Part shown: piece by piece, positions 1-64,000 of the stretch
How the letters are laid out: each line of letters opens with the position of its first letter
Position numbering within the stretch: the first letter of the stretch is position 1
DNA from: Strigops habroptila
Taxonomy: Eukaryota; Chordata; Aves; Psittaciformes; Psittacidae
Assembly (NCBI RefSeq): GCF_004027225.2
Contig: NC_044296.2
Coordinates: 4,955,943 to 5,019,942, forward strand
Reading direction: 5' to 3'
DNA: 64,000 nucleotides
Made by a program: the position numbers and the translations under genes
The notes under the pieces: model-generated
The model's input: only the letters and a program-made list of their open reading frames with translations
Told to the model about the DNA's origin: nothing
Databases searched by the model: none

Positions 1-86
1 ATTCCTTGCCCTGGCACGGCGGAATGGGCAGCCGCTGGTTGGGTGCCATGGAGGGTGCAGGGTGCTGGGACCAGCCCTGTGCGGTG

Positions 87-305
87 CATCATAGAATCCC
101 AGCCTGGTTTGGGTTGAAGGGACCTTAAAGCTCCTCCAGCTCCAACCCCTGCCACGGGCAGGGACACCTTCCACTAAAGCAGGTTGCTCCAAGCCCCTGT
201 GTCCAACTTGGCCTTGAACACTGCCAGGGATGGGGCAGCCACAGCTTCTCTGGGCACCCTGTGCCAGCACCTCAGCACCCTCACAGGGAACAGCTTCTGC
301 CTCAG
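87..305 (-). mobile_element. CR1 LINE 3' fragment
   Basis: This is the reverse complement of the avian CR1 3' end. It starts with the terminal tcatagaat-type motif, followed by the ggtttgggttgaagggacct and ccacgggcagggacacc blocks. Only the 3' end is present, as is usual for 5'-truncated CR1 copies. Similarity fades near 305. Confidence 0.93.
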
Positions 306-1156
306 AGCTCAATCCGACCTTGCCCGCAGGGACGTTACCCCCGAGGAGAGCAGCTCAGGGCACGCACGTGGCGTTGTCCCCACTGTCCCCAGCCCATCCT
401 GGGTCAGGGACAGGCAGAGGGGGCTGGGGACCAACTCCTCCATCCCCACCGGAGCTGAAGCCAGACCCATCCTCACCGCAGCTGCTGCCGTTTGCTGGAT
501 CCATCCTGTGTTTGCTGCCTTGTCTCAGCCATCTGCTGCGATCCCCATGGCTGGGGCGGGCGGGTTTGCTCCCCAAACCCCTCCTCCCGGTGCCAGCCTC
601 GTGGCATCACCAGGATGTGAGCGTTTTGCTCACCATTTTGGAGCAGATGATTCCATGTTGGTGCTAATCCCTCCCAGTGCCGGGCTCGCTTTCCCGTGCG
701 GCTGTCGGCAGAGATTTTCCATCCCTAATTAAAGCTCGGCGCGTGTGGCGGCGATTCCCAAGGGATGCTTCCCTTGCCTCCTGCTTCCTGTCAAGATCAA
801 GGGGATAAACCAACGTTACCAGGAAAGTTAATGCCGGCAGCAGCTGAGGGAAGCGGTGACAAGCCTCAAGCCGGCAGCAGCCGTAGCTCCGGAGGCCAAT
901 TCCCCTTGAAACGCTGCCTCGGGTTCTAGTGGGATGGCAGCAGGGCCTTGGGGCTTGTGACACGAGTGGGGCAGGTCTCAGCCCAGTGCCCAGCCCTGTC
1001 TGCGGCAGCTTCTCATGATGGTGTCACCCAGGGGAGGGACCCAAATGTCCCCAGGCCCTAATGCTGGAAGGGGGAGAGGTTTTGGGGTGCTGCAGCCCTT
1101 GATATGAAGCACTCTCCATTGGGGTGCTGCTGCTGTCTCCCTCCTGCTCCCCAAAA
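306..1156. other. Intergenic, no gene seen
   Basis: No splice-bounded coding block, RNA gene or repeat family was recognised. Open frames here are short and low in complexity, as expected by chance in GC-rich DNA. Confidence 0.6.
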
Positions 1157-1506
1157 TCATAGAATCAGGCTGGTTTGGGTTGGAAAGGCCCTTTAAGCTG
1201 ATCCACCTCCAACCCCCTGCCACGGGCAGGGACACCTTCCACTAGAGCAGGGTGGTCCAAGCCCCTGTGTCCAACCTGGCCTTGAACACTGCCAGGGATG
1301 GGGCAGCCACAGCTTCTCTGGGCACCCTGTGCCAGCGCCTCAGCACCCTCACAGGGAAGAGCTTCTGCCTTATCCCCAACCTGAACTTCCCCTGTTTCAG
1401 TTTGAACCCATCACCCCTTGTCCTATCACTCCAGTCCCTGATGAAGGGCCCCTCTCCAGCGTCCTTGTAGCCCCCTTCAGGCACTGGAAGCTGCTCTGAG
1501 ATCTCA
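1157..1506 (-). mobile_element. CR1 LINE 3' fragment
   Basis: Reverse-complement CR1 3' end, about 350 bp. It begins with tcatagaatcaggctgg and continues through the 'cttgaacactgccagggatggg' region (shared with the other copies) into the part equivalent to 'cttgtcctatcactcc'. It is a longer copy than the one at 87-305. Confidence 0.94.
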
Positions 1507-1586
1507 TGTACCCCTCATGTCCTGGAGCACCAGTGAGGGTCTCTGGGATTGGCACCCAGCTTGGTGAGCCAGGGGAGCCAAGCTCC

Positions 1587-1650
1587 ATCCATCCATCCAT
1601 CCATCCATCCATCCATCCATCCATCCATCCATCCATCCATCCATCCATCC
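1587..1650. repeat. (ATCC)n microsatellite
   Basis: About 16 uninterrupted copies of the tetranucleotide CATC/ATCC. It creates artificial open frames (IHPS or WMDG peptides) on both strands, which are not genes. The flanks 1507-1586 and 1651-2784 hold nothing that I recognise. Confidence 0.95.
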
Positions 1651-2784
1651 AAGCTCCAACCAACCAAACCCCGGCACCCTGTTGGGTCCTTCAGGCAGCT
1701 TCCTGAGCACCATGACCCCAGCCAGGGTCTGCCAGGGGGGATCCCAGCACCCAAACCCCCACCCCCCCAATCCCTGCAGGGTTATTCCCGAGGCCTGGCA
1801 CGGGAGTGATGTTGCAGGCAGGATGCTCCCTGCCTGGCACGGCTGCTGCCTGCTTAATTGCACTGTAAGCACAACAGATGGCAGAATGGCTTCAAGATGT
1901 TCTTTTGCGACGTTTTGGTGCTGCCGGGCTCCTTCCCTCACCTTCCTCCATAGCAGCTCCAAGGAGGGAAGAGGCTGGGAAGAGCCCTGTGTACATGGAG
2001 GGGGATGCCGACCCCGGCTGCAGGGAATTAAAGGGAATTAAACCATTTGCTGGCCTCACACTGCAGCGCTTTCTCCCCGCTGTAATCCCTGGGTGTGCTG
2101 CGCTTCCTGCTGCACCTCCATCACCTGCCTGCCGGGCCCGGGGGACAAAAGCCCCTTTGCCAGCGCTGCCATGTGCCCCTGGCAGCTGGTGGCAGCAGCC
2201 GGGTGCTGGGGTCACCTCGGTCCCATCGCGGCATGGCCCCACATGGGGGTTTGTGCCATGGGGGAGGCTCTCAAGAGACCTCGTGGCTTGTTTCAGCACG
2301 TCAGGTCCTGTCATGCTCCTGGCTGCGGGAAGGATCCAGCCCCGCTCCCCTTGCCACGGTCCCCCATGGTATTGCCACGTCTCTGGCTGTGCTGTGGCAC
2401 CGGGAGCAGCACCAGGACACAGCACCCACCCAGCACCCCAGGATGGTGTGTTACCCCCACCCCGAGCCTTGCTGGTGCTGCGTCCCCTCCTGTGTGGCTG
2501 TGCAAGGCAGCACCCAGCCCCAGCACCCAGCCCCGGCTCACAGCCCCGGCTCCCAGCCCCAGCCCAGCCGCAGTTTCTCCACCTTCTGCCGGCGAGCGGA
2601 GCATTAACACCGCTTGGGATGAATTATTTATGAGGCAGGTGACCTCATTCATTCAGATTGATTTTCCTCCCTGTCATTCCAATCCCACCGTGCTCTGGAA
2701 CCGGCAGCACGGCAGGTAGCGAGCCCTGGGCACGGTTTCATGCCTGGCACCAGCCAAAGGCCCTTCGCCAGCTCAGGAATCAGT

Positions 2785-2990
2785 ATTATTATTATTATTG
2801 TTGTGGTTGGTTTTATTATTTTTATTATTATTATTGTTATTATTATTATTACCAACACCAGCGTTATTACAATAAAGGCTATAAAATAAATATAAACACA
2901 CTATAATAATCCTATAAATACAGAATGTACATATATTAATAAGCACAATGATATTAATATCAATATTATTCTTTATATTACTATTGAAGC
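2785..2990. repeat. (ATT)n microsatellite and AT-rich island
   Basis: TTA/ATT triplets run from about 2785 to 2850 with a short interruption. An AT-rich tail of taataa and atattaat blocks continues to about 2985. It is a sharp local drop in GC within very GC-rich DNA. From 2991 to 3640 I see only a short TG/TA microsatellite near 3330-3352. Confidence 0.85.
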
Positions 2991-3644
2991 CATTACCTCC
3001 CTCCTGTCCCCCCAGGACCCTGCACCACCCCGTGCTGTGCCCACCCCGCCTTGCCCAGTGCAGACAGACCCAGGCGGGTGCTGGCACACTGGTGGCCTCA
3101 GGGCCACCAAGGGTGGTGTTGTCACCCCAGGGGGTGTCCCTAGACGAGAGGGTGGGAGATGGTGGCCTGGCTGCTCTCCATAACCCTCTGCCTTATGGAT
3201 GTGGGCTACAAAGGCACCATCAGGTTAAAACTGGAGAGAGATGGAGATATATTTATAGTTAAAAAGCAATGTTCTTCTCTGCATTCAGCCAGATGCTTGA
3301 GTTTATTAAATATAGATACTATATATATCTGTGTGTGTATATATATATATATTTGGTCCCCCGTGCATGGCCACCACTGAGGCTGCTCCAGCCCCATCCC
3401 CATCTGTGCCTCAGTTTCCCTCCGGGGTAGGCAGGAGGGAGGCTGTGCCTTGCAGGAGGGAGGCTGGAGGAGGGCTCCTTGCAGCCAATTCTGCTGGTGG
3501 GGAAAGGCTGAGCTCAGGGATGCAACAGAGCCACACGCTGCAGGAGGGGACACATCCAGGCTGGGGGTACCGCCAGTGCTGGTGGTCTGTGCTGTGGTGT
3601 GATGGTGGGAGAGCATCAGCCCTGGGGCCGCCTTGTTCACCCCC

Positions 3645-3790
3645 AGCATCCCTCTGATGAGCATCCCACCAGCTGAGCATCCCTCCAGCCAAGTATCCCC
3701 CTGGCTGAACATCCCTCTGCCAGAGCATCCCTCTGGCTGAACATTCCTCCGGCTGAGCATCCCTCTGGCTGAGCATCCCTTTGCCAAGCA
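3645..3790. repeat. Short minisatellite, about 18-bp unit
   Basis: About eight imperfect copies of a gagcatccctctggct-type unit in tandem. The open frames across it on the minus strand (RDAQPEGCS-type peptides) are repeat artefacts. Positions 3791-4420 show nothing recognisable. Confidence 0.8.
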
Positions 3791-4419
3791 CCCGGCACTG
3801 GCTGATGGCCAATTCCCATAATGAACCAGCCGATATCCCAAATTCCCCCCTGCACCAGCCATGTCTAATGAAGCCGGGCCACCGCGGTGGCTGCCCATTG
3901 CTATTGTCACCTGACAATGGGAAGCGCCTGGTCCCGCTCCCTGAGAGCGCTATTAGCCCAAATATTTGCTTCCCGTCTCCAGGGTGACGGGGTTGCCAGC
4001 TCTCACCCACATCCCGCCTTTGATCATTTTCCTCTTGATCTTCAGCGCGCCAGTTCCCTGTGCTCCAATCCAGCTCCATCCCTCACGGGGATGCGGGAGC
4101 TGGGGGCAGCCGCAGCAACGGGAGTGGGGATGCTGCGGTGGGGATGGAGGCAGGGCTGGGGGTAATGGAGATGAAGGATAGAGGATGAAGGCGGGATGGA
4201 AGTGATGGAGATGCTCCTTGGGTAGGGCTGATGGGGAGCACATCCTCTGGCAAAGGGACCATGGGCAAGCAGCTTCCCTTTGCTCACCTCGAACTTTCCC
4301 CCTTTGCGTCCCATTTTCACTCTGCCTCACCTATGGAGGCTGCAACATGGGAGGTGGGGCCATGGTCCCTCCCCAGGGACAGATCAGCTGGTTGCAGATT
4401 CAAGCACCTGATGCAAACC

Positions 4420-4650
4420 CCGTCACCACCACCACCACCTCCCCATAGCCACCACCACCATCTCCCCATGACCACCACCATCTCCCCATGACCACCACCA
4501 CCATCTCCCCAAGGCCATCACCACCATCTTCCCAAGGCCATCACCACCATCTCCCTATGACCACCACCACCATCTCCCATGGCCACCACCACCATCTCCC
4601 ATGGCCACCACCACCATCTCCCCATGGCCACCACCACCATCTCCCCCATA
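4420..4650. repeat. CCACCACCATCTCC minisatellite
   Basis: Imperfect tandem units of about 20-25 bp built on ccaccaccaccatctcccc with catgacc or catggcc spacers, about ten copies. The reading frames (HHHHLPM-type peptides) are low-complexity artefacts. Positions 4651-5222 show nothing that I can name. Confidence 0.88.
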
Positions 4651-5222
4651 TACAGACATTGCAGTTCAGTGACCATGGATGGGGGATAGACACTTATCAA
4701 TGGGACCACACTCCCTCCACCATGCCAGGACAGTGATATCCAGCTCAGCACCGTGCCAGAAGCTCTTTGGAGTATGGATCCACCTTCTCCCACTCCTTCC
4801 CCCTCTCCTACACACCCTTCCTGGAATAGGGAGCCAAGCGGAGCCGTCAGCAGCCCTTGTTCTCATCCCTCCTGAAACTCACCCGGGGCCAACACTGGTT
4901 CTCGGGGTGGGGGACGGAGCTGGGAAATTTCCCCCAGAAAAAGGGGAATCTCAGAGCCAGATGGGATCAGCTCCAAGATCCACGGGGATGTGGCGGTGGC
5001 AGGGGAGGGACTGACAGCGCTGAGCCAGTTCTAAGCTGTGTTTAAAAAAACACAAAGCGAAATCTCCGCCAGAAAATGTTATTTCGATCACTTCGGCAAC
5101 CGCAAGTGGTGCTTTGTGCTGGGGAGTGGACCCAGGATAAAGGAGATGGGGAAAGGAAAAAGCCTGGTCCCAGCTCCCTGCTGCTTCCCAGCCCGGGAAT
5201 CTGACTGGGCAGGATGGGCAGT

Positions 5223-5414
5223 GGCCTGAGGGTGCTGAGGCGCTGGGACAGGGTGCCCAGAGAAGCTGTGGTTGCCCCATCCCTGGCAGTGTTCAAGGCC
5301 AGGTTGGACACAGGGGCTTGGAGCAACCTGCTCTAGTGGAAGGTGTCCCTGCCCGTGGCAGGGAGTTGGAACTGGATGATCTTAAGGTCCTTTCCAACCC
5401 AAACCACTCTATGC
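5223..5414 (+). mobile_element. CR1 LINE 3' fragment
   Basis: Forward-orientation CR1 3' end, from the 'gagggtgctgaggcgctgg' block to the terminal ccaacccaaaccactctatg. It is about 190 bp and 5'-truncated. Just downstream, 5420-5600 holds degenerate ggaccaggaggg-type repeats. Confidence 0.93.
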
Positions 5415-7744
5415 TGCTGCATGGAGCAGGAGGGACCATCATCGGGGACCTGGAAGGACCAGGGGGGCATCATTGCTCGGGGCCAGGAGGGATATCACTG
5501 CAGGGTCAGAATGGACCAGGAGAACCTGGAGGGACCATTAGGGACAAAGCTTCAGGACCAGGAGGGATGCAGTCACAAGGGGCCAGGAGAGACATCACCA
5601 GAAGACACCAGAATGGCCGCAGAGGTGGCTGGAACCAGGACGGCACTGTCACTAGGTGGGAGCGCTTGAGGACACCACAGCCCCGGGGAAGCAGCACCAC
5701 GGGTGGTTGAATTAGCTGTGGCCGGGCAGAGACGTGCTCGCCCGCACTTTGCTGCATGATGGTGATTAAGTTGCTTCCCTTCGTTATGGTCCCTCGGGGA
5801 GGTGTTAAACAGCTGCTAATAAAGACGGATATTTCTGAAGTGGTGTCTCCAGAGCCTCCACATCCACTGGATTTCGGGAAAAGCCACCGAGGTGCCCGGA
5901 ACAACACCGTGACGAACACCCTGCGCTGGTGGTTGTGCCTTCGGCGTGAGATCCCCATTGCAGGGGCAGCAAAGGGGAAGCTGGGGAAGGGTTTTGGGGA
6001 GCTCTGAGGATGCCAACTGCTGGCTGTGAGCCTGGATATGCCCTGGGAGGAGGAGGAGGGTGACCTGAAGGGCTGAGGAGGGGGTGGGAGCTATGGGAAA
6101 AGAAGGAGAAACCCGGCAGCAACTGCCCATTAAAATTCATGAAAGCTGTTAAAAAACCAGAAAGCAGCTCGAGCTCCTGGCTGCTGCTGACAAAGCTGGT
6201 GAAGGAGGTGTTGGTGGCACCTCCACATCTGCAAACTTGGGCTTTAAGTGCCCATTCCCAAGCCGGGAAGGCTCTGGGTGAGGCGCTAACGAAGGGCGCT
6301 TCGGTAGCGCTCACCCGCTGCCGGGCAGAGGTGATGGATGGAGGTACCAAACCTCCACCTCCAGGCCCATCCCACACCTCAGCCACCTCTCGCAGGGGAC
6401 CCCCAAGTCCCCACCACTCCCTGGGCTGTGACTGGCAGTTTGGAGCTCGTTTATTTTCCTTTTTCCCATATATTTTTAGGGCCCCCCCCCGCACACAAGC
6501 CTCCTCCCAGCTGCCTGCGAATGGGTTTAAACATGCCACAGCGCATTTCCCTCGCTGTAATTAGCACCGTTTCTGCAGGCAAATGGCAGTCGGGAGTGGA
6601 GGTGGCATTTCCTTAATTAAAACAATTAATTAGGGTGGGGTGAGAGGGAAGAGAAAACATCTTCGCTATAGAACCGGCTCTGGGAGCAACCGGTCCCCTA
6701 CGGCGGTGCTGTGGCTTCCTCAGGGTGACAAAGCCACGTGTATCCCTGTGGGTGCGCACCTTAGGGTGCTCCCCTGAGCATGGAGCACCCCAGGGTGCCT
6801 CTCAGACCCTGAGCTCAGCTCCTTGACCCGCAAGAGCTGGCTGCTTGTCCCAAAGCACCAGGGTCCCCGCGCTGGCCGGGCTCCAGCCCGAGCATCCCAG
6901 TGCTGCCGTCCCGGTTCCTCACCGGAGTATAAATATCTGCATGTTACTTAGCGACTAATTGCACAAAGCGCGACAGCGGGGGGTGCCGGCCCCTAATGAG
7001 GATCTGGAATCATAAGCTGCTAATTGCCCCTGTGCTGAGCTGCTGCTTCACTCCTGCTGGGGCCTGACTGGCATGCCTGGCCGCACCGCTCTCACCCACA
7101 TCCCTTATGGCATCCCATAGACCAAGATCCCCTGCTCAGGGTTTGGGGGCAGATGGGAGGCCGGATCCAAGGGTCTTTCCATATAGATGTCTTCTCTGAG
7201 GGCAGATGCATTCCAGCATCCACATCCCAGGATGCTCCTGGCTCTGCCGTGGATCTGGTCACATCCCTTTGGGTGAATGGCCACAGCCAGGCTGGAGTTT
7301 ACAGACCAAAGGATGCCCATCTAGCATTCCCTTGGGATGAGCTCCATCCCCACGTGGCCATGGCCTCGGTGAGCATGGTGGAGGTGGCGCCATGGCCAGG
7401 GAGATGCAGCACATTGGCACCTCAATATCTTGTCCACGTGTCTGGCTGTGGTACCCACATCCAGGGACGCTGCACTGCTCCTCCTGTTGCCCATTGTGGG
7501 TGCTGGGGAGCACGTGGCGTGTGGGCGCAGGGCTGTGTGCAGGCATGGGTGCACATGGAGGTGCGTGTCTGTGTGTACATGGTGCGTGCACACACAAACA
7601 CTCTACAGGGACTGTTTTAAATGAAGGACCTGCCACGTGCTGGAGGAGCAGCTCCAGCCAGGCCGGCAGAACCCACTGGAAACACCGACCCTTCCCCAAT
7701 GTGTCCCTTTGGCTGAACTCATCCATCCCCTGGTTTGAACCTTC
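5415..7744. other. Intergenic with AT-rich homeobox-like islands
   Basis: No gene is supported. Two AT-rich islands stand out against the GC-rich background: 6555-6640 (taattag, ccttaattaaaac and aattaattagg words) and 6925-7035 (tataaatatctgcatg, gactaattgcac, ctgctaattgcc). Clusters of TAAT words of this kind are typical of conserved non-coding enhancers, but conservation cannot be judged from one sequence. Confidence 0.45.
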
Positions 7745-8266
7745 TACTGCTCTGCTCTGGTGAGACACCACTTGCAGCACTGGTGCAGTTCTGGTGTCCC
7801 CAACACGTTGGAGCAAGTCCAGAGGAGGCCACGAGGATGATCAGGGGCTGGAGCAGCTCCCGTATGGAGACAGGCTGAGAACATTGGGGCTGTTCAGCCT
7901 GGAGAAGAGAAGCTGCGTGGAGACCTCAGAGCAGCTTCCAGTGACTGAAGGGGGCTACAAGGACACTGGAGAGGGACCTCCATCAGGGGCTGGAGTGATG
8001 GGGCAAGGGGTGATGGGTTCAAACTGGAACAGGGGAAGTTCAGGTTAGATCTAAGGCAGAAGCTTTTCCCTGTGAGGGTGCTGAGATGCTGGCACAGGGT
8101 GCCCAGAGAAGCTGTGGTTGCCCCATCCCTGGCAGTGTTCAAGGCCAGGTTGGACACAGGGGCATGGAGCAACCTGCTCTAGTGGAAGGTGTCCCTGCCT
8201 GTGGCAGGGGTTGGAACTGGATGATCTTGAGGTCCTTTCCAACCCAAAGCAGCCTGGGATTCAATG
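7745..8266 (+). mobile_element. CR1 LINE 3' fragment, longest copy
   Basis: About 520 bp in forward orientation. It starts in the reverse-transcriptase C-terminal and 3' UTR part (ctggtgagacaccacttgcag, then gagcaagtccagaggagg and gttcagcctggagaagag) and ends at the ggtcctttccaacccaaag block. It is the least truncated CR1 in the window. Confidence 0.95.
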
Positions 8267-11200
8267 ACTCATCCCAGAAGCTCCAGCATTCATTGATTCC
8301 CGCTGGTTCCCTGCAGGATGAGGCTCTGGCATTCCCTGGCACACGCAGCCCTGGTTTTGGCACTGGATTCACCTCCGGCTGTACCACCACAGCGCCGCGG
8401 TACCTGGTGCATTCCCAGTGCAGGGGTTACCATTCCCCAGAGCACTAAACACAGAATTCAGGGTACCACGAAGCATCCCTCCAGGCTCAGCATCTCCCCT
8501 TGGCTCTGGGCACGATGTGGATGGTGGGAAGCAGCTCCTGTGTAAATATCTCCCGGCGGGTGCGTGCAGGGATTTTGCTTTCACAGGATTTCCAGCTTCA
8601 AAGCCTCGGCCTCAAAGCCTGCAGATCTCTTTTCATCATTTCAGCCGTGGTCTAATTACCCTGCTGGCCGCCGGCGCCGGCCGCCTCTCCCAGGTACAGC
8701 CTCCCCTTAATAGCTGGGATTTATTATTTAAATGTCATTTTTCAGCTCCTGTTTCCCATCTGCGCTCTGAGGGTGCCTGTGGGATGCAGGATACCCTACC
8801 CCCCAAAACCCGGGCACCCTCAACCGCTTGCGACGTGGTGTTCACGCTCCCAGCCTGCTCTGGGCTGTGCTGAGTTATTAATTAAAGGCAAGGAGCGTTC
8901 CCTGATTCATCTTGGGTGTAATTAGATCCCGGGGATGCCGGGAAGCGGCGCAGGGTAACATTTGCCAAGGGGAATCATCCCAACCCAACCGGAGCATCCC
9001 TGTCACCGTGGACGCTCCCCAGTTAGATGGGGGGGGGGTTGCTCCACCAAAGGAGCAGCTCACGCTGGGGGCTGGCGAGCGGCGGTGCCGGCTTTGGCAC
9101 AGAGCCTCCGTGCTGGTGATTTACAGCGGGCACCAGCCCTGCGGTGATGGATGCGGGGAGCAGCCCCGGCTGCCCGCGCCTGTTAATTATTCCCTTTGGA
9201 TTGATGAGAAATCGCAGCTCCCGCGGACGCCGGCAGCCGTTCACCTCGATTTAGCCACTGCCGGGGTCAGCGCCGGCCGTGCCGTGTCCCCAGCTCCCCA
9301 CAGGGGCTGCTTTTCCCCGCAGCCGGCTCAGCCGGGAGGATAATTTATGGTTTCGTATCAGTGCCGCTGATCTTGGAGCTTTTCCAGCCTCCTCTTCCCT
9401 CTCCCCGCGCCGCTTTTCCTCGAAAGCCGTTTTCCCAGGACGGGATCCAGCTCCTCGCCGGGCTGTCGCCGTCCCCAACATCCCTGTGTCATGACACCCC
9501 TCAGAGATGTGGATCCTGCTTGGGGTGAACTCAGGCATGTGCTGAGCTGTGACAGGGCTCTGCAGGGCTCTGGCATCAGCTGAGCTGGTTCTTGCTCCCG
9601 TTTAAGGATGCTCTGATGCTTCAGCCACATGGGAAGTGCAGGATAGCAGCATCCCTGCAGCCTGGGAGCCCTTTTCCTGTCCCCGCTGGGGAGATACACC
9701 CACCCGGGAGCCCCGTGGGAGCATGGACACCCCAGCACCCCTTTGCAGAGCGTGAGTTAAAGATGCCAAATTGCCTTTTAGTGATTAAACTGCTCTGTGG
9801 AAGTGGGTTGTGGGGATCCGGCAGGGATCTGGCAGGGATCCGGCAAGAGAAGGTCAGCGGCAGGCGGTGGTGTCCCTGCAGCCGGGGAAATGGCCCCGGA
9901 GCGACCAGCAAGCTCAGAATTTGAGGAGAATTTGGCGGACTTTGGTGTTTTCTCGGTGGCTGTTGGAACTCCTTGGAGCTCAAGGAGAGGAGAGACAGAG
10001 GAGGGAGCAGGCAGCTAAAGTAGGGTGAGCCCTGGGAATGCGGCGCTGCGGTGGTGCCCGGAGGCCACTGTGATGGGCACCAGGTGGGTGACGCTGACAA
10101 AGAGCCATGGCACGGGCAGGGTTAAAGAGAGTGGCCGCAAGCAGAGCCCTGCCAGGGGGATTAGCCATATCCCTCCGGTGCAGGCAATTCCCTGCCTTGT
10201 CCATCGATCCCTGCGAGGTGTTAAGAGAGGCTGGAGCATCGATCGGAGCAAAGCCCTGGGCGGCAGCGAGGCCGAAGGCTTCCGTGGGAAGCGGGATGCA
10301 GGATCTGGAAGCCAAAAGGGCGGGGGGGGGAATATTCCCGATGCGATGCTGGACCCCCCCACCCTGGCACAGCCGCCCCTTTGGAGACAAAGCGTGCTGG
10401 GGCTGGGGACATGGGAAACGCCGCTGGAAGCTTTCGGCGCCTGCCAGGCGCCCGCGGCGTGCCGGCTTGGCACTTCCCTGCCACAAACCTCTCTCTGGAC
10501 CGCGTCCCGGTGCTCGCAGTGACAGACGGCGGCGTTAAACACACCATGGGCTGATGCCCAGCGCAACCGGCCCCGCTGCTCCCCTGGTGTGGCTTTATCT
10601 CCCACCCTGGGATGCGGTGGGTACCGGAGCATCCCCGGAGCACCACCCCATCTCCTGGCGTTGGGCATCGCCCCATCTGTGTGTAAATAACACACGGATA
10701 AAAAAGAGTGGGATTTTATTTTCCTGAAGAGAAAGGAAGGGCTAAAGACAAAAGAGGCCGGTTACCAATTGGCTGCAGCACAGGGAAAATTGCTATCAAG
10801 GTAAAAAATCACAAATTAAGGAAAAGAAAGAGCTGACCTTAACTGCTGTGCTTACACAGGGAGGAAGGGCAGGATTCTCACCATTTAATTGGGGGTTTTT
10901 AACCATTTTTGATGCTGGGAACGCATCATTTTTTCTAACTCGCTGTAAGAATCGCATAAATAAATCATGTTTTTTAAAAAGCAGCTTCTTCAGCTCTGCT
11001 TGTCCTTGAATTTAGTGTGTTTGGTCGTTGCTCACGGAGCAGAGCCCCGTGTGTGTTGTGGGGTTTATTCTCTTGGAGAGGGGGCATCAGAGCTTCAGAA
11101 TTGGGCTGAAAGATGGAAAATACTGGTGTGTGGGGGGGAAAACCCAACAAATAAATCGCAGGACGGGTCCAGCAGCCTGCTCCCACTCTGTGCCGTTATA

Positions 11201-12786
11201 TGGGGTAAAATTCTTTGTGATTTCCATTCTCTCCTGGCTGTAGGAGGCGATCCTCCCCCCCTCCCCCCCAGGTCTTGTCTCTGCAGCGGGTGTTGCCTGA
11301 GCTACCCCGGGGTGGGGGAAAAATGCTTTTGGCTTCGGCTGTGCCGCCGGCAAGCGCCGGCGTTAGCCACGCTTGAGGAGAAAACCACAATCGCTGCCGG
11401 GGCCCCGAGCCAGGAGCCTGCCCCGGCTATTCCCTGGCAAGACCCCCTCTCCCAAAGGGAATCCGTACGGGGGGCTGGTGGCATCCCCGCGGCTGCCTGC
11501 CATGGGAACAGCCTGGTGCCGGTGCTTGGGTTTGGGGGGGTCTGTTGGACATATTGCGTTGGGCCACTGGGGAAACCGAGGCACAAGGGGCCATGGGGAA
11601 GGGGCAGTGGGGCGCAGTGGTGTTGGAGAGTGGATGTGGGGATGTGCTTCATAACCACATCACCACGCTATGGCCCCAGTGGGCAAATCCCACCATGCCT
11701 ACCCCAACAGCCTTCGCTTTGCTCCTCTTCCTCACCAGGATATGGAAACCCAAAGGAGAAAGGGGAAAAGCTGAGGAGGAGCGAGGGCGGGCGGGAGCTC
11801 TTCCAAGGGAAAGGTGAGTGTGGCAAAGCCCCTCAGCACGGACCCGAGGGGACGGGCACGTCCTCGGCCCCCCCCCCCCCCGGCATTGTTACATCACCAG
11901 ACGAAGGGAAGAGAACGGGAAGTCTCCAGGTTGGAAAAAGGAGGTTGCAAAAGTCAGTGGCTCCGAATGAAAGGGAGCAGGAGAGAGATGAAGGGGAGCT
12001 TAAACAGCCCCAGCTCGGTGGGAGACTGGGGGTGACATGGGGACAGGCTGGGGGGAACAGCTGGAATGGGGTCATGGGGGCACATCTGGATGGGAGAGCC
12101 CTGGGATCATGAGGAGAGCAGCCAGAGGGGCTGTGCAATGGGAACAGCTGGATTTGGCCTTGGGGAACAGTTGGATGGGAGAGCCCAGAGATGGTGACGG
12201 CCATGGCCGGGTGACACTCATGGGGGCAAGGGGCTGTCCATGGGGCTCAGGGGTGCACAGTTCCTTCCCGGCCACCCCCAGCACGGCCATGGAGGGGTCT
12301 TCTCTTCCTAGATGAACTTGATGAAGTTACTGCTCATCTCCCAGAGCAGAGAGATGGGAGCTGGGTGACAGGAATGAGGTCATGAAAGCAGAAAGAAAAA
12401 TACATTAGAAACGTTCAGCTGCTCAGTCTAGCTTGAAATGTGCTTAAATCAGCCCCGAGTAAACAATGAGATAGGATTAATTGCAATTAGTTTTCATGAG
12501 AAAGGTGGCATCCCCCTCCCCTTGCTCCCCAAGTGCTGCTCCCTGCCCTGTTGGGATCGCCCGGCCGGATCCAGCCCCGGGCAGAAACGGTGACAACGTC
12601 CTTCCCGAGCGCGGTGGCTGCGGGGAACCGCGTTATCTCCGCCGAGGCAGAGGCGAGAGGCCGGCAGCAGCTGGAGCTTCAAAGGAACCTGCAAATCCGG
12701 CGTATGCAAAAGCCCGGCCGGCTCCGCAGATAAACAGGGACGTGCCAGCCCGCGGCTCCTGCGGCACCGGCAGTGCCCGGTATCGG
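8267..12786. other. Intergenic, no gene seen
   Basis: There are large open frames, the longest at 10,967-12,112, but none has family resemblance or a sensible exon structure. AT-rich islands with TAATTA-like words occur at 8700-8740, 8870-8930, 9180-9365 and 12,400-12,500 (gggattaattgcaattag-like). They could be regulatory elements. Confidence 0.5.
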
Positions 12787-13025
12787 CGTGATGCTCGGCC
12801 ATGGGGTGATGCTCGGCCATGGGGGGGATGCTCAGCACCAGGGTTATGTTGAGCCCCGGGGTGACGTTCAGCCTTGGGATGATGCTCAGCACCAGGGTGA
12901 TGCTGAGCCCTGGAGTGATGCTCAGCCTTGGAGTAATGCTCAGCCCCGGGGTGATGCTCAGCACCAGGGTGATGCTTAGCCTCAGGGCAATACTCGACCT
13001 TGGGGTGATGCTCATCCTCGGCACA
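12787..13025. repeat. Minisatellite, about 23-bp unit
   Basis: About ten imperfect tandem copies of a unit like gtgatgctcagccttgggg. It creates repetitive open frames on both strands (LSPGVML and ITPGLS types) that should not be called genes. Confidence 0.85.
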
Positions 13026-13810
13026 CAGCCCCAGCTTTTGCAGTCCCCCCTCTTCAGGCAGGACTTTTTGGGATGGGGACTAGCCGGCAGAGCTCTCAGG
13101 GGTGCACTGGGAAGGGGTGAGGACACCGTGTCCCGTGTATCCTGCAGTTCGAGGTGCTGACTGCTGGTGCTGGACTCCCCAGAAAGCTGGATGCTGCTGT
13201 GAATGCCACCCATAGCCCCACAGCGCAGGGACACATCGGTGACCAGTGCATCCCTCCCTCCCCTGGATGCTGACACGAGCTGCCAGGTCTCAGCTCACCG
13301 CCACCCACATCCCCAAAACACCTCCCTGGCAGGAGGGATGGGAAGAGCCCACGCTGCTTCCAGAACGGGGCACATTCAGTCAGGTTTGGGGGCTGCCTCA
13401 TGCATCCACCCCGGCTCCCTCCCTCGCACCGTGCCCGGCAGCTCATCACCTTCCCCCTCCAGCACCAGCCTCGGCGGCAGGTAGTGATTTGCGAATATTT
13501 AAAACCCGACTCAAATTGCTGGTTTGCGGCTCGGACGAGCCGGGGGAAGGCTGCGAGGGTGCGGGGTGAACCCCTTCTCCCGGCCTCCCCGAGCACCCCC
13601 ACGTCGCAGGGAGCACCCATCACCGCTGGGGATTAGCCGATGGCTGGTGCCATCAGCAGCATCTGGGTGCCCGTGGGGTGCGTGTCCCCCAGCCCCGGAG
13701 CACAGCCCCCGTCATTAGCACCCAGAAAATGTTGGGTTTCTGGCTGGGAAAACACAGCAGCGATGTACATTAAACATCGAATTATAAAATTAACAGATTC
13801 CAACCGAGGA

Positions 13811-13842
13811 TGATTTGCATGTGCAAATTAACTTAATTACCG
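13811..13842. promoter_or_regulatory. Candidate POU/homeodomain element
   Basis: A perfect inverted repeat, ATTTGCA-TG-TGCAAAT at 13,813-13,828, contains an octamer (ATTTGCAT). It is followed at once by TAACTTAATTAC. It sits in an AT-rich island (13,740-13,845). Paired octamer half-sites are the known layout for POU-factor dimers. Function here is inferred. Confidence 0.35.
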
Positions 13843-14219
13843 CTCATCCTCCCCCAGAGCCACGGCGCAGCCACGGCCGGCGGCAGGTGCCGGGGACCCC
13901 GCGGCGTGTTTTGGGGGGGCCGGAGGCAGCTGGGGACGGGCGGGGGGGGTGATGGCAGCGCTCGCAGCCCAGCGCATGCAGGGACACGCGTGTGCACACA
14001 CGTACATGTGCGCACACGTGTGTGCACGTACCAGCGCCCGCTCGGCCGGCGGCACAACGGTGGCCCTCGGGTGCGGGCCCAGGTGGGTGCCCTTGGCAGG
14101 GCCGGTGCTGTTGGGCGCGTTGCCCATCCAGCACCGCCAGCGCGGCCTCGCCAGCGGCACCCAGCTCCGCAGGGACCGGGGGCACCCGGTACCCAGCACC
14201 ATAGAGACCCAGGGGCAGC

Positions 14220-14395
14220 CGGCACCCACCACCAGCACCTGGCATAGAGCACCCAGCATCCTGCACCCAGCACCAGCACCCAGCACATGGCACCGGCAAC
14301 CAGCACCAGCAATCAGCACTCAGTACCAGCAACAAGCATCCAGAACATGACACCCAGCGCCCAGCACCGAGCACCAGCGCCCAGCACCCACGCCA
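14220..14395. repeat. CAGCACC-rich minisatellite
   Basis: Degenerate repeats of ccagcaccagcacccagca-type units in tandem, just upstream of the CA-rich tract. Confidence 0.75.
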
Positions 14396-14402
14396 GTGGC
14401 AT

Positions 14403-14925
14403 TGGCTGCAGCTGGAGACACACATGTAGACACATGCACATGCATGTACACACATGTACACACAGGCATCGCACACATCTGCATGTAAGTGCACACATGC
14501 AAAAATGCACACACGTGCATGCACATGGATGCATGCACACACACGTGCACATGCACAAGAACAGGCACATGCACACACATACACAGGGGTGCACACACAT
14601 ATGCATGTAGGTGCACACATACGGACATGCACACACACAGGCACACACGAGCACAGACACATGCAGGCATGCATATGCACATGCAGGCATGCACATGCAG
14701 GCATGCACACGCATATGCACATAGGCACACAGATGCATGCACACACATGCACACATGAGCACATGCACATAAACAGGCACATGTATGTACAGACATGCAC
14801 ATGCATACACAGGCATGTACACAGAGGCATGCACACACATATACACACACATGCACATGAGCAAGCACATGCATGCAGGCATGTGCACATGCATGCACAT
14901 GTGCACATTCATGCACACAGATGCT
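14403..14925. repeat. Long CA/TG and CATGCA alternating purine-pyrimidine tract
   Basis: About 520 bp of nearly continuous alternating purine-pyrimidine sequence made of acacatgcacatgcatgcac-like words. It gives overlapping Cys/His/Met/Val-rich open frames in several frames on both strands, which are artefacts. A shorter tract of the same kind lies at 13,980-14,035. Confidence 0.92.
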
Positions 14926-17149
14926 GCTCCCAGATCCAGGCACAGGGAAAGGCCGGGAGATCTGGGCTGGGATAAGGTGGAATTAAGGGAACAAACTCAT
15001 TGGGAATCATCTCCCCCTTCCATCCATCTCTCTCATTTCTATCCTGGCTTTCCTTTCTTTTCCCAGCCTGGGTCATGGCACTGCCTGGCCCCGGGGCGCC
15101 ACCATGAGCACCCCCCACCCAGCTCCGGGTGCTGCGGGCACCCACCGAGGGGGGAGGACGGGCTCAGCCTGGGAGGATGCTGCAGGATTCCCACTTTGCC
15201 GAGTTCATCCCACGACTCCAGGCTCCTGCAGGGCCTTCCTGCAGGAGCAGCAGCTAATTGGGAGCAAGGCAATTAGCTGGGGTTAAGCTCACTGCTCCGA
15301 CCAGATGTGGGTGCTCTGCCTGGTGTGTCCTTCCCCGGGGAGGGTGCAGGGGGTGTCCCTAAAGAACTGATGCTGAGGGTGATCCCTACCCATGGAGGGG
15401 ACATGGGGAACAGAGGAACCCCCCCAGCTGCGGTCCCTGTCCCCAAGGGCCACCGTGTTCCATGCCATGACATCGTCCCACGGGGCTGGTGGTGCTGGCA
15501 GTGTCCCTCTGTCCCTCTCCCTGGGGACCTGCTGTCCCCCACATCCCTTTGGGGACCAGCACTGTGTCCTCCTGCCCCCCAAGGCGCCCTCCCCACCGGG
15601 AGGACATCACCATGCGGGTGGGGGGGTGCCTGTCCCGGGGGGCTGCTGCAAAGGCACCACTCCCCAAAACCCCTGCCTGGGCCCCAGCAGGACTGGGGGG
15701 CCGGGAAGGGCCGGGAGGGGGGAATGCCATGGAATGCCATGGAATGCCATGCTGGACGTGCTGGGACAGGCCTGGGGGGCCATGGATCACACCCCACATG
15801 CTCGGCATGCATGAGGCCTGTGGGACACACGCACACGGACCCCCCTGCACCCCGCGGCAGAGAACAGCACCGCTCATCACACACGTGGCAGCAGGATTTA
15901 TGGCAAACTAATTCACTCCTCTGCGCCTCGCTCGATTCCCAAAAGGTCAAATAAACCCCAAAGCCCGGGAATAAATCTCAGCACAGAGGCTGAGGATAAG
16001 AATAGCCCTTCCCAAGCTGCCATTTCCCAGACTGCTGGCCAAAATTCCCACCCGGGAGGATTCCTGTGTCAGGGTGCTATGGGATATGAGGGTGCTGTGG
16101 GATGTCGGGGTGCTGTGGGATGTCGGGGTGCTGTGGGATGTTGGTGATGCTCAGCAAGAAGTGTCTCAGCAATGTTGGAGGACACATGGGAACTGGGGAG
16201 GAATTAATTGAGAGGAGCTTTGATTGGCCTTCATTAGCCCCAGCTTGGCCAGCGAGGCTGGGGCTGTGTGAACAGGTCAAGGGGCTCCACGGGGTCCCCT
16301 CAGTGTCCCCCTTGGGGACAGTGACTCAGGCGCTGAGTCACAGCCGCGGTTTCCTTCCCCTGGAGACCCCCCCTTCCGGCACGGGCAGCCCAGTGTCCCC
16401 CCCCGGGGGTGGCTGTCCCCATCCCTGTCCCTGGGACGGGAGGGACCGGACGAGAGGCAGGAAGAGCTGAATCACTGGTGGCGTTAGAAACCTCCAGCTT
16501 GCCAGGGCGGGCTGAGCGCTGGGCACAACTCAGTGCACTGATGACGCTGAGGCAGGTAAAGGGGCGTGCTGCTCCAGCACTGGCAGCTCTGTGGGATCTG
16601 GGAATCCAAGCGGCTCCGGAGCCATGATCCCAATGCCAGAGGCCGGTGGCATCTCCCATGGTGCACCCCAACACCTCAAAGGGCTAAGCTGAGGTTTCCT
16701 GTGCCAGTTCAGCTAAACCAGGCTGAGGAAGCAGATGGGGAGGGACAGGATGGTGGCAAAGCCTTGAAGCAGTGGAAGCAAAGCACCTTCTCCCACCACG
16801 CATGGCCCCCACCCTGTGTATCAGCCCAGCCCCTGGTGTGCACCCCCTCGGGCACCCATCCTCGCACCCCCTACACCCAAGGGTGGGCAGACCCGGCCTC
16901 CCCCCACTGCAGGGGGCATGGAGCAGCCCCGAGCCTTTGGTGCGAGGGGAAACTGAGGCAGGCGGGGATGGCAGTGCAGGGAGGGCTCCCCTTGTGTGAG
17001 GGGAAACTGAGGCAGAGCAGCGCCAAGGGGGGGAGTGCCAAGGAGGGGGGAATGCCAAGGGGGAACCCCCCTTGCAGGAGGGTTGGGGGGCTGGGGCCCC
17101 TCTGCCTCCCCATGCCAGGAAAAGGGAAACTGAGGCAGGGCCGGGGGGG
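14926..17149. other. Intergenic upstream of the SEMA6B CpG island
   Basis: No gene recognised. There are small repeats: three copies of ggaatgccat at 15,720-15,750 and three to four copies of a ggtgctgtgggatgtcg unit at 16,070-16,140. Confidence 0.5.
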
Positions 17150-17830
17150 TCGATCCCCTTCCCCCCGTTCCCTTTAAGGCGGGCGATAGGGGGGATGCCC
17201 TTGTGGGGGGTGGGGGGGGCCGAGGCGGGCGGGGACGGCTCCCCCGCCTCTCCCTCCTCCCGAGGCCGGGCCGGGCCGAGCCGCCTCCCCGGGGCGGGGG
17301 CAGGGCGGGGGGCGCAGCTGCTCCGGGAGCGGCGGCAGCGGCGGTTCCTCCAGCGCCGCTGTTACCGGAGCGGCCCCGGTGCAGCCGCAGCCACCGGGCG
17401 GGCCCGGCTCCGGCTTCGGCTCCCCCCACCCCCCCCGCGGCCCCGCCCCGCCCGGGCTCCGGTGCCCCGGCGCCTCCCGCCGCGGCGGCGCGGAGCGGAG
17501 CGGGGCCGGGCCGGGCCGTGCTGCCGGTGGGCGCAGGTGCCCCGGCCCCCCCCGGATCCCCCCCGGGACGGCGAGGTAAGAGCGCGGCCGGTGCCCGCCC
17601 CCCCCCCGCTTCGAACCATGCGGTGCGGTCCCGTCTCCCCCCGGTGTCCCCTTCCCATCCCCATCCGTTGTCCCCTCCCGGGGGGGGGGGGCGCAGCGAT
17701 GGAGGAGGGGGAAATGAGAGGAAAAGGGGGTGCCCCCCCCCAAGCCCTCCCCCCTCCCGCCGCCGCCGGCTGCTGCATTGGGAACGGCGCTTTTGTTAGC
17801 GGCTCTCCGGGCGGAGCGGGCGGAACCTTG
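17150..17830 (+). promoter_or_regulatory. SEMA6B: CpG island with splice donor: likely SEMA6B promoter and untranslated first exon
   Basis: This stretch is extremely GC-rich and dense in CpG, with GC-box-like gggcggg words and no TATA box. A strong donor on the + strand (gcgag|gtaagag) would end an exon at 17,575. The next + strand gene is SEMA6B, whose first coding exon begins 11.5 kb downstream behind a splice acceptor at about 29,123. An upstream non-coding exon is therefore required, and this island is the best candidate. The assignment is inferred from position. Confidence 0.6.
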
Positions 17831-17849
17831 AAGGGTCACGGGCTGGAGG

Positions 17850-18370
17850 GCCCCCCCCCGACCCCTCCGGCACCCCCAGCACCCCCAGCCCGCACGCCTC
17901 TGCCCCCCATCCCTGCACCCTGCGGTCCCCCTGCACCGCCCCCCCCCCTCCCAGCACCTCCATCCTGCATCCCCATCCCCACCCCAGCACTCCTGGGGCC
18001 CCCCCCCGATACCCCAATCCTCCCCTTCCCAGCCCTCTCCGGCACCCCCCGCACCCCCGGCCCACCCCATCACCCTGATCCTGCACCCTGGTCTCCCCCC
18101 AGCAGCCTGAGGTCCCCCCCCAACACCCTGGTCCTTCCCAGCATCCTGATCCCGCACCCCATCCCTGATCCCGCACCCTCATCTTCCCCCCAGCACGCCG
18201 ATCCCGAACCCCTCTTCCCACCCCAGCACCCCGACATCCCCCCCTCACACCTTTCAACCCCCCCCCAATACCTCAATCCCGCACTCCCCCCCCCCCATTC
18301 CCTCCACCCCCTCCGCACCCCCATCCCACCCATCAGCATCCTGGGCCGGCACCCTGACTCGCCCCCCCCC
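17850..18370. repeat. C-rich degenerate minisatellite below the CpG island
   Basis: About 500 bp with strong strand asymmetry. The + strand is C-rich with repeated ccccagcaccctgatccc-like words, so the - strand has many G-runs with G-quadruplex potential. It explains the proline-rich (+) and glycine-rich (-) open frames here. Confidence 0.75.
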
Positions 18371-21300
18371 CAGCCCCGGGAGCCGGTGATGGGCGCGGGG
18401 TGTTGAGGAGCCAGGGGGGGGCCCCTTAGAGCTGGGAGGATGGAGATGGAAGGAGGGGGGCCCTGCTTCATTGAGCTCCGTTTTGCCTCCACTGCTCCTT
18501 TGGGAAGCAGCCAGAGCTTGTTGTTTTTTGGGGGGCGGAGGAGCAGGAAAAGGGGGGAGCTGGTGTGCAGCCCCTGCAGCCTCTGCTGGGATGGGGGACC
18601 AGAGGGGTTGAAAAAGGGGGAGCCGGCCAGTACAGCCCCCAAAAGGGCAGTGGGAAGCAGTGAGGGCTCAGCTTGGGGTGGTTGGTGGTAGGGCCCCCCC
18701 CCCCAGATAACCCCGTAGGGCTGGGGGGGACACAAAGAGCCCCCCCAGATCACGGGGGTGCCTGGCTCCATCTCGCTGGAGCTGTAACTTGTGGGGACAA
18801 GGTATGGGGGGGGACCTGGCAGAAGTGGGGCACCCCCCATGCTTGGGGGGGGTGGTGGCTGGCAGCCCCCATGTTAGGTCAGACCTGGGGAGCCTCGTAC
18901 AGGCAGCGTCTGTGTGGTGGGGGGGCCCCGTCCTCCCTTTTGGGGCTCATCACCATTGTGCCGTCTGCAGACTTAGGGGGGGGTAACCCTAAAATAATGT
19001 GGAGGGGGGAAGGGTGTTGAGCCTGATCCACATCCTGCCCTGTCGCCCTCACTCGGGACCCCCTCCCAGGCTTGATCTCCATCGCTCCTATATAAAGTAG
19101 AGCAGTCGGGGTGCTGGGCCCCCTCGAGCCCCAGCAGGACCCCCCCATGGAGCAGGAGAGAGTGGGGAGCTCTGTCCCTGCGCAGGGGGCTTTAGGGGAG
19201 CCCAGCACCCCCAGAAGAGCAGGGAGGGGGGCGGCACGAGGCTGTGCCATCGGCTCGGGGTGACCTTGGGTGAGTGCTGCCTCCCGGGCAGCCTCCCGCC
19301 GTGCCTCAGTTTCCCCTCTGCTAGCTGAGGCCGTGACCCGGGGGATGGGGTGCAGAAGGGAGACCCCCCCCCAGTGCTGGGTGCTGCACCCACCATGGGG
19401 AGCACGGGACGGGGGGGGGGGGAAATGGGGACATACAACCTGCGACGAGTGACCCCCCCCTGTGGGGACACCCACCTCTGCTTGTCCCCAGTGCCTGGGA
19501 AAGGTGGGGGACGATGGCGGCACATGTGGCACCGCTGTCCCCCCCCGGATCCCCACAACCCAGTCCTTTCAGGTAGCAGGCTGGCCCCAGTGAGGCCAAA
19601 TCCTGCTCCGGGGGTGCACTGCGAGGGGGCTGAGGTGGAATATGGCTGAGCCCCCCCCATCCCATCCCACTGCGATGGGGAAGGGGGACATTGGCTTGGG
19701 GGGGGGTCCCCTCTGTGTGTCCCTCCCCGGCGATTTTAGCCGCGATTTAGGGCCTGAGCTGGTGACACTAGAGGGCAGCTCCCTGCTCCACGCCCCGCCG
19801 GAGGGTGCAGGATCTATCCCTGGATTCCAGGGCCCTGGAAGCGCCGTGTCCGTGTGTCCGCCCGTCCCTCGGCTGTGGGTGCTGCTTGGAGGTGCGTGTC
19901 CCCGCTGGGTGCTGGAGGGGGGGGGCAGACCCAGGGGGGTGCTGAGCAGCGATTCCCCTTTTGCAGCGTCCCCGGCGTGACACAGAATTGGGTCACCGCT
20001 GTCACCGGGGCACGTGGCTGCGGTGGGGGGGTTGTGTGCATTGAGGGGGGCAGGTTCAGGCTCGGGGGGTGCTGGGGGGGCAGCTCAGCCTCCCTCCCGG
20101 CTCCGCTTCCCGCTGCTATTCCCATAAACAAAGAGAAATCACCAAACCCAATCCCCGGCTCCGGCCGCGCTGCCCGGGTGGGAGCTGGTGGCTGTACATG
20201 CATGTTCACGCATGTGCATGGCTGTACAAGTGTGCACGGCTGTACATGTGTGCACAGCACATGTGTGTGGCTGTGCCGCTCACCATGCTGTCTCTAGCTT
20301 CTGGAGGGGGGTGCATTTGGGGACCCCAAATTCCCTAAAGCAGGGGTTTGGCACCTTTGCCGCCCTCCAGGAGCATGAAGTCATGGGGCAGGGTGGCGAT
20401 GCCGGGCTGGACGTCACTGTCCTTCCCCTCAGCATCCCTTGCTTGCTCTGCACATGCACGCACGATGGTTTGGCTCCCAGTTAAACCAGTGGCTCCCGGG
20501 AGAGCTTTTCCCACCAGCTCTGCCATGCTGGTGCCGTGGGGGGCTCAGCCTGGCCACGAGGCCCAGCGCTGCCGCGCTGCTCGCCGGGTACCGGAGCTGG
20601 ATGCGGATCCCTGCTGCAGTGCCGGATGCAGTTTGTATCCTCAGACCAGCTAGAATAGTTTTAATTAAACCTGCCAGTTTGGATGCGATTGGATTTTGCA
20701 GTGGGCTGAGCTGTGCCGGCCCCTCGGAGCATCTCCCTGCGCCGTATCTATTCCTTGGCACTGCCTTTGGTGAGGTTTTCCTACCCGCACAGACCGTGGT
20801 GTTGACCAGAGTGGCTTTCCCTGTGCTGGCATCTCTGGCTGTGCCAGGCGAGCGCGTTGCCACCGGCCCAGGCGGGATGGTTCTGTGGTGGTGCCGGCGC
20901 GGTGGCATCCGGCATGTGTTCGGCAACATAAACAGTAGTAAAGAAACCCAAGAGCAAGCCCTGCTCCATCTGGGCTGTGCCGTGGCACCCGCTTAACCCC
21001 TTGGCACCCAATCACCACCAGCATCCTGAGTGCTGCATCCTGGGGGGATGTGGGATCCCTTCTTCCCATCCCTCTATCCCCAGTGTGGTGATGGAGGTGG
21101 CTGCTGGAGCGTGGTACCCAAAAGGATGCTGCTGTATCCCCAGCAGTGCTCAACGCCACCGCAGAGGGGACCCGGTGGCCCTGGGGACCCCCAGCTCATC
21201 CCAAGGGACCTTTGGGCTTCAGTTGCGTCCCACAAAAGGGGTGATGGAGGTTTCGATTCCCTTTGGAAGGCGGGAGGGAGCGGAGGAGCCATCGTCTGGC

Positions 21301-22129
21301 GCGGGGGAGCTCCCAGTGGGGCTGCCTTGTGCTAACAGGATTTTCCTCCCTATTTAATTACAATTTTGTTAAATTAAAACAAAAATAAAGAGGGGGAAAA
21401 GCTCCCTCTCGTCTCCTTGTGCCGGGTAATTAAACAGTGCTTGGTGAAGGCACCGCTCCCCAGAGGAGGTCTCAGGGGACCCCGGCCCCAGGGCTCAGCT
21501 CTGTTCCAGTCCTTCCCAGTTCAGCCCAGTTCAGCCTGCTGGCAGCCGGGCCAGCCCCGGCTGTGGCTGTGGCAGCGGCGTGCCGATGCGCTGTGGCTAA
21601 TCCGCGGCTCTTCCCTGTGTAATCCTGCCTGCTGGGATAATCCCATCAAACCTGGCAGTGCCGCAGCCGAGCTCAGCGCTGGGTTTGGTGCTGCATGGAT
21701 CCAAACGGGGGAATATGGTTGTGGATGCACTTGGGCATCGAGCGGGGAAACTGAGGCACGGAGCAGCGCATGGCGTGTGGCTTTGCGGTAGCTGGGGACC
21801 AGGACGGGGGGTGGCAGCCACCCTCATCCCCGTGCCCAAATCCAGGCTGATGGAGCAGGGTGGGATGGGAAGAGGCTGCGGTGGCAGCACCCACGTGCCC
21901 CCCGGAGCGACAGGATCCGGCCCCGGGCTGGGCGATGGGAACAGAAGTGGCTTTTGTGACCAGCCCCATCCATCATCTCCCGCCGGGGACACCGACATAA
22001 AGCGCCAGGAAATTGGGAAGCGTTTAGGAGCCGATCTGGGAGGCTGGGAGCTGGGATCCATCCGGAATCCATTCGTGCCCTGTGCAGGGTTGGATCCTGC
22101 CTGGTGGGGTGGGGGGTGCACAGCACAGC
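18371..22129. other. Probable SEMA6B first intron, no exon recognised
   Basis: No coding exon is supported. Contents are poly-G/C runs, a short gtgcacggctgtacatg repeat at 20,190-20,280, and an AT-rich island with a polyadenylation-like tail (aaaacaaaaataaag) at 21,345-21,395. Confidence 0.45.
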
Positions 22130-22560
22130 CCTGCTCACACGCACCACACGTGCACATGGCAGCCTCGTGCACATGTGTGCACACATGCATCAACCCCGTG
22201 TGTGTACCCACACGTGTGCACAACGGCCCCGTGTGCACAGACACCTGCACACGTGTGATACCCCATGCACAGACTCCTCTGCACGCATGACATGGTGCAC
22301 ACACACTGACACCTGCACACACATGACATGTGGTGCGCACACATGACAGCCAGTGTACGTGCTGACACCTGCATGCATACGGCACTTGGTGCACACACAT
22401 GTGTCAGACACACGTGCCAGCTGGTGCACACAGATGACACCTACACACACGACACATGGTGCACACATACCTGCACACACATGACGCCCCATGTGCACAC
22501 ACATGACACGTGGTGCCCACACACCTGCACACACGACACCCAACACGTCTGATGAGGCCA
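22130..22560. repeat. CA-rich minisatellite
   Basis: Tandem degenerate units of about 30-35 bp such as cacacatgacacctgcacac and gtggtgcacacacatgac. It resembles the 14.4-14.9 kb tract in composition but has longer, more irregular units. Confidence 0.85.
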
Positions 22561-22819
22561 CCCAGGGGATGGGGACATCGTCACCCATCCTGCAGGAGCT
22601 CTGCGGTGCTGGTGCCGGTGCTGGTGCCGGTGGCGGTGGCAGTGGCGGTGCTGGTGGCGGTGCCGGTGTGGCCTGGTGGCACCGCGGCCGCTCGGGCTGT
22701 GCCGGCGCTGGCGGGAGAACAAGGAGCCGTTTGGAGGGCAGCGAGGAAGCACCTGACCTTCGGAGAGCGGGAGGCGGCGTTGGGAGCGCCGGGAACAATG
22801 GCCCTTTGTTCCACACCGC

Positions 22820-23270
22820 CGCTGGCATCCCGCATCCCGGCCTGCATCCTGCATCCCGCATCCCAGACTGCATCCCGCATCCCGGCCTGCATCCTGCATC
22901 CCGCATCCCAGCCTGCATCCCGCATCCTGCATCCCGCATCCCAGCCTGCATCCCGCATCCCAGCCTGCATCCTGCATCCTGCATCCCGCATCCCGCATCC
23001 CAGCCTGCATCCCACATCCCATCCTGGATCCTGCGTCCCGCATCCCAGCCTGCATCCCGCATCCCAGCCTGCATCCTGCATCCCAGCCTGCATCCCAGCC
23101 TTCATCCCACATCCTGCATCCCTCAGCCTCCATCCCGCTTCCCTCATCCCATATCCCATCCTGGATCCTGGATCCCATCCTGCATCCCACCTGCATCCCA
23201 TATCCCACATCCTGCATCCTGTATCCTATTCTGCATCCCACACAGCATCCCAACCCACGACCTGCATCTC
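22820..23270. repeat. GCATCCC minisatellite
   Basis: About 450 bp of the heptamer-like core gcatccc/gcatcct, arranged in units such as gcatcccgcatcccagcct. It gives spurious Ile-Pro-His-rich (+) and Gly-Cys-Arg-Met-rich (-) frames. A short GGTGCCGGTGCT array precedes it at 22,600-22,680. Confidence 0.9.
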
Positions 23271-24059
23271 ACATCCCACCTCGCAGCTTCATCCCATCCC
23301 ACACCCCGCAGTGCCGGCCCGGCCCCAGCGCATCCAGCAGCTCAGTTGGGCTCAGGGTGCTGGTGGCTCCCGGTGCCTGGAAAACAGCGGGATGGAGCCG
23401 GATGGCACCGGTGACCCCACTGTGAGGAGGAGGAGGCTGAGCTCACGTGCTGTGGCCCACGCTCCAGCACCACTTCCCACCTCCTGGCACACTGGAGGCC
23501 CTGGTGTCCCCATGAGGTGGGTGGCAGCTCCAGGGCCAGTGTCACCCCAGCGTGATGCTGGGGACAGTGACAGTGGGGACCGCAGGGGCTCACTCCCCTC
23601 TCCCCACATCACTGGACCAAGTCGATGCATTTCATCTTATTTGAGTACAAATAAGTGGTTTGGAGCGTGGAAATTGGAGCTCGAGGGGTCGGATCCGGAG
23701 CTTGGAACAATTCAAGCCCCGTTTTCCCGGCTGGAACCACACAGCTGGCACAGGGAGACGGTAATGGCAATAACCCCCCAACCCCACCACCTAAACTTGA
23801 AGGAGGCTTAAACCATGAGCAGGGTGAGGGGCTGAGCGCTCATTCATTCCCGGTATTCCCGGCACCTCCTCCGGCTCCCCCCACCCCGGGTTTGTTATTG
23901 TAGGGTTGCTTTCTGAGGATTGGGGTTGGTTTGGGCACGGTTTGGGAGCGGTGCGGGTGCATACGGTTAATGCTGGGGCTCCGTGTCCTGGTTTGTTATT
24001 GTAGGGTTGCCCATGTGGGGCTGGATTTGGCTCTTGGGATTGAAGCAGGAGCTGCGTGT

Positions 24060-24400
24060 CCCTCTGCCCGCTCAAGGACAGGGCACCCTGGGGACATGGG
24101 GTCCCTGGGGACATGGGGGGATGTGTGACTTTGGGGACAAGGGGGACAAGGCTGTCTTGGAGGGACACAGCAGGATGTGCCCCATTGGTGACAAGGAGGG
24201 ATGAGTGTTTTTGGGGACCAGGAGGGTGACAGTCTTTGGGGGGACGGGAGGGACGTGGGGGGATGAGTGGAAGGACAAGAGCTTTGGGGGGACCAGCAGG
24301 ACAAGAGGTGGGGACAAGGGCTGTGAATTGGGGGGGACAAGGTATAATGTCTGTGAACTGGGGGGACAGGGCTGTGAACTGGGGGGGACAGCACCGCCTC
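24060..24400. repeat. GGGGACA-core minisatellite
   Basis: Degenerate tandem units built around ggggacaagg or ggggacatgggg, with many GGG runs on the + strand and thus G-quadruplex potential. It is one of at least four separate arrays in the window sharing the GGGGACA core. Confidence 0.8.
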
Positions 24401-24454
24401 ACCACCCCCCCGTCCCCTCCATGGCATCTCCTCCATAGGAAACCACTCTTCCTA

Positions 24455-24525
24455 TGCAGGTGGCGTGTATTTAACATGCAGATGGCATATATTTAACATG
24501 CAGGTGACGTGTATTTAACACGCAC
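24455..24525. repeat. Three tandem about 27-bp units with E-box and TATTTAA
   Basis: Three copies of a unit of the form gcaggtg(g/a)cgtgtatttaac(a/c) in direct tandem. Each carries a TATTTAA core, and the units contain CAGGTG or close variants. The array lies about 300 bp upstream of a TATA-like box at 24,789. Confidence 0.7.
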
Positions 24526-24788
24526 GTCACATGCGGCTCTGGCCAGCGCTGCCCTGGCGTGGTGGAAGGGACGTGCGGGTCACCAGCACCCATGGGTGCC
24601 ACCCGGCGGGCACTGTCCCCATGCATCGCGTCACCCCTGGGCACCCGCTGTGGGGGACAAACCCTCCCCAAATGACCGCGGGGGGTCCCCACCATCCCCA
24701 CATCGGGGGGTCAGACCCCCTTTGGGTGCTGGGGGGGCTCGGACGCCTGCTGGGGGGGGGTTAGGGGTGCTGGGGAGGGGACGGGCGC

Positions 24789-24878
24789 TATAAACGGCAG
24801 CTGTAAGCGGAGCCGGTAACCGGAGCGGGAGGCCCGGGGGGGACATTTGAGCCGCTGTCGGGCCCTGGGAGCACCAAG
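24789..24878 (+). promoter_or_regulatory. Candidate TATA promoter and first exon, possible alternative SEMA6B start
   Basis: TATAAA is at 24,789-24,794, followed by a CAGCTG E-box. About 85 bp further on is a good splice donor (accaag|gtaaat) ending a putative exon at 24,878. The next + strand acceptor of a recognised gene is that of SEMA6B coding exon 1. This would be an alternative tissue-specific first exon for SEMA6B. There is no transcript evidence, and an unrelated non-coding RNA start is equally possible. Confidence 0.35.
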
Positions 24879-25434
24879 GTAAATGGTGGGTGCTGCGTTG
24901 TGTGTGTGTCCCCCCCCACCATGCTGGTGGCACCCCATCGCTGCCACCCACATGGGGACCTCACCGGCCCAGGGTCCCCCCCATCCTCTTGGCAGCCTGG
25001 CCCAGCTCTGGGGGTGCTGCCTCCTGTACCCCTCTCCCTCGGGGGTGCTGTGTGGTGGCGGGGGGGGGACACCCATGGCAGGGGCCAGGTGGCCAGGGTG
25101 ACATTTGCTCTGTCCCCACCATGGGGACAGCTGCTTCCTGGCTCTGCCATCTGAACTGGCCCCACAACGGAAACCGAGGGGGGGCTGAGCCCCCCCAGCC
25201 CCGGCGGTGGTGGCAGCTGGGTTGGGGGGGTCCCCATGGCAAGTTGGGAGGAGGGGGCGATACTGCTGGTGACCCCCAAACCCCGCTCTGTGGTCCCTCC
25301 CGTTGGGATGCTCTGGGGACAGGGTGACATGTTGAGGGGTGGCTGGTGAGGGGCTGGGGGGGGACTGTTCATTAACGCTGCTTATAAGGGCCTCATTAGC
25401 ATATTTAATTGCTTATTGGGGCTTTCGAAAGGAA

Positions 25435-25835
25435 ATGAGCCCAAACAGGGAATAAAATCCGGCACGATCCCTGTGGAGAGGGATGGGGTTTGGATATGAG
25501 ATAATATCAGGCGGGGGGGGGCGAATAAAGCACTGTCTTAACGAACCCTTATTCATTAGGCATTGGGACTGGTCGTGCTGGGCCCCTGCTGCTGTTATTC
25601 CCAAGAAAGTTGTGGATTTAGGGATTCTGGGGCTTGTGTCCCCTCCATTTCCCAGTGGGTGTCCCCTTGTCAATGTCCCCCCCTTTCCCATTGTCCCCCC
25701 GCTTTCCCGGTGCCTTTCTAATGGGTTCTGGCTGGGCTGGCACTGGTGGAATCCGGGATGCCATGGGAATGTGGGGAGCTGGGATCAGCTTGGGGTGCAG
25801 GTGAGGGTGGGGAGGGGACACCCCGGTGCCTGTGA
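25435..25835. repeat. Segmental duplicate, copy 1
   Basis: Copy 1 of a non-coding segment that recurs 2.9 kb downstream at 28,378-28,830. Shared words in the same order include ggagagggatgggg, atatgagataatatca, attgggactggtcgtgctggg, tttcccagtgggtgtcccc and cagcttggggtgcaggtgag. No coding frame is conserved between the copies. Confidence 0.85.
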
Positions 25836-27659
25836 CCCCCCCGTGGCAATGGGGGGATCTCCAGGGTGGGTTCATGCTGGCGGCTTCATGGTGGGAGGGG
25901 ACATCGCGGCGGTGCCACTCGGGAGGTCCCATGGGTACCCCCCCCGGTCCCCGGCTGCGCTGACAGCTGCGGGGGGGGGCAGTGTCTGTGGTGGCTCCGG
26001 TTACGGTGACATCAGCTCTACCTTCCCATTGGGGGGGAGCCATGGGGGGGTCCGTGACAGCTGAGCCACTTGTGGGACACCGGAGCCCCCAGCGCCGTCG
26101 GGGCACCCCCAGGATGGGATTGAGGCATCCGAGACCCCCTCTCCAAGCCGGGGGGGGACAGTGGGGACACCCTGCAGTGGGGACAGCAGGAGGTGGCCGG
26201 AGGAGCTCAGGTGGGCAGAGGAGGGTGCTTTGGGGGCGGGAGGGGGGCAGAGTCATGCCCAGACGCCATGGGGAAGGGCTTCCATTCAGGGAAGGGGACA
26301 GCATCCCCCCACAAATAGCGGGGGGCTCATAGCTCCCTCTGTGGCATTGCAGCATGAAGTGGGGAGGAACTGGGGGGCTGCCCCCCCATCCCTGTGTTGG
26401 GGGTCAGGGAGATGCTGTGGAGGGGGAGGACGAGGCAAGTGTCTTCACCACCCCTCCAGCCCCAAAGCTTTGCGTGCGTGTGTGCGGGGCGGGGGGGCTG
26501 AGTGTGCTTCCATTGGAAAGGCACCGGGAAAGCAAGGGGATACTGGGAGATAAGGGGGGGAGTCACTGGGAAACTGAGGCACGGAGCAGGGCGCTGCAGC
26601 AGGGACAAGGACAAGGGACATGCCCGAGGCGGTGCAGAGACACCCAGCCCGGACACCCCCAGCCCCCCCGGAGCACCCTTCCCATGCCCGCACCCTGCCC
26701 CGTCCTCACCCGCTGCCTCAGTTTCCCCGCAGCGCGCTGGGGACATGCACGGGGACCGTCCCCTGTCCTCCGCCACCACCATGAATGGGTCCCTGTGTGT
26801 CACCCGTCCCCCCGCCGTGTCCCCCCTCCCCGCCAGCTCCCCCCCCCCCCTTTTTCCCACTGCCTTTTCTTTGCCCGCACAATCGGCGGCATTTATGGTG
26901 CCGGAGGCTCTGGTTACCCCGCGCCCGCTCCCTGTCACCACACGGGCTTTGGAGGGGGGGACACAGTGACACCGGACCCCCCACTTGGGCTTACAGGCGC
27001 CGGAGGCACCTCCCTGCACCCCAAATGGTGGTGGATTCTCAAGTGGCTGATATACGCCGAGCCCTTCCCTTAAGGCTGCTTTATGGGGTGTCCATCCGTC
27101 TGTCCCCCCTCACTCTGGCACCTGGGAATTCCACAGGGATGCTTAAATCTGATGGTTTTGGGATAGGGACATTGGCACCAAGTGGCGGGGGGTGGCTTGT
27201 TTGGGTAATGAGGCTGGGTGGGGAGCACCCACAAGGGAAAGCTGGGGGGGGGGACACACACACACTCTGGGGGAGCCCCGAATTCAGCTCAGGTGGTAAA
27301 AGCCTCCGAGGCTTTAATGACAGCGATTCACTTGTTAATGCCTTTCCTGGAGCAGCTCAGGCACAACAAATACACTGAAACCCAGGAATTTCCAGCCTGC
27401 GGCCCAGGGCATGCGGCTCCTGGTGGTTTGGTACCCGCAGCACAGCACCACCATCCCGATGGGTGCCAACCCGGGAGCTCCTTGTGCCAGAAATGGCTCC
27501 TTTCCCTCTTTCTGGGGAGAAATCCCCCCGTATCCCACTCCTTGGCATGGGCTCAGCAGCAACACCAAACCTCTGCATTGCTGGTGGTGGTTGATGTGGT
27601 TGTGCCAGGGTTTCGCTCAGTTGTGCCGGGTTTGAGGCTGGGTTTGCTCTTCCATGGAC

Positions 27660-27945
27660 CCATTCCACACTGGTTATCCCGTTCCATGCTGCTTATCCCA
27701 TTCCACACTGGTTATCCCAGCCCAGCATGGTCCCTGGGAGGCCACCAGGGTGGTGACACCATGGGGACAGAGTTGGGTGTCCCTGGGGTCCATGGCACCG
27801 TGGGGACAGAGTTGGGTGTCCCTGGGGGCTGTGACACAGCGGGAACAGGGTCAGTTGTCCCCAGGGGCTGTGACACAGCAGGGTCGGGGTCAGACGTCCC
27901 CAGAGGCTGTGACACCGCAGATGGGGACAGTGCTGGGTGTCACCC
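27660..27945. repeat. Two adjacent minisatellites
   Basis: First, three copies of a 24-bp unit like ttccacactggttatccca (27,660-27,720). Then about four or five copies of a 40-48 bp unit containing ggggacagagttgggtgtcc and ctgtgacacagc (27,750-27,940). Confidence 0.8.
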
Positions 27946-28377
27946 GGGCCTGGTGGCACCACATTGGGGCTGGGGATGAGCCTCCCCATTGGCGCCCGGG
28001 CACCGTGACCCCCAGCCCCGCACAATGTCACCGTCCTCGGTCCCCACAGGGGACTTGGTGGCAGGAGGGCGACAGTTCGATCGCACCCGCTCTCATGGAG
28101 CTGGTAATCAATGGAATTCCTGCCTGGTTGCTCATTGCTGAGCCCTATTCCCACAGGGATGGGTGGCAGGGGGGTGGCATGGTGGGGGGACATTGGCAGT
28201 GGCACTGGGGCTGTCATCCGGGGGGTGCCATGGCACCTTGTGCTTTGTTCAGGGATTTTCCTACCTATCCCAATGGCATTTTGGATGGGGAAGAGTCTCA
28301 TTGCCTTCCCCTGTGTCCCCATGTCCCTGTGTCCCCGTGTCCCCATATCCCCAGTCCCACGTTTAGGATATGTTCTA

Positions 28378-28830
28378 AAGGAGATTATCCCAAACAGTGG
28401 ATAAAATCCAACATGAACCCTATGGAGAGGGATGGGGTTCAGATATGAGATAATATCATACGGGGGAATGCTCCCCTCCTGCCCTCACCCCAAAACACGT
28501 TCCCAGGGGTGCCCTAATGAACCCTGATTCATTAGGGGTTGGGACTGGTCGTGCTGGGCCTCTGCTGCTGTTGTTCCCCAAAAAGCTGTATTTTTAGGGA
28601 TTTCAGGCCTGGTGTCCCCCTCCGTTTCCCAGTGGGTGTCCCCGTGTCAATGTCCCCCCCTTTCCCAGTGTCCCCTCGCTTTCCCGGTGCCTTTCTAACG
28701 GGTTTATGTTCTGCGGCTGGGCCAGCAGGGATGCACTCTGGGATGCCATGGGAATGCACCCATGGGGTGCAGGGACCAGCTTGGGGTGCAGGTGAGGGTG
28801 GGGAGGGGACGCCCCGGTGCCTGTGTCCCC
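28378..28830. repeat. Segmental duplicate, copy 2
   Basis: Copy 2 of the segment at 25,435-25,835, collinear with it but carrying extra sequence near 28,465-28,515. A smaller nested duplication is also present: tatcccaatggca...ggatgggg at about 28,266 recurs at about 28,858. Confidence 0.83.
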
Positions 28831-29157
28831 CCCGGGTGGGTCAAGCTGGTGGTTCCTTATCCCAATGGCACTATGGATGGGGGCCGAGCCTCACTGCCCT
28901 CCCCATGGCCCCAGCCCCCCCATGCCACCGTAAGCTCCCCCATGGGCTGGTGGTGCTGAGCCACCACCACCACTTCCCTATGGCCAATCCCGGCCCCATC
29001 CTGTGCCAGTCCCTCACCGCTGGCGCCAGCCCAGCACCCAGCATTGGGACCCCGGTGATGGGTTTGGGGTGCGGGTGCTGTGGGGTGGGTGCTGCCCCCT
29101 CCCACCTCTCCCCATGCCCGCAGCAGCGGTGGGTGCCCACCTGCACCAGGGGACACC

Positions 29158-32100
29158 ATGAGGCCACCACCCCCCCGCACCCCCCTGGTGCTGCTGCTGC
29201 TGCTCTGGGTGCAGGGCACGGCCCGAGGCACCTTCCCCGAGGAGCCTGGGCCCATCGCCGTGGCCCCCCAGGACTGTGAGTGCGCACCCGGGGTGGGGGT
29301 CAGGGTGCTGCTGCCATGCGCAAGGGGGGGACATGGCTTGGCATGGACAGGGATGGGGGTTTGGGGTGGTTTGGGGTGAGGGCAGGAGGGGGGCACACAT
29401 GGGAACGGGTTTTGGGGTGAAGGCAGGAGGGGGGCACACATGGGAACGAGTTTTGGGGTGAGGGCAGGAGGGGGGCACACATGGGAACATGTTTTGGGGT
29501 GAAGGCAGGAGGGGGGCACCCATGGGAATGGGTTTTGGGGTGAGGGCAGGAGGGGGGCACACATGGGAACATGTTTTGGGGTGAAGGCAGGAGGGGGGCA
29601 CCCATGGGAATGGGTTTTGGGGTGAGGGCAGGAGGGGGGCACACATGGGAACGGGTTTTGGGGTGAAGGCAGGAGGGGGGCACACATGGGAACGAGTTTT
29701 GGGGTGAGGGCAGGAGGGGGGCACACATGGGAACATGTTTTGGGGTGAAGGCAGGAGGGGGGCACCCATGGGAATGGGTTTTGGGGTGAGGGCAGGAGGG
29801 GGGCACACATGGGAACATGTTTTGGGGTGAGGGCAGGAGGGGGGCACCCATGGGAATGGGTTTTGGGGTGAGGGCAGGAGGGGGGGCACCCATGGGAACG
29901 GGTTTCGGAGTGAGGGCAGGAGGGGGGCACCCACAGGAATGGGTTTTGGGGTGAGGGCAGGAGGGGGGCAGCCATGGGCAGGGCTGGGTGCAGGTGGCTG
30001 CCCTGGCTCCCCAGGGGCACGGTGGTGTGTGGGGGTGCCCCCGCAGCGTGTGCCCCCCCTGTCCCCCCCCAGACGTGAAGCACTACCCCGTGTTCGTGGG
30101 CCATGGCATGAGCCGCTCGCCCGGCCCCGAGGCGGGGGGCCCCCCACGCCTCAACATCCAGCGCATCCTCAAGGTCAACAGGACCCTCTTCATCGGGGAC
30201 AGGTCTGACCACAGCACCCCAAAGCCTCCCCCCACCGGGGGGGGGCGCACCCAGCACCCACCCAACCCTCTTTGCTGGGGAGGGATCCAAAATGGGGCCT
30301 TGGGGCACCCCAATATCTGCCATGGGCACCCTGGGGGGCTCTGCTGGGGTTGTCCATGCCCTGGTGATGCTCGTTGCCCACCCCAGCACCCCAAATCCTG
30401 CACCCCCCAGCATGCCTCGCTGGGGGGCACATCTCCAGGGTGCCCCCAGCATCAGAGCAGGGTGGTGACACCCGTGTCCCCCTCCCCAGGGACAACATCT
30501 ACCGCATCAGCCTGGAGCCCACTGGAGCCAGTGAGATGCGCTACCACCGGGTAAGTGTCCCCGGGGACATGGGGGGACACTGGGGTGTTTGGGGGGGGGT
30601 TTCCAGCTTCTCCCCAGCCCCACACTGTGTTCTCTGCCCCCCTAGAAGCTGACGTGGCACTCGAACCAGCACGACATCAGCATCTGCAGGATGAAGGGGA
30701 AACACGAGGTATGGGGTGAGGGGGTCTGCACCCCATAAGACACCCCCTGGGCAGGCACCGAGCACCCTCTATGCCCCATATCTCACAGACAGGGCCACCC
30801 CCTATGTGTGTCCCCCCGGTGTCACCTCCCTGCTCCCTGCCAACGGCTGTGATTTATTGGCCACTTGGATAATTGGGCCCCACATCGGCCACAAACCCGA
30901 TGTTAGGTCCTGTAAATAGCATCTCGGGGTGAAAACATCACCCCTAGGCAGCCCCTCGCCCTGGGGGGTGGCACCCAGGGGTGTCTCTGGGTGCTGGGGG
31001 TGACGGTGCCCTCTCGCCGGCGCAGGCAGAGTGCCGCAACTTCATCAAGGTGCTGCTGGTGCGGAGCAAGAACCTGCTCTTCGTCTGCGGCACCAACGCC
31101 TTCAACCCCATCTGCGCCAACTACAGCGTGAGTAGATGGTGGCCACCAGGAGGGGACCCCCCGTGCCACCCCCCACCCCTCCCCACTGTGTCTGGGTGAG
31201 CAGGGATGCTCCGGCCTGCGCTGCTCATGGCCCTGTCTCACCCGCTATAGATGGACACACTGGAGCCCATTGGGGACAACATCAGCGGCATGGCCCGGTG
31301 TCCCTATGACCCCAAGCACGCCAACGTGGCCCTCTTCACAGGTGAGTGCTGGCACCACCGGCCCCACGGTGGGTGCTCTGTGCTCTGTGCCCTGCCGGCA
31401 CCCCGCTGACACCCCTCTCCCGTGCAGGGGGGATGCTCTTCACCGCCACGGTGACCGATTTCCTGGCCATTGACGCCGTCATCTACCGCAGCCTTGGGGA
31501 CAGCCCGACCCTCCGCACCGTCAAACACGACTCCAAATGGTTCAAAGGTGCCTCCCCCGGCGTGGTGCCCACCATGTGCTGTGCCAAGAGGTGGCAAATG
31601 GTCCTTTTCACGCCACCCTGGAACGTCCCTGACCCTGCCACTGTCCCCACAGAGCCCTACTTTGTGCACGCTGTGGAATGGAGGAGCCACATCTACTTCT
31701 TCTTCCGGGAGATCGCTATGGAGTTCAACTACCTGGAGAAGGTGGGAGAAGGTGGCATCCATCCGGGTGGATGCTGGAGAGGGGCTCTTCATCAGGGACT
31801 GGAGAGATAGGACAAGGGGTGATGGGTTCAAACTGAAACAGGGGAAGTTCAGGTTGGAGACAAGGCAGAAGTTCCTCCCTGCGAGGGTGCTGAGGTGCTG
31901 GCACAGGGTGCCCAGAGAAGCTGTGGCTGCCCCATCCCTGGCAGTGTTCAAGGCCAGGTTGGACAGAGCCTTGGGTGACATGGTCTAGTGCGAGGCGTCC
32001 CTGCCCATGGCAGGGGGTTGGAACTAGATAATCTAAAGATCCTTTCCAACCCCAACCATTCTGTGATTCCACTATTCCATATCCCCGTGGTGGCCTGAGA

Positions 32101-35100
32101 CACCCATGGTGAGGACAGGGATGAAGGGACAGATATCATCAGGGCTGGATACCAGGTGACGATGGTGTCCATCCCATAGGTGGTGGTGTCCCGGGTGGCC
32201 CGAGTGTGCAAGAATGACATGGGGGGCTCGCAGCGGGTGCTGGAGAAGCAGTGGACGTCCTTCCTCAAGGCCCGGCTCAACTGCTCCGTGCCGGGAGACT
32301 CTCATTTCTACTTCAATGTCATCCAAGCTGTGACCGACATCCTGGAGCTGGATGGGCGCCCCGTGGTGCTCGCTGTCTTCTCCACGCCTGCCAACAGGTT
32401 GGACACTCTTGTACCCTGCCGAGACCCCCAGGGCTGGGCTGGGACCCAGGGGGGGACATGGGGAACGGGTTGAGGTGCTCACCCCATGCCCGTGTCCCTC
32501 CAGCATTCCCGGTTCGGCCGTTTGTGCCTTTGACATGACCCAAGTGGCCGCTGTCTTCGAGGGACGTTTCAGGGAGCAGAAGTCACCCGAGTCCATCTGG
32601 ACGCCTGTGCCCGAGGACATGGTGCCAAAGCCCCGGTGAGTGGGGACAGGGATGGGGACAGCAAGGCTGGGACGGGCAGGAAGGGGCATGGGGACAGGGA
32701 TGGGGACAGGGACAGAAGTGGGGACAGGAGTGACCAGGGCTGGTACCTGCAGGGAGGGTGGCTGGGATGGTGATGGACGTGATTCTATGATAATGGGGAT
32801 AGGGATGGTGATGGGGACAGGGACAGGGATGGGGACAGGAGTGATCTGGGAATGGGGATGGGCATGATGATGAGGACAGGGTGATGATGGGGACAGGGAT
32901 TGGGGACAGGGACAGGGATGGGGACAGGGACAGGGTTGGCAAGGGCCGGTACTGGCAGCGGCAGTGGTGGGGATGGGAAAAGGAACAGGGATGGGGACAG
33001 GGACAATCAGGGCTGATGCCAGCAAGAAGGGCAGTGAGGATGGGGATGGGGATGAGGATGGGAACAGGAATGGTGCTAGCCATAGCCAGCACCAGCGGGG
33101 CTGGGCACAGGGTTGGGCCAGGGCTGGGGACAGCACCCCAGTGTGGCGTGGGGACACTGAGCCGTGCCCGGCCGCAGCCCCGGGTGCTGCGCGTCCCCCG
33201 GGATGCGCTACAACTCCTCCAGCTCCTTCCCGGATGAGATCCTCAACTTCGTCAAGACGCATCCACTGATGGATGAGGCGGTGCCAGCGCTGGGCAATGC
33301 GCCCTGGATCCTGCGCACCATGAGCCGGTGGGTGCTGGGGGCTGCTGGGTGCTGCTGGGTGCTGCTGGGTGCTGATGATGGAGCCTCTCACGCTGCCCTC
33401 ACACGTGCCAGCGCTAGGAGACTTGATAAATCCCATAAACTTTGCAGTCAAGATTGTCCCATCCTAATGAAACCTGCCTTAATTCCTGCTGGTGGGAATG
33501 GATCCAGTCACAGCCTTCAGCCAGGGCTGGGACAAGGATATAGGGCTGGGGACAGGGATGTGGGGATGAGGACAGAGACACAGGGCTGGGGCTGGGGACC
33601 AGCTGGGGTCCTGCTGAGGGATCAGGGGCATCTGGGCTGGTTCCATAGTGGGATCTGAGCAGGATCCCAGTTGGGATCTGGGTGCAATCCAGGCTGGATG
33701 CAGGCGGGATGTGGTCAGGATCCTGAGTGGGATCTGGGGTGAGTCATGGGTGGGATCCAGGATGGGTCTGACTGGTTCCTGGCCGGGATCTGGGGTAGCT
33801 TCCATTTGGGACCTGCACAGCCCATCCTGCTCCTTGGGGCCACCCTGCCCCTGTTCCCCCTCCCCGCCCCGACGCCGGCTCCGTTCACACCACGCAGGTA
33901 CCAGCTCCGCAAGATCGTGGTGGACAACGCGGCGGGGCCGTGGGGCAACCACACCGTGGTGTTCCTGGGCGCCAGCACAGGCACCGTCCTCAAGTTCCTC
34001 ATCCAGCCCAACGCCAGCTCCAGCCCCACGCCCGCCATTCCCGGCAGCCAGAGCGTCTTCCTGGAGGAGTTCGAGACCTACCAGCCTGGGAGGTGGGTGC
34101 TGGAGACAGACACAGGGGGGATGGATGGATGGATGGATGGATGGATGGATGGATGGATGGATGGATGGATGGATGGATAGATGGATGGATGGGTGGATGG
34201 TTGGATGGGTGGATGGATGGATGGGTGGATGGAGGGGATGGGTCAGAGGGATGCAAGGGGTGGGTGAGTCAAAGCAGGGGCGTGTGAGGTGCCCCCCTCT
34301 GGCCCAGCTTCTGCTGGCGCTGGGGTGCAGCAGGACCGGGGCCACGCTGAGCTCTGTCCCCAGGTGTGGCCGGGACACGGTGGACGAGCGGCGGCTGCTG
34401 GGGCTGGAGCTGGACAAGGCGGCCGGGTCGCTGCTCTTGGCCTTCCCGCCGTGCGTGGCCAGGGTGCCGGTGGCCCGCTGCCAGCAGCACTCGGGCTGCA
34501 TGAAGTGAGTGTCCCCGGCGGGCAGGGGTCGATGAGGGGGAGCATGTGAGCAGCAGGAGGAGGGGGTTACCTTCACATTCCTGTGCTGGGATCTGCCTGG
34601 GAATGCCTCAGCGTGCCTGGGAGCACGAACAGGGGAAACTGAGGCACGGTGCAGGGCCAGGGTCCCTCGTGGGGGCCGGGGTCTTGTCCCCTTCATGCCA
34701 GGGCTGATCCTGAGGTCTCTGCTTCCTGCCAGGAACTGCCTCGGGAGCCGGGATCCCTACTGCGGATGGACACCGGAGGGCTCCTGCGTCTTCCTGGAGC
34801 CCAGCCCCAGGTAACGCTGCCAGGCCCATGGCGGGGGGGGACACTGGGGGACATGGTGTGGTGGGGACAACAGGACCTCCTGCACCCCTCTACTGCTGAG
34901 ACCCAGCAAACCCATCACTGGCTGAAGCAAGCTGGGACCCCCCTCACCAGGCTATTAGGGGCCAGCTGACACTCCCCCCCCTCAATTTGTACCCCCCCAG
35001 GGTGGCCTTTGAGCAGGACATCACCGGCGGCAGCACGTCGCATCTGGGCGAGTGCGAGGGTGAGTGCATGAGGAACAGGGCATGGGGGGACATGGTGACA

Positions 35101-36138
35101 CCGCCAGATCCCCACCACGACCATCCCCTGATTGTCCCCCCCCATCGCCATCCCCCAGGGCTGGTGACAGAAAGCTTCGTGGACGAGCCGGACGGGCTGG
35201 TGTCGGTGAACCTGTTGGTGATCTCCTCCGTGGCCGCCTTCGTCATCGGCGCCGTCATCTCCGGCTTCAGCGTGTGCTGGTTCATCGGGCACCGGGACCG
35301 CAAGGAGCTGGCGCGGCGCAAGGACAAGGAGACCATCCTGGCACACAGCGAGTCCGTGGTGAGCGTCAGCCGCTTGGGCGAGCGCCGGGCACGCACCGGC
35401 CAACCCGGTGCCCTGCTGGCCCCGCTCATGCCCAACGGGTGGCCAAAGGACTTGGGGAAGGTCACCCAACACGACCTGGACTCGGGGGTGCTGCCCACGC
35501 CGGAGCAGACCCCGCTGCAGCAGAAACGCTGCCCCGGAGCGCTCCAAAACTGCACTTGGGAGCAGAGTCACAACATCATCAACGCCGCGTTGCGGGACCC
35601 CGGTGGGTCCGGTACCACCGGCACCGGCGCCGGTCGGCTCCACGCCGGCTCTGCCCGCCCGCCCCGCGGCATCCCCCTCTCCTGCCACGCCATCCTGGTG
35701 GATCAGGAGCTGGAGGCTGAACTCAGCGACTCCTCGGGGGATGGACATTGGGGTCGGGAGCCTCAAGAGGGTCCCCGCACCCGGCAGCACCCACCCGCCG
35801 GCACCCGCCGTCCCCCCCGCAGCTCGTACGGTGACTTCTCCGGCACACCGCACCCCAGCCCCGAGCGCCGGAGGGTGGTTTCAGCACCCGGTGGGGAAGG
35901 GGGTGACTTTACCAAGGGGCCGCCTTGGCACCCTGACCAGCTGAACTTCAATGCCAACAACGGCACGGGCCGCCCCGGCACCCACCTCAAGAGGAACCAC
36001 ACGTTCAACAGCGGCGAGGGTGCTTACGGGAGACACGGCACAGGGGCACGGGCACCCAGCACCGGGCCCCCGCGGGCGCTGACGGACCTGCAGCACCTCC
36101 TGCGCTACGGCGTGGAGCGGACTCCCTCGGGGAAATAG
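29158..36138 (+). CDS. SEMA6B: Semaphorin 6B, 16 coding exons
   Basis: A class 6 transmembrane semaphorin: an axon-guidance and cell-repulsion ligand that acts through plexin-A receptors. Coding exons: 29158-29275, 30073-30202, 30490-30550, 30646-30708, 31026-31127, 31251-31341, 31428-31547, 31653-31741, 32180-32397, 32504-32635, 33178-33327, 33898-34092, 34364-34504, 34733-34810, 35001-35059 and 35159-36138. They join in phase to 908 residues; human is about 888. Visible are a Leu-rich signal peptide (about 1-24), a Sema domain (about 55-520) with family blocks such as [39 protein letters not shown] and HPLMDEAVP, a PSI domain ([12 protein letters not shown], about 537-560), one membrane span (about 599-623), then a basic RRKDKE stretch and a long Pro-rich cytoplasmic tail with [14 protein letters not shown] and HTFNSGE. 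The ATG follows an acceptor at about 29,123, so the 5' UTR is spliced. The exon 7 donor (gtgcct) is weak. Confidence 0.96.
29375..29990. repeat. 41-bp minisatellite with six-unit higher-order repeat, SEMA6B intron
   Basis: About 15 tandem copies of a 41-bp unit (ttttggggtgagggcaggag, then a ggggcac(a/c)catgggaa(c/t) end). Variant units run A-B-C-D-C-D twice in succession, then degenerate, so a 246-bp block has been duplicated as a whole. It lies between coding exons 1 and 2 of SEMA6B and explains the long repetitive open frames on the minus strand. Confidence 0.95.
31755..32075 (+). mobile_element. CR1 LINE 3' fragment in SEMA6B intron 8
   Basis: Forward CR1 3' end, from ggatgctggagaggggctc through gttcaaggccaggttggac to aaccattctgtgattcc. 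It begins about 15-20 bp after the exon 8 donor and fills most of that intron. It is in the same orientation as the gene. Confidence 0.94.
32640..33140. repeat. GGGGACAGGGAT minisatellite in SEMA6B intron 10
   Basis: Degenerate array of ggggacagggatggggacag-like units filling the intron between the exons ending at 32,635 and starting at 33,178. It is strongly G-rich on the coding strand, so the nascent RNA could form quadruplexes. Confidence 0.87.
34118..34240. repeat. (GGAT)n microsatellite in SEMA6B intron 12
   Basis: About 30 copies of the tetranucleotide atgg/ggat, clean at first and then interspersed with gggtggat variants. It starts about 25 bp after the exon 12 donor. Confidence 0.95.
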
Positions 36139-36980
36139 GGTCCCACCGTGTGTGTGTGTGTGTGAGTGTCCCCCAGGACACTGATGGGGTCCCTGGGGAC
36201 AAGGAGGAGTGGCCAGGGCAGGAGCTGCGGGCATGGGGTGAGATGCTGCATGGGTGGGGGGGACACACAGGCACCTCCTGGGTAGGGTTTGGGGGTGTCC
36301 CCGGCTGGCAGTGGGGCAGTGCCCCACGCTCCGGCTGCTTTGCCCTGGGTCCCAGGGGGGGTCCGTCCATCCCGTCCCCTCCCCAGGCTGGACCCAGGGA
36401 TGCGGCACCTTGGGAGGGGGATCCCTGGGAGGCAGCAGGATGGACACACGGACACAGCTGAGGAAGAGCGGGGCTGTGCCCCTCACTCCGCAGCCCCTCG
36501 GCTCCATCAGCTGCACCCAGGCACCCTAAGGAGGGGGCTTACGGGTGCCGCCAGCACCCTGGGGACACCCGGCCCGGGGGTGCTACGGGGGTGCGTTGAT
36601 TGTGGTGATGGGACACGGTGAACTTTTGGGGTGCAGTGGGGCCGGTGAGCCCCCAAATGTGTGTTATCTGTGGATGAGGCACACTCACACCCCTAACCTG
36701 AGCCCAGCCCCTGCCCAGAGCCAGCTGGGGGGGCTTATCCATCAACCCCTCCTGGAGAGCACAGCCGGGGTGTGGGGGCACCGCTGGGGCTGGGGGGTCC
36801 TCACCAAACCCACTCTCTGCTGGCAAAGGGTGCCCTTTTGGTGCCACACCGGGTTGGCGGGTCCCTGGGGGGGGGTGGCAGGTCCCCGGGGGGGTGGCAG
36901 GCTGTAAATAGGGTGGGGGGCGGCGGGCCCCCCCCCGCGGCCATGCATGCGGCCGCCCGCGGTCTGTACCCCGCGGCCCC

Positions 36981-36986
36981 AATAAA
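36981..36986 (+). terminator. SEMA6B: SEMA6B polyadenylation signal
   Basis: The first canonical AATAAA on the + strand downstream of the SEMA6B stop, giving a 3' UTR of about 860 bases. The next + strand gene (LRG1) begins about 0.6 kb later. Confidence 0.7.
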
Positions 36987-37633
36987 CGCCCGTTTACCGG
37001 AGGCAACTCCCCCCCCGCCGCCGCCTCGGAACCGTCTGACCCCCCCGCGCCCCGGGAGCTCCCCCCGGCTTCGGGGGCAGCACCAGCCGGGGGGGGACCG
37101 CCTGTGGGATGGGGGAAGGGGTTGAAGGGGGACATGGGGGGCAAAGCCCCTGAACCACAGACACTCCCCTCCACGCCATGCACCCCACATCCCCTTCTAA
37201 CACCCCCAGCACCCCCAAACCCACCCCCAGCCCCTGTCCCATGCAACGAGTTCCTCAGTGCTCAGCCTGCAGCAGCCATCAGCCATGGACCATGCCACGG
37301 ACCCACTCACGGGGCTTTGCTATGGGGCTCCCCAGCACCCATCCCACGTTGTGCCTCATTTTCCCCCATGTGGGTGTTCAGCACCATGGTGTGATGGGTG
37401 CTGGGGTCCCTGGGAGCGCTGAGGATGTAAGAAGGGGGTGACAGTGCTCCAAGAGCCATGGGGCGCAGTGGGGACATGGGGATGCCACCACCCTGGCCCT
37501 GCCCCGGATGCCAGCACCCTGCGGGCTGGCAGCGAAGGCAGTGATTTCCCAACCGGCACCCGCAGCCCCCCCCGGTGACAGCCACCGGGGAGACGGGACG
37601 GTCCCCAAGGAGCTCCACCGGCTCGTTGGGAAG

Positions 37634-37773
37634 GTGAGGGTAGGGCTGGGGGTCTTGGTGTGGGGTCCGAGGTGGGGGACATGGGGGTCAGGGCACCTTG
37701 CTGCCCGCGCTGTGGGGTGAGCTGGCAGCGGCACGGCTTGCACAACCGCCGGCTGACGTGGACCGCTGCCCGC
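37634..37773 (+). other. LRG1: Likely LRG1 5' UTR intron
   Basis: A donor (gggaag|gtgaggg) after 37,633 and an acceptor (ctgcccgcag) ending at 37,774 bracket a short GC-rich intron just upstream of the LRG1 start codon. The upstream exon would be untranslated or start the message near 37,550-37,633. The assignment is inferred from splice signals only. Confidence 0.5.
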
Positions 37774-37784
37774 AGCGCGGCACC

Positions 37785-38789
37785 ATGATGCCACCGGGAC
37801 GGATCCTGCTGCTGGTGCTGGTTCTGCTGCCGCCGGGTCCCGCCGCGCCGTGCTCCCCCCAGCCCAACGCCACCCGGTTCGTCTGCACGGAGCCCACGCT
37901 GCGGACCTTCCCCGCGGGGCTGCCCCGCACTACGCTGGCCATCTCGGTGGAGTTCACGGCGCTCGCCGCCCTCCTGCCCACGGCGCTGGTGCCGGTGCCG
38001 CGCCTGCAGGAGCTACACCTCTCCTCCAACCTCCTGGCCACGCTGCCCGCAGCGCTGCTGCGTCCCGTGCCCGCGCTGCGCGTCCTCGACCTGACCAACA
38101 ACCTCCTGCTCGACCTCCCCACCGACATCTTCATCAGCAATGAGCACCTCCAGCACTTGGTGCTGCGCGGGAACCGGCTGCGGGCGCTGCGTCCCGCGTG
38201 GTTCCAGCACCTTCCCCGCTTGCTCTGGCTCGACCTGGGTGCCAACGCGCTGGCGGAGGTGCCACCGGAGGTTTTCCACCCGCTGCATTCCCTACGGAGC
38301 CTGGATCTGTCCCACAACCTCCTTGCGGCTCTGCCACCGGGAGCGCTGGCCGGGCTGCGGGCGCTGGAGCAGCTCGACCTGGAGGGGAACCGGCTGCTCA
38401 CGCTGCCGCCCGCCTCCTTCGCGCCCGCGCCCGCCCTGCGCCTGCTCTTCCTGCAGGATAACGAGCTGCGGGAGCTGCCCGCCCGCATCTTCCTCCCGCT
38501 GCGCCACCTCCGTGTCCTCGACCTGGCGCGGAACCGGCTGCGGGCGCTGGAGCTGCCCCCCCGCGCCCCCGGCCCCGCGCTGGAGCTGGACATGTCGGGC
38601 AACCCCTGGGACTGCGGGTGCGCGCTGCTGGCGATGCTGCGGAGGGTGGCCCCGCGGGTCACCGCTGCCGCTGACACCCGCTGTGCCAGCCCCGCTCACC
38701 GCCGGGGGCAGGAGGTGGCTGCCCTGAGCGGGGCTGGGGACACGGGCTGTGAGCACAAGGGGGACGGGCAGCACCCGCCGGGCCCATAG
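37785..38789 (+). CDS. LRG1: Leucine-rich alpha-2-glycoprotein 1
   Basis: A secreted leucine-rich-repeat glycoprotein. In mammals it is an acute-phase plasma protein that modulates TGF-beta signalling in endothelium. The coding part is one exon of 334 residues; human is 347. The start is the first of two tandem ATGs in a caccATGATG context, 11 bases after a likely splice acceptor. Frame upstream of it stays open but would precede that acceptor. Visible are a hydrophobic signal peptide (about 1-20), an N-terminal Cys cap (CSPQPNATRFVC), about eight LRRs with the LxxLxLxxN pattern (LQELHLSSN, LRVLDLTNN, LQHLVLRGN, LLWLDLGAN, LRSLDLSHN, LEQLDLEGN, LRLLFLQDN, LRVLDLARN) and a C-terminal LRRCT cap (NPWDCGC...RC). 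One N-glycosylation motif (NAT) is seen. Its place between SEMA6B and PLIN5 matches mammalian synteny. Confidence 0.95.
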   Translation: MMPPGRILLLVLVLLPPGPAAPCSPQPNATRFVCTEPTLRTFPAGLPRTTLAISVEFTALAALLPTALVPVPRLQELHLSSNLLATLPAALLRPVPALRVLDLTNNLLLDLPTDIFISNEHLQHLVLRGNRLRALRPAWFQHLPRLLWLDLGANALAEVPPEVFHPLHSLRSLDLSHNLLAALPPGALAGLRALEQLDLEGNRLLTLPPASFAPAPALRLLFLQDNELRELPARIFLPLRHLRVLDLARNRLRALELPPRAPGPALELDMSGNPWDCGCALLAMLRRVAPRVTAAADTRCASPAHRRGQEVAALSGAGDTGCEHKGDGQHPPGP

Positions 38790-39026
38790 GTGAGGGGTTT
38801 GGTGGCACCGCAGGGGCTCGAGGGTGCCGCCTCCCTCCCTGCTGCTTTGCCCCCAGCCCATAGGAACTCTCCTGGGGAAACTGAGGCAGGGAGAGCCGGG
38901 CTGCAAATGTCCCCATGCTGTGATGCCCATCCCAGTGGCCCCCAGCCCCACCATGGCTCAGGCTGTCCCACGTCCCTGTCCTCATCCTGCGTGGCTCATG
39001 TCCCTGTCCCCACCCCACAAACGCAC

Positions 39027-39032
39027 ATTAAA
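39027..39032 (+). terminator. LRG1: LRG1 polyadenylation signal (ATTAAA)
   Basis: ATTAAA variant signal about 240 bases after the LRG1 stop codon. No AATAAA occurs nearer. Confidence 0.55.
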
Positions 39033-39261
39033 TGCCATCACTTGGAGCCATCCCACTTTCTCCTGTGTTTCATCCTATGAAGTGCCCAGTGACAGGCACC
39101 ACATCCCCCAGCCGTGCCCGTTCCATACTCTCTGTGTCCCCTGCCTGTGCCTGTCCCCATCCAGGCACTGTCCTCGCCCACGGGGATCACCCAGGCACTG
39201 CTGTCCCCTGCCCTGAGCACCCACAGGGGTCAGGGCAGACCTGAGGCCCTGTGGTGCTCCC

Positions 39262-39484
39262 CTTGGCATGGGGACTCCTGGCCTGGGGACATTGGCATAG
39301 AGATGTTTGGCATGGGGACACCGGGTGCTGGGTCATTTGGTGTGGGGACACCTGGGGGGGGGGTGGGGACACTTGGCATGGAAATGCTTGGCAAGGGGAC
39401 AGCTGGCATAGGGACACACGTTAAGGGGACACACGGCATGGAGGTGTTTGGCATGGGGACGCCTGGCATGGGGACATTGGGCAT
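39262..39484. repeat. TTGGCATGGGGACA minisatellite
   Basis: Imperfect tandem units of about 22-24 bp built on tggcatggggacacctggca, between LRG1 and PLIN5. It shares the GGGGACA core with other arrays in the window. Confidence 0.85.
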
Positions 39485-39719
39485 TGTGCGGTGGCTCGGT
39501 GCCCCTGGCCACCCCTCCGGGACGGGGTGTCCCCGTCGTGTCCCCCCCGTGTCCCCTACCGCGTCCTTCCATGCGCCCGTGTCCCCCTTTGTGACTCCCC
39601 CGTGTCCCCCCGTGTCCCCCCCGTGTCCTCCCCATGCATTCCCCTGTCCCCCCCATGTGTTCCCCCTTTTCTCCCCCCCCTTCCCCCCGTTTCTCCCCCC
39701 ATAGGTCCCGGGCCCGGAT

Positions 39720-39905
39720 CGTTCCCCGCGCACGTGGCGGCCAGCCCCCAACTCCCGCCCCCCTTGGCCCCGCCCCTCCATCCTAATTGGTGGAGACCAG
39801 TCCCTCCCCTTCTCTGATTGGCTCCCGCCGCCAACTGGGAATCCGACCCTGGGCGGGAGTCGGGGATCGCGACCGGGGATCGCGACAGACCCCCCGCCCC
39901 CCACT
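39720..39905 (+). promoter_or_regulatory. PLIN5: Likely PLIN5 promoter and untranslated first exon
   Basis: A CpG-rich stretch with two inverted CCAAT boxes (ATTGG at 39,786-39,790 and 39,817-39,821), a tandem ggggatcgcgac duplication and a donor (ccact|gtaagc) ending an exon at 39,905. The PLIN5 start codon sits 11 bases behind an acceptor at 40,873, so an upstream non-coding exon is needed and this fits. No TATA box is seen. Confidence 0.5.
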
Positions 39906-40139
39906 GTAAGCACCGTCCTCGGGAGTTCGCGGTAGTTAGAGGGTCGGAAGCGGGACCGCGGGGGGTGCTCCGGGGGTTCCCGGGGGGTGTTTCGGGGCTC
40001 GGGGGTGCTCCGGGGGCTGGCGGGGGGTAGAGCCCGCTGTGGCCGCAGGCAGGGAGCAGGGGCTGGGGAAGGGGAGTCCCGGGTGTCCCCCCCTCCGTGA
40101 TGGGTGCCCCGGAGCACCCAGGAACCCCGGTGGGGGGGA

Positions 40140-40295
40140 CACATGCTTCCGCGGGGACCTGCCCCCCAGGGACCCAAAGGGCCACCCCCAGGGACCCAAA
40201 GGGCACCCCCAGGGACCCAAGGAATCCTGCCCCCCAGGGACCCAAAGGGACACCCCGGGGACCCGAAGGGACCTGCCCCCCAGGGACCTGCTTGC
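40140..40295. repeat. Short CAGGGACCCAAAGGG minisatellite
   Basis: About six imperfect copies of a 20-30 bp unit (gacctgccccccagggaccc, aaagggcaccccc) in the presumed first intron of PLIN5. Confidence 0.8.
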
Positions 40296-40884
40296 GACCC
40301 CCCAGCCCTTGCCCCGGGGTGCACAGGGGTGGCAGTGGGGCAGGGACGCTGCAGCAGGGGGACACCACAAAGCTCAGAGACGCTGCCGGGGGGAGGGCTC
40401 GGGGGGGCCACCGGCTGCTCCGTTCCCCGCAGCAGGTCCCGGGGCTGCCCCGGCCGAGGTGACGGTGACCGGTGGCACGTCCACGCTTGGTGCTTGCGAA
40501 AGGAGGACCCAGCCCCAGCTTCCGGCTGAGTCACCCAAAACCCCTCCCCAGCCTCAAACGCGGGTGGGGGGACCCAGGAGGGGATGGGGAAATCCCTCCT
40601 GATAGGGCAGGAGACCAGCCCCATCCCCAAACCCCTTCCAGACTCCCCCATGACCCCCCCTTGAGCAGCTCTGAGGCCTCCCACTCATGTAATGAGTCGA
40701 TGGGTCTCAGCCCTCCAAGGGGTAGAGGCTGGCTGGGGTGACATGGGGGCGGCTCAGCCCCAGCATGTGCTGCTTCCCTCGGCACGGAGAGGGGTGGCTC
40801 TGAGGCCGGGGGTCCCCACTGGGCTCAGTCCCCCCATTGGCACCCCATGATCTTGCTCTTCTTCCCATTGCAGCCACCGCTGCC

Positions 40885-43841
40885 ATGTCATCCAACAACT
40901 CTGTGCCCCGAGAGGATGGGCCGGAGCTGAAGGTAGGGGTGCGAGGAGGGCTGAGGGGGGGCTGTGGGCACCGCTGGTGCCCCCGGCTCAGCACCAGCAC
41001 CCCCTGACAGAGCGTGGTGAGCCGGGTGGCCAGCCTGGCCCTGGTGAGCTGTGCCTGCGGCGCCGTGTCCACGGCGTACAGCTCCACCAAGGAGAGCCAC
41101 CCCTACGTGCGCTCCGTCTGCGACGCCGCCGAGAAGGGGGTGAAGACGCTGACAGCGGCGGCGGTCAGTGGGGCACAGCCCATCCTCACCAAGCTGGAGC
41201 CGCAGCGTGAGTGGGGCTGGGGGGGGGGGCAGCAGCACAGGGGTAATGGGGGGACCCCAAAACTGGCCCCTGCAGAGCCCTGGTGAGGCAGCAGGGTAGG
41301 AATGATCTGGTTCCATGTCTCTAGATTGCCAACAAACATGGCTGTAAAGGGTTGGAGAAGCTAGAGGAGAAGCTGGGGGGAAGGGGGGGCAGCACCCCAC
41401 AAGTTTTGGGGTACCCCAGAAACTGTCCCTATAGCAGCACTCTGGAAAGGCAGCAGGGTAGGGAAAAGCTGGTTTCTCATTTGTAGTTTCCACCTCTAAT
41501 GAATACACCTGCAAAGGGCTGGAGAAAGTTGGGGGGGGGGATATAGGGGCACCCCATGAGCTTTGGGGTACCCCAAAGCCTGTCCCTGGCAGCGCTCTGA
41601 CACTCAGCAGGGTATTAAACCATCTGTGCTCATGTCTCCAGTGTCCACCGCCAACGAATACGCCTGCAAAGGGCTGGACAAACTGGAGGAGAAGCTGCCC
41701 ATCCTGCAGCAGCCCCCGCAGAGGGTAACGTCTCCCCCGGGTGAGGCGGGGGGGGCCGGCGCTGGGCTCGGTGCTGGCACATGGCGCCCCTGTGCTGTCC
41801 CCTCCCAGGTGGTGGCAGGGACCTGGGCGCTGGTGTCCTGCACCGTGGGGCTGGCGCGCGGCGCGGTGCAGGGCGGCATGGCCAGGACGTGCTCGGTGCT
41901 CAGCACCGGCGTCAGCACCGTGGCGGGGTCCCGCGTGGGCCAGATGCTGGCAACGGGGATGGACACGGTGCTGGGCAAGTCGGAGGAGCTGGTGGAGCGA
42001 TACCTGCCTGGGACGGACGAGGAGCCGGGTGAGTATCAACCACACTCTAAGCCATCTCCTCAACCTAGGGGTGCTGGAGCCCCCATTGCTCAGCACCAGC
42101 CCGGCATTGCTTGCCCCCAGTGGTCCCTCTGCAGTGCTGAGCCCCATGGGATGCCCATGGCCACCGCGCAGGGGATGATTCCCACCGTCGGGAATGCTAA
42201 GCCGGGGAACACAACACTGCACAGGGTGACCTCTCACCTGGAAACCAGAAAGCAAATATAGCCCCACGCCGGGTATTTATAGCCTGGCACGGGGCAGTGG
42301 TGGGCAGAGCTGGCCCTGTGTCATGGCAGAGGTGACCGGAGACACCACCTGGCTTTTGGTGGCACCTCCACATGAACACGGTGGCCGAGCATCTTGGGGG
42401 TGGCACCTCTATGGGGCACAGAGCTCCAGGGGCTCACGTGGTGGGATGCTCCAGTGCTGGGCACACTGGTCTGGGCAACGCTGGGGGAACGGTTGGACTT
42501 GTTCACCTTAAAGCTCTTTTCCAAGCCGGTTTATGCTGTGGGTCTCTGGGGGTCTCCCCCCCTGTCCCCGCAGCGGCGGCGGGCGCAGAGGTGGCAGCAC
42601 CGGGGCAGCAGAGGCGGTGGCAGAGCTACTTTGTCCGTGTGGGCTCGCTCTCGGCAAAGCTGCGGCACCGGGCGCTGCGGCGCTCGCTGGAGGAGCTGCA
42701 GCGGGTACGGCACAGCGCCCAGCACGTCCTGGCCCAGCTCCACCGCGCCATCGAGCTGGTACGGATGCGGTGAGGACCGCGCCAGCAGCGGCGGGTGTTG
42801 GTACCCCCATGGGGTGCTCCCACCTCGCTGTCCCGTCCCGCAGATCGAGCAGATGCGGCAGGGCATGGACGGGCCCCTGTACGGCACCCGGCAGCGGCTC
42901 CACCGCATGTGGCTGGAGTGGAGCCAGCAGGAGGCTGTGCCCATGGAGGAGAGCGAGGTACGGGGCTGGGTACCCAGGGATGACACTGAGGTGTGGGGTG
43001 GGAGGCCGTGCCCATGGGGAAGACCATGGTATGGGTCTGGGGTACCTGTAGGCGACACTGAGGTGTGAGGGCCTGTGGCCATGGTGGCGACAATGGTATG
43101 AGTCCAGGGTACCATAAAAAATACACAAGCGTGGGGTGGTGGGCCATGGCCATGGGAGGCAGTGAGATACGGGGTTGGGGTCCATGGTCATGGGAGGCAG
43201 TGAGATACGGGGCTGGGGTCCATGGTCATGGGAGGCAGTGAGATACGGGGTTGGGGTCCGTGCCCATGGGAGGCAGTGAGATACGGGGCTGGGGTCCATT
43301 GCCATGGGAGGCAGTGAGATATGGGGTTGGGGTCCGTGCCCATGGGAGGCAGTGAGATACGAGGCTGGGGTCCATGCCTGTGGAGGACACCACGTCCCGA
43401 GGGTGCCCCCGCTGCCCGCAGGTAGAGGCGCGGACCCTGGCCATGCTGCGGGGGCTCCTGCACCAGCTCCACGCCGCCTGCGCCCGCCTGGCCGCCGGCA
43501 TCCGGGGCCTGCCCAGCAGCGTGCAGGAGACGGCGGGACACGTCCGGCACAGCGTGGAGGGCGTCCAGGCGTCCCTGTCCCACGCCCGCTCCTTCCATGA
43601 CCTGTCGGAGCTGGTGCTGGCGCAGAGCAGGGAGACGGTGCTGCGGGCGCAGCTGAGCATCGACGAGCTGCTGGAGCACGTGGGGCAACACACGCCCCTG
43701 CCCTGGCTCGTGGGGCCCTTCGCCCCAGCCCTGGTCGAGTACCCGGAGGATGTCCCTGTGGAGATGGCCAAGTGGGAGGGTTGTGACACTGTGGAGGGGA
43801 CGCACCATGTCCCCGCTGCCCCACGGCTCAACCAGCGCTGA
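40885..43841 (+). CDS. PLIN5: Perilipin 5, 7 coding exons, with converted PAT region
   Basis: A lipid-droplet coat protein. In mammals PLIN5 links droplets to mitochondria and restrains lipolysis in oxidative tissue. Exons: 40885-40932, 41011-41206, 41642-41724, 41809-42028, 42574-42758, 42844-42957 and 43422-43841, in phase, 421 residues; human is 463. Visible are the PAT domain (about 17-110, with [15 protein letters not shown]), a short amphipathic 11-mer region (about 110-165), [18 protein letters not shown], and a C-terminal helix bundle ending in [10 protein letters not shown]. The ALVEYPED continuation after that motif resembles PLIN5, not PLIN3, and the gene lies next to LRG1 as PLIN5 does in mammals. 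Oddly, residues about 35-81 are identical to those of the next gene and resemble PLIN3 rather than human PLIN5 (see the findings). The exon 5 donor is gtacgg; a later gtgagg would add residues absent from relatives. I saw no clear AATAAA. Confidence 0.88.
41325..41375 (+). pseudogene. Decayed copy of PLIN exon 3, relic 1
   Basis: This lies inside PLIN5 intron 2. It follows an intact acceptor-like tgtctctag and reads gccaacaaacatggctgtaa and then aagggttggagaagctag, matching real exon 3 (41,642-41,724). It ends where the real exon encodes PILQQ, with no donor. Entered from exon 2 at this acceptor it would be out of frame. It is therefore a dead tandem exon duplicate. Confidence 0.8.
41487..41528 (+). 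pseudogene. Decayed copy of PLIN exon 3, relic 2
   Basis: A second relic in the same intron, behind an acceptor-like catttgtag. From exon 2 it would read in frame as [14 protein letters not shown] before running into a G-tract with no donor. It is closer in sequence to the functional exon than relic 1 and is shared with the neighbouring perilipin gene at 45,571. Confidence 0.85.
42478..42540 (+). mobile_element. Degraded CR1 3' end in PLIN5 intron 4
   Basis: A short, diverged match to the last bases of CR1 (ggttggacttgttcacctta followed by aagctcttttccaa). It is the oldest-looking CR1 in the window. Confidence 0.5.
43148..43380. repeat. 41-42 bp minisatellite in PLIN5 intron 6
   Basis: About six tandem copies of a unit like atgggaggcagtgagatacg followed by gggttggggtccatg(g/c). 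They fill the intron up to the last coding exon and explain the repetitive LPPM.MDP frames on the minus strand. Confidence 0.92.
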
Positions 43842-44800
43842 GCCAGCGGCGCATCAAACTGGGGCAGCACCCACAGCAGTGAACCCCATCCCCACTGGGG
43901 ACGAGGTGACGTGGACGTGGTGGCCGGTGTGGGACCTGTGATGCCGCAGATGGGGGACTTGTTTGGGGAGCGAGGGGATGGTGGCACACGGAGGACGCAG
44001 CGTGTGCGGGTGTCCCGGAGCATGGGAAGCATCCGGATGTCTTGTCTTAGCAGCTTCAACGCACTTTAAAGAAGTAAAACAACTTTTTAGGCCTCAAAGT
44101 GACTCACAGCCCCTTGTGGTGACACCGCCACCGTGCCGGGGGGCTCGGCACAGGCGGCAGAGATGGGGCTGTGGAATGGGGAGAGTACGGTGGGTGCTGG
44201 GTTGGGGAGAACTGGATGCTGCTGGTGAGTGCTGGGATGGAGGGTGCCAGCGCGGTGCCGGTGCTGTTGGACTGTGACCCGCGGCCGTGTGGCGCTGAAC
44301 CTTGTCCCGTTGCCATGGCTGCGGGGCCAGGCTCCGGGCATCCCTGACATCGGGGTGCAGCGTGGCCACGGCACCCACAGGAGTGGCACCAGGGTCCCCG
44401 GGACTGTCTGTCCTCCTGCCACCGACACCCACCGGGACCAGTCTGAACTGGGGCAGGTCGGGGGGGGGCACTGGGATGCCCCCGATGGGAGCGGGGTTTG
44501 GAGGGTTCAGTGCCTGATTTGACCCGGGGGTCGGTGTCAGGGGCCGTCGGTCTGGGGGGGATCCGGTCCCGGAGGGATGCGGTCGGGGGAGATCCGGTCC
44601 TTGGGGGGGGGGTCAGCGCATCCCGGTCCAGAGGGGATCGGTGCATCCCGGACCGGGAACTTGGGGCCTGGGGCGGCCGGTGCAGCCCGGAGCCGCGGGG
44701 CCGGGGCCGGTCGGGGTCGCTGCAGCCCCGGGCCCCGCCGCTGCCCGCGGGTCGGTGCTCCCGCACCGCCCCGGACCGGCCCCGGGGGGCGGGTCCCGGT
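43842..44800. other. PLIN5 3' flank and intergenic
   Basis: PLIN5 3' UTR followed by GC-rich intergenic DNA. I saw no AATAAA; gaagtaaaac near 44,070 is the nearest A-rich motif. Nothing else was recognised before the next promoter. Confidence 0.4.
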
Positions 44801-44887
44801 CACATGTGCTCGGGGCCGGGCCCGGCCGCTATAAAGGCCGGTGGGGAGGGACGGGGCCGAGCCCAGAGTAGAGCCGAGCTTCGGGAG
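44801..44887 (+). promoter_or_regulatory. TATA promoter and first exon of the PLIN3/4-type gene
   Basis: CACATGTG E-box at 44,801-44,808, TATAAA at 44,830-44,835 and a strong donor (cgggag|gtgagt) ending an untranslated exon at 44,887, all in a CpG-rich setting. The start of transcription should be about 44,860. Perilipin promoters are often driven by E-box and nuclear-receptor factors. A PPAR site was not evident. Confidence 0.65.
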
Positions 44888-44895
44888 GTGAGTCC

Positions 44896-44937
44896 GGTCC
44901 CGGTCCCGGTCCCGGTCCCGGTCCCGGTCCCGGTCCC
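44896..44937. repeat. (GGTCCC)7 hexanucleotide repeat
   Basis: Seven perfect copies of GGTCCC, beginning 8 bases into the first intron of the PLIN3/4-type gene. Confidence 0.97.
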
Positions 44938-45021
44938 ACGCGGGGTTCCCCCATGCTGGAGGTGAGTGAAGGGCTCGGGGGGGTCTGACCCCGCTCACGG
45001 TTCCCCCTCCCCAGCCCCGCC

Positions 45022-47096
45022 ATGGCCACCAGCGAGCCCGAGACGGCGCAGCCCAAGGCTGAGGAGCAGCAGGTCAGTGGGGAGAAAGGGGGTGTCCGGG
45101 GGGGATGTCCCTGCCTGGGGACAGGGCTGTGGGTCATCCGAGTACCCCAACGCCATCCTCGGGGGGTTGGGGGCACACAGTGTCCCTTATTCCCTATGAG
45201 ATTTGGGGGCTCCATCGTCACCCCCCCCCGTCCTTATGGTGCCCGCAGAGCATCGGGATGCGGGTGGCCAACCTGCCCCTGGTGAGCTCTGCCTACGGGA
45301 TGGTGTCCACGGCGTACAGCTCCACCAAGGAGAGCCACCCCTACGTGCGCTCCGTCTGCGACGCCGCCGAGAAGGGGGTGAAGACGCTGACGGCGGCGGC
45401 GGTCAGTGGGGCACAGCCCATCCTCACCAAGCTGGAGCCGCAGCGTGAGTGGGGCTGGGGGGGGGGGGCAGCAGCACAGGGGCAATGGGGGGGACCCCAA
45501 AACTGGCCCCTGCAGATTGCCCTACCTGGAAAAGCAGCAGGGTAGGGAAAAACTGGTTTCTCATCTCTAGTTTCCACCTCTAATGAATACACCTGCAAAG
45601 GGCTGGAGAAAGCTGGGGGGGGGGATATGTAGGGGCACCCCATGAGCTTTGGGGTACCCCAAAGCCTGTCCCTGGCAGCGCTCTGGCACTCAGCAGGGTA
45701 TTAAACCATCTGTGCTCATGTCTCCAGTGTCCACTGCCAACGAATACGCCTGCAAAGGGCTGGACAAGCTGGAGGAGAAGCTGCCCATCCTGCAGCAGCC
45801 CCCGGAGAAGGTACCGTGCTGGGGTGGGCTCAGTGCGTGCGTCCCCCTCCCCAGAACTGCTTAACAGAGGGTTGTGTGTGTGCCCCCCCAGCTCATCTCA
45901 GACACCAAGCAGCTGGTGACCTCCACAGTGACGGGGGCCAAGGATGTCCTGACCAGCACCATGGCCGGGGCCAAGGACGCAGTGACCAGCCGGGTGACGG
46001 GTGTGATGGACATGACCAAAGGGGCCGTGCAGGGCAGCGTGGAGCTCACCAAGTCCGCGGTGAGCAGCGGTGTCAGCACCGTCATGGGCTCCACCGTGGG
46101 CCAGATGGTGGTGAGCGGCATGGGCTCCGTGCTGGAGAAGTCGGAGGAGCTGGTGGACCATTACCTGCCCATGACGGATGAGGAGCTGGGTAAGGAGCTG
46201 CTCAAACCCCCTGGGGAGCAGTGGGTAGAGACTGAGCAGGTTCTCCATGGGGTTGTGGTGCGGCTTCTCTCCCACAGCCAAGCTGGCCACGGCCGTGGAG
46301 GGCTTCGAGCCGGAGCAGCAGAAGCAGCAGCAGAGCTACTTCGTGCGCTTGGGCTCGCTCTCGACCAAGCTGCGGCACCGGGCGCTGCAGCACTCGCTGG
46401 GCAAGCTGCAGAGCGCCCGCCACAGCAGCCAGGACGTGCTGGGCCAGCTCCAGCGCACCCTCGACCTGGTAGGACCCATCCCCATGTGTGCCCCCCCTCC
46501 TTGGTGTCTGCAGCGGCGCATCCACCCCAGGCTCTGCCTCTCCCCGCAGGTGGAGCAGCTCAAGCAGGGCATGGACCAGAAGCTGCAGGGAGGGCAGGAG
46601 AAGCTGCAGCAGATGTGGTTGGAGTGGAGCAAGAAGCAACCGGGCAGTGGCAAGGACCTGGCGCCACCGGAGGTAGATGGAGGGCATGGGGGGGTTTCGA
46701 GGGGGTGCCGGGGTGCCCTCAGCCCCTCACGGCGCTGTTGTCCCCCCGCAGGCAGTGGAGTCGGGCGCGCTGGCCCTGCTGCAGGGCTTGACGCAGCAGC
46801 TCCAGAGCTCCTGCCAGCCCCTGGTGTCCAGCCTGCAGGGGCTCCCCGCCAGCATCCAGGACACGGCGGGGCAGGTCCGGCACAACGTGGAGGGGCTGCG
46901 GGCGGCGCTCGGCTCCGCCACCTCCCTGCAGGACGTGACGGGCACCGCGCTGGCGCAAGCCCGTGCCCACGCCACCAAAGCGCGGCAGCTGATGGATGAG
47001 CTGGTGGAGCACGTGGCTCACAACCCCCCGTTGACCTGGCTGGTGGGACCCTTCGCCCCCTCGGGCCAGAACGTGGTGGAGCTGGAGATGAAGTAG
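45022..47096 (+). CDS. PLIN3-like: Perilipin of PLIN3/PLIN4 type, 7 coding exons
   Basis: A lipid-droplet coat protein. Exons: 45022-45072, 45249-45444, 45728-45810, 45892-46189, 46278-46468, 46550-46672 and 46752-47096, in phase, 428 residues; human PLIN3 is 434. The start (cgccATGGCC) is 7 bases behind an acceptor. Visible are the PAT domain (about 18-110, with [20 protein letters not shown] and [18 protein letters not shown]), amphipathic 11-mer repeats (about 111-190, such as [20 protein letters not shown] and [17 protein letters not shown]), [40 protein letters not shown] and the terminal TWLVGPFAP bundle. The sequence is closest to PLIN3, but the position next to PLIN5, on the HDGFL2 side, is that of mammalian PLIN4. 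PLIN4's long 33-mer array is absent. It could be the avian PLIN4 orthologue in unexpanded form. The naming is uncertain; the family is not. Confidence 0.92.
45571..45615 (+). pseudogene. Decayed copy of PLIN exon 3 in the PLIN3/4-type gene
   Basis: An acceptor-like catctctag is followed by tttccacctctaatgaatac and acctgcaaagggctggagaa, nearly identical to relic 2 of PLIN5 (41,487). It lacks the rest of the exon and a donor. Only one relic is present here, against two in PLIN5. Confidence 0.85.
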
Positions 47097-47357
47097 CATC
47101 ATCTGCACCATCCTCCGGGGTGCTTGGTCCCCCCTTGCCCAGCCTCAATAGAGCATCTACTAACCCCTGCCTGGCGCCCACCTTGCCCATAACCTTAGTG
47201 CCTGCCTGTATTGGGGGTGCAGTGATGTGCCTTGGTTCTCCCATGTGCCTTTGGGGTGACCTCCAGCCCCTGGTTGGAGCCCCCCTCCTTGTCCCCTCAT
47301 CCTCAGTGCCTTCAACACTCTCTGGTCCTGTATGGGGTCAGGGGTAGCTCCCGAAGC

Positions 47358-47363
47358 AATAAA
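47358..47363 (+). terminator. Polyadenylation signal of the PLIN3/4-type gene
   Basis: AATAAA about 260 bases after the stop codon, followed by a GT-rich ttgtgttttgggg stretch, as expected of a cleavage site. Confidence 0.85.
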
Positions 47364-47461
47364 CTCTGGTTAGTTTTGCATTAGAACGAGTTGTGTTTTG
47401 GGGGGGTGGGAGCGGGGTCCCCATGGTTCCATCGACCCCAAAAGGGGGGGGAGGAAGGTGG

Positions 47462-47507
47462 TGATGTCATAGCCCTGCGTGACCTCACAGCGCCTGAGGC
47501 TGCCAAT
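47462..47507 (+). promoter_or_regulatory. Putative promoter elements of the mini-perilipin gene
   Basis: A CRE-like TGATGTCAT (47,462-47,470), TGACCTCA (47,480-47,487, containing a nuclear-receptor half-site) and CCAAT (47,503-47,507) cluster within 46 bp. They lie 85-130 bp upstream of the ATG at 47,591. No TATA box is seen. Confidence 0.45.
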
Positions 47508-47590
47508 AGAGTGAAGGAGGGGGCAGTGCGGTGCTGAGCCCTCAGGACCCCGCCGAGCCCACAGGACACCGGCCTCGGCCTCCCACCACC

Positions 47591-48392
47591 ATGGCTGAGG
47601 GTAAGTGAACAGCCCCCCCAGACCCTTGTGGGACCAGGGGCACCCCCAGCTTAAGGGCAGGACCTGCTCATCATGCTGGGAGCAAACAGGCAGCCCCCCT
47701 CTGCCCCTATCCCCTGCAGCAGCACCCTGCTCTGCCCCCTCCAGTGGCAACAGCCCCAGGGCGCTGTCTTGGGGCACAGAGCTGCAGCAGGGTCCCCCTG
47801 TGCACCCCTCAAAGGAGATGAACACCAAGCCGCCCATCTTGGCCCCTCCACAGGCATGGCTGGACCCCAAGATCACAGCGGGGCTCCTGTGGGACCCTGC
47901 AGCTGCAGTCCCCACCTCCAGGGCTTGTTGTTCCCTTGCTTGGTGACCCTCATGTTAGTGCCCCATGGGACATGGGAGGGGGTCCTCCCATGCACCCAAA
48001 CCAGCACCACCATCCCCTTGGTTGTAGCCACCATCTGGGGGTGGGGGGGTGATCCCCACTATGTGTGTGCCCCCCCATACCCACGGTGCCATTTCCACCC
48101 CCCAGACAACGCAGAGGAGCTGCGGCGGGACGCGCAGGAGCCGTGGGGGGGCAGGAGGCGGGCGAGCGCAGAGGAGGGCCCCGCGGTGCCGCTGGCGCGG
48201 CGGCTGCAGGACGCGCTGCAGCAGGCCCTGCGCCGGGCGCGCCACAGCATCAGCGAGCTCCACAGCGCCTTCAGGCAGGCCGCGTCCGTGCGGGAGCTGC
48301 TGGGGACGGTGGTGGCCCGAGGCCGGGAGATGGCGGCCCAAGTCTGGGAGGACCTGGTGGCGTACCTGCTCCAGCACCCGCTGCTGCTCTAG
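47591..48392 (+). CDS. Mini-perilipin: two-exon gene encoding about 98 residues like the perilipin C-terminal helices
   Basis: Exon 1 is 47591-47600 (ATG GCT GAG G|gtaagt, in a ccaccATGG context). Exon 2 is 48106-48392, behind a cccccag acceptor. The join is in phase and gives 98 residues. Residues about 46-98 (ARHSISELHSAFRQAASVRE onward to VAYLLQHPLLL) align with the penultimate helices of the two perilipins upstream ([20 protein letters not shown] to [13 protein letters not shown]). The protein stops just before the family's WLVGPFAP motif. It has no PAT domain and no 11-mer array. The N-terminal third is acidic and Arg-rich. The gene sits directly after the PLIN3/4-type gene in the same orientation. 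It may be a truncated tandem duplicate that stayed open or a new small lipid-droplet or apolipoprotein-like protein. I do not recognise a named gene. Further exons in the 505-bp intron cannot be excluded. Confidence 0.6.
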
Positions 48393-48609
48393 ACGGAGGG
48401 TGCAGCCCTAAGCGCCGAACGGAACCAGCTCCAGCTCCATGCGAGGGCCTGAAGCCCTCCCTGACGCACCAACAAGGCTCTGCTCAAGCTCGCGTCTGTA
48501 TCTTGGTGCTATTCTGTGCTGCCCTCTGCGCCGAGGGGGGGCTGCAACAGCCAAAGGCAAGGGGGGAGTTGGGGGGATACCGATAGAATGACCTTGGATC
48601 TGCCTTTAA

Positions 48610-48985
48610 ATCATACAATCATGGAATGGTTTGGGTTGGAAGAGAGATTAAAGCTCCTCCAGCTCCAACCCCCTGCCACGGGCAGGGACACCTTCCACTA
48701 GAGCAGGTTGCTCCAAGCCCCTGTGTCCAACCTGGCCTTGAACACTGCCAGGGATGGGGCAGCCACAGCTTCTCTGGGCACCCTGTGCCAGCGCCTCAGC
48801 ACCCTCACAGGGAAGAGCTTCTGCCTTATCTCCAACCTGAACTTCCCCTGGTTCAGTTTGAACCCATCACCCCTTGTCCTATCGCTCCAGGCCCTGATGA
48901 AGGTCCCTCTCCAGCATCCTTGTAGGCCCCTTCAGACACTGGAAGCTGCTCTGAGGTCTCCACCCAGGCTCTCAATACCCCTGCG
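48610..48985 (-). mobile_element. CR1 LINE 3' fragment
   Basis: Reverse-complement CR1 3' end of about 375 bp, beginning tcatggaatggtttgggttgg. It is well preserved and closely matches the copy at 1157-1506. Confidence 0.95.
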
Positions 48986-49555
48986 TGACAGCCCAAGGGG
49001 GGGTCACACCTTGATGGGGCAGTGTGGGGCTTAACCAGCCCCTCCTGGGGCACACGGACACATCCCCATGTCCCCATCTGCGATCCCCAGCGTGAGGAGC
49101 TGGCTCCCCTCCATGTCTCTCCCTCTCTCCATGGCGTGAGGGTGGGGCTGAGCTCCCAGGCCCACACTGGGCACAGCAGCCCCGTCCCCCCCCAGCTCTG
49201 CCCTGTTGGGCAAGAGGCAAAAGGTTGTATTTGGGTTTTGTTTATGGAGCATGAAATCAGCCCTGGAAAAACAAAAAGCAACCAACGTCTCCCCAGGGCA
49301 GGGTTACAGCAAGAGCAGCCTCCGAGCGGGGTCGGGGCACGGCCACAAAGAGGAGCCGGCGCCGGGGCTGGAACATCCTTATTTTCCATGTCCAAAGGCT
49401 TTGGCTCTTTGCAGAAGAGCAGGCAAAGAGGCAGAGCTGCTGCCCAGCAGGTAGGGGGCTGGGGTGCAGTGGTGTGGGGGGGTCCCAGTGCCAGCGCTGG
49501 GGCAGGGGGAGGCTCCTGCCCTCCCCTCGGCAGCGATGCCTCAAGAAACACACAC
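48986..49555. other. Intergenic between the mini-perilipin and HDGFL2
   Basis: No gene or repeat family recognised. It separates two convergently transcribed genes. Confidence 0.45.
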
Positions 49556-49878
49556 TTGGGGCTTCATTAAAAAAACCCTTTATATTCATTTCATGTCGGT
49601 TGAAATCACAAGAAATCAGGTGGGAGGGAAAAAACAAACAAAAAAACCAAAATAATAAACCAAAAAAAAAAAGAACAAAACAGAAACGAAAAGAAGGGAC
49701 AAATACAGACAAACCAGCAGAGCCCCCCCCGGGGCCGGGGCACAGGACAAGACCTAAGGACATCAGCTACTGCGTGACTTAGTGAAGTGACTCAAGCAGG
49801 GGCCGAGGCAGAGGATGGTTCCCCCTCGCAGCCCCTCGGCCTCCTCCTCCTCCTCCTCCTGGGGTGGGAGCTGCCTCC
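49556..49878 (-). terminator. HDGFL2: HDGFL2 3' UTR and likely poly(A) region
   Basis: The - strand downstream of the HDGFL2 stop runs through a U-rich stretch (complement of the A-rich 49,628-49,700) to an AATATA variant signal in the complement of 49,575-49,590, then a T-run. No canonical AATAAA is seen on the - strand here, so the cleavage site is approximate. Confidence 0.45.
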
Positions 49879-59530
<9,652 letters not shown>

Positions 59531-59629
59531 CGCCAGAGGCGCCGAGGAGAGGGGGCGCTGAGGGGCGTGGCTAGAGGGGGCGGGAGGGGGGCGCTGTGTG
59601 GGGGGTGAGGGGGCTGGGGGGGACAGGGC

Positions 59630-60145
59630 TGGGGGCTATGGGGCAGGGTGTGGGTGTGGGTCAGGGCTATAGGTTATGGGCCAGAGCTATAGAGAGAGGA
59701 CCAGGGCTATAGGTTGTGGGTCAGGGCTATAGGCTATGGGCCAGGGCTATAGGAAGGGGGTCAGGGCTATAGGAAGGGGGTCAGGGCTATAGGGTGTAGG
59801 TCAGGGCTATAGGGAGGAAGCCAGAGCTATACAGTGTGAGTCAGGCTATAGGGTATGGGCCAGGGCTATAGGGTGTGGGTCAAGCTATAGGCTGTGGGTC
59901 AGGGCTATAGGGAGGAAGCCAGGGCTATACAGTGTGAGTCAGTCTATAGGGTATGGGCCGGGGCTATAGGGTGTGGGTCAAGCTATAGATATGAGCCAGG
60001 GCCACAGGGAAGGGGCCAGGGCTACAGAGTGTGGGTCAGGACCATAGGCTATGGGTCAGGGCTGGAGGATGTGGCCAGGGCTATATATTATGGGCCAGGG
60101 CTATAGGGTGTGGGTCAGGCTGTAGGTTGCGGGTCAGACTATAGG
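59630..60145. repeat. AGGGCTATAGG minisatellite between HDGFL2 and UBXN6
   Basis: About 500 bp of degenerate units of 20-27 bp with the core gggtcagggctatagg(g/t/c) or gggccagggctatagg. It lies between the two divergent promoters. Confidence 0.92.
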
Positions 60146-60457
60146 TCAGTCTGCCCGAAGCTTGCTTGATTTCTAAACCTGGTTTTAATGGGACCCGGTT
60201 CCTCTGTGTGTGCTTTGGGGGCAGGTCCCGGCAGGAGCCCAGCAGGTACCGACCCCAAACCATGCTCCGGGCCAAAGCCTCCGCAGGGTGACAGTGGCCC
60301 CGTGGGGCAGTGGGTGCTGATGGACCATGGGCAGTGTCCGGCAGCGCCAGGAGACATTCCTCTGGGCTCTGAGGGAGGGAATGGGTGGCGAAGGGTGCTG
60401 GGGGGTGTCTCCATAGCACCCCATAAGCGAGCGCTCGCTGCTGGGCTGTGCCAGGAG

Positions 60458-60612
60458 GGTTGTCGTGGCTGCCCCATCCCTGGCAGTGTTCAAGGCCAGG
60501 TTGGACACAGGGGCTTGGAGCAACCTGCTCTAGTGGAAGGTGTCCCTGCCCGTGGCAGGGGTTGGAGCTGGATGAGTTTAAGGTCCCTTCAACCCAAACC
60601 ATTCCATGATGC
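60458..60612 (+). mobile_element. CR1 LINE 3' fragment
   Basis: Forward CR1 3' end, from tggctgccccatccctgg to aaccattccatgatgcc, 5'-truncated. It is about 320 bp upstream of the UBXN6 start codon. Confidence 0.94.
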
Positions 60613-60739
60613 CATATCCCAGGCTGTGCCATATCCTGGGCCGTGCTGTATCCCGAGCCGAATGCCTGTCCATGCCGTATCCCTGTCCATGCCGTACCCA
60701 GGCCATGGCACACCCTGAGCTGTACCCCAGCCCGTGCCG

Positions 60740-60929
60740 CGCTATGGGGTATGTGGGTGCCGGTCCCGGGGTGCCCCCCCCCCGCTCCGTCAGCCGCGGA
60801 GGTCATAGAGCGGCGGGAGCCCGGAGCGGAGCCGGGGCCCGCCCCTTCCGCTGTCAGTGACGCGGGCGGGCCCCGGTGCGTGCCCCGGTGCGTGCCCCGG
60901 GTCCGTCCCGGCCCCCTCCCGGCCCCGCC
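60740..60929 (+). promoter_or_regulatory. UBXN6: UBXN6 CpG-rich promoter and 5' UTR
   Basis: A CpG-rich, TATA-less stretch immediately before the UBXN6 ATG. Short ggtgcgtgccccg repeats occur at about 60,876-60,900, just before the ATG. The exact start site is not visible. Confidence 0.55.
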
Positions 60930-63570
60930 ATGCGCAAGTTCTTCCAGGAGATCAAGGCCGACCTCAAGTTCAAGACCGCGGGGCCCGGGCAGAAGCTGTC
61001 GGAGCCGTCCCGGTACGGGGTAGGGCAGCGGGGACCCTCCGGTAACCGCGGGGGGGGCGGGCGCGGTCCCCGCCGGGCGCGGCGCTGGGAGCCCGGAGCC
61101 GGCCGCTCTGACCCGAGCCCTCGGTCCTGCGCAGCGCCCCCAGGGAGAGCCCGAAGGCGGCGGCGGCGGCTCCGAAGCCCCGGCAGGGCCCGACGGATGA
61201 GGCGCAGATGGCGGCGGCGGCGGCGCTGGCTCGGATGGAGGGGAAGCCCAAGGCCAAGCTGGCCTCGTCGCAGGAGGCCATCAGGAGCCAGGGTAGGGGC
61301 TGGCTGCGGGGTGCCGGGGGCACGGGAACGGGGCTCACGCTCGCCCCGGGGCTCTCACCCGGCTTTGGCGCTGCCCGTGCCCTGCTGTAACCGGGGTTGG
61401 TCTCTTGTAGTGAGGAAGGAGCTGATGGCTGAGGCGGCTGCCGCTGAGAGAGGGCTCGGTGCAGAGGAAGAGGTAGGAGATGCTGCTGCTCCCCCGCCAC
61501 AGCCTGGTCTGGGTTGAAGGGACCTTAAAGCTGATCCAGCTCCAACCCCCTGCCCTGGGCAGGGACACCTTCCACTAGAGCAGGTTGCTCCAAGCCCCCG
61601 TGTCCAACCTGGCCTTGAGCACTAAAGCCCCCCAAACCCCCCCCAAACCCCTCCCTGTGCTCACTCGGTGCCTGGTTTTGTCTCCTTTAGGACACTGCCC
61701 CCGCCGCTGAGGAAGGGGCGGCTGCGCTCTCCGTTTCGGGGGTCTACTTCATCTGCCCCTTGACCGGGGCGGTTGTCAGGAAGGACAGGAAGGAGCAGCA
61801 CCTCAGGGAAGCCATCCAGTCAGTAAGTGCTTCCCGGCATTCCCGGCCTTCCCTTCCTCCCCGTTTGTGGCATGGGTCCCCTCAAGCAGTGACCTCTCCA
61901 ACCCACCACCTTTTCCCTGCGTCTCCCAAAGGAGCCACCCAAATTCCTGCCCGAGCCCCTCCCTCGGCACGCTGGCGCTGGGAATTGCAGCCCTGTGTAC
62001 TGGTTGTGGCTGGGATGGAGTTAATTATCCTCATAGCAGCTCTGCCGTGTCTTGGGTTTGTGACTAAGTCATGATGACACGCTGGAAATGGCCAAAGTGG
62101 GGAGGAGGGAATAAATCCCTTTGCTTCATGCCCAGCTTTTGCTTTACCTATTAAATGCCTTCGGCCCAACCCTCATTTGGGTTGGTTTTCCCCCACTTTG
62201 ACCCTGTTGCTTCTCTCTGCCCCCCCAGCACGGGCAGAACAAGCCTGGTGCTGGGTTAAACCACAGGAGCCCCTTTGCGTGGGGCAGCGGCAGCTCCTCC
62301 TGACCAGCCTCTCTCCTTCTCTCCCAGTATTTCTCCGTAGACCCAGTGGCTGCCTCCATCATGGAGATTCACACCTTCAATAAGGACCGGGAGAGAGTGC
62401 GAGTGGGGCTGGAGACCGTGGCCAAGTACGTGGTGCTGGTGGTGCTGGATGGGCACGCAGGAGGATTCTCTTGCTGTGCTCCAGGCTGTAGAACACCGAA
62501 TCCAAAGGCTTAAACCATCTAAAGTGTCAGTTGGAATAAGGGCAGCACCTCCGAGAGGGTTTAATGGTCAGTGCACTCAGGCAGGTTTGGGAGCTGCTGG
62601 TTGAGATCCAGCTTCTGTCTGGTTTGGGGAGGAAATGATCCTGCTTTCCTGGTTTTTTATTGCAGTGAGAAATACTGTGAGGTCTCTCAATCTCTTCCTA
62701 CGCAGTGGAAGAGCACACCCTGCTTTGATCCATGCTGTGCGTTCCTCTTCCTGCAGGTACCTGGATAATATCTATCTCCATCCAGAGGAGGAGAAGTACC
62801 GGAAAATCAAACTGCAGAACAAAGTGTTTCAGGTGAGGCAAAGGCTCCCCCAGCTGCTCTGCCCAGGGAGGTCCTTGCCTGGAGCAGGATACAACCAACT
62901 TCTTTCCTTTTCTTCCAGGAAAGGATAAGCTGCTTGGAAGGGATACACAGATTTTTCCAGGCTATCGGGTTTGAGACAAAAACACTGCCCATTCCAGGAC
63001 AAGGCAAGAAATGGGAGCGTGTTAAACTGGAGGAGGGGGTTTGTGGGTGGTGGGACATCCTGGGGGAGGCTGGAATTTCTATTTCCTCCATTACTCACGT
63101 AAAGAAGAGTCTTGAATTCTCTCCTTGTGGTTGTAGAGACCACGGAGGAGTTCTACGTCCTGAAGGAGGACGTGCTGAGCAGGCTGGAAGACCTCAAGCA
63201 CTACAAGGAGCAGCTGCTGAGCTCGGAGCCCGTGCGAGCCCGGCTGGACCGGCAGCTCTGTGTGTTCAAACCATCCCCTGAGGCCGCTCGGTTTGAGCTG
63301 CCCCCCGACTTCTACAACCTCACTGCCGAGGAGCTCAAACGAGAGCAGCGGCTCCGGTGAGTTGCTTTAGGAGGCGGCTCGGGACACCAGCTCCCAGCCT
63401 TGCACCTCTCCTTCGTGCTAACCAGGCTGTTCCCTAAAGGACAGAAGCGGTGGAGAAGGCTTCAATGCTGAGGACAAGAGCCATGCGAGAGAAGGAAGAG
63501 CAAAGGGAGATGCGGAAGTACAACTACACCCTGGTCCGAGTCCGCTTTCCCGATGGATATCTCCTCCAAG
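60930..63570 (+). CDS. UBXN6: UBX domain protein 6 (UBXD1), 5' part, runs off the window
   Basis: A cofactor of the AAA ATPase p97/VCP, acting in ER-associated degradation and endolysosomal sorting. Exons: 60930-61012, 61135-61292, 61411-61472, 61691-61822, 62328-62425, 62757-62832, 62919-63003, 63137-63356 and 63440-63570, in phase, about 348 residues. The last donor leads into an intron that continues past 64,000, so the rest of the UBX domain is outside. Visible are the N-terminal p97-binding segment (MRKFFQEIKADLKFKTAGPG), TDEAQMAAAAALARMEGK, a VRKEL helix, the PUB domain (about 115-260: VYFICPLTGAVVRKDRKEQ, DPVAASIMEIHTFNKDRERV, YLDNIYLHPEEEKYRKIKLQ, ISCLEGIHRFFQAIGF), EPVRARLDRQ, ELPPDFYNLTAEELKREQRL and the first UBX strands (YNYTLVRVRFPDGYLLQ). 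Intron 7 starts with GC, not GT. Confidence 0.96.
61496..61626 (-). mobile_element. CR1 LINE 3' fragment in UBXN6 intron 3
   Basis: Reverse-complement CR1 3' end, from cagcctggtctgggttgaag to cctggccttgagcac, 5'-truncated. It begins about 24 bp after the exon 3 donor and is antisense to the gene. Confidence 0.93.
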
Positions 63571-64000
63571 GTAAAAAGCTGCCTTATCCTTCAGAAGCTT
63601 CTGAGCACACTTGTAGTCTAAAGAGCTTGACCATTAAGCAAGCTGGAGGTGCGCTGCACAAAACACAAGCGATAAAGAACCCAGAGTGGACTAATGTTTC
63701 TCTACCTCCTTTTCCCATCTCCAAGCCCTTTGCCTGGCCAGGCTTGGGGCTGCAGGCCAGGCTGGAGTGCAGAGGGAAGAATCCCAAGGCTCTGTTAATT
63801 AAATCCTGCTCTTCCCAGGCTGCCAGGAGCAAGCTGGACTCGTTAGATGAGTTTGTTACAGCAGCCAGCGTGAGGCTGCCTGTGCGGTGGCAGGCTATAC
63901 AACAGGATAAAATCCGCTTCAAATCTTGCACTAGAACTCTGGGAAGCATTTCAGGCTTTCCCAGCTCTTTGTTACAGGCTGGCAGGGGCTTGGGACAAAT
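63571..64000 (+). other. UBXN6: UBXN6 intron, continues beyond the window
   Basis: Follows the donor caag|gtaaaa. No further UBX-domain exon is recognisable before the window ends. Confidence 0.7.

Follow-up and report, generated by a model that had tools for sequence, protein, structure and literature searches.

In the 64,000-nucleotide stretch of Strigops habroptila DNA analysed here (the window), PLIN5 and the perilipin gene next to it, which we call X, are nearly identical over a bounded tract that covers most of exon 2, the whole of intron 2 and almost all of exon 3, and are strongly diverged elsewhere. We attribute this tract to interlocus gene conversion between the two genes, whatever its direction or the number of rounds, with a probability of about 0.92.

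Both genes are members of the Perilipin family (Pfam PF03036), with E 1.4e-137 and 459 bits for PLIN5, and E 2.6e-171 and 571 bits for X, the Pfam cut-off being 33 bits. They are arranged in tandem, head to tail and in the same orientation, with start codons 4.1 kb apart, and all of their modelled introns are GT-AG (Table 1). Intron 6 of PLIN5 also contains a 38-bp minisatellite of 6.4 copies (window 43133-43376).

Table 1 Coordinates of the two perilipin genes, the homogenised tract and the intron-2 repeat units (window positions).
Feature	Position	Strand	Remarks
PLIN5	40885-43841	+	7-exon CDS, 421 aa; GT-AG model, open frame
PLIN5 CDS exons	40885-40932, 41011-41206, 41642-41724, 41809-42028, 42574-42758, 42844-42957, 43422-43841	+	
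X, neighbour perilipin (presumed human PLIN4 slot)	45022-47096	+	7-exon CDS, 428 aa; GT-AG model
X CDS exons	45022-45072, 45249-45444, 45728-45810, 45892-46189, 46278-46468, 46550-46672, 46752-47096	+	
Tract in PLIN5	41065-41718	+	Spans the 3' 142 bp of exon 2, all of intron 2 and the 5' 77 bp of exon 3; from alignment and per-part counts
Tract in X	45303-45804	+	From alignment and per-part counts
Unit A of PLIN5	41217-41380	+	Decayed exon-3 copy from ~41325; unit alignment
Unit B of PLIN5	41381-41540	+	Decayed exon-3 copy from ~41487; unit alignment
Unit C of PLIN5	41541-41697	+	Includes the greater part of the working exon 3 (41642-41724)
Unit H of X	45455-45622	+	A/B hybrid; unit alignment

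Over the tract, the two genes differ at 10 of 488 aligned bases, 270 of which are intronic, a total that omits the PLIN5-only segment 41277-41441, of whose 165 bases 9 can be aligned, with 1 difference. One of 142 bp differs in the exon-2 part, which encodes 47 identical residues out of 47; in intron 2 there are 1 and 6 differences over 70 and 200 aligned bases, respectively, and 2 of 76 bases differ in exon 3 up to position 41717. Outside the tract, the differences rise to 13/54 in the 5' part of exon 2, 51/216 in exon 4, 36/176 in exon 5, 29/89 in exon 6 and 87/322 in exon 7 (203 of 803 bases for exons 4-7), and, of introns 4 and 6, no more than 103/545 and 122/464 bases can be aligned. One edge of the tract falls within exon 2 and the other 6 bp short of the end of exon 3, and the diverged flanks on both sides are in homologous, paralogous register. 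The first-pass annotation had reported this near-identity from position 41065 of PLIN5 and 45303 of X onward, with a single difference over the last 136-142 bp of exon 2 and far more diverged coding sequence outside, all of which is borne out by the counts. Its statement that the match includes the intron holds for 263 of the 270 aligned intron bases, but the match is not a single block, as ~155 bp in intron 2 of PLIN5 (about 41277-41432) have no counterpart in X. The tract is therefore 502-654 bp long, PLIN5 exceeding X by a net 152 bp. A DNA search of the genome (1.149 Gb, 89 contigs), which scored the best candidates only and whose counts are lower bounds, gave at least two loci for the tract and one weak match, to exon 2 of a further perilipin gene, located on contig C13 (77% over 82 bp). 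Synteny, the size of the genome and a CR1-like repeat point to a bird.

The clustering of identity is far from what a random distribution of differences would give. The longest stretch with no more than three differing codons covers 73 of the 395 aligned codons, compared to 35 codons for the best of 100,000 permutations, none of which reached the observed length. By the Nei-Gojobori method, silent sites have diverged by 0.056 within the tract and by 0.52 outside it (0.364 on the upstream side, 0.538 for exons 4-7), and the 73 tract codons contain no amino-acid change, for a dN of 0.41 outside. When the comparison was confined to the 148 of 395 codons that encode the same residue and are silently variable, the differing codons numbered 2 of 44 inside the tract, against 37 of the 104 outside it (Fisher p = 3e-5), and 6 of 100,000 permutations reached the observed run.

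Intron 2 and exon 3 of PLIN5 are built of units of ~158 bp, each combining intron sequence with a copy of the greater part of exon 3. There are three such units in PLIN5 (A, B, and C) and two in X (H and C), the introns measuring 435 and 283 bp, respectively, by the exon coordinates. The first half of unit H resembles A and the second half resembles B, with ~9 bases at the join that fit neither well. Identity between unit types is 64-70%, except for B and H (82%) and for the two C units (96%). The decayed exon copies can still be aligned with exon 3 of a further perilipin of the same contig, hereafter L009: 81% over 37 bp for the relic in unit A (E 8e-5) and 85% over 26 bp for that in unit B (E 0.003). 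By our reading of the sequence, the relics may have originated from the joining of an internal GCTG of exon 3 to the GCTG and G-run that lie close to the 5' end of intron 2; such junctions would leave them without the 3' part of exon 3 and its donor. Scanning intron 2 for donor patterns turned up the true donor and a donor-like GGTGAG at ~41282, ahead of relic A, and no donor-like site after relic A or B. Weaker GT sites do occur in the intron, for instance GTAAAG within relic A. Splicing of the relics seems unlikely. Self-comparison of three other perilipin genes, a set that leaves out PLIN1, revealed the array in none of the three, suggesting that it is probably older than the latest homogenisation. 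One unit was probably lost from X, or skipped while copying.

Gene conversion is the best reading of these data because the intron and the decayed exon copies are nearly identical as well as the working exons, and it is well supported by the homologous register on both sides of the tract together with the identity at silent and intronic sites, array included. Probably, one gene copy suffered a break whose repair used the other as template, with no crossover, and this repair would have overwritten intron 2 together with the larger part of exon 2 and almost all of exon 3. The older exon-3 array in intron 2 would have offered additional homology and perhaps favoured the exchange, and it would itself have gained or lost a unit. 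With 7 intron substitutions in 270 bases and neutral rates assumed at 1.5-3e-9 per site and year, the last exchange would date to roughly 4-9 My ago, with outer limits of 1.7-18 My.

Interlocus gene conversion is a well-known process. In the sections on tract length of the review by Mansai, Kado and Innan (2011, PMC3924818), experimental tracts, mostly from yeast and hamster cells, average 200-500 bp, which the present tract somewhat exceeds. As in the conversion between paralogues treated in those sections, a bounded tract of some hundred bp that includes an intron is embedded here in old paralogues; what differs from the cases treated there is that this tract holds an array of exon relics and a difference in unit number. 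Among the titles and abstract starts listed by a literature search, none describes conversion between PLIN5 and X.

The first-pass annotation had proposed conversion or a local duplication, and not selection. The identity of intron and silent sites sustains the conversion part of this proposal, and a fresh local duplication is not well supported, because exons 1 and 4-7 are diverged and proper to each gene. If there had been no conversion but only strong purifying selection, acting on splicing and on the PAT domain, this would agree with the higher conservation that the PAT core shows over the downstream part in the pairs of paralogues examined, an excess which is slight between L009 and the C13 perilipin L011 (0.45 vs 0.42) and between L009 and PLIN2 (0.50 vs 0.44). 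Nevertheless, near-identity in the tract extends to silent sites and to the intron with its relics, the latter being beyond what selection on the protein can explain, and three further paralogues in the genome show 24-32 residue differences out of 74 from the tract; we find this explanation hardly credible. An assembly artefact, in which the reads of one copy were used at both loci, is slightly less improbable, since near-identical paralogous stretches can be assembled wrongly, but it too remains very improbable: the ten substitutions and the 152-bp length difference between the copies argue against a collapse of reads, and there are no N bases in 38500-50000, on a contig of 5.65 Mb in an assembly of 89 contigs.

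Within gene conversion, the tract may be only the latest round of a repeated process, i.e. concerted evolution, a variant that we consider possible, if tentatively. It is in line with the pairing of PLIN5 and X even outside the tract, and with array units that are old (64-70% identity between types, 82% for B and H) yet common to both genes. One event and several are inseparable from a single genome, and the two parts of the tract that meet at the join of unit H show no significant difference in age: 2 of 212 bases differ on one side and 8 of 276 on the other (p = 0.20), so that tracts of unlike age are not supported.

Agreement between trees of the tract and of its flanks had been named beforehand as a sign against conversion, and the topology is indeed the same in both. 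In trees of five sequences of this genome, PLIN5 and X pair with a support of 98 outside the tract and 80 inside, and of 72 and 86, respectively, when two human proteins are added (PLIN1 is in no tree). The branch lengths are very different, the summed terminal branches of PLIN5 and X being ~0.03 inside the tract versus 0.75-0.77 outside. The shared topology does not weaken the case for conversion, because PLIN5 and X are in any case each the other's closest relative in this set.

We moderately favour copying from X into PLIN5. PLIN5 is the faster-evolving gene outside the tract, with PLIN5:X ratios of unique changes of 51:27, 46:37, and 52:26 against three outgroup paralogues. In a rate test, placing the tract on the X branch gains 5.8-6.8 lnL over the PLIN5 branch in all four set-ups, and, among control blocks that overlap and are drawn from the very columns used to build the tree, those of PLIN5 itself were negative in 5 of 5 cases and those of X positive in 4 of 5. 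In simulations, none of 100 on the PLIN5 branch reached the observed 6.39 (largest 2.94), and none of 100 on the X branch did either (largest 5.21). The tract is thus slower than both models, which indicates that regional constraint contributes, and local constraint may be what drives the rate test.

The opposite course, from PLIN5 into X, would have the repairing strand slip from unit A to unit B and thereby delete one unit. This variant would account for the A/B hybrid unit H by placing tract and deletion in one event, and the lack of a clear difference in distance to PLIN5 on the two sides of the H join fits it; copying from X into PLIN5 requires an extra loss of a unit in X, which copying into X with a template switch does not. 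We nevertheless regard it as rather unlikely, since the rate of the tract is closer to that of X than to that of PLIN5, and PLIN5 has the larger number of unique changes outside the tract. The earlier proposal that a PLIN3/4-type sequence was copied into PLIN5 therefore agrees with the direction favoured by the rate test, but the simulations fit neither branch and the array hints at the opposite. The argument that had been given for it, namely the strong difference between human PLIN5 and PLIN3 in this segment, proved weak. At 39 diagnostic sites, PLIN5 carries the residue of human PLIN3 at 24 and that of human PLIN5 at 7 in the tract, and the corresponding numbers are 25:7 for X, 13:5 for L009 and 18:4 for the C13 gene. 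Since the same leaning to human PLIN3 is seen in X and in two further paralogues, human residues are uninformative on direction and were set aside; human PLIN5 is presumably the divergent one in this segment.

The identity of X is best approached from its position. L009 (C21:4857148-4860923), found by a genome search, lies ~136 kb before PLIN5, with UHRF1 (identified by a PDB match) on one side and TICAM1 and an ankyrin gene, which we take to be FEM1A, on the other. We assume that the human PLIN3 slot extends from UHRF1 to TICAM1/FEM1A, and that the human PLIN4 slot lies between HDGFL2 and PLIN5-LRG1. L009 occupies the PLIN3 slot, so X is not in the PLIN3 location. Instead, X is flanked by PLIN5 and a gene for a leucine-rich repeat (LRR) protein (37644-38786), presumably LRG1 by its position, and, past a mini-ORF, by an HDGFL2-like gene, as expected for the PLIN4 slot. 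The HDGFL2-like ORF (50364-51254) matches HRP2 (HDGFL2) in the PDB with E 1.2e-7, over 25 residues only; Pfam gave no family for it, nor for any of the three ORFs on the HDGFL2/UBXN6 side. The name PLIN3 for the neighbour thus conflicts with synteny. Sequence type and position disagree, and calling X PLIN3 is unsafe.

Exon structure does not follow the slots. Exon 4 of X is 298 bp long and does not hold the long 11-mer repeat array of PLIN4. Exon 4 of L009 (in C21:4855500-4863500) contains tandem repeats of 132 bp and 54 bp, and a 16-residue motif, AAQGAKDLVTNKVTEA, is repeated eight times in it; tandem repeats in exon 4 are a PLIN4-like trait. The mini-ORF between X and the HDGFL2-like gene encodes 98 aa in two exons (window 47591-47600 and 48106-48392, + strand) and resembles perilipin C-terminal helices only, with a blastp E of 4e-8 to X in a five-sequence set and an E of 2.5e-5 to Pfam Perilipin, under the cut-off. 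Possibly, it is a truncated third member of the cluster.

In the portion of the eLife 2017 study that concerns this cluster (PMC5342826), PLIN4 is held to be restricted to mammals, and birds are given PLIN3 and PLIN5. The arrangement found here resembles the tetrapod PLIN3/4/5 cluster described there in that the perilipins of one chromosomal region are in tandem or nearly so, and differs from that description in having three genes, one for each of the PLIN3, PLIN4, and PLIN5 slots, in addition to the mini-ORF. Synteny questions this published view of PLIN4 as mammal-only.

In human PLIN3 numbering, the tract spans residues 42 to about 114. According to the PAT-domain sections of a study of this protein (PMC10694602), residues 53-85 and 86-107 form amphipathic helices, and strong binding of diacylglycerol depends on E86, which belongs to the LEPQ motif. 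PLIN5 and X thus share the whole PAT core, including LEPQ. The helices and the LEPQ with its E86 match those described there for human PLIN3; unlike human PLIN3, which has I and S, both genes have L at position 89 and N at position 93. The shared PAT core may also mean shared lipid binding. If related birds carry the tract, their PLIN5 would share its droplet-targeting core with another perilipin, and whole-protein PLIN5 trees would be misleading in these birds. PLIN5 is the mitochondria-linked perilipin. We would advance only with considerable doubt the combined proposal that the intron-2 exon-3 array is a recombination hot spot, that PLIN5 and the PLIN4-slot gene share their PAT core through repeated conversion while their other domains diverge, and that the PLIN3/PLIN4/PLIN5 cluster predates the split between birds and mammals.

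Other perilipin sequences were observed in the genome. L011 (C13:3713000-3719000), on another contig than PLIN5, is a multi-exon perilipin with 49-50 of the 74 tract residues identical. It could be a relative of plin6, a gene reported, in the portion of PMC5342826 cited above, as lost in lobe-finned vertebrates; when the assembly was searched for the family of FLAD1, taken as a marker of plin6 synteny for this gene, no match came up. L013 (C7:57373500-57378000) is a single open PLIN2-like stretch which spans several exons without introns and looks like a retrocopy. Lastly, L014 (C26:48469500-48472000) consists of perilipin C-terminal fragments on the minus strand, distant from the PLIN2-like gene of contig C26.
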